The notes under the pieces were generated by a model, which ran no database searches, was not told where the DNA came from, and saw nothing but the letters and a program-made list of their open reading frames with translations. The position numbers and the translations under genes were made by a program. From a virus, in the IMG/VR virus record IMGVR_UViG_3300031951_000268, positions 1 to 48,623 of that record: a stretch of 48,623 nucleotides of DNA, one strand, 5' to 3'. Below are positions 1-48,623 of this stretch, piece after piece. Every line of letters starts with the position of its first letter. The stretch's first letter is position 1.

Positions 1-193
1 CATATATTCTCTTTACTCGACATTCACACCATTTACAAGTAATGTAATCAATACCCTCAGTGCCTTTAAGGTTTTTTGATTTTTCGATTAATGCCTTTTG
101 TTTTTTTAACTCTTGACCTTTCTCTTTGCAAATGGGTGAGCAGTATTTGACACCAGCGCCTCTGACTTCTGTTTCGCAAATTAAACAATTCAT
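1..193 (-). CDS. Zinc-finger protein, probable split-intein-associated homing endonuclease (3' part beyond window)
   Basis: Starts at ATG 193 and is still open at the window edge (64 codons visible). The visible N-terminus has a treble-clef-like zinc finger (Cys3, Cys6, Cys18, Cys22) and then a second Cys pair in the motif ITCKWCECRVKRI. This layout is common at the N-terminus of phage homing endonucleases with a Vsr-like nuclease at the C-terminus; the nuclease itself would lie outside the window. It sits directly downstream of a terminase gene that ends inside an intein, which is where such endonucleases are found in fractured phage genes. The function is therefore inferred from the zinc fingers and position only. 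A GATATATA-like motif precedes it. Confidence 0.55.
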   Translation of the reverse strand, partial: MNCLICETEVRGAGVKYCSPICKEKGQELKKQKALIEKSKNLKGTEGIDYITCKWCECRVKRIY

Positions 194-213
194 GTGTATA
201 CCATTTTTTATAG

Positions 214-221
214 TATATATT
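214..221 (-). promoter_or_regulatory. Candidate phage late promoter (AATATATA)
   Basis: Minus-strand AATATATA 21 nt upstream of the zinc-finger gene start. It is a one-base variant of the GATATATA box seen before several other genes in the window, at the same distance. It resembles the T4 late promoter core TATAAATA; the assignment is inferred. Confidence 0.35.
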
Positions 222-248
222 TAAAACATCACCTTGCTTTTTGACAAA

Positions 249-743
249 TCACCCTAGCCAGTCATAAAATTTCCAAAGCCCCCACTTTAATTTTTCAAAT
301 GGGGATAATTTTCGTTCCTTTTGGAGTAACATAAAGTAAAGATTGCCTAATGATATTTCCATGATATTTTGGTTTTTAATCATTATTTTTATTTTAGTAG
401 AATACGAAGAACATTTTCCAATTTGTCTACTTGCGACCATTACGTTGAAGCGGTTGTCTTGGAAATCCCGTAACATTTTTTTCTGATAACCTCGAAGCTT
501 AATTCGAGAAATACCCTCATCCGTCATGGAATAGCAATAATTCTCCCCAAAATAAGCTACATCATCGGCACACTTAGCCAATTCTTGTAGTTCACTTTCT
601 GTATAATCAAAAACAATATCAGGCGCACGGTACTCTATTTTACCATCCCAAAAGGGGGCATAATCAGCCGTCAGACCTTGTTCTATTTTATTGATTTCTT
701 CTTGTATTTTTTTGGAAGACCAAACTTTACCTCTATTCGACAT
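249..743 (-). CDS. 17: Terminase large subunit gp17, N-terminal fragment fused to a short split-intein N-half
   Basis: 164 aa. Residues 1-110 are the start of the T4-type DNA-packaging ATPase: an adenine-binding LRGYQKKML segment and the Walker A beginning ASRQIGK (110). The next residue is Cys111, followed by CSSYSTKIKI, an intein block A, instead of the Thr/Ser that completes the P-loop. The frame stops after 54 intein residues, so this is the N-half of a split intein. The C-half and the rest of the ATPase and nuclease must lie left of the window. Active terminase should need protein trans-splicing. The start overlaps gp16 by 11 bp. The break point is the same P-loop position used in gp41 of this phage, and the two intein N-halves look alike. 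Confidence 0.87.
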   Translation of the reverse strand: MSNRGKVWSSKKIQEEINKIEQGLTADYAPFWDGKIEYRAPDIVFDYTESELQELAKCADDVAYFGENYCYSMTDEGISRIKLRGYQKKMLRDFQDNRFNVMVASRQIGKCSSYSTKIKIMIKNQNIMEISLGNLYFMLLQKERKLSPFEKLKWGLWKFYDWLG

Positions 744-1392
744 TATCTATATCTTTTTTAATTGACCCCTCTGCTTTATGTTCGGGAATGGCTTGACGAA
801 GGGTTTCAATCAATTTTCGAGTTCCACGAATTTGATTACCAGCGGCTTCTTCCACTTCATACTCTCCGCTTTTTAATTCTTGAGGACCTTCCGCTTTCTT
901 GATACGATAATCCTCTTTCAAGGACTTATAGTTATTTTCCATAATAACCATAAATTGAGCCATGTGCTTCACAATATCCATTTTGGCTTTTTGGAGGGAA
1001 GATAAAACCTCAAAGGCTCTTGGGTGCACACCCCCATTATCTATCTCCTCTAATAATTTAATGATAGCGTGTTCGGCAGTCTTCATTTGAAATAACAAAC
1101 TCGATACCGTCAACTTATCCACCGTATTTTTTTCTCGAATATAGGCGACCTCGGCAATGATATCCCTATCTAAATAAAACTCGGCAATGGAATCGACAAT
1201 TTTTTCGGCTTCGTTGTCCGCCAACTCCTTCACCGACATATAGTTCAGAAACCCGACCGTGGGTCTTTCGGGTAGGATACTCTCGGCTAATTTTAAAGAA
1301 CTGACTAAATTATCATCACCGTTAATTAATTTTTCTAAATCGTCCTTTTCGTTTAGGACTTCTACCCTTTTGGGGTTTGGTTTTCTAGCCAT
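733..1392 (-). CDS. 16: Probable terminase small subunit (gp16-like)
   Basis: 219 aa, immediately before and overlapping terL, as in T4 (16 then 17). The sequence is mostly helical and charged, with a central coiled-coil-like stretch (about 95-160) and a Lys-rich N-terminus (MARKPNPKR) that could contact DNA. T4 gp16 is 164 aa and also coiled-coil rich; it forms a ring that recognises the concatemer and stimulates the gp17 ATPase. Direct sequence similarity is too weak to judge by eye, so the call rests on position, size and composition. The start follows an A/T-rich leader without Shine-Dalgarno. Confidence 0.65.
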   Translation of the reverse strand: MARKPNPKRVEVLNEKDDLEKLINGDDNLVSSLKLAESILPERPTVGFLNYMSVKELADNEAEKIVDSIAEFYLDRDIIAEVAYIREKNTVDKLTVSSLLFQMKTAEHAIIKLLEEIDNGGVHPRAFEVLSSLQKAKMDIVKHMAQFMVIMENNYKSLKEDYRIKKAEGPQELKSGEYEVEEAAGNQIRGTRKLIETLRQAIPEHKAEGSIKKDIDNVE

Positions 1393-1398
1393 AAAATA

Positions 1399-3414
1399 TT
1401 ATTTTGTTTGTCCAATCCAAGGTAATTCGAGGCGTTGAATTGCATTATCTATAATGATAGAATACTGCGCATCTTGGACAATAGTTTGGTTTAAAATTAT
1501 GATTTGTTTATTTAAGTCGTTTTCGGATTTGGAAAAAACTCGAATATTAGTATACACCATATTACTCGCAGGCAATCTATACTGATACCCACCCGTGGCA
1601 CTACGATTCACATTAGTAGTGAGTACCGCTTTAGAGTATATATTCTCCAAATCTGTTGTTAGTTCGGGGGTGGCGGAGGTTTCATTCCACTTACGAACCC
1701 AAACATCTAAAGAAATTTGTTGGAAACAGTTATTAATATTAAAATAATAAGCATACCAATTATTTTCTACAATATTGTTCGGTAGGATAAAAACAACATC
1801 CTCTGTTTGGCTCAAGTAACGAAAATAACGACTCGCATACAAAGAGAGTTTCCAACCCGAATTATCCTCGGTGTTGTATCCGTCCATCATTACCGTTTCG
1901 TACGTAACCTCCACAATATATCCACTCGTTACCGAACCCGAAGCCCAATTTTGGTAATAGGTGTTTAAAAATTGCACCACCTCGTTGCGAACCGCTATCG
2001 TAATCACGAATCCACCCACTATAGGTGTTTTGGTGATAAATTCCCCCCAAAGAGAGAGACCATTAAAGCGAGTAATTTTCAGTAGGGCGTTGGGTTGATA
2101 GTTTCTATTAGGAGTAATAGTGAAACTTAAAGGGGTGGTGGTTGTGCCCGCTGTCCCCAAAACCAACTGTCCCTTAACGGTATCTTTAGGGGTCGTTAAT
2201 TTAGGACTCAGCTCTTTAAACCAACCACAAACCCCCAATTCATTTTGGTCGGCTTCCGAGAACTCCACAGTTGCTCGATACTGAACGGCAATCGGGTTAT
2301 CGGTTGGGTTGAAAATAGACCGTAAATCATATTGGCTTTCCGAGAGTATATTACTCCAATTCATCAGCCGAGAATCCACAATTACCAAGTCATCGTTGAT
2401 ACGCAAACGAGTTGGGTCGTATTTCCGACTACCTATTTTAGGGTCGTATTGTTCGGGCTTGGTGATTTTTTCTTCCTCCATGGTAACCTCTTCCCCGAAA
2501 CGCTCTATACTATCCCAAGATATGGTATCCAACTGCCCCCGAAGTTCTTGGGGTTCGTAACGATTAGATTTGGGTGCATATTTTTTCAGAGAAACTTTCC
2601 AATATACGGGTTGTTGCATAAAGTCCCGAAAAAGGTACGAACTTTCTATCTCATAGATACGATTGGTTAAGGGAAAGTAAATAATATCTCTTTTCTGAGG
2701 AGCGATACCAATACCCCATATGGACTCAAAATAATTTTTATCGATATGTACCTCAAAAGGCACTTCAAAATCCAACCCAAAGGGGTTGAAATTAATTTTG
2801 GAGTCGGGAAACTCGTTATTCGGAACAATAACTTTAACTGTACAAGGCTCATCCACATCATACAATGTCCACTCGTGTAAAATCACATCCTTCCCCACAG
2901 CCATAGGCACAGCACGGGCATACATCACATCGTGACCAAACATTCGGTTAATGGTGGTGCTCAAATCTTTGTATAGGACAACCGCTGGGTTGACTTGATA
3001 TGGTCGAAACGTAAAATTCTCAAGCTTGGATAGGTTTGTAATAGAACCCTTTTCCGCAACGGTTAATATAGGTCGGAAACCATAGTACGGGTCGTCCGCA
3101 TCCACTGACTGTTCATATAAAAGGGTGATGTCATGAATGGTTATCGGTCCGCCCCCGATGAGCGTGTATCGAAAATCGACATACAAATCCAAATTCGGGT
3201 CTAAATTACAAATAGCCGTTAGGTTTTCCACGGTTAAGTCCATCCACGAAGCCCGTACTCGATTGGTGATACCCCATCGGAATTCTCGACGTAACACCCC
3301 TATGCCCGAGATGTCTTCTTCCCAACCCGTCATTTTGGTCACCCACTTGTAGGGTTTTTGCTGAACGATTTTAGCAAAATCCCCAATATTTGTTAGAACA
3401 GTAGTACAACTCAC
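1399..3414 (-). CDS. Neck / head-tail connector protein, gp14-like, enlarged
   Basis: 671 aa, six bases upstream of gp16. Residues around 225-285 contain RDIIYFPLTNRIYEIE followed by an aromatic-rich QQPVYWKVSLKKY segment. This matches the pattern 'GDLIYFPLNNRLFEI ... YQL' that I associate with gp14 neck proteins of T4-like cyanophages. T4 gp14 is only 256 aa, so this protein would carry a large C-terminal extension (about 350-671) that is beta-rich and may be a surface or decoration domain. The gp14-gp16-gp17 neighbourhood fits the T4 late order with gp15 relocated. It starts a transcription unit: a terminator and then a GATATATA box lie just upstream. A different neck or baseplate protein remains possible. 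Confidence 0.5.
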   Translation of the reverse strand: MSCTTVLTNIGDFAKIVQQKPYKWVTKMTGWEEDISGIGVLRREFRWGITNRVRASWMDLTVENLTAICNLDPNLDLYVDFRYTLIGGGPITIHDITLLYEQSVDADDPYYGFRPILTVAEKGSITNLSKLENFTFRPYQVNPAVVLYKDLSTTINRMFGHDVMYARAVPMAVGKDVILHEWTLYDVDEPCTVKVIVPNNEFPDSKINFNPFGLDFEVPFEVHIDKNYFESIWGIGIAPQKRDIIYFPLTNRIYEIESSYLFRDFMQQPVYWKVSLKKYAPKSNRYEPQELRGQLDTISWDSIERFGEEVTMEEEKITKPEQYDPKIGSRKYDPTRLRINDDLVIVDSRLMNWSNILSESQYDLRSIFNPTDNPIAVQYRATVEFSEADQNELGVCGWFKELSPKLTTPKDTVKGQLVLGTAGTTTTPLSFTITPNRNYQPNALLKITRFNGLSLWGEFITKTPIVGGFVITIAVRNEVVQFLNTYYQNWASGSVTSGYIVEVTYETVMMDGYNTEDNSGWKLSLYASRYFRYLSQTEDVVFILPNNIVENNWYAYYFNINNCFQQISLDVWVRKWNETSATPELTTDLENIYSKAVLTTNVNRSATGGYQYRLPASNMVYTNIRVFSKSENDLNKQIIILNQTIVQDAQYSIIIDNAIQRLELPWIGQTK

Positions 3415-3431
3415 TGAATAGACTTTTTATC

Positions 3432-3439
3432 TATATATC
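3432..3439 (-). promoter_or_regulatory. Candidate phage late promoter (GATATATA)
   Basis: Minus-strand GATATATA 18 nt upstream of the gp14-like start and directly after the terminator of the preceding unit. The terminator-promoter arrangement marks a transcription unit boundary between the replication genes and the packaging genes. Confidence 0.5.
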
Positions 3440-3440
3440 A

Positions 3441-3474
3441 AAAAGAAAAAAGCACACTCATACGAGTGTGCTTT
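3441..3474 (-). terminator. Rho-independent terminator
   Basis: Perfect 11-bp stem AAAGCACACTC / GAGTGTGCTTT with a 4-base loop (3449-3474), followed on the minus strand by a T-rich tract (TTTTCTTTTT). It ends the unit containing gp44, rnh, gp62 and the membrane protein at 3502. Confidence 0.85.
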
Positions 3475-3501
3475 AGGTGCGCCGTGAATTTTTTTTGAAA
3501 A

Positions 3502-3855
3502 TTAGATATTCATATCCGTTACTTTAAGAGTGTTTCCATTCTCTTCAAGTGCTTTGATTAACTTGTCAATTCGAACATTGGTCTTATCAACTCGAGAGTC
3601 AATCATTTTTTTAACATGGTGGATGTCTTCATCTCGGTGATGCAACTCTTGGTATATACCATTTCGAAGTTCGTTTGATGATTCAGACATATCCCTACAA
3701 ACATTATCTATACGAGAATAAATGTGTTCAACTTCCTTATTAAAATGTTCCTTTGTTAACCGTTTACCCAATTTGTAATATACAACCGCAATTGAAGTTA
3801 TCAATCCGACCATAACTAAAGTTGAACAAGCAGTTATAATAATTGTTTCTATCAT
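3502..3855 (-). CDS. Small membrane-anchored coiled-coil protein
   Basis: 117 aa, not recognised. Residues 2-27 (IIITACSTLVMVGLITSIAV) form one strong transmembrane segment, followed by a basic stretch (KLGKRLTK) and then about 80 charged residues that look coiled-coil and end in the cytoplasm or periplasm. It is the last gene of its unit, directly before a strong terminator. Size and topology would suit an accessory lysis or membrane-modifying protein, but single-spanning with a coiled coil is not diagnostic. Function unknown. Confidence 0.65.
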   Translation of the reverse strand: MIETIIITACSTLVMVGLITSIAVVYYKLGKRLTKEHFNKEVEHIYSRIDNVCRDMSESSNELRNGIYQELHHRDEDIHHVKKMIDSRVDKTNVRIDKLIKALEENGNTLKVTDMNI

Positions 3856-3891
3856 AATATAAAGTGTTTTTTAAAACGGCGCACTTTATCT

Positions 3892-4302
3892 TTACCCAAT
3901 CAAGGATTTGAAATTTTCAAGTTCATCCCACACCTTATCGCCGAGCAAAGTAACCGCATCATCAAAATCTCGACGAGACCACTGATGCACTTCACACCAT
4001 TTTTGGATAATAGCATCCTCAACGGGTTGGACGGCTTTTTTCTTGTCTTTCTCCTTTTTGGTTTTCACATACATCCATTTCGGTGTCTGGCTATACTTAG
4101 AGGATAATAGGGATTGCCAAAAAGTTACCGCCTCCGATGGGTTGATTTTTAAATGATTCATGTATGCGGCTTGAATAGGGTAGCGGATACTACACAAGCG
4201 ATTGACCATAAAAAAATGTTTCCCTCGTTCGTGAGGACTTACGGATTTGAATTCCGAGGGTTTGGAAATCATGTCATTGATAAAATCAAATAAATCTGCC
4301 AT
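3892..4302 (-). CDS. 62: Clamp loader small subunit gp62
   Basis: 136 aa. The segment HFFMVNRLCSIRYPIQAAYMN (about 29-49) matches the VNR...S..P...LANEMN signature of gp62 in T4-like phages, where gp62 joins four gp44 ATPases to load the gp45 clamp. T4 gp62 is 187 aa, so this is a shorter version. In T4 gp62 is adjacent to gp44; here gp44 lies 2.7 kb upstream in the same operon-like run. A Lys-rich stretch (KTKKEKDKKK) is central. Start follows a normal A/T-rich leader; the next gene (rnh) ends 9 bases upstream. Confidence 0.78.
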   Translation of the reverse strand: MADLFDFINDMISKPSEFKSVSPHERGKHFFMVNRLCSIRYPIQAAYMNHLKINPSEAVTFWQSLLSSKYSQTPKWMYVKTKKEKDKKKAVQPVEDAIIQKWCEVHQWSRRDFDDAVTLLGDKVWDELENFKSLIG

Positions 4303-4311
4303 ATGATGTCT

Positions 4312-5412
4312 TTATTCAAAGTTAGAGAAAAAATCCGAACTAAAAGATTTGGGCTCGGATAAATATTTGCTACCACTCAATAACGTTTGGAGGTCATACT
4401 TAGTTATTTTTAAACGTTGGCTTCCAAAAATTCGATACGTTGCTCGAAAATCCCGTTGTATGGTTTCGGGAATGACCGATTTATCCAAATATATCAATTG
4501 CAAATTTCTTTTGATGTGTTCCTCCAATAAGGGCACGTCCGCCGTTTGTTTGCAGTATTTTTCAATACCTAAGGCAATAGTTCCCGTACAAAGAGGTAAA
4601 TCCCCAATCGGCATCCCCAAGGGTAGGTCGGCGTATATCATTTCCGCTTTAGATTGGGTCACTCTATATTTTTTTTCGCCCTTTTTCCAAGTCCAAATAG
4701 AGGGTATCGAATCCCCACCATCGCCCAAAATAATTTTTTCCAATAAAAATTTATGGGTGTTCAATTCCTCCACCTCTATCTTGGACATTAAACTTACGAT
4801 GATATCTTTGTTCGTGTTGATAAAAGTATTGGCATCAAAAAGGTCGAAGTGAGAGGATGCGGAAGCAATCCATTCTCCAAATCCTTGAGGTGTGATTAAC
4901 TTTTTGGATTTGGAGTTCGGGTTAAACACCACGACAAAATTTTTATGGTTGTATTGGGCACATTGTTTCATATCCCCATCTCCCGTGATGATAACACTAT
5001 CTTCCCCATCTTGAAGAAATTGCTCTGACCAAAGATACAGCAAGTCATCACACTCCGCCCCCTTTTCTTTAGAAACAATGAAGCCTTTTTCTTGAATGAT
5101 TTGAGCAAACTCCTCAATAGAATGATAAAAGTTATCCCAATGCACCCCCTCATCCCTAACACGGTCACCTTTGTATTCCACTTCACCCGAACCCATCGGA
5201 ATTTCTTTGCGCCAACTCCGAGAATCTAAGGTAAATACTACTTTATCGGGGTGTTCGAAATGTCTAATGGCATGAGAAACATCGGTTGCCACTTTGCGAA
5301 CAAACATTTCTTGTTCCTTTTTAGATTGGAGCAACTTTTTGGATTTAGATTGCCCCCCAAACGCAAAAAGGGTTTTGTAAAAAAAGTGATGCCCGTCAAA
5401 TATCAGATTCAT
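4312..5412 (-). CDS. rnh: RNase H / 5'-3' flap exonuclease (T4 Rnh type)
   Basis: 366 aa, FEN-1/5'-nuclease family. Acidic metal-site motifs are visible: NLIFDGHHFFYKTLF at the N-terminus, VVFTLDS at about 60, GAECDDLLYLWS and VIITGDGDMKQC in the middle, and GDGGDSIPS in the helix-hairpin-helix region. In T4 the enzyme removes RNA primers and adjacent DNA from Okazaki fragments. It lies between gp62 and a MazG-like gene in the replication unit. Length is somewhat above T4 Rnh (305 aa). No damage to catalytic motifs is seen. Confidence 0.9.
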   Translation of the reverse strand: MNLIFDGHHFFYKTLFAFGGQSKSKKLLQSKKEQEMFVRKVATDVSHAIRHFEHPDKVVFTLDSRSWRKEIPMGSGEVEYKGDRVRDEGVHWDNFYHSIEEFAQIIQEKGFIVSKEKGAECDDLLYLWSEQFLQDGEDSVIITGDGDMKQCAQYNHKNFVVVFNPNSKSKKLITPQGFGEWIASASSHFDLFDANTFINTNKDIIVSLMSKIEVEELNTHKFLLEKIILGDGGDSIPSIWTWKKGEKKYRVTQSKAEMIYADLPLGMPIGDLPLCTGTIALGIEKYCKQTADVPLLEEHIKRNLQLIYLDKSVIPETIQRDFRATYRIFGSQRLKITKYDLQTLLSGSKYLSEPKSFSSDFFSNFE

Positions 5413-5422
5413 ATTGTATTAT

Positions 5423-5710
5423 TTATTCGTTTTTGATAAATATTCCGTCTATAGTCTGCCCAGTTCTATTTTTAATCACCTCGTAGGCTTTTTGTAAACA
5501 CTCCTCACTATCCAACTCGTATAGGGCAGATAATATAATCAAAACCACTTGGACATCCCCAATACTATCCACAATCTGCTCGAGGTCATTCTTGGCGATT
5601 CCTTGTGCCAACTCACCCACTTCTTCAATTAGCTTGATGAATTGTTTCTGTTTATTTTCGGGCTTTAGTAAATCCCTATCTTGTGCCCATTTCAAAATTT
5701 TGTCTTTCAT
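5423..5710 (-). CDS. MazG-like nucleotide pyrophosphohydrolase
   Basis: 95 aa. Shows the MazG/all-alpha NTP-PPase signature: KLIEEVGELAQGIAK (about 26-40) and DSIGDVQVVLII (about 48-59), giving the EExxE and ExxD-type Mg2+ ligands. These enzymes hydrolyse (d)NTPs or (p)ppGpp to monophosphates; many phages carry one, thought to adjust nucleotide or alarmone pools. It is ten bases upstream of rnh, in the replication cluster. Single-domain, of usual size. Confidence 0.85.
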   Translation of the reverse strand: MKDKILKWAQDRDLLKPENKQKQFIKLIEEVGELAQGIAKNDLEQIVDSIGDVQVVLIILSALYELDSEECLQKAYEVIKNRTGQTIDGIFIKNE

Positions 5711-5739
5711 AAATAATTATTAGCAAGTTTGATAAAAAA

Positions 5740-6609
5740 TTAGTTTGTTTTTTGATATTTTTTGCTGATTATCATGGGGGTGGTATTATTCCAAGAAATG
5801 GAGTGATGTAACCTTGGGTTATTAGCTCGCATCATGGAAACTTTAACCCCACTTGGGTGCATCATAGTTGTTGTGAAGGCTTTGCAATATGTCCCATATT
5901 TTAAATACATATCCGTAATCCCACCCTTTTGGGTTTGGCTATCTTTTTGATTGATGGCAAATACGGGTATCGTCAAGAATAACTCGCCCCTATGGGCTAA
6001 AGTAGTGTACGTGTTCACATCTTCATTCATTGCCCCGATAAATTGGAAAGGTCTTTCCGTACTACAAAAAAAGCTATTCATACACTTCCGCTTACTGAAT
6101 CGATAAGTACCCTTACCGTTATCTATCCCGCCAATGAAGTCGCCCGTTTGGGCGAAAGCTATGCTTAGGCAATTTGTTTTTTTATAGAAAGAAATAACCG
6201 TGTCAAACAGTTTGTCAATATCTTTAGGCATTTTCGCCCCCTTAATCCCTAGGAATTTATAAATAAATTCATAGTAATCATCATCTAGTTGTAGAAAATA
6301 AGTTATGCCTAATTTTTCGGCGATTTTAAAACAAGCATTTCGGGCGTGGGTTATGGTTCTCCTCTCATCAAAATTATTACCCTCATCCACGGAGTCTGCC
6401 ATTTCCTTTTTGTTAAAAACAATGATATTTTCTTTCCCGAAATTTTTTTGATACTGAGGTAGTGTTTTGTCTTCATCATCTAAGACGAAATACAACAAGC
6501 CCTTATACCCACACTTATCAAGAGTTTTTTTAGTCCAAACATTATCGGGTCTGCCGTGCGTAAGGATAAAAACAGCAAAGTCCTTATTTTCCGAATGGTC
6601 AATCTTCAT
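5740..6609 (-). CDS. TET/JBP-associated-type glycosyltransferase-like protein (GREB family look)
   Basis: 289 aa from ATG 6609; an upstream GTG at 6642 would overlap the previous gene more. The N-terminus FAVFILTHGRPDNV followed by KCGYKGLLYFVLDDEDK and a downstream FLQLDDDYYEF acidic motif (DxD-like) match a phage family of GT-A-like glycosyltransferases that has been linked to modified-base glycosylation. I infer a nucleotide-sugar-dependent transferase; the acceptor (DNA base or other) cannot be read from sequence. No TET/JBP hydroxylase is in the window. It overlaps the 3' end of the 6599-7006 gene by 11 bp, suggesting translational coupling. Confidence 0.6.
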   Translation of the reverse strand: MKIDHSENKDFAVFILTHGRPDNVWTKKTLDKCGYKGLLYFVLDDEDKTLPQYQKNFGKENIIVFNKKEMADSVDEGNNFDERRTITHARNACFKIAEKLGITYFLQLDDDYYEFIYKFLGIKGAKMPKDIDKLFDTVISFYKKTNCLSIAFAQTGDFIGGIDNGKGTYRFSKRKCMNSFFCSTERPFQFIGAMNEDVNTYTTLAHRGELFLTIPVFAINQKDSQTQKGGITDMYLKYGTYCKAFTTTMMHPSGVKVSMMRANNPRLHHSISWNNTTPMIISKKYQKTN

Positions 6610-7006
6610 AATCTTCCAAGTATTGTTTTTTGATATCTTCACACAATTTTACATAACCCAATTCTATAGCCTCATTAAAATCAATAATGACTAAGGCACT
6701 TTTTTCCATCAAGCTTTGCATTTCGGGCGTGGCGTGAGCATAGTAGTCCGCTATTTTCTCGTAATGAAACACAGTGTGTCTTTGTGCCGCTTTGAGTAGG
6801 AATTTTTTTTCGGAGGGGGTGACATTGGACTGATTTATATCATAAATTAAGGCTTTGGTTTTATCATCTTGATACAAATCAAATATATCGGGTTGTTCGT
6901 TTTTGGGTTCGTAGATAGGGGCATCTATCTTCATCGTATATTTTTGGTCGTTTGGAGACCTCTCATTACTTATGATTTCCTCCCCGAATAAATTAAACTT
7001 CTTCAT
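6599..7006 (-). CDS. Conserved phage protein of unknown function
   Basis: 135 aa. C-terminal half carries a motif I know from many phage proteins without assigned function: VTPSEKKFLLKAAQRH, then IADYYAHATPEMQSLMEKSA and VIIDFNEAIELGYV. Homologues often sit beside ParB-like or glycosyltransferase genes, and here it overlaps the glycosyltransferase-like gene. Mostly helical, no membrane segment. Eight bases separate it from the gp44 stop. Role unknown; the linked neighbour suggests nucleic acid modification, which is inference. Confidence 0.75.
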   Translation of the reverse strand: MKKFNLFGEEIISNERSPNDQKYTMKIDAPIYEPKNEQPDIFDLYQDDKTKALIYDINQSNVTPSEKKFLLKAAQRHTVFHYEKIADYYAHATPEMQSLMEKSALVIIDFNEAIELGYVKLCEDIKKQYLEDYED

Positions 7007-7014
7007 GAGCTTTT

Positions 7015-7968
7015 TTAATTAGACAAAATCATTTGACATTCATACACCGCAGCCAACATAGAAATTGCTGGGTCAATCACTTGAGTCCTCTGTGACTGAT
7101 AATGAGCAGCCTTAATGACAATTTGAGGAATTTTGGCGATAAATTTCGGATGGTTTTCCCTAATATATTCGGGCAACTCTGAGCCTAGAGCCGCCAATAC
7201 ATCATCTACCTTAGAGCCATAATTCACCATTAGAAATTGATAGGTTTCGGTCGGGTCGATTTTATCCCCACACACCTTCTGAAAAATGTCGGCAAATGAA
7301 TAGTTTAGTTTTTTAATATCTTCCACCTTAATTTCGGTCACGCCTTGAATTACAAAACTCTGAACTTTATTAAGGATGGTTCGCATATCGGGGAAGTTCC
7401 TTTTAACAAATTCAATCACCGCCTCTTTTTCTATTTTAATTTCAGCCGCCTTTAGAATAGACCACGTTCTTTTAATAAACTCTACCATCACTTCCTTTTC
7501 CTCTTCGATAGAAATAAAATCGAAAGAGATGCAGTTAAAACGAGATTGGACGGGCTCGGGGACTTTGTTAATATAGTTACAAGTAGCAACGAACCGAGCG
7601 GTGTGGGCGAATTTTTCAATCGTAGCCCTCAATGCCTTGTTGAACTGGTCAGAAGCACCATCAATCTCATCCAAAATAACCACTTTGTATTTTTCCGCCC
7701 CATCCATCAAAGAAATGGTTGAGCACCAATTAGTGATTTTTTCTCGGATAACATCCACCGAACTCTCATCGGACACATTAATATACAGAGTCGGGTAATT
7801 GGCAGCAAGCACTTTAGCAGAACTTGTTTTACCTAACCCAGGCGAACCGTAGAGTAAAAAGTTTTGATGCAATTCACCCTCACCAAATGCCTTGCGGATA
7901 CGTGTGGGTAGAATGAGTTGGTCGAGATTCTTAGGACGGTACTTTTCGGTAAATAATTCTTGAATCAT
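7015..7968 (-). CDS. 44: Clamp loader large subunit gp44 (AAA+ ATPase)
   Basis: 317 aa, T4 gp44/RFC-small-subunit family. Walker A LYGSPGLGKTSSAKVLA (about 39-55), Walker B VVILDEIDGAS (about 96-106), sensor 1 ATCNYINKVP, and an SRF-box (VQSRFN) giving the arginine finger. N-terminal EKYRPKNLDQLI is the usual family start. With gp62 it loads clamp gp45. Length matches T4 gp44 (319 aa). A minus-strand TGTATATAAG about 35 nt upstream may be its promoter. Confidence 0.93.
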   Translation of the reverse strand: MIQELFTEKYRPKNLDQLILPTRIRKAFGEGELHQNFLLYGSPGLGKTSSAKVLAANYPTLYINVSDESSVDVIREKITNWCSTISLMDGAEKYKVVILDEIDGASDQFNKALRATIEKFAHTARFVATCNYINKVPEPVQSRFNCISFDFISIEEEKEVMVEFIKRTWSILKAAEIKIEKEAVIEFVKRNFPDMRTILNKVQSFVIQGVTEIKVEDIKKLNYSFADIFQKVCGDKIDPTETYQFLMVNYGSKVDDVLAALGSELPEYIRENHPKFIAKIPQIVIKAAHYQSQRTQVIDPAISMLAAVYECQMILSN

Positions 7969-8018
7969 ATAGTTATTTTTAGAAATGACATTTTTTCTAT
8001 CTTATATACAGATACACA

Positions 8019-8348
8019 TTAAAGGTTTTGATTAGGTAAGTTATTAACCAATTTAACCAAAATTTCCCCATGGCAACTTTTGGGGACACACCAACAGCCT
8101 AGAATTTTACCTTGTAAATCCTTTAAGTCTTGGAGTAAATGCTGCCCACCCCCATGTAAAATCCATTGTTCATAGGCATCCACTGCCTCCTTTCGAGAGT
8201 TTACTAGAAATTCAGCTCGGGTTTTTTTATCTTGGATGTGCGAAAAGGGGTTACCCCATTTAGAGGGTCGACCGATATAAACATCATAATCATCTTTTTG
8301 ACAATGCACCACTCGACAAGTGGGTTTTTGGGGGTCGATTAAGTTCAT
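8019..8348 (-). CDS. DUF4326 family protein
   Basis: 109 aa. Matches the DUF4326 pattern: VVHCQKDDYDVYIGRPSKWG, NPF, AEFLVNSRKEAVDAYEQW, then LGCWCVPKSCHGE with conserved Cys and His. The family occurs in bacteria and many phages and has no established biochemical role; the Cys/His cluster could bind a metal. It is the first gene right of gp44 and marks the boundary of the replication unit with the cassette-like region. The AGGAGGTGAT just outside the start is on the opposite strand and is not its ribosome site. Confidence 0.8.
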   Translation of the reverse strand: MNLIDPQKPTCRVVHCQKDDYDVYIGRPSKWGNPFSHIQDKKTRAEFLVNSRKEAVDAYEQWILHGGGQHLLQDLKDLQGKILGCWCVPKSCHGEILVKLVNNLPNQNL

Positions 8349-8491
8349 AAGGAGGTGATGGGCTATATGTTTTACTATTATTTATTTTGGAGTTTGAAAC
8401 CTTATAGTGTCTGCTTACCAGAAGTTGATAGTTAACTATTTAGATGCCATTGCGTATATATTATAGTTATAAGTAATATTTCTTAACACAT

Positions 8492-8887
8492 TTATTTTAT
8501 TATCTTTTTCTTAAAATCAAGTGTGTGGTTTATCAATGGATGGTTAAAATCAATTTCATTAAATTTATTCTTATCAATATCAATTCTAATACAACATTTC
8601 ATAACATCAACATCATTTAACACACGTTCTTCCATTTCATCATTTTTAGGAATAAATTTAATATTATTTAATAAATTCCATCCTTTTAAACAAAATGGTT
8701 TTACTTTATAATTGTGTTTCAATTTATCATATTCAAAAACCATTCTTATACCTCTATCCATTAAATAATAATAATCCCTAGTCATATAAACACAGGGTTC
8801 AATTATTCTATTATCCTTCAAAATAAAACCATTATCCAAAATTGATTTTAATCTTTTTAAGTTTAAGACATTATGATATATTTCCAT
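8492..8887 (-). CDS. Small protein, possible ADP-ribosyltransferase-like fold
   Basis: 131 aa, very AT-rich. Begins MEIYHNVLNLKRLKSILDNGF, resembling the YHxT...L..IL..G start of phage ART-like/RNA-phosphotransferase-like proteins; later VYMTRDYYY, VFEYDKLKHNYKVKPF and NDEMEERV fit the same family, in which LTR and EAEE motifs recur. Catalytic residues are not certain because the first motif has N instead of G/S-T. It is the leftmost member of the cassette-like region, bounded on its 5' side by a palindrome at 8912-8961. No capsid-targeting-like leader. Function tentative. Confidence 0.6.
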   Translation of the reverse strand: MEIYHNVLNLKRLKSILDNGFILKDNRIIEPCVYMTRDYYYLMDRGIRMVFEYDKLKHNYKVKPFCLKGWNLLNNIKFIPKNDEMEERVLNDVDVMKCCIRIDIDKNKFNEIDFNHPLINHTLDFKKKIIK

Positions 8888-8911
8888 AAAATAAATGTTA
8901 AAATACTACTT

Positions 8912-8961
8912 ATAACAAATGATAAACAACATTAAAACGATTGTTTATCATCAGACGTTAT
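8912..8961. repeat. attC-like imperfect palindrome (site B)
   Basis: Outer ATAAC (8912-8916) and GTTAT (8957-8961) pair; inner perfect 11-bp arms ATGATAAACAA / TTGTTTATCAT (8919-8929, 8941-8951); loop CATTAAAACGA. Spacers between outer and inner arms are unequal (AA versus CAGAC), as in integron attC sites. Nearly identical to the site at 9484-9533. Confidence 0.75.
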
Positions 8962-8976
8962 GTTTAATTAAAAATA

Positions 8977-9189
8977 TTAACTAAACAACTTTATTCTATT
9001 TTCAACAGCTATTTTTTCTTCTTCTGTTAAATTACTAAACTTATCTAATAATTTTTTTCTACTCAATGCTTTTTTATCAAACAATATCATAAAAGAAAAT
9101 CCTTGTGGGTCAAATCCCATTTTACTAATAGCTGTTGAAAACACTTCAAATTCAGCTTCACATATTTTACTAATTTCTTTTTTATCCAT
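8977..9189 (-). CDS. Hypothetical cassette protein
   Basis: 70 aa, charged, helical, no recognised domain; contains EAEFEVFSTAISKMGFDPQGF and a basic KKALSRKKLL segment, ending in LTEEEKIAVENRIKLFS. It occupies the whole interval between two palindromes (8912-8961 and 9213-9262), one gene per interval, which is why I treat it as a cassette ORF. Start ATG is preceded by AT-rich sequence. Confidence 0.6.
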   Translation of the reverse strand: MDKKEISKICEAEFEVFSTAISKMGFDPQGFSFMILFDKKALSRKKLLDKFSNLTEEEKIAVENRIKLFS

Positions 9190-9212
9190 AATATAATATT
9201 TTTAACTAAAAC

Positions 9213-9262
9213 ATAACAACAAATAAAACACATTAAAACGATGTTTTATTTGCAACCGTTAT
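9213..9262. repeat. attC-like imperfect palindrome (site C)
   Basis: Outer ATAAC (9213-9217) and GTTAT (9258-9262); inner arms CAAATAAAACA / TGTTTTATTTG (9220-9230, 9242-9252); the same loop CATTAAAACGA as site B although the arms differ in sequence. Conserved ends and loop with divergent stems suggest a recombination or structured element, not a simple duplicate. Confidence 0.72.
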
Positions 9263-9279
9263 AAGCAATAAAACAAAAA

Positions 9280-9456
9280 TTATTTATTTTCTAATTTGTC
9301 TTTTACTCCATTTATCACATCAAGTACATTCGTCAATCCTTGCAGATTTTGTTTATTCATTAAAAACACCTTTTCGTAAATTTCACGTTCTTTTTCTGTC
9401 ATAGCATCAAGTTCTTCTTTGCTAACAAAATCTTCTATTTTCACTTCTTTTTTCAT
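9280..9456 (-). CDS. Hypothetical cassette protein
   Basis: 58 aa from ATG 9456. A longer reading from 9504 would run through the palindrome at 9484-9533, so I reject it. Highly charged helix-rich protein (MKKEVKIEDFVSKEELDAM...). Its leader AAAAATTATACAATATGAAA is the same as that of the 10170-10367 ORF, pointing to shared origin of cassette 5' ends. Function unknown. Confidence 0.6.
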   Translation of the reverse strand: MKKEVKIEDFVSKEELDAMTEKEREIYEKVFLMNKQNLQGLTNVLDVINGVKDKLENK

Positions 9457-9483
9457 ATTGTATAATTTTTGTTTTACATACTT

Positions 9484-9533
9484 ATAACAAATGATAAACA
9501 ACATTAAAACGATTGTTTATCATCGGACGTTAT
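9484..9533. repeat. attC-like imperfect palindrome (site D)
   Basis: Outer ATAAC (9484-9488) and GTTAT (9529-9533), inner 11-bp perfect arms ATGATAAACAA / TTGTTTATCAT (9491-9501, 9513-9523), loop CATTAAAACGA. Differs from site B by about one base across the element (CGGAC versus CAGAC spacer). Confidence 0.75.
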
Positions 9534-9557
9534 GGCACATTAAAACGATGCCATAAC
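9529..9557. repeat. Short perfect hairpin sharing an arm with site D
   Basis: GTTATGGCA (9529-9537), loop CATTAAAACGA, TGCCATAAC (9549-9557). It reuses the GTTAT end of site D and provides an AAC end towards the next ORF. Fourth occurrence of the 11-base loop in 640 bp. Confidence 0.7.
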
Positions 9558-9558
9558 A

Positions 9559-9834
9559 CGGTATAGGCGCAAAACTACTGCTTCACATCAAAGTAATTTC
9601 CCCAATACTGCGGTTCATTTTCATTCAAATCAAATAAATGATTTTTGTCAAACTCGCTCTCAATTACTAAATCAGTATCATTCACATAATGCACCTCATA
9701 CTCTTTTCCAATAATGAGTGCCTTACCTGTTGCATTACGCTTCATTTCACACTCATTTTTTGCAACCAATATTGTTCCTATTTGTATCATTTATTTGATT
9801 TTTTTAGTTAATAATCCGTTCTGCGCCTATACCG
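9559..9834. repeat. 12-bp inverted repeat flanking one small ORF
   Basis: CGGTATAGGCGC (9559-9570) and GCGCCTATACCG (9823-9834) are perfect inverted copies on either side of the ORF at 9575-9790. The right copy is followed by AAAACGTTAGC. The whole ORF would lie in the loop of a large hairpin. Confidence 0.7.
9575..9790 (-). CDS. Hypothetical small beta-rich cassette protein
   Basis: 71 aa. MIQIGTILVAKNECEMKRN followed by LIIGKEYEVHYVNDTDLVIES and HLFDLNENEPQYWGNYFDV looks like a small SH3-like barrel, similar in pattern to small Bacteroidota proteins with 'GKxYEV...D..I.sd....H.f......Yf'. No enzymatic motif. Enclosed by a 12-bp inverted repeat. Confidence 0.6.
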   Translation of the reverse strand: MIQIGTILVAKNECEMKRNATGKALIIGKEYEVHYVNDTDLVIESEFDKNHLFDLNENEPQYWGNYFDVKQ

Positions 9835-9840
9835 AAAACG

Positions 9841-10086
9841 TTAGCACTCATTTTCGGACAATACACCTTCATTCATCATATCAATCATTCTCTGATAATT
9901 GTACATATAAGGCGGATATTCTTCTCCTTTGAGAAATAATACTTGGTTTTTAACTGAATAATCCTGTGTAAAGTAAAGTGGTTGCAAACGCCTTTTATCG
10001 TAATTAGAACGAGAAAAACGAGTGCTAACATCACCTACCCTCAAGGCAGGGTTCAGTAGTTTATTGAACATTTGTGCTATTTTCAT
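9841..10086 (-). CDS. Doubtful small ORF overlapping palindromic sequence
   Basis: 81 aa. The N-terminal part (about residues 1-25) is encoded by the left half of the palindrome at 10024-10152 and the last codons by GTTAGCACTC at 9840-9849, which has an inverted copy GAGTGCTAAC at 10020-10029. The middle (about 26-78) has a more protein-like composition (YFTQDYSVKNQVLFLKG, YPPYMYNYQRMIDMM). It may be a short real gene whose ends were absorbed by recombination sequence, or no gene at all. Confidence 0.35.
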   Translation of the reverse strand: MKIAQMFNKLLNPALRVGDVSTRFSRSNYDKRRLQPLYFTQDYSVKNQVLFLKGEEYPPYMYNYQRMIDMMNEGVLSENEC

Positions 10087-10152
10087 CTGTATTGCTATTT
10101 TGAAAGTTTGTGCTATTTAATCCTGCCCTGACGGGTAGCTGAATGCCGTTAG
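10024..10152. repeat. attC-like long palindrome (site F)
   Basis: GCTAAC (10024-10029), arm CTACCCTCAAGGCAGG (10035-10050), about 71-base spacer, arm CCTGCCCTGACGGGTAG (10122-10138), GTTAG (10148-10152). One arm carries a single extra base, reminiscent of the extrahelical bases of integron attC sites. The length resembles large attC sites. Confidence 0.65.
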
Positions 10153-10169
10153 AGGAAATAAAAACAAAA

Positions 10170-10367
10170 TTATGAATTTATTAATTCAAGTTCTTCTCTG
10201 ATACAAGGTAAAATTCTACCATCATCAAGTTTTATCATAATTTTTTCAAACTCACTACCATCTAAACATTTCTGATTATCAATTGAAAGAATTTTACCTT
10301 CCAAGAAATCTCTTTCATCAGTCATACCTAAACCAATTGTTGTTTTTATTCTATCTTCTTTTTTCAT
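10170..10367 (-). CDS. Hypothetical cassette protein
   Basis: 65 aa from ATG 10367; a longer reading from 10406 includes palindrome sequence and is rejected. Contains GKILSIDNQKCLDGSEFEKI and IKLDDGRILPCIREELE, a small beta-strand-rich fold. Shares the leader AAAAATTATACAATATGAAA with the 9280-9456 ORF. Function unknown. Confidence 0.6.
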   Translation of the reverse strand: MKKEDRIKTTIGLGMTDERDFLEGKILSIDNQKCLDGSEFEKIMIKLDDGRILPCIREELELINS

Positions 10368-10393
10368 ATTGTATAATTTTTGTGGTTCTAAGC

Positions 10394-10423
10394 CTCGCCT
10401 TCGCAAAGCGAGAAAACGTTATG
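10394..10423. repeat. Small palindrome with CGTTATG end (site G)
   Basis: CTCGC (10394-10398) and GCGAG (10408-10412) form a short stem with loop CTTCGCAAA, followed by AAAACGTTATG (to 10423). It separates the cassette-like ORFs from the phage oxygenase gene and has the same GTTATG end as the other sites. Confidence 0.6.
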
Positions 10424-10424
10424 C

Positions 10425-11021
10425 TTACACAAACGGCACACCACCTAACCAAAAAACAAGAGATTTTCGAGTTCCGCTAGTAATGGGTTGTATTCGATGG
10501 GTTAGGTAGGCGGGATAGATGATGATGCTCCCAGCGGCTCGGCTCACGGTGTACCAATGTTGTGGGTTGGGTGTGGCAGCAAACTCTAAGTCCCCGCCCC
10601 GATAGTCATCACTTTCCGATAACTGAACACTGACTGCCAATTTTCGGCTCGAAAAAGGATGCACGTCCCCGATATCAACGTGCCAATCAAAATGGTCACC
10701 ATCTGACCACTCGCAATACATAATGGGTTCGGTAAAATCCAAAGGCTCGAATTTATAACCCTCTTCATTTACCCACAAAACCATGTCATACAATCGACCA
10801 TATAACCAAGCCCATTCATCGGTATAAGGTATCCAAGCGGTTTTACACATTCGGATATCTTGACGAATTTCATTTGAGATAGTGGCGGATTCCAAATTTA
10901 AACTCGGTATCTGCTTTCGAATATTTTGAAGTTCTCCAAAATCTAAACAACTATCTAAAGAAACGCTAGACATCCGAACGGCGTTAATTTCGGGATATGA
11001 CGCATCGTCTAATAGAATCAT
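10425..11021 (-). CDS. 2-oxoglutarate/Fe(II)-dependent dioxygenase (prolyl-4-hydroxylase type)
   Basis: 198 aa. Shows the 2OG-Fe(II) double-stranded beta-helix signature: HFDWHVDIGD (HxD iron ligands), RKLAVSVQLSESDDYRGGDLEF, then IIYPAYLTHRIQPI (distal His) and the 2OG-binding Arg in GTRKSLVFW. This family is common in T4-like phages; substrates (protein, DNA base or peptide) are not known. It lies among cassette-like ORFs but is larger and richer in GC, and overlaps the following gene by 4 bp, so I see it as a regular phage gene flanked by insertions. Confidence 0.9.
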   Translation of the reverse strand: MILLDDASYPEINAVRMSSVSLDSCLDFGELQNIRKQIPSLNLESATISNEIRQDIRMCKTAWIPYTDEWAWLYGRLYDMVLWVNEEGYKFEPLDFTEPIMYCEWSDGDHFDWHVDIGDVHPFSSRKLAVSVQLSESDDYRGGDLEFAATPNPQHWYTVSRAAGSIIIYPAYLTHRIQPITSGTRKSLVFWLGGVPFV

Positions 11022-11350
11022 TTTTGTTTAGATTTCGGATTAGTAAGTTCATCCCTCCAAGTACTTTCGTTGTTTTTCCCCGTAGACCAAGGCCAGGTCG
11101 ATTTAGCTTTTTCGTAATCCCCCTCGTTATACACCTTAATCCATATCCTTTGTTCCCAATAACGGTCACACCCCCAAACCCCATAAACAATAAACCACAT
11201 CCATTCGAAATAAAAATGCGGCTCTCTTTCACATCGAGGGGTTGACCATTTGTCTTTCCACATTAATTTTGATTTGGTAATACGAGGAATCCAAAACCAA
11301 CTGTGGTTTTTCCTCCAAAAAATTTGGAATTTGGGTTTTTTGATACGCAT
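11018..11350 (-). CDS. Conserved phage protein of unknown function, Trp-rich
   Basis: 110 aa with 13 or so Trp. The pattern LMWKDKWSTPRCEREP, FIVYGVWGCDRYWEQRIW and STWPW recurs in many phage hypothetical proteins, where it is usually uncharacterised. Its stop overlaps the oxygenase start (ATGA), so the two are probably co-translated. No membrane segment or catalytic motif is obvious. Confidence 0.75.
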   Translation of the reverse strand: MRIKKPKFQIFWRKNHSWFWIPRITKSKLMWKDKWSTPRCEREPHFYFEWMWFIVYGVWGCDRYWEQRIWIKVYNEGDYEKAKSTWPWSTGKNNESTWRDELTNPKSKQK

Positions 11351-11740
11351 ATAATGAGTTTGTTTTTTACGCCTCGAAAGCCTTTGGTGGTATTACACCA
11401 ATGTGGATAGGAATTCCTCTCTCCATGTGTGTGAGGAGGACAGTTCGGAGTTCTCGGGTATGTCTGAAAGAATCATATTTTGAATTTCTTGATTATTAAA
11501 TTTCTGTCTGTAAAAGTAGCTTTTTAAAGCCGTTTATATTCCAAAGTTGTCGTCAAACTGTGAACCGTCTACTGGTCGGGTGGCGGGTGGGCTTTGGGTT
11601 CGGTTGGGTAAAAGTAAATGTGGTGTTTTTGTGTCGGTTAGTGCGTTGGCAAAACACCTCTTTTAATTTTGCGAAGGGTTGGCTGTCGAGGTGTTTTTTC
11701 TGTCTGTTCATTGTTGCACTGTCGGTTTTTTAGGCTTGCT
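11351..11740. other. Non-coding stretch, possible remnant plus hairpin
   Basis: About 390 bp without a convincing gene. It holds a 27-codon minus ORF at 11393-11476 (MILSDIPENSELSSSHTW...) whose end, SSHTWREEF, could be a remnant of a truncated gene, a GT-rich stretch at 11570-11640, and an inverted repeat AAAACACCTC / GAGGTGTTTT (11651-11660, 11688-11697). The GT-rich sequence has a strand bias unlike the neighbouring phage genes. Confidence 0.5.
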
Positions 11741-11741
11741 T

Positions 11742-11833
11742 GTAACAAGATGTATAAGAAAGTTTGCTATCAGCAGTAGTGGTTAATTTGAAAGTTCCCA
11801 CAAGCAAACCTTCTCATACACCCAACCGTTATG
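11742..11833. repeat. attC-like palindrome (site H)
   Basis: GTAAC (11742-11746), arm TGTATAAGAAAGTTTGCT (11751-11768), 34-base spacer, arm AGCAAACCTTCTCATACA (11803-11820), GTTATG (11828-11833). The 18-bp arms differ at two positions, both allowing G-T pairing on one strand only. The best-formed attC-like element of the window. Confidence 0.72.
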
Positions 11834-11840
11834 TGTAATT

Positions 11841-11993
11841 CTATTTAATTGTTACTTTATAACCAAGCTCCTTTGCTAATTTTATTGTGTTTTCTACAAA
11901 ATTACTTTTCTTTGGATAACCACGCATAACATCAAATACATTCAATTTTTTATCTGATGATTCGAAGATTGTACCTTTAATTACCTTTTCCAT
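11841..11993 (-). CDS. Hypothetical small cassette protein
   Basis: 50 aa, start ATG 11993, stop TAG. Sequence includes IKGTIFESSDKKLNVFDVM and SNFVENTIKLAKELGYKV; the C-terminal half looks like an amphipathic helix followed by a strand. It begins right after palindrome site H in the plus direction, one ORF per interval, as elsewhere in the region. No family recognised. Confidence 0.5.
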   Translation of the reverse strand: MEKVIKGTIFESSDKKLNVFDVMRGYPKKSNFVENTIKLAKELGYKVTIK

Positions 11994-12061
11994 TTTATTT
12001 AAGTTTTATTGTTATTTAATTAAAAACTGAATATATCTGTGACCGTTAGAAGTAATAAAAA

Positions 12062-12229
12062 TTACTTACCTTTCTGCTTCATATCGTGTTTATACCACAC
12101 ATAAGAATTTACGAAGAAGAATTGGCTTGTCAATAGCCACATCCAAGTCATAAAATCTCTATCATTTTCAATGTCGTATGCAAAAGCAAACCAACATAAT
12201 AAGCCAATTCCAAATAAAATGTATCTCAT
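12062..12229 (-). CDS. Small membrane protein
   Basis: 55 aa. Two hydrophobic segments: YILFGIGLLCWFAFA (residues 3-17) and MWLLTSQFFFVNSYVW (about 29-44), with a charged loop between (DIENDRD) and a basic tail. Looks like a two-span membrane protein with both ends on one side. Downstream of it lies CCGTTAGAAG, the kind of end seen at the palindromes. Function unknown. Confidence 0.5.
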   Translation of the reverse strand: MRYILFGIGLLCWFAFAYDIENDRDFMTWMWLLTSQFFFVNSYVWYKHDMKQKGK

Positions 12230-12240
12230 AATCGTAATTT

Positions 12241-12339
12241 TTATTTTCTTGAACTTACAATGCTTTCAATAGAAAGTATAAATAATACTATTGCTGCAAC
12301 TAACCAAATAACTGCAAAAATAAATTGAAATACAATCAT
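12241..12339 (-). CDS. Single-span membrane micropeptide
   Basis: 32 aa. Residues 2-25 are almost wholly hydrophobic (VFQFIFAVIWLVAAIVLFIL) followed by SIESIVSSRK, a type of small membrane peptide. ATG start and TAA stop, 11 bases before the next small membrane gene, so the two may be a pair. Too short for certainty. Confidence 0.4.
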   Translation of the reverse strand: MIVFQFIFAVIWLVAAIVLFILSIESIVSSRK

Positions 12340-12366
12340 CTTAATAGCTTTAATAGTGTCCAGTAA

Positions 12367-12519
12367 TTACCTTTGGTTCGCTACGCAATTGGATAAGCTT
12401 GGTGCTGGGTGCGCAAATTGAGTAGCTTTACCAAATACAATTTCTAATGCCATTTCATAAGAGACAAAACATCCATTATTTTCATAAGAGGCAAAATATC
12501 CATTATTTTTATTTTTCAT
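12367..12519 (-). CDS. Hypothetical small protein with tandem repeat at its N-terminus
   Basis: 50 aa. Residues 5-22 contain two copies of NNG(Y/C)F(A/V)SYE, produced by an imperfect 30-bp direct repeat around 12455-12510. The C-terminal third (FAHPAPSLSNCVANQR) is encoded by an inverted repeat at 12380-12426, so the true end of the protein may have been replaced by palindromic sequence. Function unknown. Confidence 0.4.
   Translation of the reverse strand: MKNKNNGYFASYENNGCFVSYEMALEIVFGKATQFAHPAPSLSNCVANQR
12380..12426. repeat. Imperfect palindrome at cassette-region edge
   Basis: GCTACGCAATT (12380-12390) and AATTGAGTAGC (12416-12426) pair with one mismatch across a 25-base loop. It lacks a clear GTTAT end, so its relation to the other sites is uncertain. 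Confidence 0.5.
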
Positions 12520-12627
12520 GGTCTTACTATTTTGTATGGTGTATAATTACATACAAATCTAACACTTTTTTCCGAAACTCATATAATAACCCTCGTTTTT
12601 TTTCAAAAAAAAATAAAAGAGTTGTAT

Positions 12628-13029
12628 TTATTTCGGGAAATCGGAATGGGTAGTCAAATCTACAATTTCCAAATCCGCCATTACGATTCCATCGTGACCC
12701 CTACGGATAGCTTCACTCGTGACCATTTTATCTATCAACTCCCCCGTTTCCATACCCTCTTTGCGAGCCCCGCTCCGTAAATCGAAATGGGGAAACCATT
12801 TCCAAAAAAGATACTCCAAAGAAAGCCCCTCGAAATTATACACATCTTTATCGGATACAATCAAGGGGTTTTGAAACTTTAATTTCACCTCTCGCACACT
12901 ATGGGGTGGTTTTCGAACATGATAAAATGTCCCGTACTTACCTTGAGGGTTGGAATGCGTGCTTCGATAACCAACATATTGATTTTGTTCATTTAGAAAG
13001 TGTTGCCAGTTAGAAATATATCCACGCAT
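12628..13029 (-). CDS. ADP-ribosyltransferase-like protein with capsid-targeting-like leader
   Basis: 133 aa. Begins MRGYISNWQHFLNEQ, matching the leader found on many proteins here. Then VGYRSTHSNPQGKYGTFYHV could be the R-S/T motif and small strand of an ART fold, and the C-terminal SEAIRRGHDGIVMADLEIVDLT is the 'GyDGIv...EIVdL' ending common in phage ART-like proteins. I infer an enzyme modifying host proteins, possibly packaged in the head. Lies directly upstream... in map order left of the portal gene gp20, whose stop is 15 bases away, so it would be expressed late with the head genes. Confidence 0.55.
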   Translation of the reverse strand: MRGYISNWQHFLNEQNQYVGYRSTHSNPQGKYGTFYHVRKPPHSVREVKLKFQNPLIVSDKDVYNFEGLSLEYLFWKWFPHFDLRSGARKEGMETGELIDKMVTSEAIRRGHDGIVMADLEIVDLTTHSDFPK

Positions 13030-13043
13030 AAGTTTTTCTTTTT

Positions 13044-14669
13044 TTAGAAGCCCATTCCACCACCCATGTCTTGTTGAGCGGCTTGGATTTGTTGAGCTAA
13101 TTTCATATCCTCCAAATCTTGTTCTTGTTTTTCTTTCATCATTCGCTCGTTTGCTGCAATATCGTCGGCAGAAAGTTTCATATATCTTTCAATTACAAAT
13201 TTAGGTGCAAAGATTGGAACATCGGTATCCATACCCGAGGCATCTTTCTTTTTGTCATAGATACCCATCATTGTATTGGCGATATTGACTCGTTGCTCCA
13301 AAATCTGCATCTCTTTCAGTTCCTCAAAGATATTGTCTTTGTTGTATCGAAGAGAGAGACACGCTTTCATCAGTTCATCCTCCGCTAACTCGGGATAGAT
13401 TAAACCCACTTGAATAAAGAGGGGTTTAAGGAGGATTTCTTGAAATATCGAGCGAAGGCGATTAATGAATTTAAAGAAACGAATTTCTTCACGGTCGATA
13501 CCATCAGCGGAGATGCTAAATTGACTCCCCCCATTTTCTTTATCAAAGCGACTGAAAGGTATTTTCGAATCTTCTTTAACCTTATCTTTGAAGTATTTCA
13601 AGGCATCGGTGTCTGATAAATCAAACCCATCACTAGCCAAGACCTCAATATCGGGGGATTCCCCATTTTTACTTGGGAATAGGTAGTTTTTATAAAATTG
13701 CATCGAGGGTGAGCCATTGATACTCAATTCCCCCGAATCATAATCTAAGTTAATATCCTCCTTATAAATGTTAATCATTTCCGCCAAAGATTCCTTAGCA
13801 CGTTGAGGGGATTTAGTACCAATCGGAACGACCATTTTCATTCGGAATTGGGAGTTCATCGTATTCCATATCACACGGCTATTTTCCATAATCCTTAGTA
13901 AGTTGAACGAACGAACCATCCTTTCCACATAACTAACCCTACCAGTAAAATTACCTTTGGCGTATGAGATATAAATCACTTGCGAATCCAAGAGAACTCT
14001 CTTCATTGAGGGAACATCCTCGTACTGTACCCAAATTTTCTTAAATGTGCCATCACTGCCCTTTTCTACACCAGGGCGTAGGGAAATGGGGTCTAATTCT
14101 TTAAAACCCACTATATTTTTCCCATCGGGGTCGTAGATAATTTCAAAAGAGATGAAGCCGTCTATCATCAACTGGCGGAAATACCCCCAAGCATCGTGAC
14201 CCTCAGAAAAGTGGAAATGGGTATAGATTTTTTTAAACTGTTGACTCACCTCAGCCACAATTTCCTTTTGGTTTTCGGGGGAGAGGATTTCCTTTAATTT
14301 AGTGGTATCGATATCGGCAAAAAAATTAGAGTCGTTAAAAACGATAGCCTCATCCGCAATAGTATCCACAATAAATTCTATTTCGGGGTTCATTGCAAAC
14401 TTCCTTAAATACCCCCTACGAGCCTTATAATCCTTATCGAAAAAAGCAATGAATTTCTTCTGCCCCACGTCAGCGAGTGCCAAGGAGTATAAAAATTCTT
14501 CGGGTAGATAACCTTGATTACCGAACTCGGATTCAGTAACACCCACCGCTCGGGATTGTTTAACTACCATATCATCGTAGCGCATCCCCAAGTTAGATAA
14601 GGTTTTCAAACTTTTTGATAGTTGACCAAAAATGGGATTCACCCCTACTCGGTCTATAAAACCTGCCAT
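13044..14669 (-). CDS. 20: Portal vertex protein gp20
   Basis: 541 aa, T4 gp20 family (T4 524 aa). Family landmarks are visible: EIEFIVDTIADEAIVF near 110, HFHFSEGHDAWGYFRQLMIDGFI-type region, KELDPISLRPG, MKMVVPIGTKSPQRAKESL, and SISADGIDREEIRFFKFINRLR with the SKIPFSRFD segment. The portal ring forms the DNA entry channel of the head and binds terminase. The C-terminus is Met/Gln rich. The order here (gp55, gp4, unknown, gp20) differs from T4. Start ATG preceded by AAAATAAAAAATAATATAA. Confidence 0.93.
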   Translation of the reverse strand: MAGFIDRVGVNPIFGQLSKSLKTLSNLGMRYDDMVVKQSRAVGVTESEFGNQGYLPEEFLYSLALADVGQKKFIAFFDKDYKARRGYLRKFAMNPEIEFIVDTIADEAIVFNDSNFFADIDTTKLKEILSPENQKEIVAEVSQQFKKIYTHFHFSEGHDAWGYFRQLMIDGFISFEIIYDPDGKNIVGFKELDPISLRPGVEKGSDGTFKKIWVQYEDVPSMKRVLLDSQVIYISYAKGNFTGRVSYVERMVRSFNLLRIMENSRVIWNTMNSQFRMKMVVPIGTKSPQRAKESLAEMINIYKEDINLDYDSGELSINGSPSMQFYKNYLFPSKNGESPDIEVLASDGFDLSDTDALKYFKDKVKEDSKIPFSRFDKENGGSQFSISADGIDREEIRFFKFINRLRSIFQEILLKPLFIQVGLIYPELAEDELMKACLSLRYNKDNIFEELKEMQILEQRVNIANTMMGIYDKKKDASGMDTDVPIFAPKFVIERYMKLSADDIAANERMMKEKQEQDLEDMKLAQQIQAAQQDMGGGMGF

Positions 14670-14717
14670 TTATATTATTTTTTATTTTAGAAAAGATATT
14701 ACTATTTAATGGTGCAC

Positions 14718-15437
14718 TCACCCCCCACCTGGTGGTATATATTTTTTACGTTGCTGACTTGCCTTATCTCCATCCACATTATATTCCGTCAAGTTCTTTT
14801 TGTTGGTCAAGTAATCACTCCAAATGGATGCTAAACCCGCACCCTCTATTTCTTTGGGGATGTAATATGGTATTTTTTCCCAATCCTCTAACTCTACCAA
14901 TATAGCACTTTTGATTCTAGGTATGATATAATTCCTCACCCCCCATTGGTATCCAATGTCTGCCTTTTCGTTAAATAGGGTGTACACAAAATTACTATTA
15001 GTCATATACTGCCAAACACGGTTTAGCGACCCTAATTGATTTTTATCGATAGCTTCCTCTGCACGGTATATATCCCTTTCAAATACTTTATAAAAATTTT
15101 CCAAAATCTCCACCTTTGTGTACTCGGGAAACATATTTAAATTTAGTCCTTGTACCACTTTATTTTTATTCCCCGAAACATATTGTCCGTGAACTAAAAC
15201 CAAGGGCATTTTGTCATAATAGGGCATACTCTTTGCGCCAATTGGGTCATACACCCAAGTATAAATTCTACCAGGCAAAAAGAAATTTAACTTCCGAGCC
15301 AAAATCCGTTCACTCGTTTCCAAGAATTCATCTTCGAAAGGCTTGCGGAAATATTTTTCATTAAAATACAAAGCGGTTTCTTTCCGCCGCTTGGATTTAT
15401 CCTTTTCCTCCTTATAAGCAATCAGTGGACTTTTCAT
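14718..15437 (-). CDS. Conserved T4-like phage structural protein, function unknown
   Basis: 239 aa. Contains FFLPGRIYTWVYDPIGAKS, MPYYDKMPLVLV and GLNLNMFPEY, a pattern I know as 'G.ly.F.YdPk....LPYYD.fPLV...... GLNLHYl' in a conserved protein of T4-like and marine phages, presumed virion-associated. It overlaps gp4 by 4 bp (ATGA) and is followed by the portal gene, supporting a head-assembly role, which is inference. Mixed alpha/beta, no membrane segment, Gly-rich tail (PPGGG). Confidence 0.7.
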   Translation of the reverse strand: MKSPLIAYKEEKDKSKRRKETALYFNEKYFRKPFEDEFLETSERILARKLNFFLPGRIYTWVYDPIGAKSMPYYDKMPLVLVHGQYVSGNKNKVVQGLNLNMFPEYTKVEILENFYKVFERDIYRAEEAIDKNQLGSLNRVWQYMTNSNFVYTLFNEKADIGYQWGVRNYIIPRIKSAILVELEDWEKIPYYIPKEIEGAGLASIWSDYLTNKKNLTEYNVDGDKASQQRKKYIPPGGG

Positions 15438-15940
15438 ACGCCTTTTTGGTATAAAAATTTTTCAGTCACTACAATAAAAACATAACCCATTTTCCGAGCA
15501 TATTCTTTGGCAGCATCAAATTTAGATTTATTGATAATCCATTTTTTCAATTGGTCATTATGGGCAGCTATCTGTTGAATAGAGGGCTTCTGACCCGTGA
15601 GATTGGGTTTGGTTAATATCGATTCGGGTTTCACCTCCACCATATAATCTACAGTCACATCATCGGATTTTTTTACTCGCATGAAAAAATCCACATAATA
15701 TAGATGCCCCTTGTGTTCGGGTTTATCAAAAGGGGTTCGGTATGGAATCCCAATCGGCTCGGATGACCAACAAATAATATCGGGTGATAAATCACAATAG
15801 CAGCAAAAACGATGCTCCCACGAAGAGCGATAAATTATCTTCGTGGGGTCGCCTATATATTTTTCTGTGTTGTTGAGTTTATAATATCCTTGCTTATACT
15901 TTGATTTTAAAGTGGGTTTGTTTTCTTTAATTTTACTCAT
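15434..15940 (-). CDS. 4: Head completion protein gp4 (T4 gene 50/4)
   Basis: 168 aa from ATG 15940 (a TTG two codons upstream is less likely). Strong match to gp4 signatures: YKQGYYKLNNTEKYIGDPTK then IIYRSSWEHRFCCYCD and WSSEPIGIPY, followed by YYVDFFMRV and MVEVKPE. These resemble a TnsA/PD-(D/E)xK nuclease core. In T4 gp4 finishes the filled head before tail joining. Starts seven bases after the gp55 stop. Two Cys pairs may bind a metal. Confidence 0.9.
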   Translation of the reverse strand: MSKIKENKPTLKSKYKQGYYKLNNTEKYIGDPTKIIYRSSWEHRFCCYCDLSPDIICWSSEPIGIPYRTPFDKPEHKGHLYYVDFFMRVKKSDDVTVDYMVEVKPESILTKPNLTGQKPSIQQIAAHNDQLKKWIINKSKFDAAKEYARKMGYVFIVVTEKFLYQKGV

Positions 15941-15946
15941 AAGCAA

Positions 15947-16291
15947 CTACAAGTTATGCAAATTTTCGTGGTCTAAGGATACTTTTGAGGTGGTGGCGTT
16001 CGGGTACAATTTTTTCCAACCTTTCCCGAAACCGTTTTTAATCATTTGGGTATAATAAGCAAAAACATTTTTAGATTTCTCTGGGTCGTACCCCCTCCAA
16101 TATTTGATGATATCCATCATAGCAAAAGCAATACAATCCTCTCGGTCTTCCTCGTATTTGTATTTTAATTTTTTAGATGCCCCATCAGCCATGGCTCTCA
16201 GCATTTTTACGGCTTCCGTAGTTAGTTCACCCTTTTCTTTAGAGAGGGAAATTTCTCTTCTGAGGTCATCAGCATTTACGTAATGTGTCAT
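15947..16291 (-). CDS. 55: Late-transcription sigma factor gp55
   Basis: 114 aa from ATG 16291, which follows AACAATAAAAAA; an upstream TTG reading is rejected. Aligns with T4 gp55: HYVNADDLRREIS (T4 YVNNKELLQAI), KMLRAMADGASKKLKY, REDCIAFAMMDIIKYWRGYD and NVFAYYTQMIKNGF (T4 NPHAYITQACFNAF). gp55 directs host RNA polymerase to late promoters of TATAAATA type and is activated by clamp gp45. It is shorter than T4 gp55 (185 aa); its last residues VSLDHENLHNL only loosely resemble the T4 clamp-binding SLDFLYE. Confidence 0.85.
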   Translation of the reverse strand: MTHYVNADDLRREISLSKEKGELTTEAVKMLRAMADGASKKLKYKYEEDREDCIAFAMMDIIKYWRGYDPEKSKNVFAYYTQMIKNGFGKGWKKLYPNATTSKVSLDHENLHNL

Positions 16292-16367
16292 TTTTTTATT
16301 GTTAATCGAGTCCACCAATTGTTTTTCGGTCTTTTTAGAGGTTAGTCACATCTAAATATTTCAAGAG

Positions 16368-16375
16368 TATATATC
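16368..16375 (-). promoter_or_regulatory. Candidate phage late promoter (GATATATA)
   Basis: Minus-strand GATATATA about 77 nt upstream of the gp55 ATG and just after the stop of the 16378 gene. Would allow gp55 to be made from its own class of promoter. Confidence 0.4.
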
Positions 16376-16377
16376 CA

Positions 16378-16674
16378 TCAAATTATAATATTCATATCAA
16401 TCAACTCTAAAACTATCTTCACCTCCGAATCCTCTATTTTAATACCCTTTTTCTGAATTGTTTGTTTAACAAAATCTGCCAAATCGTCGTAGTCTGTGGA
16501 TGTAAATGGGTCAACGTCTAAACCCTTAGCGAGGTTATTGACCATCTCATCTTTTATCCTAACTAATTCCGAAATTTCATTTTTTGAAAATATCAAATTG
16601 AGTATAGATTTTTTATTATAGGTACTTTCGTTTAAAAACTGTTCGAAGTATTTTATTTGATTAGATTTTTCCAT
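16378..16674 (-). CDS. Hypothetical protein with capsid-targeting-like leader
   Basis: 98 aa. N-terminus MEKSNQIKYFEQFLNES fits the recurring F-x-x-F-L-N-E leader, followed by an acidic helix-rich body (VRIKDEMVNNLAKGL, DYDDLADFVKQTI, EDSEVKIVLELIDM). No domain recognised. It lies among late head genes, between the frameshifted large protein and gp55, consistent with a head-associated small protein. Function unknown. Confidence 0.65.
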   Translation of the reverse strand: MEKSNQIKYFEQFLNESTYNKKSILNLIFSKNEISELVRIKDEMVNNLAKGLDVDPFTSTDYDDLADFVKQTIQKKGIKIEDSEVKIVLELIDMNIII

Positions 16675-16687
16675 TTATAAAGATTTT

Positions 16688-17113
16688 TTAACCTGGACCC
16701 ACCACACTACTCTCGCTTTTCAAGGCTTTTATGTAGGTTTCCAATTCAGCTATACATACAGTTATAGAGTCAAATGATAAATTAGTTTCGTTCTTTATGG
16801 TGTTTTCTAAATTTTTTAGGTCTTCAGATATGCTCCCCACTTTGGAAGCCACCATATCCACTAACTTATTAAATTTTTCGGGGGTGTTTTCTTTCGTCTT
16901 GACTTTATTTTTTAAATCATGTTCGGAATTATAAACACCCCACTCGTCAATTCTTAAGTTTTTTTTTACCGACTCCTTGACACTAATATTAGCCCCATCA
17001 CTTTGGGCGGATAATTTAACATCCTCTTGGTTGCTTTTATTTTCCGCCTTTTTTATGATTTTAATGTCATTACAATTAGCTATGGAGGTTGTACCGTCAT
17101 CGAATCTAATCAC
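16688..17113 (-). CDS. C-terminal extension ORF, probably expressed by -1 frameshift from the 772-aa gene
   Basis: 141 aa if read from a GTG, but the frame is open upstream to the A9 tract at 17153-17161 and reads KKKGIVTGSNDADNSVVIRF, a natural continuation into FDDGTTSIANCNDIKIIKK, which looks like a small SH3-like barrel. No good start codon or leader exists, so expression by frameshifting from 17146-19464 is the simplest reading (adding 154 residues). The rest is acidic and coiled-coil-like and ends in SSVVGPG. Function unknown. Confidence 0.6.
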   Translation of the reverse strand: MIRFDDGTTSIANCNDIKIIKKAENKSNQEDVKLSAQSDGANISVKESVKKNLRIDEWGVYNSEHDLKNKVKTKENTPEKFNKLVDMVASKVGSISEDLKNLENTIKNETNLSFDSITVCIAELETYIKALKSESSVVGPG

Positions 17114-17145
17114 GACACTATTGTCTGCATCGTTACTACCAGTTA

Positions 17146-19464
17146 CTATGCCTTTTTTTTTAAATACTCCACCATATCACCCGTGGAAACGCTTTCTTGT
17201 ACTTGTATAAATTTTTTATACTCTCTATTAACCACGGAATACTCTTCTTTAACTTTAGTGATTTCATCCTCCAAAATAGCAATCAAGTCTTTAACCTCAT
17301 TGGACTCTTTAAGGTCTTGGTCTTGGATATCCAAAAGTTGATTCTTTTTGGATTGGAGTTTATTAATCACGCTTGATAATTGAGACTTGCGCTCCTCAAA
17401 CATTTTAATATATTTAGACTCCTCTGATAACATTTCCGTAAAGGTGTTCCCCAAATCGTAACTAGTGAACTCTTTTACCATGTGTTTTGCTTGGGTAGCA
17501 TTACATTTTGGATAGAAAATATTTTCTTGCATCAAAGAATCCTCACGGTTCACAAAAATTTCATGACCCAACTTAAATATATCCATTTTACGATTAGAAG
17601 CAAAGTTCGGGGTGATAGTTTTGACATAATCCATCTCAAAGATGGTATGCCAATTTTCTACTATTTTTTGAACAATTTTAATGGTTTCCAAATCATTGCT
17701 ATTAAAAATACCCGATTTTAAGTAAACTTGACGAAACTCATCCATGGATACCATTTTTTCGTTGATATTAATAACCACTTCATTATTTTGGTTTTCATTA
17801 ATGACAGCCTTTTGGTTTCTATTGTAAACGGTGATGCAATTTTCGGAAACCGAAATATTAGGTTGAGATAAAATAGCAGACAACTCTACAAAATTAGAGG
17901 GGAGTTGTGTAACCTCGGATTCTGATAAAGGTCTGATATCCCCACCCTCTTTAATGAACACCTTACCTCGAATAGCAAATATTTCCGTGGCTTCATTAAT
18001 GATAACGGGTGAATAAACTCTCGACACCGTAACATCATTCGAATCGGCTTTGAGTTGGAAACTTTTTTCCGATTCCAAAATAACATTGTACAAATTTTTC
18101 AAATTCACATCATAAGTGAAATTGCCCAATTTCTCCAAGAGTGTCGTGCGATTAGTTGCAGTTCTATTGTTTAAGTACTCAACTATCAAAGGCTCGATAG
18201 ACGATAGGATAAAATTAGATTTGGAGTTTTTAGACTCATGTAATACTTTATGGATGTTGATATCCTCTTTGAATTTTTTAGCATTAAATTCAAGGATATT
18301 TATTTTTTCTTGCACTAAATCGTGCCATTGTAAAGTTTTGATGCCCTCCAAAACATTATGGATGCTCATCCATTCGGGAACTGCCGTGTACTGTTGAAGC
18401 CTTTCCACCAAATACATAGTTGAAGGTAGTTTAGCTAAATCAGAGTTTTTCATTTCTAAAAGAGCCTTACGTACGCCCATATTATTAAACTCATAAATAC
18501 GAGTTTCCACCATTAAGAAACTTTCCACGCCCTCGCCTTTTAATTGGGATAGCTTTTCAATCAATACCTCTTGGATAGAAGATTCGAACGCAATCATTTC
18601 TTGTGGTTGTGCCATTCTAACTCGGTCGGCATAGCCTTGTAAAGCACTCAACGCCTCGTTACAAATAGCCATCACTTCAATAGAATTAGAAGATTCCATT
18701 AAATGAGAGATACGCTGTTTTAGGCTAGTAGTGTTTTTTAGAGCTTCTTTTTTCTGATGTGTTTCTATTTTTTCGGATAATTTTTCAGAAGCGTATTTGC
18801 CGCCCATATCCACAGATTCCATAACAGAATGAAAGCCACTTACTGCCGCATCAAATTTATACTTAACCAAAGACTCCATCAATGATTTTTTATTATCCTC
18901 AGTTCTCGCAGTCAAGTATTCAAAAATAGCCGACTTAACCTTTTCTACAAAAGGGTTGTTTTCGGCAATTGAGTTTTGTAACGCCCCATATAGTCTGATA
19001 TCCAATTCGTATTTTCGGAAAGACTCCGTCAATGATGAAATACATTCGTTAACCGTGGAATGCCAATTAAATGGCTTCAACTTCTCAATCAAAACCTCAA
19101 CGACCGACCACTCGTGTTTGTTTGGAAGGTTGTTGATGCTCTCTATCAGATAAGCCGCTGATGGGTAGCTGACTAAATCCGAACCTTTTATCTTATCGAT
19201 ACTTTCCGAAACCCCTAAATTTAAATTATTAAGTGATTGGATATACATTTCATTTGCTATGAAATTATGAGCCCCTTTATCTTCGGTAGCTTTTAGCTTT
19301 TCAATCAAAATTTCAGATAAGGCAGCCTCCACCATTTTAATTGTGGCGGGTTCTGCTTTCATATCGTATTCATTGTATTTAGTTAGGGTCTCATTACAAA
19401 TATCGATTACGCTATTGGTTGTAGATATTGCCTTGAGTTCTTCGATGCGTTTTTTGAAATTCAT
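17146..19464 (-). CDS. Large protein with tandem internal duplication, unknown function
   Basis: 772 aa. Residues about 3-225 and about 245-470 are diverged copies of one helical unit: compare SVIDICNETLTKY and SIEVMAICNEALSAL, EILIEKLKAT and EVLIEKLSQL, SYPSAAYLIESI and KLPSTMYLVERL, FEYLTARTEDNKKSLMESL and VEYLNNRTATNRTTLLEKL. After the repeats comes a beta-containing segment (about 485-560, VINEATEIFAIRGKVFIKEG) and a C-terminal coiled coil (about 680-765). It lies between gp15 and gp55 in the late region, so a virion or head-assembly role is likely. No family recognised. It ends at a probable frameshift site. Confidence 0.75.
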   Translation of the reverse strand: MNFKKRIEELKAISTTNSVIDICNETLTKYNEYDMKAEPATIKMVEAALSEILIEKLKATEDKGAHNFIANEMYIQSLNNLNLGVSESIDKIKGSDLVSYPSAAYLIESINNLPNKHEWSVVEVLIEKLKPFNWHSTVNECISSLTESFRKYELDIRLYGALQNSIAENNPFVEKVKSAIFEYLTARTEDNKKSLMESLVKYKFDAAVSGFHSVMESVDMGGKYASEKLSEKIETHQKKEALKNTTSLKQRISHLMESSNSIEVMAICNEALSALQGYADRVRMAQPQEMIAFESSIQEVLIEKLSQLKGEGVESFLMVETRIYEFNNMGVRKALLEMKNSDLAKLPSTMYLVERLQQYTAVPEWMSIHNVLEGIKTLQWHDLVQEKINILEFNAKKFKEDINIHKVLHESKNSKSNFILSSIEPLIVEYLNNRTATNRTTLLEKLGNFTYDVNLKNLYNVILESEKSFQLKADSNDVTVSRVYSPVIINEATEIFAIRGKVFIKEGGDIRPLSESEVTQLPSNFVELSAILSQPNISVSENCITVYNRNQKAVINENQNNEVVININEKMVSMDEFRQVYLKSGIFNSNDLETIKIVQKIVENWHTIFEMDYVKTITPNFASNRKMDIFKLGHEIFVNREDSLMQENIFYPKCNATQAKHMVKEFTSYDLGNTFTEMLSEESKYIKMFEERKSQLSSVINKLQSKKNQLLDIQDQDLKESNEVKDLIAILEDEITKVKEEYSVVNREYKKFIQVQESVSTGDMVEYLKKKA
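17152..17165 (-). promoter_or_regulatory. Candidate -1 ribosomal frameshift site
   Basis: On the minus strand the sequence TATTTAAAAAAAAAGGC contains T TTA AAA and A AAA AAG heptamers. The upstream gene stops two codons later (TAG 17146-17148), while the -1 frame continues for 154 codons. A homopolymer sequencing error (true A10) is the alternative. Confidence 0.55.
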
Positions 19465-19500
19465 TTCTTGAAATATTTTTTTATGTTGATTTCTATTTAT

Positions 19501-19510
19501 TATATATATT
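19501..19510 (-). promoter_or_regulatory. Candidate promoter (AATATATATA)
   Basis: Minus-strand AATATATATA 37 nt upstream of the 772-aa gene, variant of the recurrent GATATATA box. A weak A/T hairpin CTTTTTTTC / GAAAAAAAG (19514-19533) lies just before it, after the gp15 stop, and might terminate transcription. Confidence 0.35.
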
Positions 19511-19539
19511 AAACTTTTTTTCTCGAAAAAAAGACATTA

Positions 19540-21099
19540 TTATTGTATATATAACACCCCATTAGATGCCGAAAGGGTGAATTCACTATCTATTTTTATC
19601 GCATTAATATTATTACTAATTTCCAACTGATTTAGGGGGGTGTTATAACCCGTTATTAAACTTCCAAGTGGGATGCCTATCCCCGAAATTTTTTGACCTA
19701 TTAAGGGATATGTCTCTAATAAAGATGCTACCGTTGGATTGATATTAGTTATCAAGTTATTTGGGACGGTGTTGTCCACATTTCCCGTAAACTGTGCCGC
19801 ATCACTCAAAACTAAATAAACCGATTCATTATTAGAATCCTCTATTTTTAATTCGATTTTAGTGATGGGTGTGGGTATAAATCCCGAGCCGCCGTCCACT
19901 ACGTTGGCGGAAAAAACAACACCGCTATTGATAGTGGCTTGTACTACGGGTGGAACATAAGTTGGGGGTATCGTGGTCGGTAGGGGGAATAGGTTCACAT
20001 CTATCATATCGGTGGATGTATATCCGTACCCTTGCTCCAACACCACAATTTTATCTACTGAGCCTAAAACATCAATAAGAGCCCTAACTTTGGCATTTTG
20101 ACCCGTATCTGAAATAACCATGGCTCGATGTCCCTCATTTGGAATTACCACCCCACTACTGTTAAAAAAAGGTATTCGCCAATCATAGCTGCCTACATTA
20201 CTTAGGTTTCGAGCAATTAAAGTCCAATCCGTATCCCCAACTAAACGATAGTATAGATTTATTCGACGAATCGGTCCAGTATTGCCCCAAGAAATGGGCA
20301 ACACCCCGTTAGAAAAATATTTCTCATTCGAATTGGGTGAATTGAAAGTGAAACGAGGTTTGTTGTATTCCTCGGAAGAGATATCCACGGTATTGAACCC
20401 CGCAATTCTTTTGGCATTGCTCATTTCCGTGGTGCGGTCTAATACGGGGAAGTAAGTCTCCACCTCTATATTGAATTTAAGGGTAGTTTGGTTGTTATCT
20501 TGGTAAGAAAACTCAAAAGTTTTTTCCACCCCGTAATCCTCCGAAAACCCAGCTTGACACGGTACTCGAAATCCTTTGTAGGTGACCGAAAACACTTGAT
20601 TTTTATAAAAGGTTTCAACCAAAGTTTGCTCAATTTTAAAAGCATCCAAATAAGTATCCGTTTCGATATTAATTTCGAAACTCATAGTAATAGGGATAGA
20701 ATTTAAAAAGGCACTAAAAGTTTGCAACACCCCATTAACCTCCTTTACATAGTTACCCCGTACAAAACGGTGGGTCATCTTACCCGTATCTATGGTTTTG
20801 GAAGACAGCGTAACAATACCTCGGGGAATTACATCATAGTTCCCATCAGCAAAATTGCCAGTAAACTCCCCACAATCAAACTTTGGGTGAATGCAGTCAT
20901 TCCAATTTAAAAAATAGTCTTGTAAGAACCTTTCATCCCCACCCATGTTATAAAAAAACGGAACATAAACAGTATCGATACTATCATCCCCCAAAACATT
21001 CTCATAGAATATTTTATCGTTTAATAAGTTCACTATACCCACAATCACGGCTCGTGAGTGAACATTATCGGTATTGTATTTGTGTAAAAATTCTCCCAT
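19540..21099 (-). CDS. 15: Tail sheath stabiliser gp15-like, C-terminally extended
   Basis: 519 aa. Residues 1-235 follow the gp15 plan: an N-terminal HSRAVIVGIVNLLNDKIF, TVYVPFFYNMGGDERFLQDYF, then IPRGIVTLSS, SIPITMSFEINIETDTYLDAF with IEQTLVETFYKN, and NIEVETYFPVLDR. T4 gp15 (272 aa) caps the contracted sheath and joins the tail to the neck. Residues about 250-519 are an extra, Pro/Gly-rich, beta-type region (SWGNTGPIRRINLYYRL, then VLEQGYGYTSTDMIDV-like repeats), possibly exposed Ig-like or decoration domains. Preceded by a GATATATA box very near the start. Confidence 0.68.
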   Translation of the reverse strand: MGEFLHKYNTDNVHSRAVIVGIVNLLNDKIFYENVLGDDSIDTVYVPFFYNMGGDERFLQDYFLNWNDCIHPKFDCGEFTGNFADGNYDVIPRGIVTLSSKTIDTGKMTHRFVRGNYVKEVNGVLQTFSAFLNSIPITMSFEINIETDTYLDAFKIEQTLVETFYKNQVFSVTYKGFRVPCQAGFSEDYGVEKTFEFSYQDNNQTTLKFNIEVETYFPVLDRTTEMSNAKRIAGFNTVDISSEEYNKPRFTFNSPNSNEKYFSNGVLPISWGNTGPIRRINLYYRLVGDTDWTLIARNLSNVGSYDWRIPFFNSSGVVIPNEGHRAMVISDTGQNAKVRALIDVLGSVDKIVVLEQGYGYTSTDMIDVNLFPLPTTIPPTYVPPVVQATINSGVVFSANVVDGGSGFIPTPITKIELKIEDSNNESVYLVLSDAAQFTGNVDNTVPNNLITNINPTVASLLETYPLIGQKISGIGIPLGSLITGYNTPLNQLEISNNINAIKIDSEFTLSASNGVLYIQ

Positions 21100-21106
21100 A
21101 TTATTC

Positions 21107-21114
21107 TATATATC
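21107..21114 (-). promoter_or_regulatory. Candidate phage late promoter (GATATATA)
   Basis: Minus-strand GATATATA 8 nt before the gp15-like ATG, inside the last codons of gp46. The short distance implies a very short leader or a start further downstream. Confidence 0.4.
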
Positions 21115-22789
21115 AAATAATTTTTTCAACCTCTAAGTTTGAAAACCCATTATTTTTTTGCACCCCTACTCGATAATCGAAAATCTCCATAGGTAAGGGG
21201 CTATGGTTTATCACAAAAATATTTAATTTGGACTCTCGACAAGTTTTATGGAGCACGCTAAGGATATGATGGATACCCGTCATGTCGATAGAAGAAAAAA
21301 TCTCATCCAAGAAGAAGAGATTGATACCCGAAAACCTCATTTTCAAAATACGCATCAAGGCAATCAAAACGGCAAAATCCATTTTCTTCCGCTCCCCCGT
21401 CGAAAGCTGCTCCACCGCAATTTCATAACCCAAATGTTTAATATCCACATCAAACTCTTGATTGAAAGTCACTCGATACTCTAAACCCAAAGCCGTGAGT
21501 ACCTTTTTAATTTCCGAATTCAACAAGGGCAATATTTTTTTGATGGCTAATAACTTAATGCCCTTATCCCCAAAAATCTCATCCACCAAACCATAGAAAT
21601 TGACTTTTTTGGTTTCTTGGTCTTTCCTTTGAAGCACTTCATTTTTACTTAGAGTCGATTTCTCAATAATATTTCGCAAAGCGGTAGTTTGCTCATCCTT
21701 ACTATTAGATTCGGATAGTTGTTTCAAATCCCGTTTAGAGGCACTAATTTGGAACTGTGCCGAACTAACCCTACCCTCTATGTCTCTTTTACTCTCGACC
21801 AATTTTTTTCGCTTCTCCCCTAATTCTTGTAACTGGTCGGCAATACTCTGCATCTCCGCCACCACCTCAAGGTCTTTTTCCAAATAACTTTGGAGTAAAT
21901 CTTTGTGATAATCAGTACTTAAATTGGTTTCACAAGTGGGGCACTGACCGCTTTGAAGTAATTTTATCTTAGTGTTGCGATTTTTATTTTCATATTGAAG
22001 ATTATTTTCTTTTTGTCGCCAAGAATCAATAAGCCCCTTTAATTCGGATTCGGCATCGGATAGTTTGTTTAAGTGCTGCTCGGCACTTTTAAGAAAACCC
22101 TCTATTTTTCCAATCTTATCCAACAAATCTTCCTTTTTGCCCTCCGCCGATTCTTGCAGTTTGGCACTTAGTGCTTCTAATTCCAAGGTCGATGCCTCGA
22201 TGTTTCGACCCAATACATTTATCTCTGTGGTAAGTTCCTCGACCCCCTCTTTAAATTCTTTGATTATAGACTTAACCTTAGCTCGTATGTGGGTAATAAG
22301 CTCTAAACCAAAAATACGGTCGATGATATTTCTTTTATCGCTCGGACTCATATCCATAAAACTTTTAAAGTCATTTATAGATAGCGATATCATGTTATTA
22401 AAAATATAGTAAGGAATACCAAGTATCTCATCTTCCAAAAAAGTTTGGACATTTTTCTTCCCCGCTTGTTGGTATTCTACACCATTAATAAATAATTTAA
22501 AAAAATTGGGGGCAACCCCCCGCTCAATAGTTATCTTTTCCGTATCATTCTTTTCCAACTCTATTTTGATATGGGCGTGTTTGTTGAAACGATTGGCGAT
22601 GTGGGCTAATTTCTTAGCATCCAACTTTCCATATAAGCCAAATTTGATGGCATCTGAAATGGAACTTTTACCCGCCCCGTTTTCCCCTAGCACAATATAA
22701 AAATCCCCTTGTTGGTCATCGAAATTAATGGTTTGCCAACGATTACCATAAGAGGCAAAATTTTTAAAACTAATCGACCGTATTTTCAT
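21113..22789 (-). CDS. 46: Recombination endonuclease subunit gp46 (SbcC/Rad50-like)
   Basis: 558 aa. Walker A VLGENGAGKSSISDAIKFGL (about 32-51), a long coiled coil (about 170-400) with a CPTC zinc hook (QSGQCPTCETN, about 270), ABC signature LSTGERKKMDFA and Walker B LFFLDEIFSSID. Works with gp47 to resect DNA ends for recombination-dependent replication and host DNA degradation. Ends near the T4 size (560 aa). Only three bases separate it from gp47. Confidence 0.95.
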   Translation of the reverse strand: MKIRSISFKNFASYGNRWQTINFDDQQGDFYIVLGENGAGKSSISDAIKFGLYGKLDAKKLAHIANRFNKHAHIKIELEKNDTEKITIERGVAPNFFKLFINGVEYQQAGKKNVQTFLEDEILGIPYYIFNNMISLSINDFKSFMDMSPSDKRNIIDRIFGLELITHIRAKVKSIIKEFKEGVEELTTEINVLGRNIEASTLELEALSAKLQESAEGKKEDLLDKIGKIEGFLKSAEQHLNKLSDAESELKGLIDSWRQKENNLQYENKNRNTKIKLLQSGQCPTCETNLSTDYHKDLLQSYLEKDLEVVAEMQSIADQLQELGEKRKKLVESKRDIEGRVSSAQFQISASKRDLKQLSESNSKDEQTTALRNIIEKSTLSKNEVLQRKDQETKKVNFYGLVDEIFGDKGIKLLAIKKILPLLNSEIKKVLTALGLEYRVTFNQEFDVDIKHLGYEIAVEQLSTGERKKMDFAVLIALMRILKMRFSGINLFFLDEIFSSIDMTGIHHILSVLHKTCRESKLNIFVINHSPLPMEIFDYRVGVQKNNGFSNLEVEKII

Positions 22790-22792
22790 AAT

Positions 22793-23911
22793 TTAGTTAA
22801 TTATCATTTCGTTGTTTTTTTCCATATCTCGAAGAGTCTCGTGATACAAAGCCAAACTAGTTTTGGTTAAACGCTCTTTAATTCCCGTGGTGTATACCAA
22901 ATCTTGGATATAAGTCTCGATTAAATTTACAATAGATATAGAATCGGGTGCTTCCATATCACCATCCTCCTCATCGAGGTTTTTTTCCTCACCATCTTCC
23001 GTTAAGATAACGTGGTTTATTTTACGATATCCCGTGATGTTTTCTAAAAAAACAGAGAATGGGAATTTCAAAGACCATTGGGTGGTGATGTGGATGTCTA
23101 CAAAATTATTATGAAACATTTTCTGAATGGTTTCCAAATTTTGTTCTAACAGCCACTCCAAACGATATCGTAAAAATTTGGGGGAGTGGGTGTTGACCCA
23201 GGATTGCTCCTCCAAGGTTTCCAAATCCACCAACCAAACAGATTTCGGGTTGCCCGCATCGGAACGAGTTAGTTGATAGGGCGACCCCAACATACGAATA
23301 TTTTTATGCTTCTGAGCATAATGAATATGACCCGAGTATACTTGTTTATAGTTGGTGAAAACTTCGGGTTCGTTCCCCTCCTCCACTTTCACCGTTCGGT
23401 TAAAGGAAATACCCCGAACATCCGTATGACAAAAAAGTAAATCAGCTTGATTTTGGGGGTTTTGAACAAACTCCCTCAACTCACTCGCCGACTCTATCCA
23501 AGGCAAGAACATACCCGTAGTTTGTCCAAAACGAACCAATTGAGGTTTTTCAAAAACAACAACATTTCGAGTATGCTTGAACAATTTCATAGAGTTAATC
23601 TCATTGGTATGCTTCATAAAAATATCATGATTACCAATAATGATATACACGGGCAAAACCTCTGCCAAAGCCTCAATGATTTCCATTCCTCGGTTCATCA
23701 CATACAAGTTGATAGCTTGGCGAGAATCAAAAGTATCCCCACAATGAATCAAAATATCACCTGGTCGATACTCGGAACGAATCAAAGGGATGAGAAAATG
23801 AAAAAAATAATCCTCCATAATCTCCATCCACTCTTTAGAGTTATTCCGAACCCCAAAATGGGTATCAGAAATCAGCCAAGCCCTTCGGGCATCTATATTC
23901 AGTACGCTCAT
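22793..23911 (-). CDS. 47: Recombination endonuclease subunit gp47 (SbcD/Mre11-like)
   Basis: 372 aa, calcineurin-type phosphoesterase. Metal-site motifs in order: WLISDTHFG (about 13-21), LIHCGDTFDS (about 52-61), IIGNHD (about 91-96), LFCHTDVRG (about 160) and YSGHIHYAQ (about 190). Acts with gp46. T4 gp47 is 339 aa; the extra length is in an acidic segment near 300 (DEEDGDMEAP). Its start overlaps the stop of the 23911-24330 gene (TAATG), so the two are translationally coupled. Confidence 0.95.
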   Translation of the reverse strand: MSVLNIDARRAWLISDTHFGVRNNSKEWMEIMEDYFFHFLIPLIRSEYRPGDILIHCGDTFDSRQAINLYVMNRGMEIIEALAEVLPVYIIIGNHDIFMKHTNEINSMKLFKHTRNVVVFEKPQLVRFGQTTGMFLPWIESASELREFVQNPQNQADLLFCHTDVRGISFNRTVKVEEGNEPEVFTNYKQVYSGHIHYAQKHKNIRMLGSPYQLTRSDAGNPKSVWLVDLETLEEQSWVNTHSPKFLRYRLEWLLEQNLETIQKMFHNNFVDIHITTQWSLKFPFSVFLENITGYRKINHVILTEDGEEKNLDEEDGDMEAPDSISIVNLIETYIQDLVYTTGIKERLTKTSLALYHETLRDMEKNNEMIIN

Positions 23912-24330
23912 TAAAAAAGTCTTTTGATGTTTTTCTTGGCAAAGATATTATACTTACCATCCAATTCTCGAATGATACGGTCTTGGTATGCCGAACCCAA
24001 TTCATTGAAAAGAACATCATAAGGGGCGGTCATGAATTCGGCGATGGCGATAAAACGTTCAACCATAGTCATATCTACCGTATCCAATCGGTCGTCGAAA
24101 TAGTAATAGATTTCCGCTAAAATGGATTTACTGTTTTTGCGAGTTTTTTCAAAATCACCACAATAGGGGGATGACCGATAAATATGATAGAGGTCTTCTT
24201 GTAGCTGATTATCGATGTACTCTTCATATAAATCACTCGTGGTGTCTTGAATGACTCGAACCTCGCCAAATAACTCATAATCAATATCGCCCCGATTAAA
24301 GCTGTTGTTAAAAATTTTATCTTCTTGCAT
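23911..24330 (-). CDS. Unknown protein between helicase and gp47
   Basis: 139 aa, acidic N-terminal half, helical, with a basic end KKNIKRLF. The last residues (basic then hydrophobic-aromatic) are similar in kind to the clamp-binding tails of T4 gp33 and gp55, so a late co-activator (gp33-like) or replication accessory role is possible. There is no overall gp33 match I can see. Sits in a tight run gp41C - this gene - gp47 - gp46, with four bases before it and a 1-base overlap after. Confidence 0.65.
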   Translation of the reverse strand: MQEDKIFNNSFNRGDIDYELFGEVRVIQDTTSDLYEEYIDNQLQEDLYHIYRSSPYCGDFEKTRKNSKSILAEIYYYFDDRLDTVDMTMVERFIAIAEFMTAPYDVLFNELGSAYQDRIIRELDGKYNIFAKKNIKRLF

Positions 24331-24333
24331 TCG

Positions 24334-25455
24334 TTATTCGTTAATGATTTGTGAATCGGGGTCTTCGGATATGGTCATATAATCATAATCAATTAGAAAC
24401 TTTTTTCGAGAATTTTTATATCCGTCATCTCGATTGGCTAATAATTTTAACATATATTCTCGATTGGCGTGCATAATTTCATCTTGAATGATACCAAACA
24501 TGGCATCCACCGTATGCCCCAATCCCGAAGACTCAGAAATATTGGTAATATTTAAATCGGTAGAGCCAAAACCTTGTCTATTGACTTGAGTTGCCGTAAT
24601 AATTGCCCATTCGTTTCGCATCGCCATGGCTCGCAAATCCTCGGCGATTTGTTTAATTTTCATATACATATTCTCACTATTTGGATTTCTCCAATTTTTC
24701 AGAATATTGATATAATCCAACACCACTACTTTAAATTTCATTCCCTTCATTTCCTCCATTTTTCGCAACCACATTTCTATGTCGGGCACACCCGCTGAGG
24801 AGGTGGGGAACTCTTTAATGTACAGCCGACCAGGTGTTTGTAAGTTACTATAACCGATACCCGACAATTTTTTCTTAAGGGCTAATTTATCCCGAGCAAA
24901 ATCCCCATATTCTCGCATACTCACCCCCAACATATTCGCCCCTAAACGTTTGACAACTTTGCGGTCTCGCATTTCTAAGGAGATGACTGCCGTGTTATAA
25001 CCCAACCTAACCGAGTTGGTGGCGACATTGGCTAACCAAATAGAGTTATGACTCAATATGCCATTTGTATAAAAACGTCTATTCTCGTCTGAAAGTTGTA
25101 AATCGTACATATTATCAAAATTGCCTGTTTGGGTAATACAGATTACTTCCTCTAAACCAGATTCGGTTAATATGAAATCACCCTCTTCAAGTTCATTTGT
25201 AAAAATTTCCACATACTGATTCACCCCCAACAAGCATTTATAAACAATATGCGTATCTGCACATTTAAGGGTGTAGTTTTTAGTCCTAATTTCCCAAATT
25301 TCATATTCTACAGTTTTACCCACGGATTTAATATCAACCCACCCACTATCCGTATAAACCTCAAATATTTCAGAGCCATCCCCAAACGTAAATGTTTCTA
25401 CAAATTTTTTGAATGGTCTATCTTCTTCTGTTTTTTGAACAAACCCTATTTGCAT
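24334..25455 (-). CDS. 41: Replicative helicase gp41, C-terminal part with long split-intein C-half
   Basis: 373 aa. Residues 1-137 are an intein C-half: block B with CADTH (65-69), block F MYDLQLSDENRRFYTNGIL and block G ending SHN (137), then Ser138 as the +1 nucleophile. Residues 138-373 are the DnaB-family helicase from just inside Walker A: Walker B VVVLDYINIL, TATQVNRQGF and the ANRDDGYKNSR segment. Because block B lies in the C-half, the intein is split very early (atypical, like the TerL inteins known from metagenomes). Splicing would give GEMKIGKS at the P-loop and a helicase of about 433 aa (T4 475). Confidence 0.92.
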   Translation of the reverse strand: MQIGFVQKTEEDRPFKKFVETFTFGDGSEIFEVYTDSGWVDIKSVGKTVEYEIWEIRTKNYTLKCADTHIVYKCLLGVNQYVEIFTNELEEGDFILTESGLEEVICITQTGNFDNMYDLQLSDENRRFYTNGILSHNSIWLANVATNSVRLGYNTAVISLEMRDRKVVKRLGANMLGVSMREYGDFARDKLALKKKLSGIGYSNLQTPGRLYIKEFPTSSAGVPDIEMWLRKMEEMKGMKFKVVVLDYINILKNWRNPNSENMYMKIKQIAEDLRAMAMRNEWAIITATQVNRQGFGSTDLNITNISESSGLGHTVDAMFGIIQDEIMHANREYMLKLLANRDDGYKNSRKKFLIDYDYMTISEDPDSQIINE

Positions 25456-25521
25456 AATATAGTTTTTAATTTATATGACTAAAAAATTAATTAGTTTTGT
25501 TAATAAAATTTATACAAATTA

Positions 25522-26211
25522 TTAAGGAATGAACCTTTTATGGAAAGCCCCAATTTCTATCTCTTCAACCAAACCCGTTTTTTTATTTCGGATTTTAATT
25601 TTAGTATCAGATGCGGCACACTTTCCAATTTTCATTTCCCCGATAAAACAAAAAAGAGCTTTATTATACCACCCGCCGCCTAAAACTAAGTCAAGATAAG
25701 GGTAGCCCGTAGAGAAAGTATCCGATGTGGGTTGTTCGTGACTATCGGGGTTGAAAAAATCCAAACCCTCATCAAACCCGAATTGGATATTATTTCTATC
25801 AGTGATGATAGATTTGGCGGTTTGGACAACATCTTTGATGTTCTCAGCATTGATTTTGGTGTTTTTCAAGTAGGATATCAAATCCATCACCGAAATATCC
25901 AAATTCTTAAACTCAATCCAAGATTGTACGGTTTCGGTCACCCAATTAGCATCATATTCTGATAGGTGAGTTTCAAAGACCATTTCAATCTTGGGGGCGG
26001 TGAGTTCCTCGCCCAATTCTTGCATTTTAGCTATTTCGATACACTGAGCCGATGTGGGTACTTGGGTGTATTTGTGGGTAAACTCGACGGAAATTTCGTA
26101 CAATTTACGAATATCGGGAGAGTCAAAAAAGCGAGGCTTGACAATATCTAACAGCTCTTTGTTTGCCATCAGATAATGATAAAATATTTTTTCTAAGTGT
26201 GGTGCTGTCAT
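25522..26211 (-). CDS. 41: Replicative helicase gp41, N-terminal part with short split-intein N-half
   Basis: 229 aa from ATG 26211; an upstream TTG is rejected. Residues 1-197 are the DnaB-like N-terminal domain and linker up to Walker A (FIGEMKIGK). Cys198 begins intein block A, CAASDTKIKIRNK, and the protein ends after only 32 intein residues. The matching C-half starts 66 bp downstream, so there is no room for an endonuclease. The first residues are very similar to the terL intein N-half (TKIKI). Functional helicase must be assembled by trans-splicing. Confidence 0.92.
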   Translation of the reverse strand: MTAPHLEKIFYHYLMANKELLDIVKPRFFDSPDIRKLYEISVEFTHKYTQVPTSAQCIEIAKMQELGEELTAPKIEMVFETHLSEYDANWVTETVQSWIEFKNLDISVMDLISYLKNTKINAENIKDVVQTAKSIITDRNNIQFGFDEGLDFFNPDSHEQPTSDTFSTGYPYLDLVLGGGWYNKALFCFIGEMKIGKCAASDTKIKIRNKKTGLVEEIEIGAFHKRFIP

Positions 26212-26241
26212 GACTATTATATGCAAGTTATGTGAAATAGT

Positions 26242-26544
26242 TTATCCCCAAGGCGTGGAAATCAATCGAAACCCATCTTTCTTTTTTTCTAACTGAACCG
26301 AGGTGGAAGCATCTACGGGATTTGTTAACTCGTCCAAAAAAACCACCAAGTCTTCTATGTCAGTAAAGTGATGTTTCATCCCACCCCAAATTTGTTTAGC
26401 CGTAAAATCTTTACTCAGTCGGTTCGCCTCCTCTAAGACAAAAACCAACGCATAACACAAATCGATATGCGTTGGATAATTGGGTAGTTCTTGATAGATA
26501 TTGAGTAAATATTTGATAGGTAATTTGTTTGTATTAATCAACAT
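26242..26544 (-). CDS. Unknown small protein between UvsX and gp41
   Basis: 100 aa. Acidic-neutral helical protein with a Trp/Gly motif QIWGGMKHHFTDIEDLVVFLDEL. Its start lies in the uvsX end (11-bp overlap), so it is co-translated with UvsX. In T4 the uvsX-40-41 order has gp40 in this place, but no similarity to the membrane protein gp40 can be seen. A helicase loader or recombination mediator would be reasonable in context; this is conjecture. Confidence 0.6.
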   Translation of the reverse strand: MLINTNKLPIKYLLNIYQELPNYPTHIDLCYALVFVLEEANRLSKDFTAKQIWGGMKHHFTDIEDLVVFLDELTNPVDASTSVQLEKKKDGFRLISTPWG

Positions 26545-27751
26545 CTTCCAAAATATTTTCGATATCCACGTCTTCCAATTCGCTCAAATCATTGATGTTT
26601 GGAAGCATGAATGTTTTCTTAATAATATTCTCATCAAGTTCTCGCAAAACCTCTTGGGTGACAACCTTAGTTGTGAACAACTCATTTGGTTTAATGGTAT
26701 CTGCCAAATGTCGAACCGCTATAGTTCGAGCGGTTTCTTTGCCCTCGAAATATAACACCTCTTCGACCCCACCCCCTCGAGCAACGGTAAAGCGAGTTTT
26801 GGCTATTTCGGCTTGTTCGGATGGGGTCTTCTTCCCAAACTCTTTTTCCGTTAATAATTTACCCCTTTGAATGCCACAAGTTTCCCAATTCATATACTCC
26901 TCTAACCCCACGAAACGATTCATACCTCGAAGGAAACTAATATGAAATTTAATAGGTATTGGTTGGGCAAATCTATTTTTCGCAGGTTTGGACGTGACGA
27001 TAATGCCCGATTTATTCGTCCCATCCTCTTTCAGTTGGGCTTTACTGAATTGTAAAATAATAGAGGCGTTATAGATAGCACCACCCCCACCACTAATAGT
27101 CTGACCTGGGATATAAGACCCGATTGAAGCATAAGTGTGGTTGGTGAAAATGAACGGGATTTTAAATTCCGCCAAGTCCGTAGTAATGACCCGAAAAAGA
27201 GAGCGGAGGTCTTGTTGTTTGGTCATATCCTTTTTCTCGCTCCCACTCGAAGCATCGGTTTTTTCTTTCGTGGTTGCCAAATTTCCTAGAGAGTCCAAAA
27301 CCAACATAATTTTTGGTAATGCTACCCCCTTTTCTTTTGTTTTTCGCAGCGTTTCGCATAAATTAGCGACAAAATGTCGAACCTCAGATGAGGTTGCCAC
27401 GGGTTGGTAACGAACCTTTTCGGGATTAATACCAAAGTTCCTCATAATATCCTCATCAACCGCAGCCTCCGAATCGCAATAGATAATGTTATAGCCCATT
27501 TTTTGTGCCTCTCGACACGCATTTAAAGTGAGGAAGGTCTTACCCGTTCCCGACTCTCCAGCGAAGCAAATCGAACGAGAGTTGGGAATTCCACCAAACA
27601 GAGACCCCGTCAACTGGGCGTTCAAAAGGTAATTTCCCGTATCGATATATTCTTCAATTTTCGAGAAAGTATTTTCCGTAATAATTGAACCCTTGGGGTT
27701 GATTTTGGATAGCACACTATCCAATTCTGAAAAAGAAAATTCTTTTGCCAT
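26534..27751 (-). CDS. uvsX: Recombinase UvsX (RecA-like)
   Basis: 405 aa, RecA fold. Walker A FAGESGTGKTFLTLNA (about 63-78), Walker B ILQF-type and IMLVLDSLGN (about 145-154), L1/L2 region with ITTDLAEFKIPFIFTNHTYASIG and GGGAIYN. Forms filaments on single-stranded DNA for strand exchange and recombination-dependent replication. C-terminus is strongly acidic (ELEDVDIENILEDVD), as in T4 UvsX (391 aa). Stop overlaps the next small gene. Confidence 0.95.
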   Translation of the reverse strand: MAKEFSFSELDSVLSKINPKGSIITENTFSKIEEYIDTGNYLLNAQLTGSLFGGIPNSRSICFAGESGTGKTFLTLNACREAQKMGYNIIYCDSEAAVDEDIMRNFGINPEKVRYQPVATSSEVRHFVANLCETLRKTKEKGVALPKIMLVLDSLGNLATTKEKTDASSGSEKKDMTKQQDLRSLFRVITTDLAEFKIPFIFTNHTYASIGSYIPGQTISGGGGAIYNASIILQFSKAQLKEDGTNKSGIIVTSKPAKNRFAQPIPIKFHISFLRGMNRFVGLEEYMNWETCGIQRGKLLTEKEFGKKTPSEQAEIAKTRFTVARGGGVEEVLYFEGKETARTIAVRHLADTIKPNELFTTKVVTQEVLRELDENIIKKTFMLPNINDLSELEDVDIENILEDVD

Positions 27752-27765
27752 AGTATTTGTTTTTT

Positions 27766-28725
27766 TTAAAAAAGTGCCGTTCGGACAAAAAGTTCTTCGG
27801 GTATGGATGGCATACCCATAGCATTTAAAAATCGGTTAATAGGTTCAACTAAACACTTAGAAAACTGAACATCATAATCCACATCGGGGGCTAATTCCAT
27901 AGGAAAATTCCCTGGCAGATAACCAAAAATATTCTGTTCCATCGACCCCTTAGTTTTTGCATAGTAATATCGAATTTTATCCCCCGATTTAATCAACTCG
28001 TATTTATTTTTCCACTTGGAATTGTGTACTAAATAATTATAGTGTCCAGCTGCTCGAACATGGATGGGGCAGTTCATATTTATTACTAACGCATCTCGGT
28101 CGTTAGCGATACCCTTTTCGTAATCACTAAGACTTGAGGACATGGAAATGGTTTCAATACCCCCCAACATAAACTCCTCTTTCTCTTTCTTGAGGCGTTG
28201 AACAAATTTTTTGAGGTCTAATTTATTCCTTTCTTGGAATAAGATAATAATCAATTCTTTAAGTTTTTTTCGAGCAAAAGCGGGGGTGGAGCTTTGTACA
28301 GTTTCCACACCTTTAGCATCGATTTTACTTTGGGGTTTATAGAAAAGACCATCACCCTTGCCCGTTTTCCAAGCCTTGTCCATCACATATTTTTTCTTTT
28401 TCAAGAAAATTGCCGAATAGGATAAAGTTTCGAACTCCAAATTTTGAATATTGGTCGTTCCCGATTTCTCGGAAAATTTAGCAAAGTTTCTATCTAAGTA
28501 TTCTCGTAACCTTAATTTATAAATTTGATGTATCAGTTTTTGTGGCTCATCCGACCAATCACAGCCATGGACAACCTCTTGGAAGGTTACATAAACAGAA
28601 TTATGAACTAATATATCATTTGCAATAAACGAGTGATTTTCTGGCATTTCAATGTCGTAAACAAACTCATCATCAAAATACCCATCTGGTTCACACGCTG
28701 TAACTTCAACAAATTTTTGATTCAT
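27766..28725 (-). CDS. 43: DNA polymerase gp43, C-terminal piece with split-intein C-half
   Basis: 319 aa. Residues 1-42 are an intein C-half (FVYDIEMPENHSFIANDIL then VHN at 40-42), and Ser43 starts the extein SVYVTFQEV. Residues 43-319 cover the palm after motif C and the thumb, with KKYVMDKAW and VQSSTPAFARKKL matching T4 gp43 (KRYALNVYD, QQSSTPKAVQEAL). Joining to the middle piece at 29864 would rebuild the active-site motif YGDTD-SVYV. Canonical split position (block B on the N-half). Ends MPSIPEELFVRTALF, a possible weak clamp-binding tail. Confidence 0.93.
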   Translation of the reverse strand: MNQKFVEVTACEPDGYFDDEFVYDIEMPENHSFIANDILVHNSVYVTFQEVVHGCDWSDEPQKLIHQIYKLRLREYLDRNFAKFSEKSGTTNIQNLEFETLSYSAIFLKKKKYVMDKAWKTGKGDGLFYKPQSKIDAKGVETVQSSTPAFARKKLKELIIILFQERNKLDLKKFVQRLKKEKEEFMLGGIETISMSSSLSDYEKGIANDRDALVINMNCPIHVRAAGHYNYLVHNSKWKNKYELIKSGDKIRYYYAKTKGSMEQNIFGYLPGNFPMELAPDVDYDVQFSKCLVEPINRFLNAMGMPSIPEELFVRTALF

Positions 28726-29806
28726 TAATAATTTTATTTTTTAGGTTTAAAAAGTTAAATGGTTCTCTAGATTTAGTATGTTCGTATTCCCATACTGTTA
28801 TAATTTGTACGCCTCTTTTGTTTAAAAGTTCTGATTTTTTTTCATTGTCAAGTAACCAAATTTCACTTGCTGATTTATTAACAATTGGTATAATATCAGT
28901 TTCACTGTACAGTAATGGGTTTGCATGGAAAAGGTCACCATTATATTCTACACCAACATTTAATTCCAAAATATAATAATCAATAAAAACATAACGATTA
29001 CCTAAATTAACACCATATTCTTTGTTTTTACCCGCAAAATATGTTGTATATCCATCAAAATGTTTATCTAATTCAGTAAAAAATTTATTTGCTAATTTAG
29101 AATGATATGTTTTCTGTTTTGACCAATACTTTTCATAGTTAATCGTGCCTTCAGTTTCACCGTATTTGAAAATGTAATTTTCAAGTATATGCGCTTTAGA
29201 TTGATTTATAGATTTTGCTGCTTCATAACCAAATTTATTAACCATATATTCAAATGATTTGGTTTTCTTTTGTTTTTGTTTATAATCGTTAAAACGATTG
29301 ATGCCCTCTACTTCTCCATATTTTTTTGTCAAGTTACGTTTTGTTACTGCACGTGATTTATTAAACTCATCAAAATCTGTTTTGGATATACCATACTTGT
29401 TTGATTTATATTCAAAACTATTAGAGTGAGATTGCTTTTTTCTGTATTTGTTCCAATGAATTTCCCAATCAGAACCGTATTTTTCCTTAAACGTTTCAAC
29501 TGTATTTTTTACAAATGAATCCCTTTTTTGTTTATAAATATCATCTTCTATTTGAAAGGCATATTTAGTTATCTCGTTCATCAAGTTGAAAACTCTACCT
29601 TTGTTTTTAAGTTCATATTCTGGGAATTTGTTAGACAGACATTTTTCACAGACTTTTAAAGTATGGCCAGTAGTTTTTGTAGTTAAAGCACTTTTTCCAT
29701 GTAATTTTCCATTAACAATTTTAGTATTATAATAAATAATTTCACCGAAACAAGTAATACACTTAGGTAAGTTTAAGTCTTTAACAAATGATTCAATTTT
29801 TTCCAT
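28706..29806 (-). CDS. Homing endonuclease of the Vsr-like/EDxHD type, lying between split-intein halves of gp43
   Basis: 366 aa. N-terminal zinc finger (Cys16, Cys19, Cys53, Cys56), then DNA-binding repeats around 135-235 (three forms of KYGE.EG..N...Y..KQ), and a C-terminal Vsr-like nuclease with RYVFIDYYI (Asp276), VGVEYNGDLFH (Glu287, Asp291, His294) and GVQIITVWEYE. It fills the gap between the intein N- and C-halves of polymerase and overlaps the gp43 C-piece by 20 bp. It has its own GATATATA box. Very AT-rich compared with its neighbours, indicating recent acquisition. Its target is presumably intein-less gp43. Confidence 0.88.
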   Translation of the reverse strand: MEKIESFVKDLNLPKCITCFGEIIYYNTKIVNGKLHGKSALTTKTTGHTLKVCEKCLSNKFPEYELKNKGRVFNLMNEITKYAFQIEDDIYKQKRDSFVKNTVETFKEKYGSDWEIHWNKYRKKQSHSNSFEYKSNKYGISKTDFDEFNKSRAVTKRNLTKKYGEVEGINRFNDYKQKQKKTKSFEYMVNKFGYEAAKSINQSKAHILENYIFKYGETEGTINYEKYWSKQKTYHSKLANKFFTELDKHFDGYTTYFAGKNKEYGVNLGNRYVFIDYYILELNVGVEYNGDLFHANPLLYSETDIIPIVNKSASEIWLLDNEKKSELLNKRGVQIITVWEYEHTKSREPFNFLNLKNKIINESKIC

Positions 29807-29828
29807 GTGTCTCCATATTTTTTTTATT

Positions 29829-29836
29829 TATATATC
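29829..29836 (-). promoter_or_regulatory. Candidate phage late promoter (GATATATA)
   Basis: Minus-strand GATATATA 23 nt upstream of the homing endonuclease, the same distance as before 44405 and 48561 genes. Suggests late expression of the endonuclease separately from the polymerase piece upstream. Confidence 0.5.
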
Positions 29837-29863
29837 TGTATGGAGATACTAAAAAATTACATT

Positions 29864-30568
29864 TTAACTAATAACCATCACTTTATCACCTGGGATTACT
29901 TCTTTTGCAGTAATAACCATTTTTTCATTGTTTCTCCAAATAATTAATGAATGGTCCCCAGTAACATAAACTATTTTACCATCTGCTGTTGATAATTTAT
30001 ATCTTGGTTTTTTAACTTTATGTCGAAAAACACGAGTTGGTAATCCGTAATACAAGCTGTTCGAAGTTTCATCCCAATTGAGTATTTTATAGTCAATAGT
30101 CACAGATTCGTGCCCATACGGTGTAACTGCTGATTCATGTGTACCTGAATTGAAAATTGATTCAATTGTTAAATCACCAATTTCAGTTCGTATAATTGAA
30201 TCAGCAGCAACAGAATCCGTATCCCCATAAACTGATACATCATTCATAACTCTAGCTACTCGAGTTAAACCCAATTTTTGATGTAGCTCTTTATCTCGAT
30301 GCCAAAACTCTAAAAAATATCGATTCATAATACTCTGAACAAACTTAATTAGTTCTTGACCTTGGAGGGTGATTGCCTCAGCTACTTTAATATTAAAACC
30401 TACAAAGTAAGCGGATGCGGTCGCCCCATAACAACTGTTGATAAAGATTTTAATCGCTTGTTCCTCATTTTTCTTGATGTTCATCAAAGTAGTCAACCTT
30501 TCGATTTCCGCTTTAATATCCTCTCGACTTGCCGAACTTATATCAAGTTTTGAATATTGTAAATCCAT
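29864..30568 (-). CDS. 43: DNA polymerase gp43, middle piece (palm/fingers) with split-intein N-half
   Basis: 234 aa. Residues 1-118 cover the end of the fingers, motif B AIKIFINSCYG (38-48), and motif C up to YGDTD (114-118). Ser119 starts the intein: SVAADSIIRTEIGDLTIES (block A, Ser instead of Cys), with block B VTGDHSLII near 204-211 and an end GDKVMVIS; intein N-half is 116 aa. The start at MDLQYSKLD corresponds to the fingers tip, so this is also the C-side of an older split whose N-side is at 45417-46814. Eleven bases after gp45. Confidence 0.93.
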   Translation of the reverse strand: MDLQYSKLDISSASREDIKAEIERLTTLMNIKKNEEQAIKIFINSCYGATASAYFVGFNIKVAEAITLQGQELIKFVQSIMNRYFLEFWHRDKELHQKLGLTRVARVMNDVSVYGDTDSVAADSIIRTEIGDLTIESIFNSGTHESAVTPYGHESVTIDYKILNWDETSNSLYYGLPTRVFRHKVKKPRYKLSTADGKIVYVTGDHSLIIWRNNEKMVITAKEVIPGDKVMVIS

Positions 30569-30578
30569 TTTTGTTTTT

Positions 30579-31313
30579 TTATTCTACCTTTCCTAATGTC
30601 AAAATCGTATTGGTTTCCAAAGAGTGGAAAATCAAACGGTCATCGGAGATGAAGGTTTTCGCATCCTCCTTATCCAAAAAGGCGAATTGGTTTTTATACA
30701 CCGAGGTGGATAATTTTACCTTAGTATTATCTACTTGACACAAATTATAATTATAGGATTTGCCTCGAGCCGATAATACCCCTTTGTTTAATTGAAAGGT
30801 GAGGATTTTTTGGTCGGAGTCAATAGTACCCAAAGAGGCAATTTTAGACTGAATGTCTTTAGTCAAAACAAAATCCACCTCTGCGGCATCTGTGTTGGCT
30901 ATTTTATGCATCAAGTCATCGGAAATGTGAGTAAACAATCGGAGGCTTGCGCAAGGGAAAGTGATTTCCAACTCGGGACTTTTGAGAATAATCTCCACCC
31001 CGACATTTTGACCATCTACGTTTTCGGTTTCGATACGCATGGTTACTTCGTTGCTTGTGAAATGGGAGAATGCCTTAATGAGCTTATCCAATGAATAGAT
31101 ACCAATCATAATAGTATCCGAAATATCATCCGCATCATATTCGAAAATCAAATTCAAATCGATTTTAGAATATTTTACAACACTCTTTTCGGGGGTGTGG
31201 GTTTTAGCTTTGAGACAATCACCATCTATTTCTAACAACAACGTGTTTGAGATGGATTGAAAGCGTTTCAAGAAGGTCACCAACTCATTGGTGGATTGAA
31301 TTTTAAAGTTCAT
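30579..31313 (-). CDS. 45: Sliding clamp gp45
   Basis: 244 aa (T4 228). Beta-alpha-beta clamp pattern: MNFKIQSTNELVTFLKRF at start, EIDGDCLKAKTHTPEKSV, and a second half with FVLTKDIQSKIASLG, LTFQLNKGVLSARGKSYNY. Its position directly before the polymerase piece supports the call, since gp45 is followed by 44-62-regA-43 in T4. It encircles DNA, tethers gp43 and also activates gp55-dependent late transcription. Confidence 0.82.
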   Translation of the reverse strand: MNFKIQSTNELVTFLKRFQSISNTLLLEIDGDCLKAKTHTPEKSVVKYSKIDLNLIFEYDADDISDTIMIGIYSLDKLIKAFSHFTSNEVTMRIETENVDGQNVGVEIILKSPELEITFPCASLRLFTHISDDLMHKIANTDAAEVDFVLTKDIQSKIASLGTIDSDQKILTFQLNKGVLSARGKSYNYNLCQVDNTKVKLSTSVYKNQFAFLDKEDAKTFISDDRLIFHSLETNTILTLGKVE

Positions 31314-31393
31314 GATGTAACAATAAATTTAGTGTGAGAAATAATTTAATATGTGTAATTTGTATTTGATATGCAAGTTTTGGGTAAAGGTTT

Positions 31394-32782
31394 TTATAGG
31401 TCAAATTCTTCGTCCAAATTAAAATATTCTACCCCATCAATCTCCTCGGGGTCTTCGACGGTCAACAGAGATTGGAATAAGTTTTTCGAGTTTATGGAGG
31501 ATTTAGATAGAGTAGGGTCGGTAGATTGATGAACAATTTGCTCGGCTTGTTGTCGCAGTATCTCTAATTGCCCTAGACCTTGCTCCAAACCAAGAATAGT
31601 TTGTCCTATTTTATGATACTCGTCTTGAGACATGGCTCTTAATGGAATGTTATTCAATCTTTTTCGGATAGGTTCTTTATTGGTTATTTTTTGTAGGTAG
31701 GCATCAATTTCGGCTTGGGGTCGCCAAGTGGTACAATCCAACATGAATTTCAAATATTCTTTTTTGCAGCGTTGGTATTCTAATTCTTCGGTATCTACTC
31801 GAATTTGGTACATAATTTTAGCCAATCGCAAATGAGCTATGCGGTATTGATAATCATCCAAATAATCCTCGACTCGATTATAATTAATAACCGCCCCATT
31901 TTTTACAAACACTAAGATTTCGGTCACGACTAATTGGGTGGCTTTATTCACTCGCATCTTTAACTCTTCCCATTCCGCCACCGAACCTTTGTGTTGAATT
32001 AGAATTTCGACCTTTTCCGAAGATTGGTTCACCCACGAACTATTAGGAAACGCCCCCATAATCTGTTGTAGCTTTTTAAGAAAATGGGTATATTTCATTA
32101 AAGGGGGTAAATCCAATATTTTAATGGTTTTGTTTTTTTCTTGGGTCTCGACACAGCCCGAGATGAGCCAAGACCTATCCAAACCTTGGTGGCGATTTAC
32201 CTTCCCCGAAAATCCTTGGAAATGGGGCTTCACCTCTTTGATTTTTCCCTCTAAGTATTTTTGAATATCTTCCAACTTTCGAGGTAGGATAGTAGTTTTA
32301 TACCCCACACCAATACCCACAATCATAGTGGTCAAGCCAATCGGGGCATCTAACCATAAGGGATTCCAACCATCATTATCATTTTTGGCATTTAGGAAAT
32401 GATTCTTTTTGATTATTTCGGAAACTTTGGGGTGAATTTTCACCGAGGTGTATCGAGCCGCTGATGCCGTTCCATCCACGGAAGAACCGAAAAAACCATC
32501 TCCCTCCAGTAGGGATAAACTGTTCCCATAAGGGCGAGCTAATTTATTGATAGCCCCTACCAAGGAAGCGTCCCCATGATGATATCCATCAGAAATACAA
32601 GAACCCACCACAGCAATTGTTTTTTGAAATTGGGTGGAGGTGTTCATTAAAATAAATCTTTGTACATTGGTGAGAGCATCGTCAAACGAGGGGATGCCCC
32701 TATGTTCCAAAACATATAGGGCATAGTTCCGAAAATTTCGGTCAATATGTTGAGAAATAGATAAGGTTGAGGTTTTTGACAT
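31394..32782 (-). CDS. 52: DNA topoisomerase II medium subunit gp52
   Basis: 462 aa (T4 442). GyrA/ParC-type breakage-reunion subunit: NYALYVLEHRGIPSFDDALTNVQRFIL (about 15-41), ISDGYHHGDASLVGAINKLA (about 63-82), LEGDGFFGSSVDGTASAARY with the catalytic Tyr at the ARYTSV site, and a Gly-rich GLTTMIVGIGVGYKTTILPR. Pairs with the large subunit at 38168-39991. Ends with an acidic tail (YFNLDEEFDL). Confidence 0.95.
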   Translation of the reverse strand: MSKTSTLSISQHIDRNFRNYALYVLEHRGIPSFDDALTNVQRFILMNTSTQFQKTIAVVGSCISDGYHHGDASLVGAINKLARPYGNSLSLLEGDGFFGSSVDGTASAARYTSVKIHPKVSEIIKKNHFLNAKNDNDGWNPLWLDAPIGLTTMIVGIGVGYKTTILPRKLEDIQKYLEGKIKEVKPHFQGFSGKVNRHQGLDRSWLISGCVETQEKNKTIKILDLPPLMKYTHFLKKLQQIMGAFPNSSWVNQSSEKVEILIQHKGSVAEWEELKMRVNKATQLVVTEILVFVKNGAVINYNRVEDYLDDYQYRIAHLRLAKIMYQIRVDTEELEYQRCKKEYLKFMLDCTTWRPQAEIDAYLQKITNKEPIRKRLNNIPLRAMSQDEYHKIGQTILGLEQGLGQLEILRQQAEQIVHQSTDPTLSKSSINSKNLFQSLLTVEDPEEIDGVEYFNLDEEFDL

Positions 32783-32922
32783 TTTTTCCTTTTTTTGTTA
32801 TATGAAAAAAATACCTCAAAGTTTTATCGATACGGGTTTCGAGATATGAATTTTAAGGGAATTGGGTTTTATGGGGTCGCCCAATAAACCTAGCGTAATT
32901 TACTCGGAAAACTAGTTTCAGC

Positions 32923-33498
32923 CTAGACTATCTTCAACCAATCACCGCTTGGAACAACCGCTGAAATCGACCCTACATCCTCGCCTTCATTTCTGTAATA
33001 ATATCCGCTCTTTGCATTCCCAGCTTTTAATTGTCGAATGATTAAACTATTTGCTCGACTATCAGTATGAGGCGTATGAGGAGTATTTGTCATTGGTCCA
33101 GTTATCGCCACCGCAAAGACGTTTGGTTTCGTCCGCAATCCAACAACAACTCCATCTGAATAAACCGCTTTTTCCTTGCGGTCACCAGGATAGTAGTCCT
33201 CGTCGGGAACTTCCCGTCCCGCATTATAACCCGTTGTTAAATAATAACCCTTTTCTTTTTCCAATCTCGCCAGGGAAACTCGACCCGCTAAAAGCGTTTT
33301 TCCGTATTCGGTTTGACCATCCCATTCGCCAACCGCAGGGACTCCAATTCTTGCTTGTAGGGCTTGTGTTGCAGATAACTTGGTCCCAATATGAATTCCT
33401 CGGCTTCCAAAGAAACCAGTATCCGTTGAACCATGCCACCAAAGATTACCAACACTTTCGTTGACATTATCCGCTAACCAGTCTTGAAAACTTTTCAT
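32923..33498 (-). CDS. ADP-ribosyltransferase-like protein with capsid-targeting-like leader
   Basis: 191 aa. Leader MKSFQDWLADNVNES is nearly the T4 internal-protein leader MKTYQEFIAEA (M-K-S/T-F/Y-Q-D/E-W/F-L/I-A-D/E). Then LWWHGSTDTGFFGSRGIHIG (strand with H-G-S/T and a second motif), a GEWDGQTEYGKTLLAG section, and a C-terminal GYYYRNEGEDVGSISAVVPS. This is a phage ART-like family in which H and Tyr, Glu positions would form the NAD pocket; the exact active-site triad is not verified. Possibly injected to modify host proteins. Followed by a second ART-like gene. Confidence 0.7.
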   Translation of the reverse strand: MKSFQDWLADNVNESVGNLWWHGSTDTGFFGSRGIHIGTKLSATQALQARIGVPAVGEWDGQTEYGKTLLAGRVSLARLEKEKGYYLTTGYNAGREVPDEDYYPGDRKEKAVYSDGVVVGLRTKPNVFAVAITGPMTNTPHTPHTDSRANSLIIRQLKAGNAKSGYYYRNEGEDVGSISAVVPSGDWLKIV

Positions 33499-33509
33499 AT
33501 CACTTTTGT

Positions 33510-33998
33510 TTATTTAATAATTTTGATACGGTCTCTATCAAAAACAACATAATTGGTTGCGGGTTTATGTGTTGAAAACATCCCACTCCCAGTATCACTA
33601 ATATTCCTCATTATAATTCCATCTAAATCACCATACAAAGGACTAAAATCTAGACTTTGCAAATATTCTAGTAAGTCATCATCTAACGAATAACGTTTTT
33701 CCATATCACGAGCAATGCCTCTAATCGCATTTGCTAAATCCGAGGGCAAATACCACTTATCATAAAAATAATATGTTGATTTACCAGCAAAATCTAACTC
33801 AATCGGATTGTCCATATTAAGTTTTGCCTTAACTATAATATTACCATAAGTTCTTGCAACACTAAGGTCATCTACAAAAAATATTGGGGCTTTGTCATTA
33901 AAACCAGTAAACTTGTTACCAGTTCCATGATATAATATACCTGAATCATAATTGACACCTTCACTTAACCATTCGCCAAATCCTTTAATCCGTTTCAT
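33510..33998 (-). CDS. ADP-ribosyltransferase-like protein with capsid-targeting-like leader
   Basis: 162 aa from ATG 33998, preceded by AAAAAAACAATTAGTGAT, the same leader as neighbouring genes; a start 14 codons upstream is rejected. Leader MKRIKGFGEWLSEG. ART motifs: GILYHGTGNKF, PIFFVDDLSVARTYGN, and the end NYVVFDRDRIKII (conserved vFd..rI.i end of phage and toxin ART domains). Gives an H-Y-like pattern; third catalytic residue not identified. Likely cargo enzyme. Confidence 0.72.
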   Translation of the reverse strand: MKRIKGFGEWLSEGVNYDSGILYHGTGNKFTGFNDKAPIFFVDDLSVARTYGNIIVKAKLNMDNPIELDFAGKSTYYFYDKWYLPSDLANAIRGIARDMEKRYSLDDDLLEYLQSLDFSPLYGDLDGIIMRNISDTGSGMFSTHKPATNYVVFDRDRIKIIK

Positions 33999-34116
33999 AT
34001 CACTAATTGTTTTTTTATTTAATGGTCTGAATTTGGTCATTATAAAAAACTTTTTAAAAGTTTACCTACCCAATTTTTTAACCCAAAATTCCCAACCGTG
34101 TGATTTTACAAAACAT

Positions 34117-35319
34117 TTAACGACCGTATTTCTGAATAAAATTTTCAATTTCGAGTCGTTTAATTTCATCCCCGAGTTCCTTGCCTCGCAAGCCTTGTAA
34201 ACGAGGGTCATTCCCTCGAATCTCTAAAGCATAGTCAAAAATGCCCTTTATTGTGTTCGATTGTAATGGTATGATATTGGATATGTCATTAATATCCACA
34301 AATGTGGCATCGGCAATCATTCGTTTTTTTACCAATTCAATCGGGTTTTGAGCATCAAAATTAATAAGTGCATGAATGAAGTCAATCATCGCAACATCCT
34401 TTTTCTCGTACCCTAAAAGTTTGAGTGATAATTTCACCCTTTCGTTAAGGTCGATGTTTTTTAACCAAAAGGCAATATGTGCTAATGGGTTTTTCGAATT
34501 GATTATCTCGACATTAAGTGCAAACCCAGGTAGGACTTTATCCAAAAACCCATACTTAATTAAATCTTTGACATATTTATCTGCCGATTTTGATTTGATG
34601 ATTCCACTTTTAAACTCATCTCTGATTCGTTCGGCTGATACGCCCGATAGGGAGTTATCATTTAAGATTGCGGTCTCCGCATGGACATCCATATGACCCC
34701 CAATCACATGGGCAAATCGAATGGCTCGCAGTTTTCGCAGTGGGTCTTCATCAAAACGTTCAATCGGGTCACCCACCGTTCGAACCCTTTGGTTTTTGAT
34801 ATCTTCCATACCACCCACCAAGTCAATAAACTCATCATTCGCAATATCATAATAAAGTGCATTGATGGTTAAATCACGGCGGAGTGCGTCCACCTCAATG
34901 GTAGCATTCCTTACACTCTCTGGGCGACGACCCTTACCAACATCCTCACGAAATGTGGCAATCTCATATTGCTCACCGTCTGGTGCAATAACAAAAGAAA
35001 CGTTGTGTTTTTTACCAATATCTAATGTATTATATCCCTTTGGTAAAAGACGGTCAACTTGGTCGGGTGTTGCATCAGTGGTCAAGTCATAATCTTTGGG
35101 TGTTTTGTTTGATAGAAAATCACGAACCGCACCACCCACAACCAACAAACGAAATTTTGCCTTTTTGAAAAGCTGCGCCATTTGCTCCACCTCTTCGGGT
35201 ATTGGCATTTGGCGTTTTATTGAACTCATTTTAAATGATTCATTAACCCACTCCGTAAAATTTTTGATATGGTATTTTTCGGTCATGTGTTGATTAGTTT
35301 TAACTTGTTCCGAATTCAT
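34117..35319 (-). CDS. CCA-adding/poly(A) polymerase-type nucleotidyltransferase with capsid-targeting-like leader
   Basis: 400 aa from ATG 35319, after CAAAAAAATG; the longer reading overlaps the acetyltransferase gene. The N-terminus contains IKNFTEWVNES (leader pattern) about 20 residues in. Class II tRNA nucleotidyltransferase signatures: LLVVGGAVRDFLSNKTPKDY with DxD (Asp76, Asp78), EYEIATFRED-like, RRDLTINALYYD and EDPLRKLRAIRFAHV. The C-terminal half is the helical domain. A tRNA-repair/CCA or poly(A) enzyme; as a head-targeted protein it would act early on host or phage RNA. Confidence 0.85.
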   Translation of the reverse strand: MNSEQVKTNQHMTEKYHIKNFTEWVNESFKMSSIKRQMPIPEEVEQMAQLFKKAKFRLLVVGGAVRDFLSNKTPKDYDLTTDATPDQVDRLLPKGYNTLDIGKKHNVSFVIAPDGEQYEIATFREDVGKGRRPESVRNATIEVDALRRDLTINALYYDIANDEFIDLVGGMEDIKNQRVRTVGDPIERFDEDPLRKLRAIRFAHVIGGHMDVHAETAILNDNSLSGVSAERIRDEFKSGIIKSKSADKYVKDLIKYGFLDKVLPGFALNVEIINSKNPLAHIAFWLKNIDLNERVKLSLKLLGYEKKDVAMIDFIHALINFDAQNPIELVKKRMIADATFVDINDISNIIPLQSNTIKGIFDYALEIRGNDPRLQGLRGKELGDEIKRLEIENFIQKYGR

Positions 35320-35332
35320 TTTTTTGAAAGGC

Positions 35333-35728
35333 TCAGAAATAAAAATACAGAAACCCATCCGCTTTTTTAATAAAACCGTGCTTACGGTAAAAACGGGTTA
35401 GGTTTTCAGTTTCATATTCTTGATGCAAGAAAATACCATCAAACTCATTCAGTTTTCCAAACTTTTTGAGCTTTTCGATAAATTTAGAGCCATGTCCCGA
35501 CCCCGTAACTTGGGCATCAATTCGAGCCACGTATATCATATTTTCCGCACCTGGGTTGTTATATGAAATATGGGCATCTACTCCACCATCTTCAATAAGT
35601 ATTTGCACCTCGTCCTCAACTTGAGTTAATGTTGTTAGCTCAAACACATCAAACACATCTCGCCCCTTTAACTGCGTCCAATTTTTACTTTCATTTAAGA
35701 AGCTTTCAAATGTTTGGATGTGTTTCAT
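35333..35728 (-). CDS. GNAT acetyltransferase-like protein with capsid-targeting-like leader
   Basis: 131 aa. Leader MKHIQTFESFLNES, a very clear copy of the motif. The rest has the GNAT pattern: MIYVARIDAQVTGSGHGSKF (motif A, G-x-G-x-G-S acetyl-CoA site) and ENLTRFYRKHGFIKKADGFL (motif B). Substrate not deducible. Start is preceded by AAAAAAACAATTACT, identical to the next gene's leader. Confidence 0.75.
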   Translation of the reverse strand: MKHIQTFESFLNESKNWTQLKGRDVFDVFELTTLTQVEDEVQILIEDGGVDAHISYNNPGAENMIYVARIDAQVTGSGHGSKFIEKLKKFGKLNEFDGIFLHQEYETENLTRFYRKHGFIKKADGFLYFYF

Positions 35729-35749
35729 AGTAATTGTTTTTTTAATGAG

Positions 35750-37015
35750 CTATTTAGCAATATACTGTCCAAATGAAAATACATATTTGCTATTACTTTC
35801 ACCAATATTACTCAACTCATCTTTTAATTTTTCTAACTTATCTGTCATTTTATCGTACACACTATCCTCAAAGTCGTCGTCTTGTTGGTACTCTGTCATT
35901 TTCTTTTTGAGTTCCTCGATTTCCTTTTTTAATCGCTTTTCTTTTTCATAATCACCCTCTTCCTCTTCATCATCCCCACCCGCATCTTCTTTTTCTGGCC
36001 AATCAACGCTACCCCCCATATCTTTTACCGCTTCCATACCATCTTCGATTTCGCCCATCAACTCTTGACCCTTTCTACTACCTTGCTCGTCATCACTCAT
36101 ACTTTGATAACGCTTCATTTTTGACTCAACCGATTTAATCTTTTTATCAACCTCATCATCCCCACCCTCTTCGGATTTTTTATCTTGAAATTTTTGAAGG
36201 GTTTCCTCTCTCTTTTCGGTTTTTTCTTTTGCCTTATCAGCAAACGCTTGTGCATCAAATTCTAATAACCTATCTACCGCCTCCCACACATATGATTCAT
36301 TTTTTCCCTCCGCTTCCTCGATTTGTTTTTCTAATTCTTCATATTTAGCAGCTAATGCGTCTATTTTATTTGAGACCTCACCCCCCTTATCCGCCCATTC
36401 TTCTTGCCAAGCCTCATATTTGTCAGTGCCAAATTGTGACCCCCAACCGTTATCGCCAGTGTAATCTTGATAACTAAACCCCTCCTTTTCCATCTCCTTC
36501 TCAAACTCTTCACGAGATTTATCCTCAGCGGCTTTGTGGTCATCCCACATTTGCTCCATATCCTCTTTAATTTTATCCATTTCCGCTTTCATCTTTTCGG
36601 TGTCCATTTTTGGACTCTCCTTTTCCGACTCATCCTCTTGATTTTTAATCGCCATGTCGAATTTTTGTTTCACTTGTGGAGCTTTTTTAGCAGCACTCTG
36701 TTTGGCTTCGGCTTTGATTTTTTTCATCTCCTCGCCGTATTTTCCCTTAGCTTGCTTCTTCAACTCCACTAATTTTTCAATTAATGCCTTTTTCGCCTCT
36801 TTTAATTTAACAACACCCTCTTTATCTTTTTTCTTCCGAGCCTTTTTAAGACCCTCGGCTATCTTAGCCATTTTTTCCAAAGCCGATTGTGCCGCCTTAA
36901 CATAGGATGCGGCTGTGGGCGAGCCTGCCAAGCCAGCCGTGATTATTTTTTTACCTGGGTTGATTTTGGACAAACCCTCGCTTAAAAAATCTCCAAAGTT
37001 TAAAACGTGTTTCAT
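35750..37015 (-). CDS. Highly charged coiled-coil protein with capsid-targeting-like leader
   Basis: 421 aa from ATG 37015 (the longer reading adds 13 residues without leader). Starts MKHVLNFGDFLSEG; then long Lys/Glu-rich helices (KKARKKKDKEGVVKLKEAKK, EDDEEEEGDYEKEKRLKKEI), separated by a Trp/Asp/Gly-rich stretch (YQDYTGDNGWGSQFGTDKY). A second NES/W segment (NESYVWEAVDRLLEF) is at about 250 and SKYVFSFGQYIAK at the end resembles the leader. Composition is like a prohead scaffold or internal protein. No enzymatic domain. Confidence 0.75.
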   Translation of the reverse strand: MKHVLNFGDFLSEGLSKINPGKKIITAGLAGSPTAASYVKAAQSALEKMAKIAEGLKKARKKKDKEGVVKLKEAKKALIEKLVELKKQAKGKYGEEMKKIKAEAKQSAAKKAPQVKQKFDMAIKNQEDESEKESPKMDTEKMKAEMDKIKEDMEQMWDDHKAAEDKSREEFEKEMEKEGFSYQDYTGDNGWGSQFGTDKYEAWQEEWADKGGEVSNKIDALAAKYEELEKQIEEAEGKNESYVWEAVDRLLEFDAQAFADKAKEKTEKREETLQKFQDKKSEEGGDDEVDKKIKSVESKMKRYQSMSDDEQGSRKGQELMGEIEDGMEAVKDMGGSVDWPEKEDAGGDDEEEEGDYEKEKRLKKEIEELKKKMTEYQQDDDFEDSVYDKMTDKLEKLKDELSNIGESNSKYVFSFGQYIAK

Positions 37016-37057
37016 AGTAATTGTTTTTTTAGAGGGGGGGGAATCCCCACACACTGC

Positions 37058-37321
37058 TTACTTCATGTAAGCTGATTGGTATTTTTCCATAAAATCCGCA
37101 AACTCTTTTTGCCAAGCCTTTTTGCTTTTATCTCCGCTGATGAGGGTAGGGAATTGGAGGTTTAATTTATAACGTCCAATAGTTTGGAGTACTTGATTGG
37201 CATCCAAATCATGTTCTTGGAGAAAGGTTTCTACGGCAGTTGGTCGCAATCCCGTCATAGAGGCAATTGATTTTATAGTGTTATTGTCCATAAAATCCTC
37301 GAATAGTTTAATGTAACTCAT
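37058..37321 (-). CDS. Small protein with capsid-targeting-like leader
   Basis: 87 aa. Begins MSYIKLFEDFMDN, then a possible helix-turn-helix-like segment (IASMTGLRPTAVETFLQEHDLDANQV) and GRYKLNLQFPTLIS. The leader and position inside the run of leader-bearing genes suggest a head-packaged small DNA-binding protein; this is inference. Start preceded by AAAAAATAAGACAC. Confidence 0.65.
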   Translation of the reverse strand: MSYIKLFEDFMDNNTIKSIASMTGLRPTAVETFLQEHDLDANQVLQTIGRYKLNLQFPTLISGDKSKKAWQKEFADFMEKYQSAYMK

Positions 37322-37333
37322 GTGTCTTATTTT

Positions 37334-37747
37334 TTATTTTTCATGTAAAATTTTAGAAAAATCAGAATAGACGTATTTGTCTATTAATTTATTTTCTAAT
37401 TTTTTAAATTTTGCCAATTGGTCTCTTTTACCGATGTAAGCATCACCCTCAGTTTCTAATTTTATTTGATGAGTCAGTTCGTGAATTATGGCAAACTCTG
37501 GGTCTGTCATCCTACCCACATCAAAGGATATATACGAGGGCTTCATGGTTAAACTATTATAAGATGTTTTTGCACCCCCATAACCAACTGATTCAAATTT
37601 AACAGGCAATGGCTTCACCCCCTCCGCTTTACACAATGCCTCGTAATAGGCTTTTATGTTTTCGGGATGGTACTGTCCTTCATTTAATACTTGCTGCTCT
37701 TTCAAGTATTCGTGTATTGTAGTTGCTATAAATTTTTGTAGTCCCAT
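37334..37747 (-). CDS. Putative zinc metalloprotease (HExxH) with possible leader
   Basis: 137 aa. IIHELTHQIKLETEGDAY contains the HELTH motif (His89, Glu90, His93), plus a Glu/Asp-rich following section with GDAY that could supply the third ligand. N-terminus MGLQKFIATTIHEYLKEQQ then VLNEG is a looser form of the leader with a possible LxE cleavage site. Small single-domain phage proteases of this kind have no well-defined role; might act on host or head proteins. Confidence 0.7.
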   Translation of the reverse strand: MGLQKFIATTIHEYLKEQQVLNEGQYHPENIKAYYEALCKAEGVKPLPVKFESVGYGGAKTSYNSLTMKPSYISFDVGRMTDPEFAIIHELTHQIKLETEGDAYIGKRDQLAKFKKLENKLIDKYVYSDFSKILHEK

Positions 37748-37764
37748 ATTTTAAAGAACACACC

Positions 37765-38124
37765 TTATTTTAAGGTCAAGAGGTATTTCAATTTCATCAA
37801 AGCCGCTTGAATCTCATCTCGAATATTGGCTAACTCGCTATCCTTTTCCGACATAAAGGCATCGCTGATAAAATCGGACATTCCGTCAATAAATGCCGTT
37901 ATGTTGATGGTATTATAATCCGCAAAACTGACATCTTTCATGCCCCCAACTTTAGGTCTTTGGTATTTTCCACTATAAACCTCAATCAATTGGTCGAATA
38001 ACTCACCCAATGACTCATAAGTTAGCTCAAAAGCATTATGCTCGGCATAGGATTCGGTTTGCCAATGTAAGAGCTTCAACTGCCCTTGCATTTGGATAAT
38101 ATTTACAAGTAATTCCTTTTCCAT
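37765..38124 (-). CDS. DUF5856-like ferritin-fold protein
   Basis: 119 aa, four-helix bundle look. MQGQLKLLHWQTESYAEHNAF followed by SLGELFDQLIEVYSGKYQRP matches DUF5856 as seen in phages and large DNA viruses, distantly like Dps/ferritin. A role in metal or DNA binding is possible, without evidence. Preceded by a GATATATA box 28 nt from the start, the 5' end of the accessory run 37.7-32.9 kb. Confidence 0.7.
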   Translation of the reverse strand: MEKELLVNIIQMQGQLKLLHWQTESYAEHNAFELTYESLGELFDQLIEVYSGKYQRPKVGGMKDVSFADYNTINITAFIDGMSDFISDAFMSEKDSELANIRDEIQAALMKLKYLLTLK

Positions 38125-38151
38125 TTTGATACAATTTTTTTATTCTTTTCT

Positions 38152-38159
38152 TATATATC
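38152..38159 (-). promoter_or_regulatory. Candidate phage late promoter (GATATATA)
   Basis: Minus-strand GATATATA 28 nt upstream of the DUF5856-like gene. It would drive the following genes with capsid-targeting-like leaders as a late unit, timing that fits head packaging. Confidence 0.5.
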
Positions 38160-38167
38160 ATTTTAAT

Positions 38168-39991
38168 TTAACCCTCTTCCAACCATTTTTTTCGCTTCTC
38201 GGAAGAAATACCAAAGGCAATATCCATAGAATGGGCGGCATTTTTATCGTTTTGGATTTTAAAGGTCTTTCGCTCCCCCATCACATAAGCCCAATCCACT
38301 AAACTCAGAGAACCCAACCCCTTTAAATATCTAATATTTTTGGCTTGGTTTGGTTTAGGGGCAAATTGTGACCATTCTTCCATGGAATAAAAATAACGCC
38401 TTTTTGTGCCCACATCAGCGGTGATTAAGGGCAAGGAAAGAATACTCAATTTACCACTATCAATTACTTGGGGAAACCACCGATAAAATAAATTAATTAT
38501 CAAAGAGGCAATGTGCCCCAAACCATCGGGGTCGGGGTCGGTGGCTATGACAATATGAGCAAAACTACACTTACTCCCGTCCTTAGGCTCTAAGTTTAAT
38601 ATTTGCATCAAGTCGATAATTTCTTCGTTACTCGACAAGTCACTCAAAACCCTAGCATTTTTAATCTTACCCTTTAAAGAGTACACCCCATCCACCCTAG
38701 GGTCTCTTTTTTGGAGCACTGATGCCATAGCACTCAACCCCTCCACCAAAAATAATGTTCCTTTACTTTGGGTGGGTGGAAAATATTTAGCACTAATTTT
38801 CTTTTGAGCTGCCTTTTTCTTATTTTTGATAGTTTTCAACTCGGCATCACGAGTGTGAGCTTCGATACTTTTCTGTACGGCGTGGTAAAAATCAGACACG
38901 GGAAGTTTGTGACTCAAAGAGGATTTGAAGTTTTTCTGAAGCACCTCTTGGATTTCCGTTTTTTTCACCGCATATCGAGTTTTGTTTTGGTCGGCAAATT
39001 TCAGTAAAGAGGGGGGTAGGTTCAACACCAACATAGTTTCATAAAAATGGTGTGCCGTGGGAAACTTGAATATATCGTTAACCCAATCCAAGACAATTTT
39101 TTGATGAATGCCCGTACAGTTAGTCCCATTGATGAACGACACACTTGAGCTGTTTTCAAACTTCGACCACATCCAAAGAACCCCAATCGGACTTGATAGC
39201 ATAAAAGCCCCCGATGGGATAAAATCGATATCCAAATCCATTTTCACCCCATCGAAAAAAAACTCTAATTTTAGGTTATTCAGTACGGGGTCTTTCTTTT
39301 TTAGAAAATTACGAAACACAAACATGGAATAAAGATACTCCTTATCCCAAGTACTCTCTGCAAAAATATCGGCTCGGTGCTTGAAGCGTACCGTCGTACC
39401 CAAAGGTAGGCGATTGCGTTTAGTTATTTCTTCTTTCTTTTTTTGGAATTGATGCCAACCAATTTGATAGGACACATTTGGATTCACCGTATGGATTTCA
39501 AATTCGTCCGAAAGCATATTCACTAAGGCAGCACCCACCCCATTCATTCCGATTAAGCTTTCCTCGGATTGGTTGTTGTGAAAATTAGAACCCGCTCGTA
39601 AAATAGAAACCGCAGTTTCCACGTTTGAAATCCCAGTTTTGGGGTTTTTCTTTTCAGCGTGAATAAAACCGTTCCCCGTATCTTGTACCATAACCTCACC
39701 CGTTTGGCTGTTGATGGATACCGTAATTCTTGACATTGCCCCGTTTAAACGTTTGGCTTCATCGAAAGCATTATCCACAATTTCATTGAGCATTTTATAG
39801 AACCCCACAGAAAGGGTTTTGTTTTTTTCTATCAATTGACCCTTTTCTATGATATGAACTTTCTCCTCACTCAAATCCACAGAACCCACATACATAGTGG
39901 GTCGCAGTAAACAATGCTCAAAATCACTCAAAGCCACAATCTCTTTAGAATTGTGAGCTGATTTTTTAGTCGTATTTTTCTCTTTAGACAT
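38168..39991 (-). CDS. 39: DNA topoisomerase II large subunit (gp39+gp60 in one chain)
   Basis: 607 aa. GHKL ATPase: LNEIVDNAFDEAKR (about 68-81), VQDTGNGF, and GMNGVGAALVNMLS; then the TOPRIM part: TLFLVEGLSA, KGKIKNARVL and HIVIATDPDPDGLGHIASLI. In T4 these parts are split between gene 39 and gene 60; here they are one gene. The TOPRIM acidic motif is DPDPDG where DxDxDG is usual, still keeping the Asp residues. Pairs with gp52. Confidence 0.94.
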   Translation of the reverse strand: MSKEKNTTKKSAHNSKEIVALSDFEHCLLRPTMYVGSVDLSEEKVHIIEKGQLIEKNKTLSVGFYKMLNEIVDNAFDEAKRLNGAMSRITVSINSQTGEVMVQDTGNGFIHAEKKNPKTGISNVETAVSILRAGSNFHNNQSEESLIGMNGVGAALVNMLSDEFEIHTVNPNVSYQIGWHQFQKKKEEITKRNRLPLGTTVRFKHRADIFAESTWDKEYLYSMFVFRNFLKKKDPVLNNLKLEFFFDGVKMDLDIDFIPSGAFMLSSPIGVLWMWSKFENSSSVSFINGTNCTGIHQKIVLDWVNDIFKFPTAHHFYETMLVLNLPPSLLKFADQNKTRYAVKKTEIQEVLQKNFKSSLSHKLPVSDFYHAVQKSIEAHTRDAELKTIKNKKKAAQKKISAKYFPPTQSKGTLFLVEGLSAMASVLQKRDPRVDGVYSLKGKIKNARVLSDLSSNEEIIDLMQILNLEPKDGSKCSFAHIVIATDPDPDGLGHIASLIINLFYRWFPQVIDSGKLSILSLPLITADVGTKRRYFYSMEEWSQFAPKPNQAKNIRYLKGLGSLSLVDWAYVMGERKTFKIQNDKNAAHSMDIAFGISSEKRKKWLEEG

Positions 39992-40646
39992 TCGATATGT
40001 TTTGTTCGATAAAATCTTTTTTCAATACCAAACATTTCTCATAAATCTCCAACTCTTCAAAATGTTTAATCATTTTACGCACAATACTAATCTGAGCTTG
40101 GTTGTGGGGTAATTTTATCTCCAAGAACATATCGGAAAATATAATATTTTTTTGATGAAATTTGTGAGGGTTTTCCACAATAAAGTCATACACGCTTGAA
40201 TAAAACAAATCAATATCTCCCTTGGTTTGCACCTCTCCATCGGGGTCGTAAATCCACTCCTCTAATGCCACCACAGGTTCTTGACCTTGATTAACCTTTC
40301 TTTGATAATCAATAGCTTTTTGGATAGTTAACAAAACCCCATTATCGATATCCTCTATCTGATAATCCGAACGAATCAAATCCGAAACTTCCCAATCATC
40401 GGGCATTTGTTGTGTGGGAATAGTAATCACCTCCCCATATAAAGGAACACCAAAAACCAAAGAGGCTATTTGATTTAATGGTTTTTTCTTGGCATGACCC
40501 ATTTCGTCATATATCAACCAAAAATGGTCAAAACATAGGGGTTCTATTTTATTCCCAACTTGCTCGTGGATATCCCCCCAAGTGAAAGAAACACCCTTTG
40601 GGTATATGATAGAAACCATATGATTAGCACTTATCTGAACTGCCAT
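39984..40646 (-). CDS. Unknown protein upstream of topoisomerase
   Basis: 220 aa, not recognised. Start overlaps nothing; its stop overlaps the topoisomerase start by 8 bp, so the two are co-translated. Residues about 195-213 (KHFEELEIYEKCLVLKKD) resemble a UVR-type helix hairpin as in UvrB/UvrC-contact motifs, too weak to name. Possible helicase- or nucleotide-metabolism accessory. Preceded by a strong terminator and a CATATAAAAT sequence that could be a promoter. Confidence 0.65.
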   Translation of the reverse strand: MAVQISANHMVSIIYPKGVSFTWGDIHEQVGNKIEPLCFDHFWLIYDEMGHAKKKPLNQIASLVFGVPLYGEVITIPTQQMPDDWEVSDLIRSDYQIEDIDNGVLLTIQKAIDYQRKVNQGQEPVVALEEWIYDPDGEVQTKGDIDLFYSSVYDFIVENPHKFHQKNIIFSDMFLEIKLPHNQAQISIVRKMIKHFEELEIYEKCLVLKKDFIEQNISNV

Positions 40647-40693
40647 ACTAAAACTTTTTTTTATTTTATATGCGCATATACCTTATTAGTTTT

Positions 40694-40731
40694 AGAAAAA
40701 AAGGAAAGCCCGAAAAACAGACTTTCCTTTA
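40694..40731 (-). terminator. Rho-independent terminator after nrdA
   Basis: Stem AAAGGAAAG / CTTTCCTTT (40700-40708, 40722-40730), 13-base loop, followed on the minus strand by a run of T (A7 at 40696-40702 on the plus strand). Separates the ribonucleotide reductase operon from the topoisomerase unit. Confidence 0.85.
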
Positions 40732-40741
40732 TAGAGAAACC

Positions 40742-43141
40742 TTATGAGGAACACCCGAAACAATCAAAAGGTGAATCTTTGGGTTTCTGTGGCATAACCT
40801 CTGGCTCTTTCGGCTTATCGAATTTACTAACATCAATTCCCAAATGTTTCGCCCCCGTAGAGATAGCCTTGCCTTTAAAGTAATAGGATAGGGTTTTCAA
40901 ACCTCGCCTCCAAGAGTAAAAATGTGCCGAGGAGAGTTTGGAAAGAGTAGGGTTGGCTATGTAGATATTCATGGACTGAGATTGGTCGATGTACGGTCCT
41001 CTCTCCGCCGCCATATCAATCAATTCTCTTTGGGAAATTTCCCAAATGGTTCGATATTTTTGAATCAAGTGTTCAATTCTTTTAACTTTGATTTCGTATT
41101 TTCGGTCTTCGGGGTCTAAGTAGCGATTGAAATTGATGTTTTGAATTGAACCGTCATTTAAAATAATTTCATCTTTCAAATCCTCAGTCCAAATTCCAAG
41201 TTTCTCAAAGTCATTTATCAAATACTTATTAACAATTGTAATCTCCCCACCAATAACACTGCGATTAAATATTGCCGATTGGGCGGGCTCAGTCATTTCG
41301 TACGAACCCGTTATCTTTGCCGAACTAGCCACGGGCATCTGTGCCGTAAGCAAAGAGTTCGCCACCCCATATTCCATAATATCGATTCGGAGGCTAGTCC
41401 AATCCCACATTCCCGACATTTCACCTTCGGTCAACCCCCACATATCCCATTGGAAAATCCCTTTAGATATCGGAGACCCCGTAAAATAATGGTAAGGTTG
41501 GTACGCCCCCGATTTACATAACTCCATACTCTCAGTAAGGGCGGCGAAATAGATGGTTTCGAATATTTTTTTATTCAACGCCTTAGCTTCGGGGGAGGTA
41601 AAGATGGTGTCTAATAAATAAAAAACATCTGCCAACCCTTGTACCCCAATACCAATAGCTCTTTGTTCTCGACCCCCCTTTTCTCCCTTTTCCGTAGAGT
41701 AGTTGTTGATATCGATGACGAAATTCAAGGCTCGCACCACTTTTCGTACCTCTTGGTATAATAACAGAAAATCAAATTTACCACCCACTATATAATTTTT
41801 CAATACCACAGAGGATAAAGTACAAATAGCTGTGGTTTCCTCATCCGTGGCTTGGAATACCTCAATACACAAATTAGATTGGCGCAACACTCCGATATTT
41901 TGGTGGTTGGTTTTGTGGTTCGCATTATCTTTAGATGCCAAATAAGGCACACCCGTTTCTATTTGGGCTTCAATAATACTATTCCAAAGCTCTTGGGCTC
42001 TGATTTTAACCCCAATGCCCGCCTCGACGGCTAACTGATAATTGACTTCATATTCCGCCCCATAACACTCTTGTAATGGTTTGATACCCGCTTTTAAAAT
42101 ATCGTTCGGACAGAATAAGTACCAATCACTATCGGCTTCCACGGCTTGTAAAAAATTATCGGGAATCCATAAAGCAGTGAATAGGTCTCGGGCTCTTTGT
42201 TCATCCTTGCCCGCTTGTTTTTTGATATCCAACAAATCAAAAATATCTTTATGCCAAGGCTCGATATAAATAGCCGCCACACCAGGTCGGCGACCTTGTT
42301 GGTTGAAAAAGCGCAAAGACTCATTAACTATTTTGAGGTATTTCAATAAACCCCCCGCATGACCCCCCGAGGAAGATAGGCGACTTTCCTTACTTCTAAT
42401 ATTGGACAGACACAAGCCAATACCCGCTGCATCCGCAGAGTATACCGAAATATCTCGCATAGTACCTAACAAACCATCCCGAGAATCCCCGTCATTATAA
42501 TGCAACACACAAGAGGCTAACTGAGGAATCTTGGTGGCGGCATTAATCATGATAGGTGTGGCGGGCGAGATTAGCTGTGCCGATAAGGACTTGTAGTAAG
42601 ATATCGCCTCTTCAAAACTTTGAGTTAACCACAAAGCAACCCTCATGTACATATGCTGAGGACGTTCTATTACCACCCCCGTAGGTTTTCGCAATAGATA
42701 CATTTCCTTTAAGGATTTCCAAGCAAAATAATCAAAATTAAAATCATTCTCGTGGATTATCTCGGCATCTATTTTATCCGCCCCGTATTTTTCGATAATA
42801 CTCAACATCTTTGAGTTGATGATACCATCGCTTGCCAAATCTATCATCGTTTCGGAAAAACTACTCTTGGTTTCTTTGTGATACGAAGAGATAGCTACAA
42901 TTGCTGCCAATTTAGAATAATCGTGATGACTGCCCGTGTACGCCGCCGCCAACTCCGAAATTAAGGTGTCGATTTGCGTTGTTTTTAACATACCCTCGGT
43001 GGGCACTGAGGTAATAACCTTAGCAAAAATCTCAACGGGATTGGTTTTTAAATTTTTATTCGCCTTGTTAATTCGGGTTAGAATCTTTTGTGGCGCAAAT
43101 GAAACCACATCGCCGTTTCTTTTTTCAATTTTTAATGACAT
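40742..43141 (-). CDS. nrdA: Ribonucleotide reductase class Ia large subunit NrdA
   Basis: 799 aa, full-length. N-terminal ATP-cone (about 1-90); PQLASCVLHY (Cys211) and IC at Cys440 form the redox pair; NLCIEVF (Asn423, Cys425, Glu427) is the radical-transfer active site; C-terminal FDCFGCSS supplies the exchangeable cysteine pair (Cys794, Cys797). Makes dNDPs for phage DNA synthesis with NrdB. nrdB lies 17 bp upstream in transcription order, its stop just before nrdA. The gene starts after an AAAAAAAGAAAAAAACAA leader. Confidence 0.97.
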   Translation of the reverse strand: MSLKIEKRNGDVVSFAPQKILTRINKANKNLKTNPVEIFAKVITSVPTEGMLKTTQIDTLISELAAAYTGSHHDYSKLAAIVAISSYHKETKSSFSETMIDLASDGIINSKMLSIIEKYGADKIDAEIIHENDFNFDYFAWKSLKEMYLLRKPTGVVIERPQHMYMRVALWLTQSFEEAISYYKSLSAQLISPATPIMINAATKIPQLASCVLHYNDGDSRDGLLGTMRDISVYSADAAGIGLCLSNIRSKESRLSSSGGHAGGLLKYLKIVNESLRFFNQQGRRPGVAAIYIEPWHKDIFDLLDIKKQAGKDEQRARDLFTALWIPDNFLQAVEADSDWYLFCPNDILKAGIKPLQECYGAEYEVNYQLAVEAGIGVKIRAQELWNSIIEAQIETGVPYLASKDNANHKTNHQNIGVLRQSNLCIEVFQATDEETTAICTLSSVVLKNYIVGGKFDFLLLYQEVRKVVRALNFVIDINNYSTEKGEKGGREQRAIGIGVQGLADVFYLLDTIFTSPEAKALNKKIFETIYFAALTESMELCKSGAYQPYHYFTGSPISKGIFQWDMWGLTEGEMSGMWDWTSLRIDIMEYGVANSLLTAQMPVASSAKITGSYEMTEPAQSAIFNRSVIGGEITIVNKYLINDFEKLGIWTEDLKDEIILNDGSIQNINFNRYLDPEDRKYEIKVKRIEHLIQKYRTIWEISQRELIDMAAERGPYIDQSQSMNIYIANPTLSKLSSAHFYSWRRGLKTLSYYFKGKAISTGAKHLGIDVSKFDKPKEPEVMPQKPKDSPFDCFGCSS

Positions 43142-43158
43142 TTGTTTTTTTCTTTTTT

Positions 43159-44109
43159 TTAAAAATCTTCTGTGAATGTAAGGGGCTCGCCAATTCTCGC
43201 TTTTTGGTATTCAATCGTCCTAGCCTCAAAGAAATTGGTTTTGGTTTCCAAAGCAATCTGCTCCATAAATTTGAAAGGGTTACCAACCCCAAAATATTTC
43301 GGCAATCCTAATTTAACGAACAAACCATCCAACACAAACTCTAAATACTGCTTCATTAAATTAGCATTCATCCCTATCAAAGATACGGGTAGGGACTCGG
43401 TTATAAATTCCTTTTCAATTTCTAATGCGGAGAGTAGAATTTCTTGGATTCTTTCTGCCGAGGGGCGTTGTTCGATATGATGGTTCAGTAAATTAATAGC
43501 AAAATCACAATGTAAATTCTCATCCTTGAAAATTAGAGCATTTGCCTTGGATAGCCCTAACATCAACCCTCGAGATTTCAACCAAAATACGGAGCAGAAA
43601 GAACCCGAGAAAAACAAACCCTCTACGGCGGCAAAAGCCACCAATTTTTCTTGAAATGACCCATTGTTAATCCAATCTAGAGCCCAATTAGCTTTTTTCT
43701 GAATGATAGGCATTTTTTCCAAAGCATTAAAGCAATCTAACTTTTCCTTAGCATTGGAAATATACGTATCAATCAAAAGAGAATACGTTTCGGAATGCAC
43801 ATTCTCCATAAAAATTTGCATCGCATAAAAGGAGCGAGCCTCGGGATACTGCACATCATTATAAAAATTCAAGGCTAAATTTTCATTAACGATGCCATCA
43901 CTTGCCGCAAAAAAAGCTAAGATATTTTTAACGAAAAACCGTTCATTATCCGTTAAGGTTTTCCAATCACGGATATCATCCGTTAAATCAATTTCCGCAG
44001 CGTGCCAAATAGCCGCCTCGTGGGCTTTATAAAAATCCCAAATATCTTGATGGATAATCGGGAAAGTTACAAATCGAGCATTGCTAGGTTGTAATATTTT
44101 TTCTGACAT
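43159..44109 (-). CDS. nrdB: Ribonucleotide reductase class Ia small subunit NrdB
   Basis: 316 aa. Di-iron ligands and radical Tyr visible: AAEIDLTDD (Asp41), SDGIVNENL (Glu77), MENVHSETYS (Glu102, His105, Tyr109 as likely radical site), DENLHCDF (later Glu and His). Follows the eukaryote-like pattern ENxHSExYS. Works with NrdA. Its start overlaps the stop of the 44109 gene by 1 base, so it is co-translated with that unknown protein. Confidence 0.96.
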   Translation of the reverse strand: MSEKILQPSNARFVTFPIIHQDIWDFYKAHEAAIWHAAEIDLTDDIRDWKTLTDNERFFVKNILAFFAASDGIVNENLALNFYNDVQYPEARSFYAMQIFMENVHSETYSLLIDTYISNAKEKLDCFNALEKMPIIQKKANWALDWINNGSFQEKLVAFAAVEGLFFSGSFCSVFWLKSRGLMLGLSKANALIFKDENLHCDFAINLLNHHIEQRPSAERIQEILLSALEIEKEFITESLPVSLIGMNANLMKQYLEFVLDGLFVKLGLPKYFGVGNPFKFMEQIALETKTNFFEARTIEYQKARIGEPLTFTEDF

Positions 44110-44405
44110 TATTTTGGGTTTATTTTTGATAAAATTGTGTGTTCAAATGGGATTAAATGATTCGCCAAATCTTTTTCCACGTATAAAATCAATAAAACGT
44201 AGGGTTTTATAGTTTCGGAATCAATCTGTGCCAAGATATCAAAATCCTCCCATTTTCCCAAGTGGAATTCCAAATAACCAATAATATTTTTTATTTGGTC
44301 GGGATTGTCTTGTATATCTTCAAGCGTAAAATCAAATCTTTTAATCAGATAAGGTCGTTCCGTACCCTTTTTTAATTTTTCTATAATTTTGTCAAATAAT
44401 TGCAT
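44109..44405 (-). CDS. Unknown small protein upstream of nrdB
   Basis: 98 aa, helical, no recognised motif (IIEKLKKGTERPYLIKRFDF, GYLEFHLGKWEDFDI). Forms a one-base overlap with nrdB, and is the first gene after a GATATATA box, so it leads the nrdB-nrdA unit. Possibly an accessory or regulatory protein of nucleotide metabolism; no evidence beyond position. Confidence 0.6.
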   Translation of the reverse strand: MQLFDKIIEKLKKGTERPYLIKRFDFTLEDIQDNPDQIKNIIGYLEFHLGKWEDFDILAQIDSETIKPYVLLILYVEKDLANHLIPFEHTILSKINPK

Positions 44406-44427
44406 ACTTAAATAGATTAATGGTTAG

Positions 44428-44435
44428 TATATATC
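44428..44435 (-). promoter_or_regulatory. Candidate phage late promoter (GATATATA)
   Basis: Minus-strand GATATATA 23 nt upstream of the 44109-44405 gene. If correct, the nrd genes would be transcribed late as well as early; this is unusual and worth checking. Confidence 0.45.
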
Positions 44436-44442
44436 GACAGGT

Positions 44443-45414
44443 TTAGATTAATTCAGTTATTTTGATACCCGTTGGTATTGCAACTGGTACGTTTTTACAC
44501 ACCCCAAGTTGTTTTATGATAAACTTTAATTTATTGTTATTTTCCCAATAGTATAATAAATGTAAACCATTTTTGTTTTCAAGCTCAACGTGACTATCAT
44601 TAAATAGCGTGACTATATTATCATCAAATCTAAGATGCGGGTCAACATATATGTTTGTGTTAAATATACTCCCAATATGATAAGGTCTATCAGTGGAGAC
44701 ATCACCTACCAATCCGATTTTTCTAGCATGGAAACCCCAACAGTCCGACAATATAGCCCCAAACCCCACCGAGCAAACTAATGCGTTACCACCGCCCATT
44801 CTGTTTTTTGATAATGTGTAATTTCGTATCTTGTTGATATACACAAATAATTGCCTAATTGTTTCTTCTAACAATTCACTTCTATATTTCAAAGTAGGTG
44901 AAGGTAAAGTCTGCGGATGGGGTTTTTGTTTTATGCCAAATAAATTAGTAATCATTGAATATAGTTTTCTCCAAAAACCATGTTTCTTTTTAGTCTCGAT
45001 TGCAGTTTTTGTAGCACACACGGGCGGGGGTGGTGTTAACCCAATTTCAAGCTCCGCAGCTTCATAATTAAGCTGTGCCACTTTGTAAAAATCCTTCATG
45101 GCTCGATTTGATACGTAGCCCAATAGGGATTTGTGTTTTAATTTGCTCAAAGTGTCACTGTCAATAATGTCAATAAATGACTCACTTACATCTGTATTGC
45201 CTTCAATGGAAATCACATTAACGTCTGTTCCACTGTCCGTAAAATCTATATTTTCCTTTTTAACAGTGATACTGATTTCCGATAGTAATTCTTCTGTAGT
45301 TGTAGGCGGTACAAAATTGTAATCAAGATACGGTATATACCCAATTGGTTCTTTTAATTCGTGTAATGAGAAAATTACCTCAATCCCATTTTTATCTAAT
45401 TCTTGTGTGCTCAT
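44443..45414 (-). CDS. Unknown protein with a major-capsid-protein-like segment
   Basis: 323 aa. Residues about 200-275 (LSKNRMGGGNALVCSVGFGA, ILSDCWGFHAR, GSIFNTNIYVDPHLRFDDN) follow the pattern of the C-terminal core of T4-like gp23 capsid proteins (N-R-x-G-x-G-N-f-a-v-v, then l-D, then v-G-t-i-a-g-i-k-I-Y-V-D-P). The rest is different: N-terminal 1-130 acidic and unknown, and a Pro-rich linker (170-174). It is far from the head genes, next to the polymerase. It could be a diverged capsid paralogue or a moron protein using that fold. AT-rich. Confidence 0.45.
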   Translation of the reverse strand: MSTQELDKNGIEVIFSLHELKEPIGYIPYLDYNFVPPTTTEELLSEISITVKKENIDFTDSGTDVNVISIEGNTDVSESFIDIIDSDTLSKLKHKSLLGYVSNRAMKDFYKVAQLNYEAAELEIGLTPPPPVCATKTAIETKKKHGFWRKLYSMITNLFGIKQKPHPQTLPSPTLKYRSELLEETIRQLFVYINKIRNYTLSKNRMGGGNALVCSVGFGAILSDCWGFHARKIGLVGDVSTDRPYHIGSIFNTNIYVDPHLRFDDNIVTLFNDSHVELENKNGLHLLYYWENNNKLKFIIKQLGVCKNVPVAIPTGIKITELI

Positions 45415-45416
45415 TT

Positions 45417-46814
45417 TTAACTATTTAATTGTTGTTCTAAATATTGAATTTCGGCTTCGATTGCCTCGTATTCTCGCTTAGCTTGTTTTCTTCGATTATA
45501 ATAATCAGTGAGGACTGTCCGTAAAATGGAATCCTCTTTTTTGCTGAAGACCGCCCCCGAGGTGGTGAGGATTTCTTTATCCAAGTCGACCGTTTCACCA
45601 GGTCGTATGTGTCTAAGATAAGAATCGGGCGAGATGTTCCATTGGCGCATAATAAAAGGATATAGGGAGGCAAAGTCCAAAGACCCCACCCATTCATACA
45701 AACCCGCTTTGGGGTCAACTACAAAAGCACCCTCATACTTCCCTTTCTTTTTTTCGATTTTATCCTTTTTCGGTATAACCTTGTTTCGGTTTAAACATTC
45801 TCGGCACATCGCTGCCTCCGCCATATAAATAGGGGAAAAGGCTCGATTGATTTCCACCTTTGTGATATTAGCCAAAGTTAAAAAGGTTTGCATCGTATTG
45901 ATTTTTTCATCTATCAACTCCACCAATTTCGTATCGACTACGTTATAAAAAATGTAAGACTCGAAGTCATTATTGTATAGTTCTTGGAGTGAGCCATCAT
46001 ACTTAACTTTTTGAATCCCTAACACCGAATTGGCTACAAAATCTAAAGTATTATTTTCTTTGATTTCTACCACCTTATCCCATTTTTTGTAAATATCCAA
46101 ATAGTCTAAAACTAAACGGTGCATAGGAAACTCACTCTTACCCACAAGTTTACCCGATAGGGAGGAAGGGCGAGTATCCACTCCTAACTTTTTACAACGG
46201 TTGACTAAATACTGCCAGTCGAATTGAACAAAGTTCCAACCCGTAAGTAAAGGCATTTTTAAAATAGCTTTGTGAAAAAAACTAACCAACATATCATACT
46301 CACTTGAAAATTTCAAATAAGAAAAGGACATTTTCAGACCGTTTAATTGTTTCTCCAAGTGTTGGTTCATCCGCTGCTCAATTCTTTGAATTTGTTGGGC
46401 ACTTAAATCTTTCAGTCCCATACAAATCATTCGCTCCCCTCGACAAAAGGCTATCGCCGTGACGGGATATTTGGCGGTTTCAGCTTTCGGCCACTCTTCC
46501 CCGATTTCTACCTCGATATCCAAAAACCATTTTTTCGGGGTATGATATTCATACAACTCGGCGGTTGTTTCCATAGGCAAGGATTCGATAAATTCAATCA
46601 CTCTAAAATTAGTGATGTATTTAGCCCTCCTTTTCTTCACGGGCTTGTCATCCCAAGATTTCACCTCGGGTTGTGATTTCTCCCCCGAAAGGCAATATTC
46701 CCAATTAAACATTTCCGATTCGGGGATGCGGATATTCTTGAACGAAACCCCACCCTCTTTATTGAAATAAGAAATAGATAATTCCGATTTTTCTTGCTCG
46801 ATATCAATTATCAT
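45417..46814 (-). CDS. 43: DNA polymerase gp43, N-terminal piece (exonuclease and palm, start of fingers)
   Basis: 465 aa. Proofreading motifs: exo I FLDIEVE (Asp99, Glu101), exo II WNFVQFDW (Asn194, Asp199), exo III FYNVVDTKL (Tyr290, Asp294); polymerase motif A SLDFASLYPFIMRQ (Asp380). It ends in the fingers helix YNRRKQAKREYEAIEAEIQY, at the fingers tip. Motifs B and C are in the piece at 29864, 14.8 kb away. Similar two-piece polymerases have been described in T4-like phages; with the intein split the enzyme here comes from three genes. No helicase or clamp motif in this part. Confidence 0.94.
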   Translation of the reverse strand: MIIDIEQEKSELSISYFNKEGGVSFKNIRIPESEMFNWEYCLSGEKSQPEVKSWDDKPVKKRRAKYITNFRVIEFIESLPMETTAELYEYHTPKKWFLDIEVEIGEEWPKAETAKYPVTAIAFCRGERMICMGLKDLSAQQIQRIEQRMNQHLEKQLNGLKMSFSYLKFSSEYDMLVSFFHKAILKMPLLTGWNFVQFDWQYLVNRCKKLGVDTRPSSLSGKLVGKSEFPMHRLVLDYLDIYKKWDKVVEIKENNTLDFVANSVLGIQKVKYDGSLQELYNNDFESYIFYNVVDTKLVELIDEKINTMQTFLTLANITKVEINRAFSPIYMAEAAMCRECLNRNKVIPKKDKIEKKKGKYEGAFVVDPKAGLYEWVGSLDFASLYPFIMRQWNISPDSYLRHIRPGETVDLDKEILTTSGAVFSKKEDSILRTVLTDYYNRRKQAKREYEAIEAEIQYLEQQLNS

Positions 46815-46876
46815 ACAGTTTGTTTATCAAATGTGATTTTTGAATCTTTTATGACACAATCCCCTAAAAGTTTTTA

Positions 46877-46912
46877 GAAAAAAAAAAGATTTAATTCCTC
46901 AAAAATTAAATC
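46877..46912 (-). terminator. Rho-independent terminator
   Basis: Stem GATTTAATT / AATTAAATC (46888-46896, 46904-46912) with a 7-base loop and, on the minus strand, ten T residues following. Terminates the 48.6-47.0 kb unit before gp43. The rest of 46815-47023 shows A/T-rich sequence without a gene. Confidence 0.8.
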
Positions 46913-47023
46913 CTAAAAAAATAGAAAAAAAATGCCAATCGGAAAACCTTTTTTTCTTTTTGTGCATAAAAAGTATAGGTACTTTAAGGTGGGTAAAATT
47001 ACTTTAAGTACTTAGAGGGCGAG

Positions 47024-47632
47024 TTAACGGTGGGACACGTACCCCGATAGTATCTTAGCATCCTCTATCATTTGTTCTTGATAGGTCAGTACATCCTTAT
47101 CCTTATCTCCGATATTGTGACCAACAATAAAACCTACTAATTGTTTTTCGATAGAATAAATAGGTACAGTAACAAATTGAGTAACCCCCAATTTTTCTAA
47201 TTCCTTTTGGTCTTTATAATCCATATCTTGGGTATCGGTTATAAAACATTTATCTGAAAGCATACGAGTTACCCATTGGGGGTATTCCGAGGTTAAAATG
47301 TTTTGTTGTAATCTTTTGAGCTTTTCGTAACCTGGAGCCACTGATTCATAAGTCATAGAAAACTTTTTCATACTTTTCCCATGGAAGAACTTACCCCCAT
47401 TATGAAACTGAAAGATAGAGGCTCTTTCAAAATCATAGTTGATTCGGAAATTGTTTAACCACTCTTGAATGGCTAACATCTCAAAAGCATCCGTTTCATT
47501 AATTGCCTCATCTACTTTCTTTTTATTCTGAGCCAATCGATAATCTAATTTAGTTTTAACTACTACGGTGATTAAAGCCACTAATATAGTACCCACCGTT
47601 GTGATTAATGTTTGTATGATTTCTGCACTCAT
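47024..47632 (-). CDS. Membrane-anchored GAF-like protein
   Basis: 202 aa. One transmembrane helix (IIQTLITTVGTILVALITVV, about 5-24), a linker, then a GAF-like domain (about 60-195): ERASIFQFHNGGKFFHGKSM, VTQFVTVPIYSIEKQLVGFI. Such N-terminally anchored GAF-like proteins occur in phage genomes without known function; a signal sensor or lysis-timing factor is conceivable. The 48228 gene overlaps its start by 4 bp. Confidence 0.65.
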   Translation of the reverse strand: MSAEIIQTLITTVGTILVALITVVVKTKLDYRLAQNKKKVDEAINETDAFEMLAIQEWLNNFRINYDFERASIFQFHNGGKFFHGKSMKKFSMTYESVAPGYEKLKRLQQNILTSEYPQWVTRMLSDKCFITDTQDMDYKDQKELEKLGVTQFVTVPIYSIEKQLVGFIVGHNIGDKDKDVLTYQEQMIEDAKILSGYVSHR

Positions 47633-48228
47633 TTTTCTTTACTTTTTTTGTTTTTCCAACGAATTAGCCATTTTTTATAATCATCATAAGACATGACCCC
47701 GATTTTATCTTCCTTATTGTCTATCTGATTATCAAAACGGTCACCCGAACCCATACTGCCCACCGTAGGGAGAGCTACATTACCCACCCCACTTGTATTG
47801 TTGAACGTAGCAGGCACTCCTGGTGGAACGGGAACGGAGGAAATCCCCGCTTCCTTTAATTCCTCTTTCTCATCTTCGATAAAGCGCATAAATTTTTTCA
47901 CTAAAGGGTCTTTGTTATCTCTATTGGCGTAAGGTAATTGGGGGGCAATATTAGAGGCAAAGGAATAAAACTGAGGGAACGGCCCCCCGCTCAAAAACCC
48001 CGTTAAATTTTCCTTTACTTTCTTTTTGGGTAAGTCCCCAATTTTAGTTTCTGCAAAATCTTTGAGTTCGGCTTGAGACATAGAATCGGATAGGTCGACA
48101 ATCTGTTTTCGATACTCGGAGTCCAATTCTTTTGGGTCGATGCCGTCAGCACCCCCACTCAATTGAAATTTCTTCACTTGGTAAGCTTGCGCCATTAGTT
48201 TTTGTTGGGCTTGGGAAACAGCGGGCAT
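47629..48228 (-). CDS. DUF3008-like protein
   Basis: 199 aa. N-terminal 60 residues (PAVSQAQQKLMAQAYQVKKF, IVDLSDSMSQAELKDFAETK, then GDLPKK) match the DUF3008 pattern 'SkaQQrfM...... mS...a kdFAsTKhkgLP' seen in cyanophages and other phages. The C-terminal two-thirds is Pro/Gly-rich and ends basic (KKWLIRWKNKKSKEK). Function unknown; the FAxTK motif is possibly a protein-interaction site. Confidence 0.6.
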   Translation of the reverse strand: MPAVSQAQQKLMAQAYQVKKFQLSGGADGIDPKELDSEYRKQIVDLSDSMSQAELKDFAETKIGDLPKKKVKENLTGFLSGGPFPQFYSFASNIAPQLPYANRDNKDPLVKKFMRFIEDEKEELKEAGISSVPVPPGVPATFNNTSGVGNVALPTVGSMGSGDRFDNQIDNKEDKIGVMSYDDYKKWLIRWKNKKSKEK

Positions 48229-48561
48229 TTATAGGTTATTGATTTTATGGTGAACACGTTCACCGAGTTTAGATAGGGAATAATAAGTAGTCCCATGTTT
48301 CTCCACCACATTAAAATATTGTTCGTTTCTGCGCACCCAATTCACGGAAGCCGTTCGGTGTGAGCCCTCGTTTAACCCTCGGATAAACTCATAAATTTGT
48401 GCCTTAGTAACCGTTTTTTTCTCTTTGACGAAAGCCAAAATTCTTTCACGGATAGGGGCATAATTAGAGGCAGTTTGGGCGGGGTGTGAGTCCGTATATT
48501 TTCTTTTTACGGTAACGATTGCTTCTGTTAAGAATGTTTCGAAATCCATTATATAAGCCAT
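48229..48561 (-). CDS. Small winged-helix-like protein with capsid-targeting-like leader
   Basis: 110 aa; a second Met at residue 5 begins MDFETFLTEA, a clear leader-type motif, so the true start might be there. The body (QIYEFIRGLNEGSHRTASV, WVRRNEQYFNVVEKHGTTYY) resembles a winged helix and could bind DNA. It is one base ahead of the DUF3008-like gene and follows a GATATATA box. Proposed head-packaged DNA-binding protein (inference). Confidence 0.6.
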   Translation of the reverse strand: MAYIMDFETFLTEAIVTVKRKYTDSHPAQTASNYAPIRERILAFVKEKKTVTKAQIYEFIRGLNEGSHRTASVNWVRRNEQYFNVVEKHGTTYYSLSKLGERVHHKINNL

Positions 48562-48583
48562 GTGTGCTGACGATTATTTTCTT

Positions 48584-48591
48584 TATATATC
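48584..48591 (-). promoter_or_regulatory. Candidate phage late promoter (GATATATA)
   Basis: Minus-strand GATATATA followed by AAGAAAATAA, 23 nt upstream of the first gene of the window's rightmost unit. Confidence 0.5.
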
Positions 48592-48623
48592 AATTGATGA
48601 TAGGGCTCATTTTTTCAAACATA

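What the first reader, a model, noticed from the sequence alone, without database searches (positions are those of the whole stretch)
24334..26211. Helicase gp41 split by an atypically early split intein
The N-half carries only 32 intein residues after GEMKIGK; the C-half carries 137, including block B. The break is in the Walker A of an essential helicase. Only 66 bp separate the halves, so no endonuclease is left. Atypically split inteins with short N-halves are rare and useful for comparison with the TerL-type inteins known from metagenomes.
Basis: partly seen in the sequence, partly recalled or inferred. Interest (0 to 1): 0.82.

Follow-up and report, generated by a model that had tools for sequence, protein, structure and literature searches.

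The report
Phage helicase split by an intein
In this uncultured phage the replicative helicase is encoded as two separate genes, each carrying part of a self-splicing protein (an intein) that should rejoin the two helicase halves, and comparison with relatives shows that a DNA-cutting gene once sat between the halves and has been lost; it is a good new example of a known and, as shown here, common kind of element.

Summary
gp41, the DnaB-like helicase, is encoded as an N-half (25522-26211, minus strand) that ends GEMKIGK plus 32 intein residues, and a C-half (24334-25455) that starts with 137 intein residues ending SHN, followed by Ser+1. The halves are 66 bp apart, with four TAA codons in frame. 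A model of the two intein parts folds as an intein (pLDDT 90) whose best solved match is the atypically split VidaL intein. The split falls after helix 1, as in TerL-type inteins. Close relatives have uninterrupted gp41 with an intact Walker A at the same point. Other relatives have the same split intein with a Vsr-like homing-endonuclease gene between the halves, so this copy is the endonuclease-free form. Both intein halves are under purifying selection and keep the catalytic residues, so trans-splicing is very likely, though not shown. The claim of rarity fails: two short patterns found 242 related loci in viral contigs, and all 50 distinct loci with both halves sit in a Walker A 'GK|' motif of helicases, terminases, clamp loaders, ClpB or gp46. 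I call it a new member of a known kind.

The parts
25522..26211 (-). gp41 N-half gene (229 aa): 197-aa N-extein ending at Walker A ...GEMKIGK, then a 32-aa intein N-fragment
   Evidence: ORF; PHROG 19 DnaB-like helicase 5e-11; aligns over residues 1-198 with uninterrupted gp41 in L005-L019
25525..25620 (-). Intein N-fragment CAASDTKIKIRNKKTGLVEEIEIGAFHKRFIP (32 aa); Cys1 nucleophile; strands 7-12 and 18-22, helix 23-28
   Evidence: N-fragment profile 7e-16; Cys1 invariant in 32 sequences; AF2 pLDDT 95-97
25621..25641 (-). Walker A GEMKIGK; the missing Ser is the first residue after the C-intein
   Evidence: sequence; GEMKIGKS intact in empty allele L019
25456..25521 (.). 66-bp spacer between the halves; three in-frame TAA codons besides the N-half stop; no ORF and no endonuclease remnant found
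24334..25455 (-). gp41 C-half gene (373 aa): 137-aa intein C-fragment, then a 236-aa C-extein starting at Ser+1
   Evidence: ORF; Pfam DnaB_C 1e-13; PHROG 19 2e-41
25045..25455 (-). Intein C-fragment (137 aa), block B His69, block F Asp118, block G ...YTNGILSHN
   Evidence: PDB VidaL 1e-5 / profile 1.6e-11; TIGR01443 intein_Cterm 0.018, 15.3 bits against a cut-off of 15.6; H69, D118, H136, N137 invariant in 39 sequences
24337..25044 (-). C-extein: rest of the gp41 RecA-like domain, starting SIWLANV
   Evidence: 92% identical to the uninterrupted gp41 of L019

Best explanation
The two genes encode precursors that meet after translation. The 32-residue N-fragment (two main strands and helix 1) docks on the 137-residue C-fragment and completes a class 1 intein horseshoe fold. 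Cys1 attacks the Lys-Cys junction, Ser+1 takes over the N-extein by transesterification, Asn137 cyclises, and the exteins are joined as ...GEMKIGK-SIWLANV..., which restores the Walker A motif so that gp41 becomes active. The split intein arrived as a 'fractured gene' element carrying a Vsr-like (EDxHD-type) homing-endonuclease gene between the halves. In this lineage that gene has been deleted, leaving 66 bp, so the copy is no longer self-mobile but must keep splicing because gp41 is presumably essential. Shown: the anatomy, the empty and endonuclease-bearing alleles, selection, and the predicted fold. Inferred: the splicing chemistry, the endonuclease's homing role, and the direction of change (loss).
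For: Anatomy. Removing the intein gives a protein that aligns without gaps to uninterrupted gp41 in close relatives such as L019. Catalytic residues: Cys1 invariant in 32 N-fragments; His69, Asp118, His136 and Asn137 invariant in 39 C-fragments. AF2 model of both fragments: pLDDT 90.4, pTM 0.80, N-fragment 95-97; best PDB match VidaL, E 1.4e-10, TM 0.78. pN/pS against L002 is 0.19 (N-intein) and 0.27 (C-intein) at nearly saturated synonymous change, against 0.07-0.08 for the exteins. The two sister inteins L002 and L025 (starred clade 100/99) have 1.1-1.75 kb with a 362-363 aa endonuclease ORF between the halves. L004 keeps only a 71-aa remnant. L078 and L080 have identical C-inteins, but L080 lacks the 1.45-kb endonuclease stretch. 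There is one gp41 locus per phage record.
Against: No splicing assay exists for this pair. The fold was modelled as one chain through the stop-containing spacer, which favours pairing. Substitution counts are for one pair of sequences and would not show very recent decay. The window is a fragment, so another gp41 outside it cannot be excluded. Gain of the endonuclease in the sisters, rather than loss here, is not formally ruled out.
Confidence: 0.88

Rival explanations
1. The split intein is decayed or inactive, and the two helicase parts work as a non-covalent complex or gp41 activity comes from elsewhere.
For: The only known mobility gene is gone, the intein parts change faster than the exteins, and no splicing data exist.
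Against: The break is inside Walker A, between Lys and Ser, and the intein residues would stay attached there. All catalytic residues are intact and both parts are under purifying selection. One gp41 locus per record.
Confidence: 0.07
2. The gene is one contiguous mini-intein gene, and the stops are sequencing errors or are read through.
For: The halves are in the same frame. Contiguous members of the family exist (L061, L089).
Against: There are four TAA codons in the 23 codons from the N-half stop to the C-half ATG, and TAA is the main stop of the window. Sister loci have the same two-gene break with a whole gene between the halves.
Confidence: 0.02
3. The endonuclease was never present in this lineage; the 66-bp form is ancestral and the sisters gained the endonuclease gene between the halves.
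For: The parsimony count (15 changes of endonuclease state) cannot tell gain from loss.
Against: Both sister inteins, L002 and L025, carry related endonucleases (52% identical) and the window branches beside them. The bases just after the N-half stop resemble those in L002 and L025 (TTTGYATAAATTTT or close to it), as expected if the flanks of the lost gene remain. A remnant form exists (L004).
Confidence: 0.15

Closest known systems
AceL TerL / GOS TerL atypically split inteins (S2 type; PMC13014065)
   Same: Short N-fragment, split after the first alpha helix, large C-fragment; TerL-borne members are in the same sequence family as the window intein
   Different: Host gene is the gp41 helicase; N-fragment 32 aa; Cys1/Ser+1; only weak direct sequence similarity to the engineered Cat consensus (2.8e-5 by profile)
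VidaL atypically split intein (PDB 6vgv/6vgw)
   Same: Best solved match by sequence and by fold; cysteine-dependent, short N-fragment
   Different: VidaL is split earlier, with a 16-aa N-fragment (PMC13014065), whereas this one is split after helix 1 with 32 aa
Canonical gp41-1 / gp41-8 split inteins and 'fractured genes' (Dassa et al. 2009, known here by citation in PMC7090010 and from memory)
   Same: Helicase gp41 broken by a split intein; relatives carry a Vsr-related endonuclease gene between the halves
   Different: gp41-1 is split at the usual endonuclease site; here the split is early and the endonuclease gene is gone. Profile match to gp41-1 3.3e-5
Contiguous TerL inteins of Ackermannviridae phages (Serratia phiMAM1, Dickeya LIMEstone1, Vibrio VP-1)
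   Same: C-part about 38-40% identical to the window's intein, inserted before the same Walker A Ser/Thr position of TerL
   Different: Encoded in one open reading frame, not split

Membership tests
Atypically split intein | Two separate genes whose products each carry part of one intein | tested here: met
   Separate ORFs with stops between
Atypically split intein | Short N-fragment (about 15-37 aa) and long C-fragment | tested here: met
   32 and 137 aa; range from PMC13014065
Atypically split intein | Intein (Hint) fold formed by the two fragments together | tested here: met
   AF2 model pLDDT 90; 56 PDB matches at E <= 0.001, those listed being inteins and other Hint-fold domains, VidaL first; modelled as one read-through chain
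Atypically split intein | Class 1 catalytic residues: nucleophile 1, block B His, block F Asp, terminal His-Asn, nucleophile +1 | tested here: met
   Cys1, His69, Asp118, His136-Asn137, Ser+1; conserved across relatives
Atypically split intein | Protein trans-splicing activity | not testable with these tools
   Needs expression of both halves
S2 (TerL-type) split position | Split directly after helix alpha 1 | tested here: met
   Helix 23-28 in the model, N-fragment ends at 32; definition from PMC13014065
VidaL-type (S1) split position | Split directly after strand beta 2, N-fragment about 16 aa | tested here: not met
   N-fragment runs on through a further strand and alpha 1
Fractured gene with endonuclease | Free-standing endonuclease gene between the halves | tested here: not met
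   Only a 66-bp spacer here; present in sisters L002, L009, L025

The most novel reading that the evidence does not exclude
The window's intein belongs to one large phage family of early-split inteins that, together with one Vsr-like endonuclease family, is dedicated to the Walker A motif of P-loop ATPases in general. It moves between unrelated genes (gp41, TerL, gp44, both Walker A sites of ClpB, gp46) and repeatedly loses the endonuclease, ending as an endonuclease-free split pair or as a re-fused contiguous mini-intein.
Probability: 0.45. Interest if true: 0.6.

Novelty: new member of a known kind. Interest (0 to 1): 0.42.

Why it matters
It is a natural, short-N-fragment, cysteine-dependent split intein that has persisted without its endonuclease, so it is a candidate ligation tool (the 32-residue part is within reach of peptide synthesis). 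It also shows one stage of the homing cycle: empty gene, split intein with endonuclease, remnant, endonuclease-free, re-fused. The wider family, always at Walker A in different ATPases, would allow a direct test of whether these elements move between P-loop genes.

Tried and rejected
A sigma-70 promoter and terminator scan of the region gave counts not clearly above shuffles, and the T4-type late promoter TATAAATA is no more frequent than chance in the window, so no claim is made that the spacer holds a promoter. The 32-aa N-fragment alone finds nothing in the PDB sequences. Holding helicase-borne or TerL-borne inteins as one clade is not rejected (AU p 0.25 and 0.09), so movement between genes is suggestive only. 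The genome-contig scan gave only four relatives, three titled as metagenome-assembled bins and one as an uncultured bacterium; it did not reveal a host. Cross-pairing with the PolB split intein of the same window was considered and thought unlikely, because its fragments are divided at the usual endonuclease site.

Full report
Observation. The window is a 48,623-bp linear IMG/VR virus record. On the minus strand, gene 25522-26211 encodes 229 aa. The first 197 match the N-half of T4-type gp41 helicase and end GEMKIGK; the last 32 are CAASDTKIKIRNKKTGLVEEIEIGAFHKRFIP. After a 66-bp spacer, gene 24334-25455 encodes 373 aa, of which 137 (ending YTNGILSHN) precede SIWLANV and the rest of a DnaB_C domain. 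The two frames are in register but are separated by four TAA codons including the N-half stop; TAA ends 37 of 52 genes in the window.

What it is. The C-fragment, as a small profile, matches solved inteins, best VidaL (1.6e-11), then the Cat consensus and gp41-1. Relatives from viral contigs show invariant Cys1 in N-fragments and invariant His69, Asp118, His136 and Asn137 in C-fragments. To ask whether the two window fragments make one fold, the stretch was read with TAA as Gln (193 aa) and modelled with 76 rows from related loci, most of them separate N- or C-fragments: mean pLDDT 90.4, pTM 0.80, N-fragment 95-97. Foldseek against the PDB gives VidaL first (1.4e-10, TM 0.78), followed by other inteins. 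The N-fragment contains strands at 7-12 and 18-22 and a helix at 23-28, so the split follows helix 1. That is the S2 position reported for AceL and GOS TerL inteins, not the S1 position of VidaL and PolB16; naturally atypical N-fragments are reported as 15-37 aa (PMC13014065; PMC10189870).

Alleles. The same gp41 exists uninterrupted in relatives: L019 is 90-92% identical on both sides and reads GEMKIGKSIWLANV, and L005, L008 and others are uninterrupted as well. L002 (identical in L003; 84-87% identical to the window) has the same split intein with 1.75 kb between the halves, holding a 362-aa ORF and a 171-aa ORF. L009 has a 385-aa ORF there, and L004 a 71-aa remnant. The large ORFs form one BLAST-connected family with a conserved D-F...kiiEFnGDyWH.NP...WE core, weakly similar to Vsr endonuclease (E 0.15 in PDB). 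This resembles the Vsr-related endonucleases of 'fractured genes' (Dassa et al. 2009, known from memory and by citation in PMC7090010; the paper is not held). A profile of this family finds no member near gp41 in the window, only the one in the PolB locus. In the tree of C-fragments the window groups with L002 and L025 (100/99), both endonuclease-bearing. The bases just after the N-half stop resemble those of L002 and L025. A parallel case is direct: L078 and L080 have identical C-fragments and 92-99% identical flanks, but L080 lacks the 1.45-kb endonuclease stretch. Endonuclease state changes at least 15 times on the tree. Loss in the window lineage is therefore the likeliest reading.

Is it functional? 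Against L002, pN/pS is 0.19 in the N-fragment, 0.27 in the C-fragment and 0.07-0.08 in the exteins, with synonymous sites nearly saturated. The intein parts have thus been under constraint for long. Only one gp41 locus is found in each of the 8 records searched, apart from weak matches that fit UvsX. Splicing is inferred, not shown.

The wider family. Contrary to 'rare', two C-fragment patterns found 242 relatives in IMG/VR, of which 80 were fetched. After removing duplicates, and not counting the window, there were 60 distinct C-fragments; 50 had an N-fragment found upstream (29-59 aa, median 35), and in all 50 it follows a Walker A GK. The patterns included no extein residue, although the N-fragment profile was seeded from Walker A members. 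Pfam confirms hosts of the DnaB-type helicase, T4-type terminase, gp44 clamp loader and ClpB kinds; the gp46-type assignment is mine from sequence. Of these 50, 35 have at least 900 bp between the halves, 3 have 368-582 bp, and 12 have under 180 bp. Two members (L061, L089) are contiguous, and in L054, one of the short-gap cases, the endonuclease is fused to the C-fragment. Among isolates, 309 phage records encode a related C-part. In Serratia phiMAM1, Dickeya LIMEstone1 and Vibrio VP-1 it lies within one TerL gene. Vibrio phage vB_VmeM-32 has a distantly related C-fragment on its gp41 C-half, a few residues upstream of the window's site, behind an endonuclease-like gene.

Verdict. A well-preserved, endonuclease-free, S2-type atypically split intein in gp41: a new member of a known kind. 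The more novel reading is that it belongs to a family specialised for Walker A motifs across unrelated ATPases. The tree does not yet prove movement between genes (AU p 0.25 and 0.09).

Noticed in passing
window 27766-30568 (-): DNA polymerase B is broken by a second split intein of the usual type at YGDTD|S with Ser1/Ser+1 (like the cysteine-less PolB split inteins of T4-like phages): N-part in 29864-30568, endonuclease-like gene 28706-29806 still between, C-part in 27766-28725.
   Followed up: partly
window 45417-46814 and 29864-30568 (-): The N-terminal part of PolB (profile positions to about 491) is a separate gene 15 kb away from the part that starts at about 490, with no intein seen at that break, so the polymerase is encoded in three pieces.
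   Followed up: partly
L002 2431-2946; L044 3135-3932; L027 3294-3992; L033 3198-3884: Extra genes lie between the intein halves beside the endonuclease: a DUF4468 protein in L002 and, by eye, a Dam-like adenine methyltransferase in L044. The gap may act as a docking place for cargo genes.
   Followed up: partly
L054 3893-4342 and upstream; L061 3881-4339; L089 3875-4354: Same intein family with the endonuclease fused in frame to the C-fragment (L054), or as a contiguous unsplit mini-intein in TerL (L061, L089).
   Followed up: partly
L007 and L020 5911-6231; L029, L038, L048: Several phage loci carry further intein C-parts close downstream; L029, L038 and L048 appear to have two or more inteins in or near one terminase gene.
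   Followed up: no
L107 (Vibrio phage vB_VmeM-32) 191-742 and 1878-4149: A cultured phage with an unannotated gp41 C-half that starts with a distantly related intein C-part ending HHN|TGKS, an endonuclease-like gene before it, and a RecA-like gene noted with a HintC domain nearby.
   Followed up: partly
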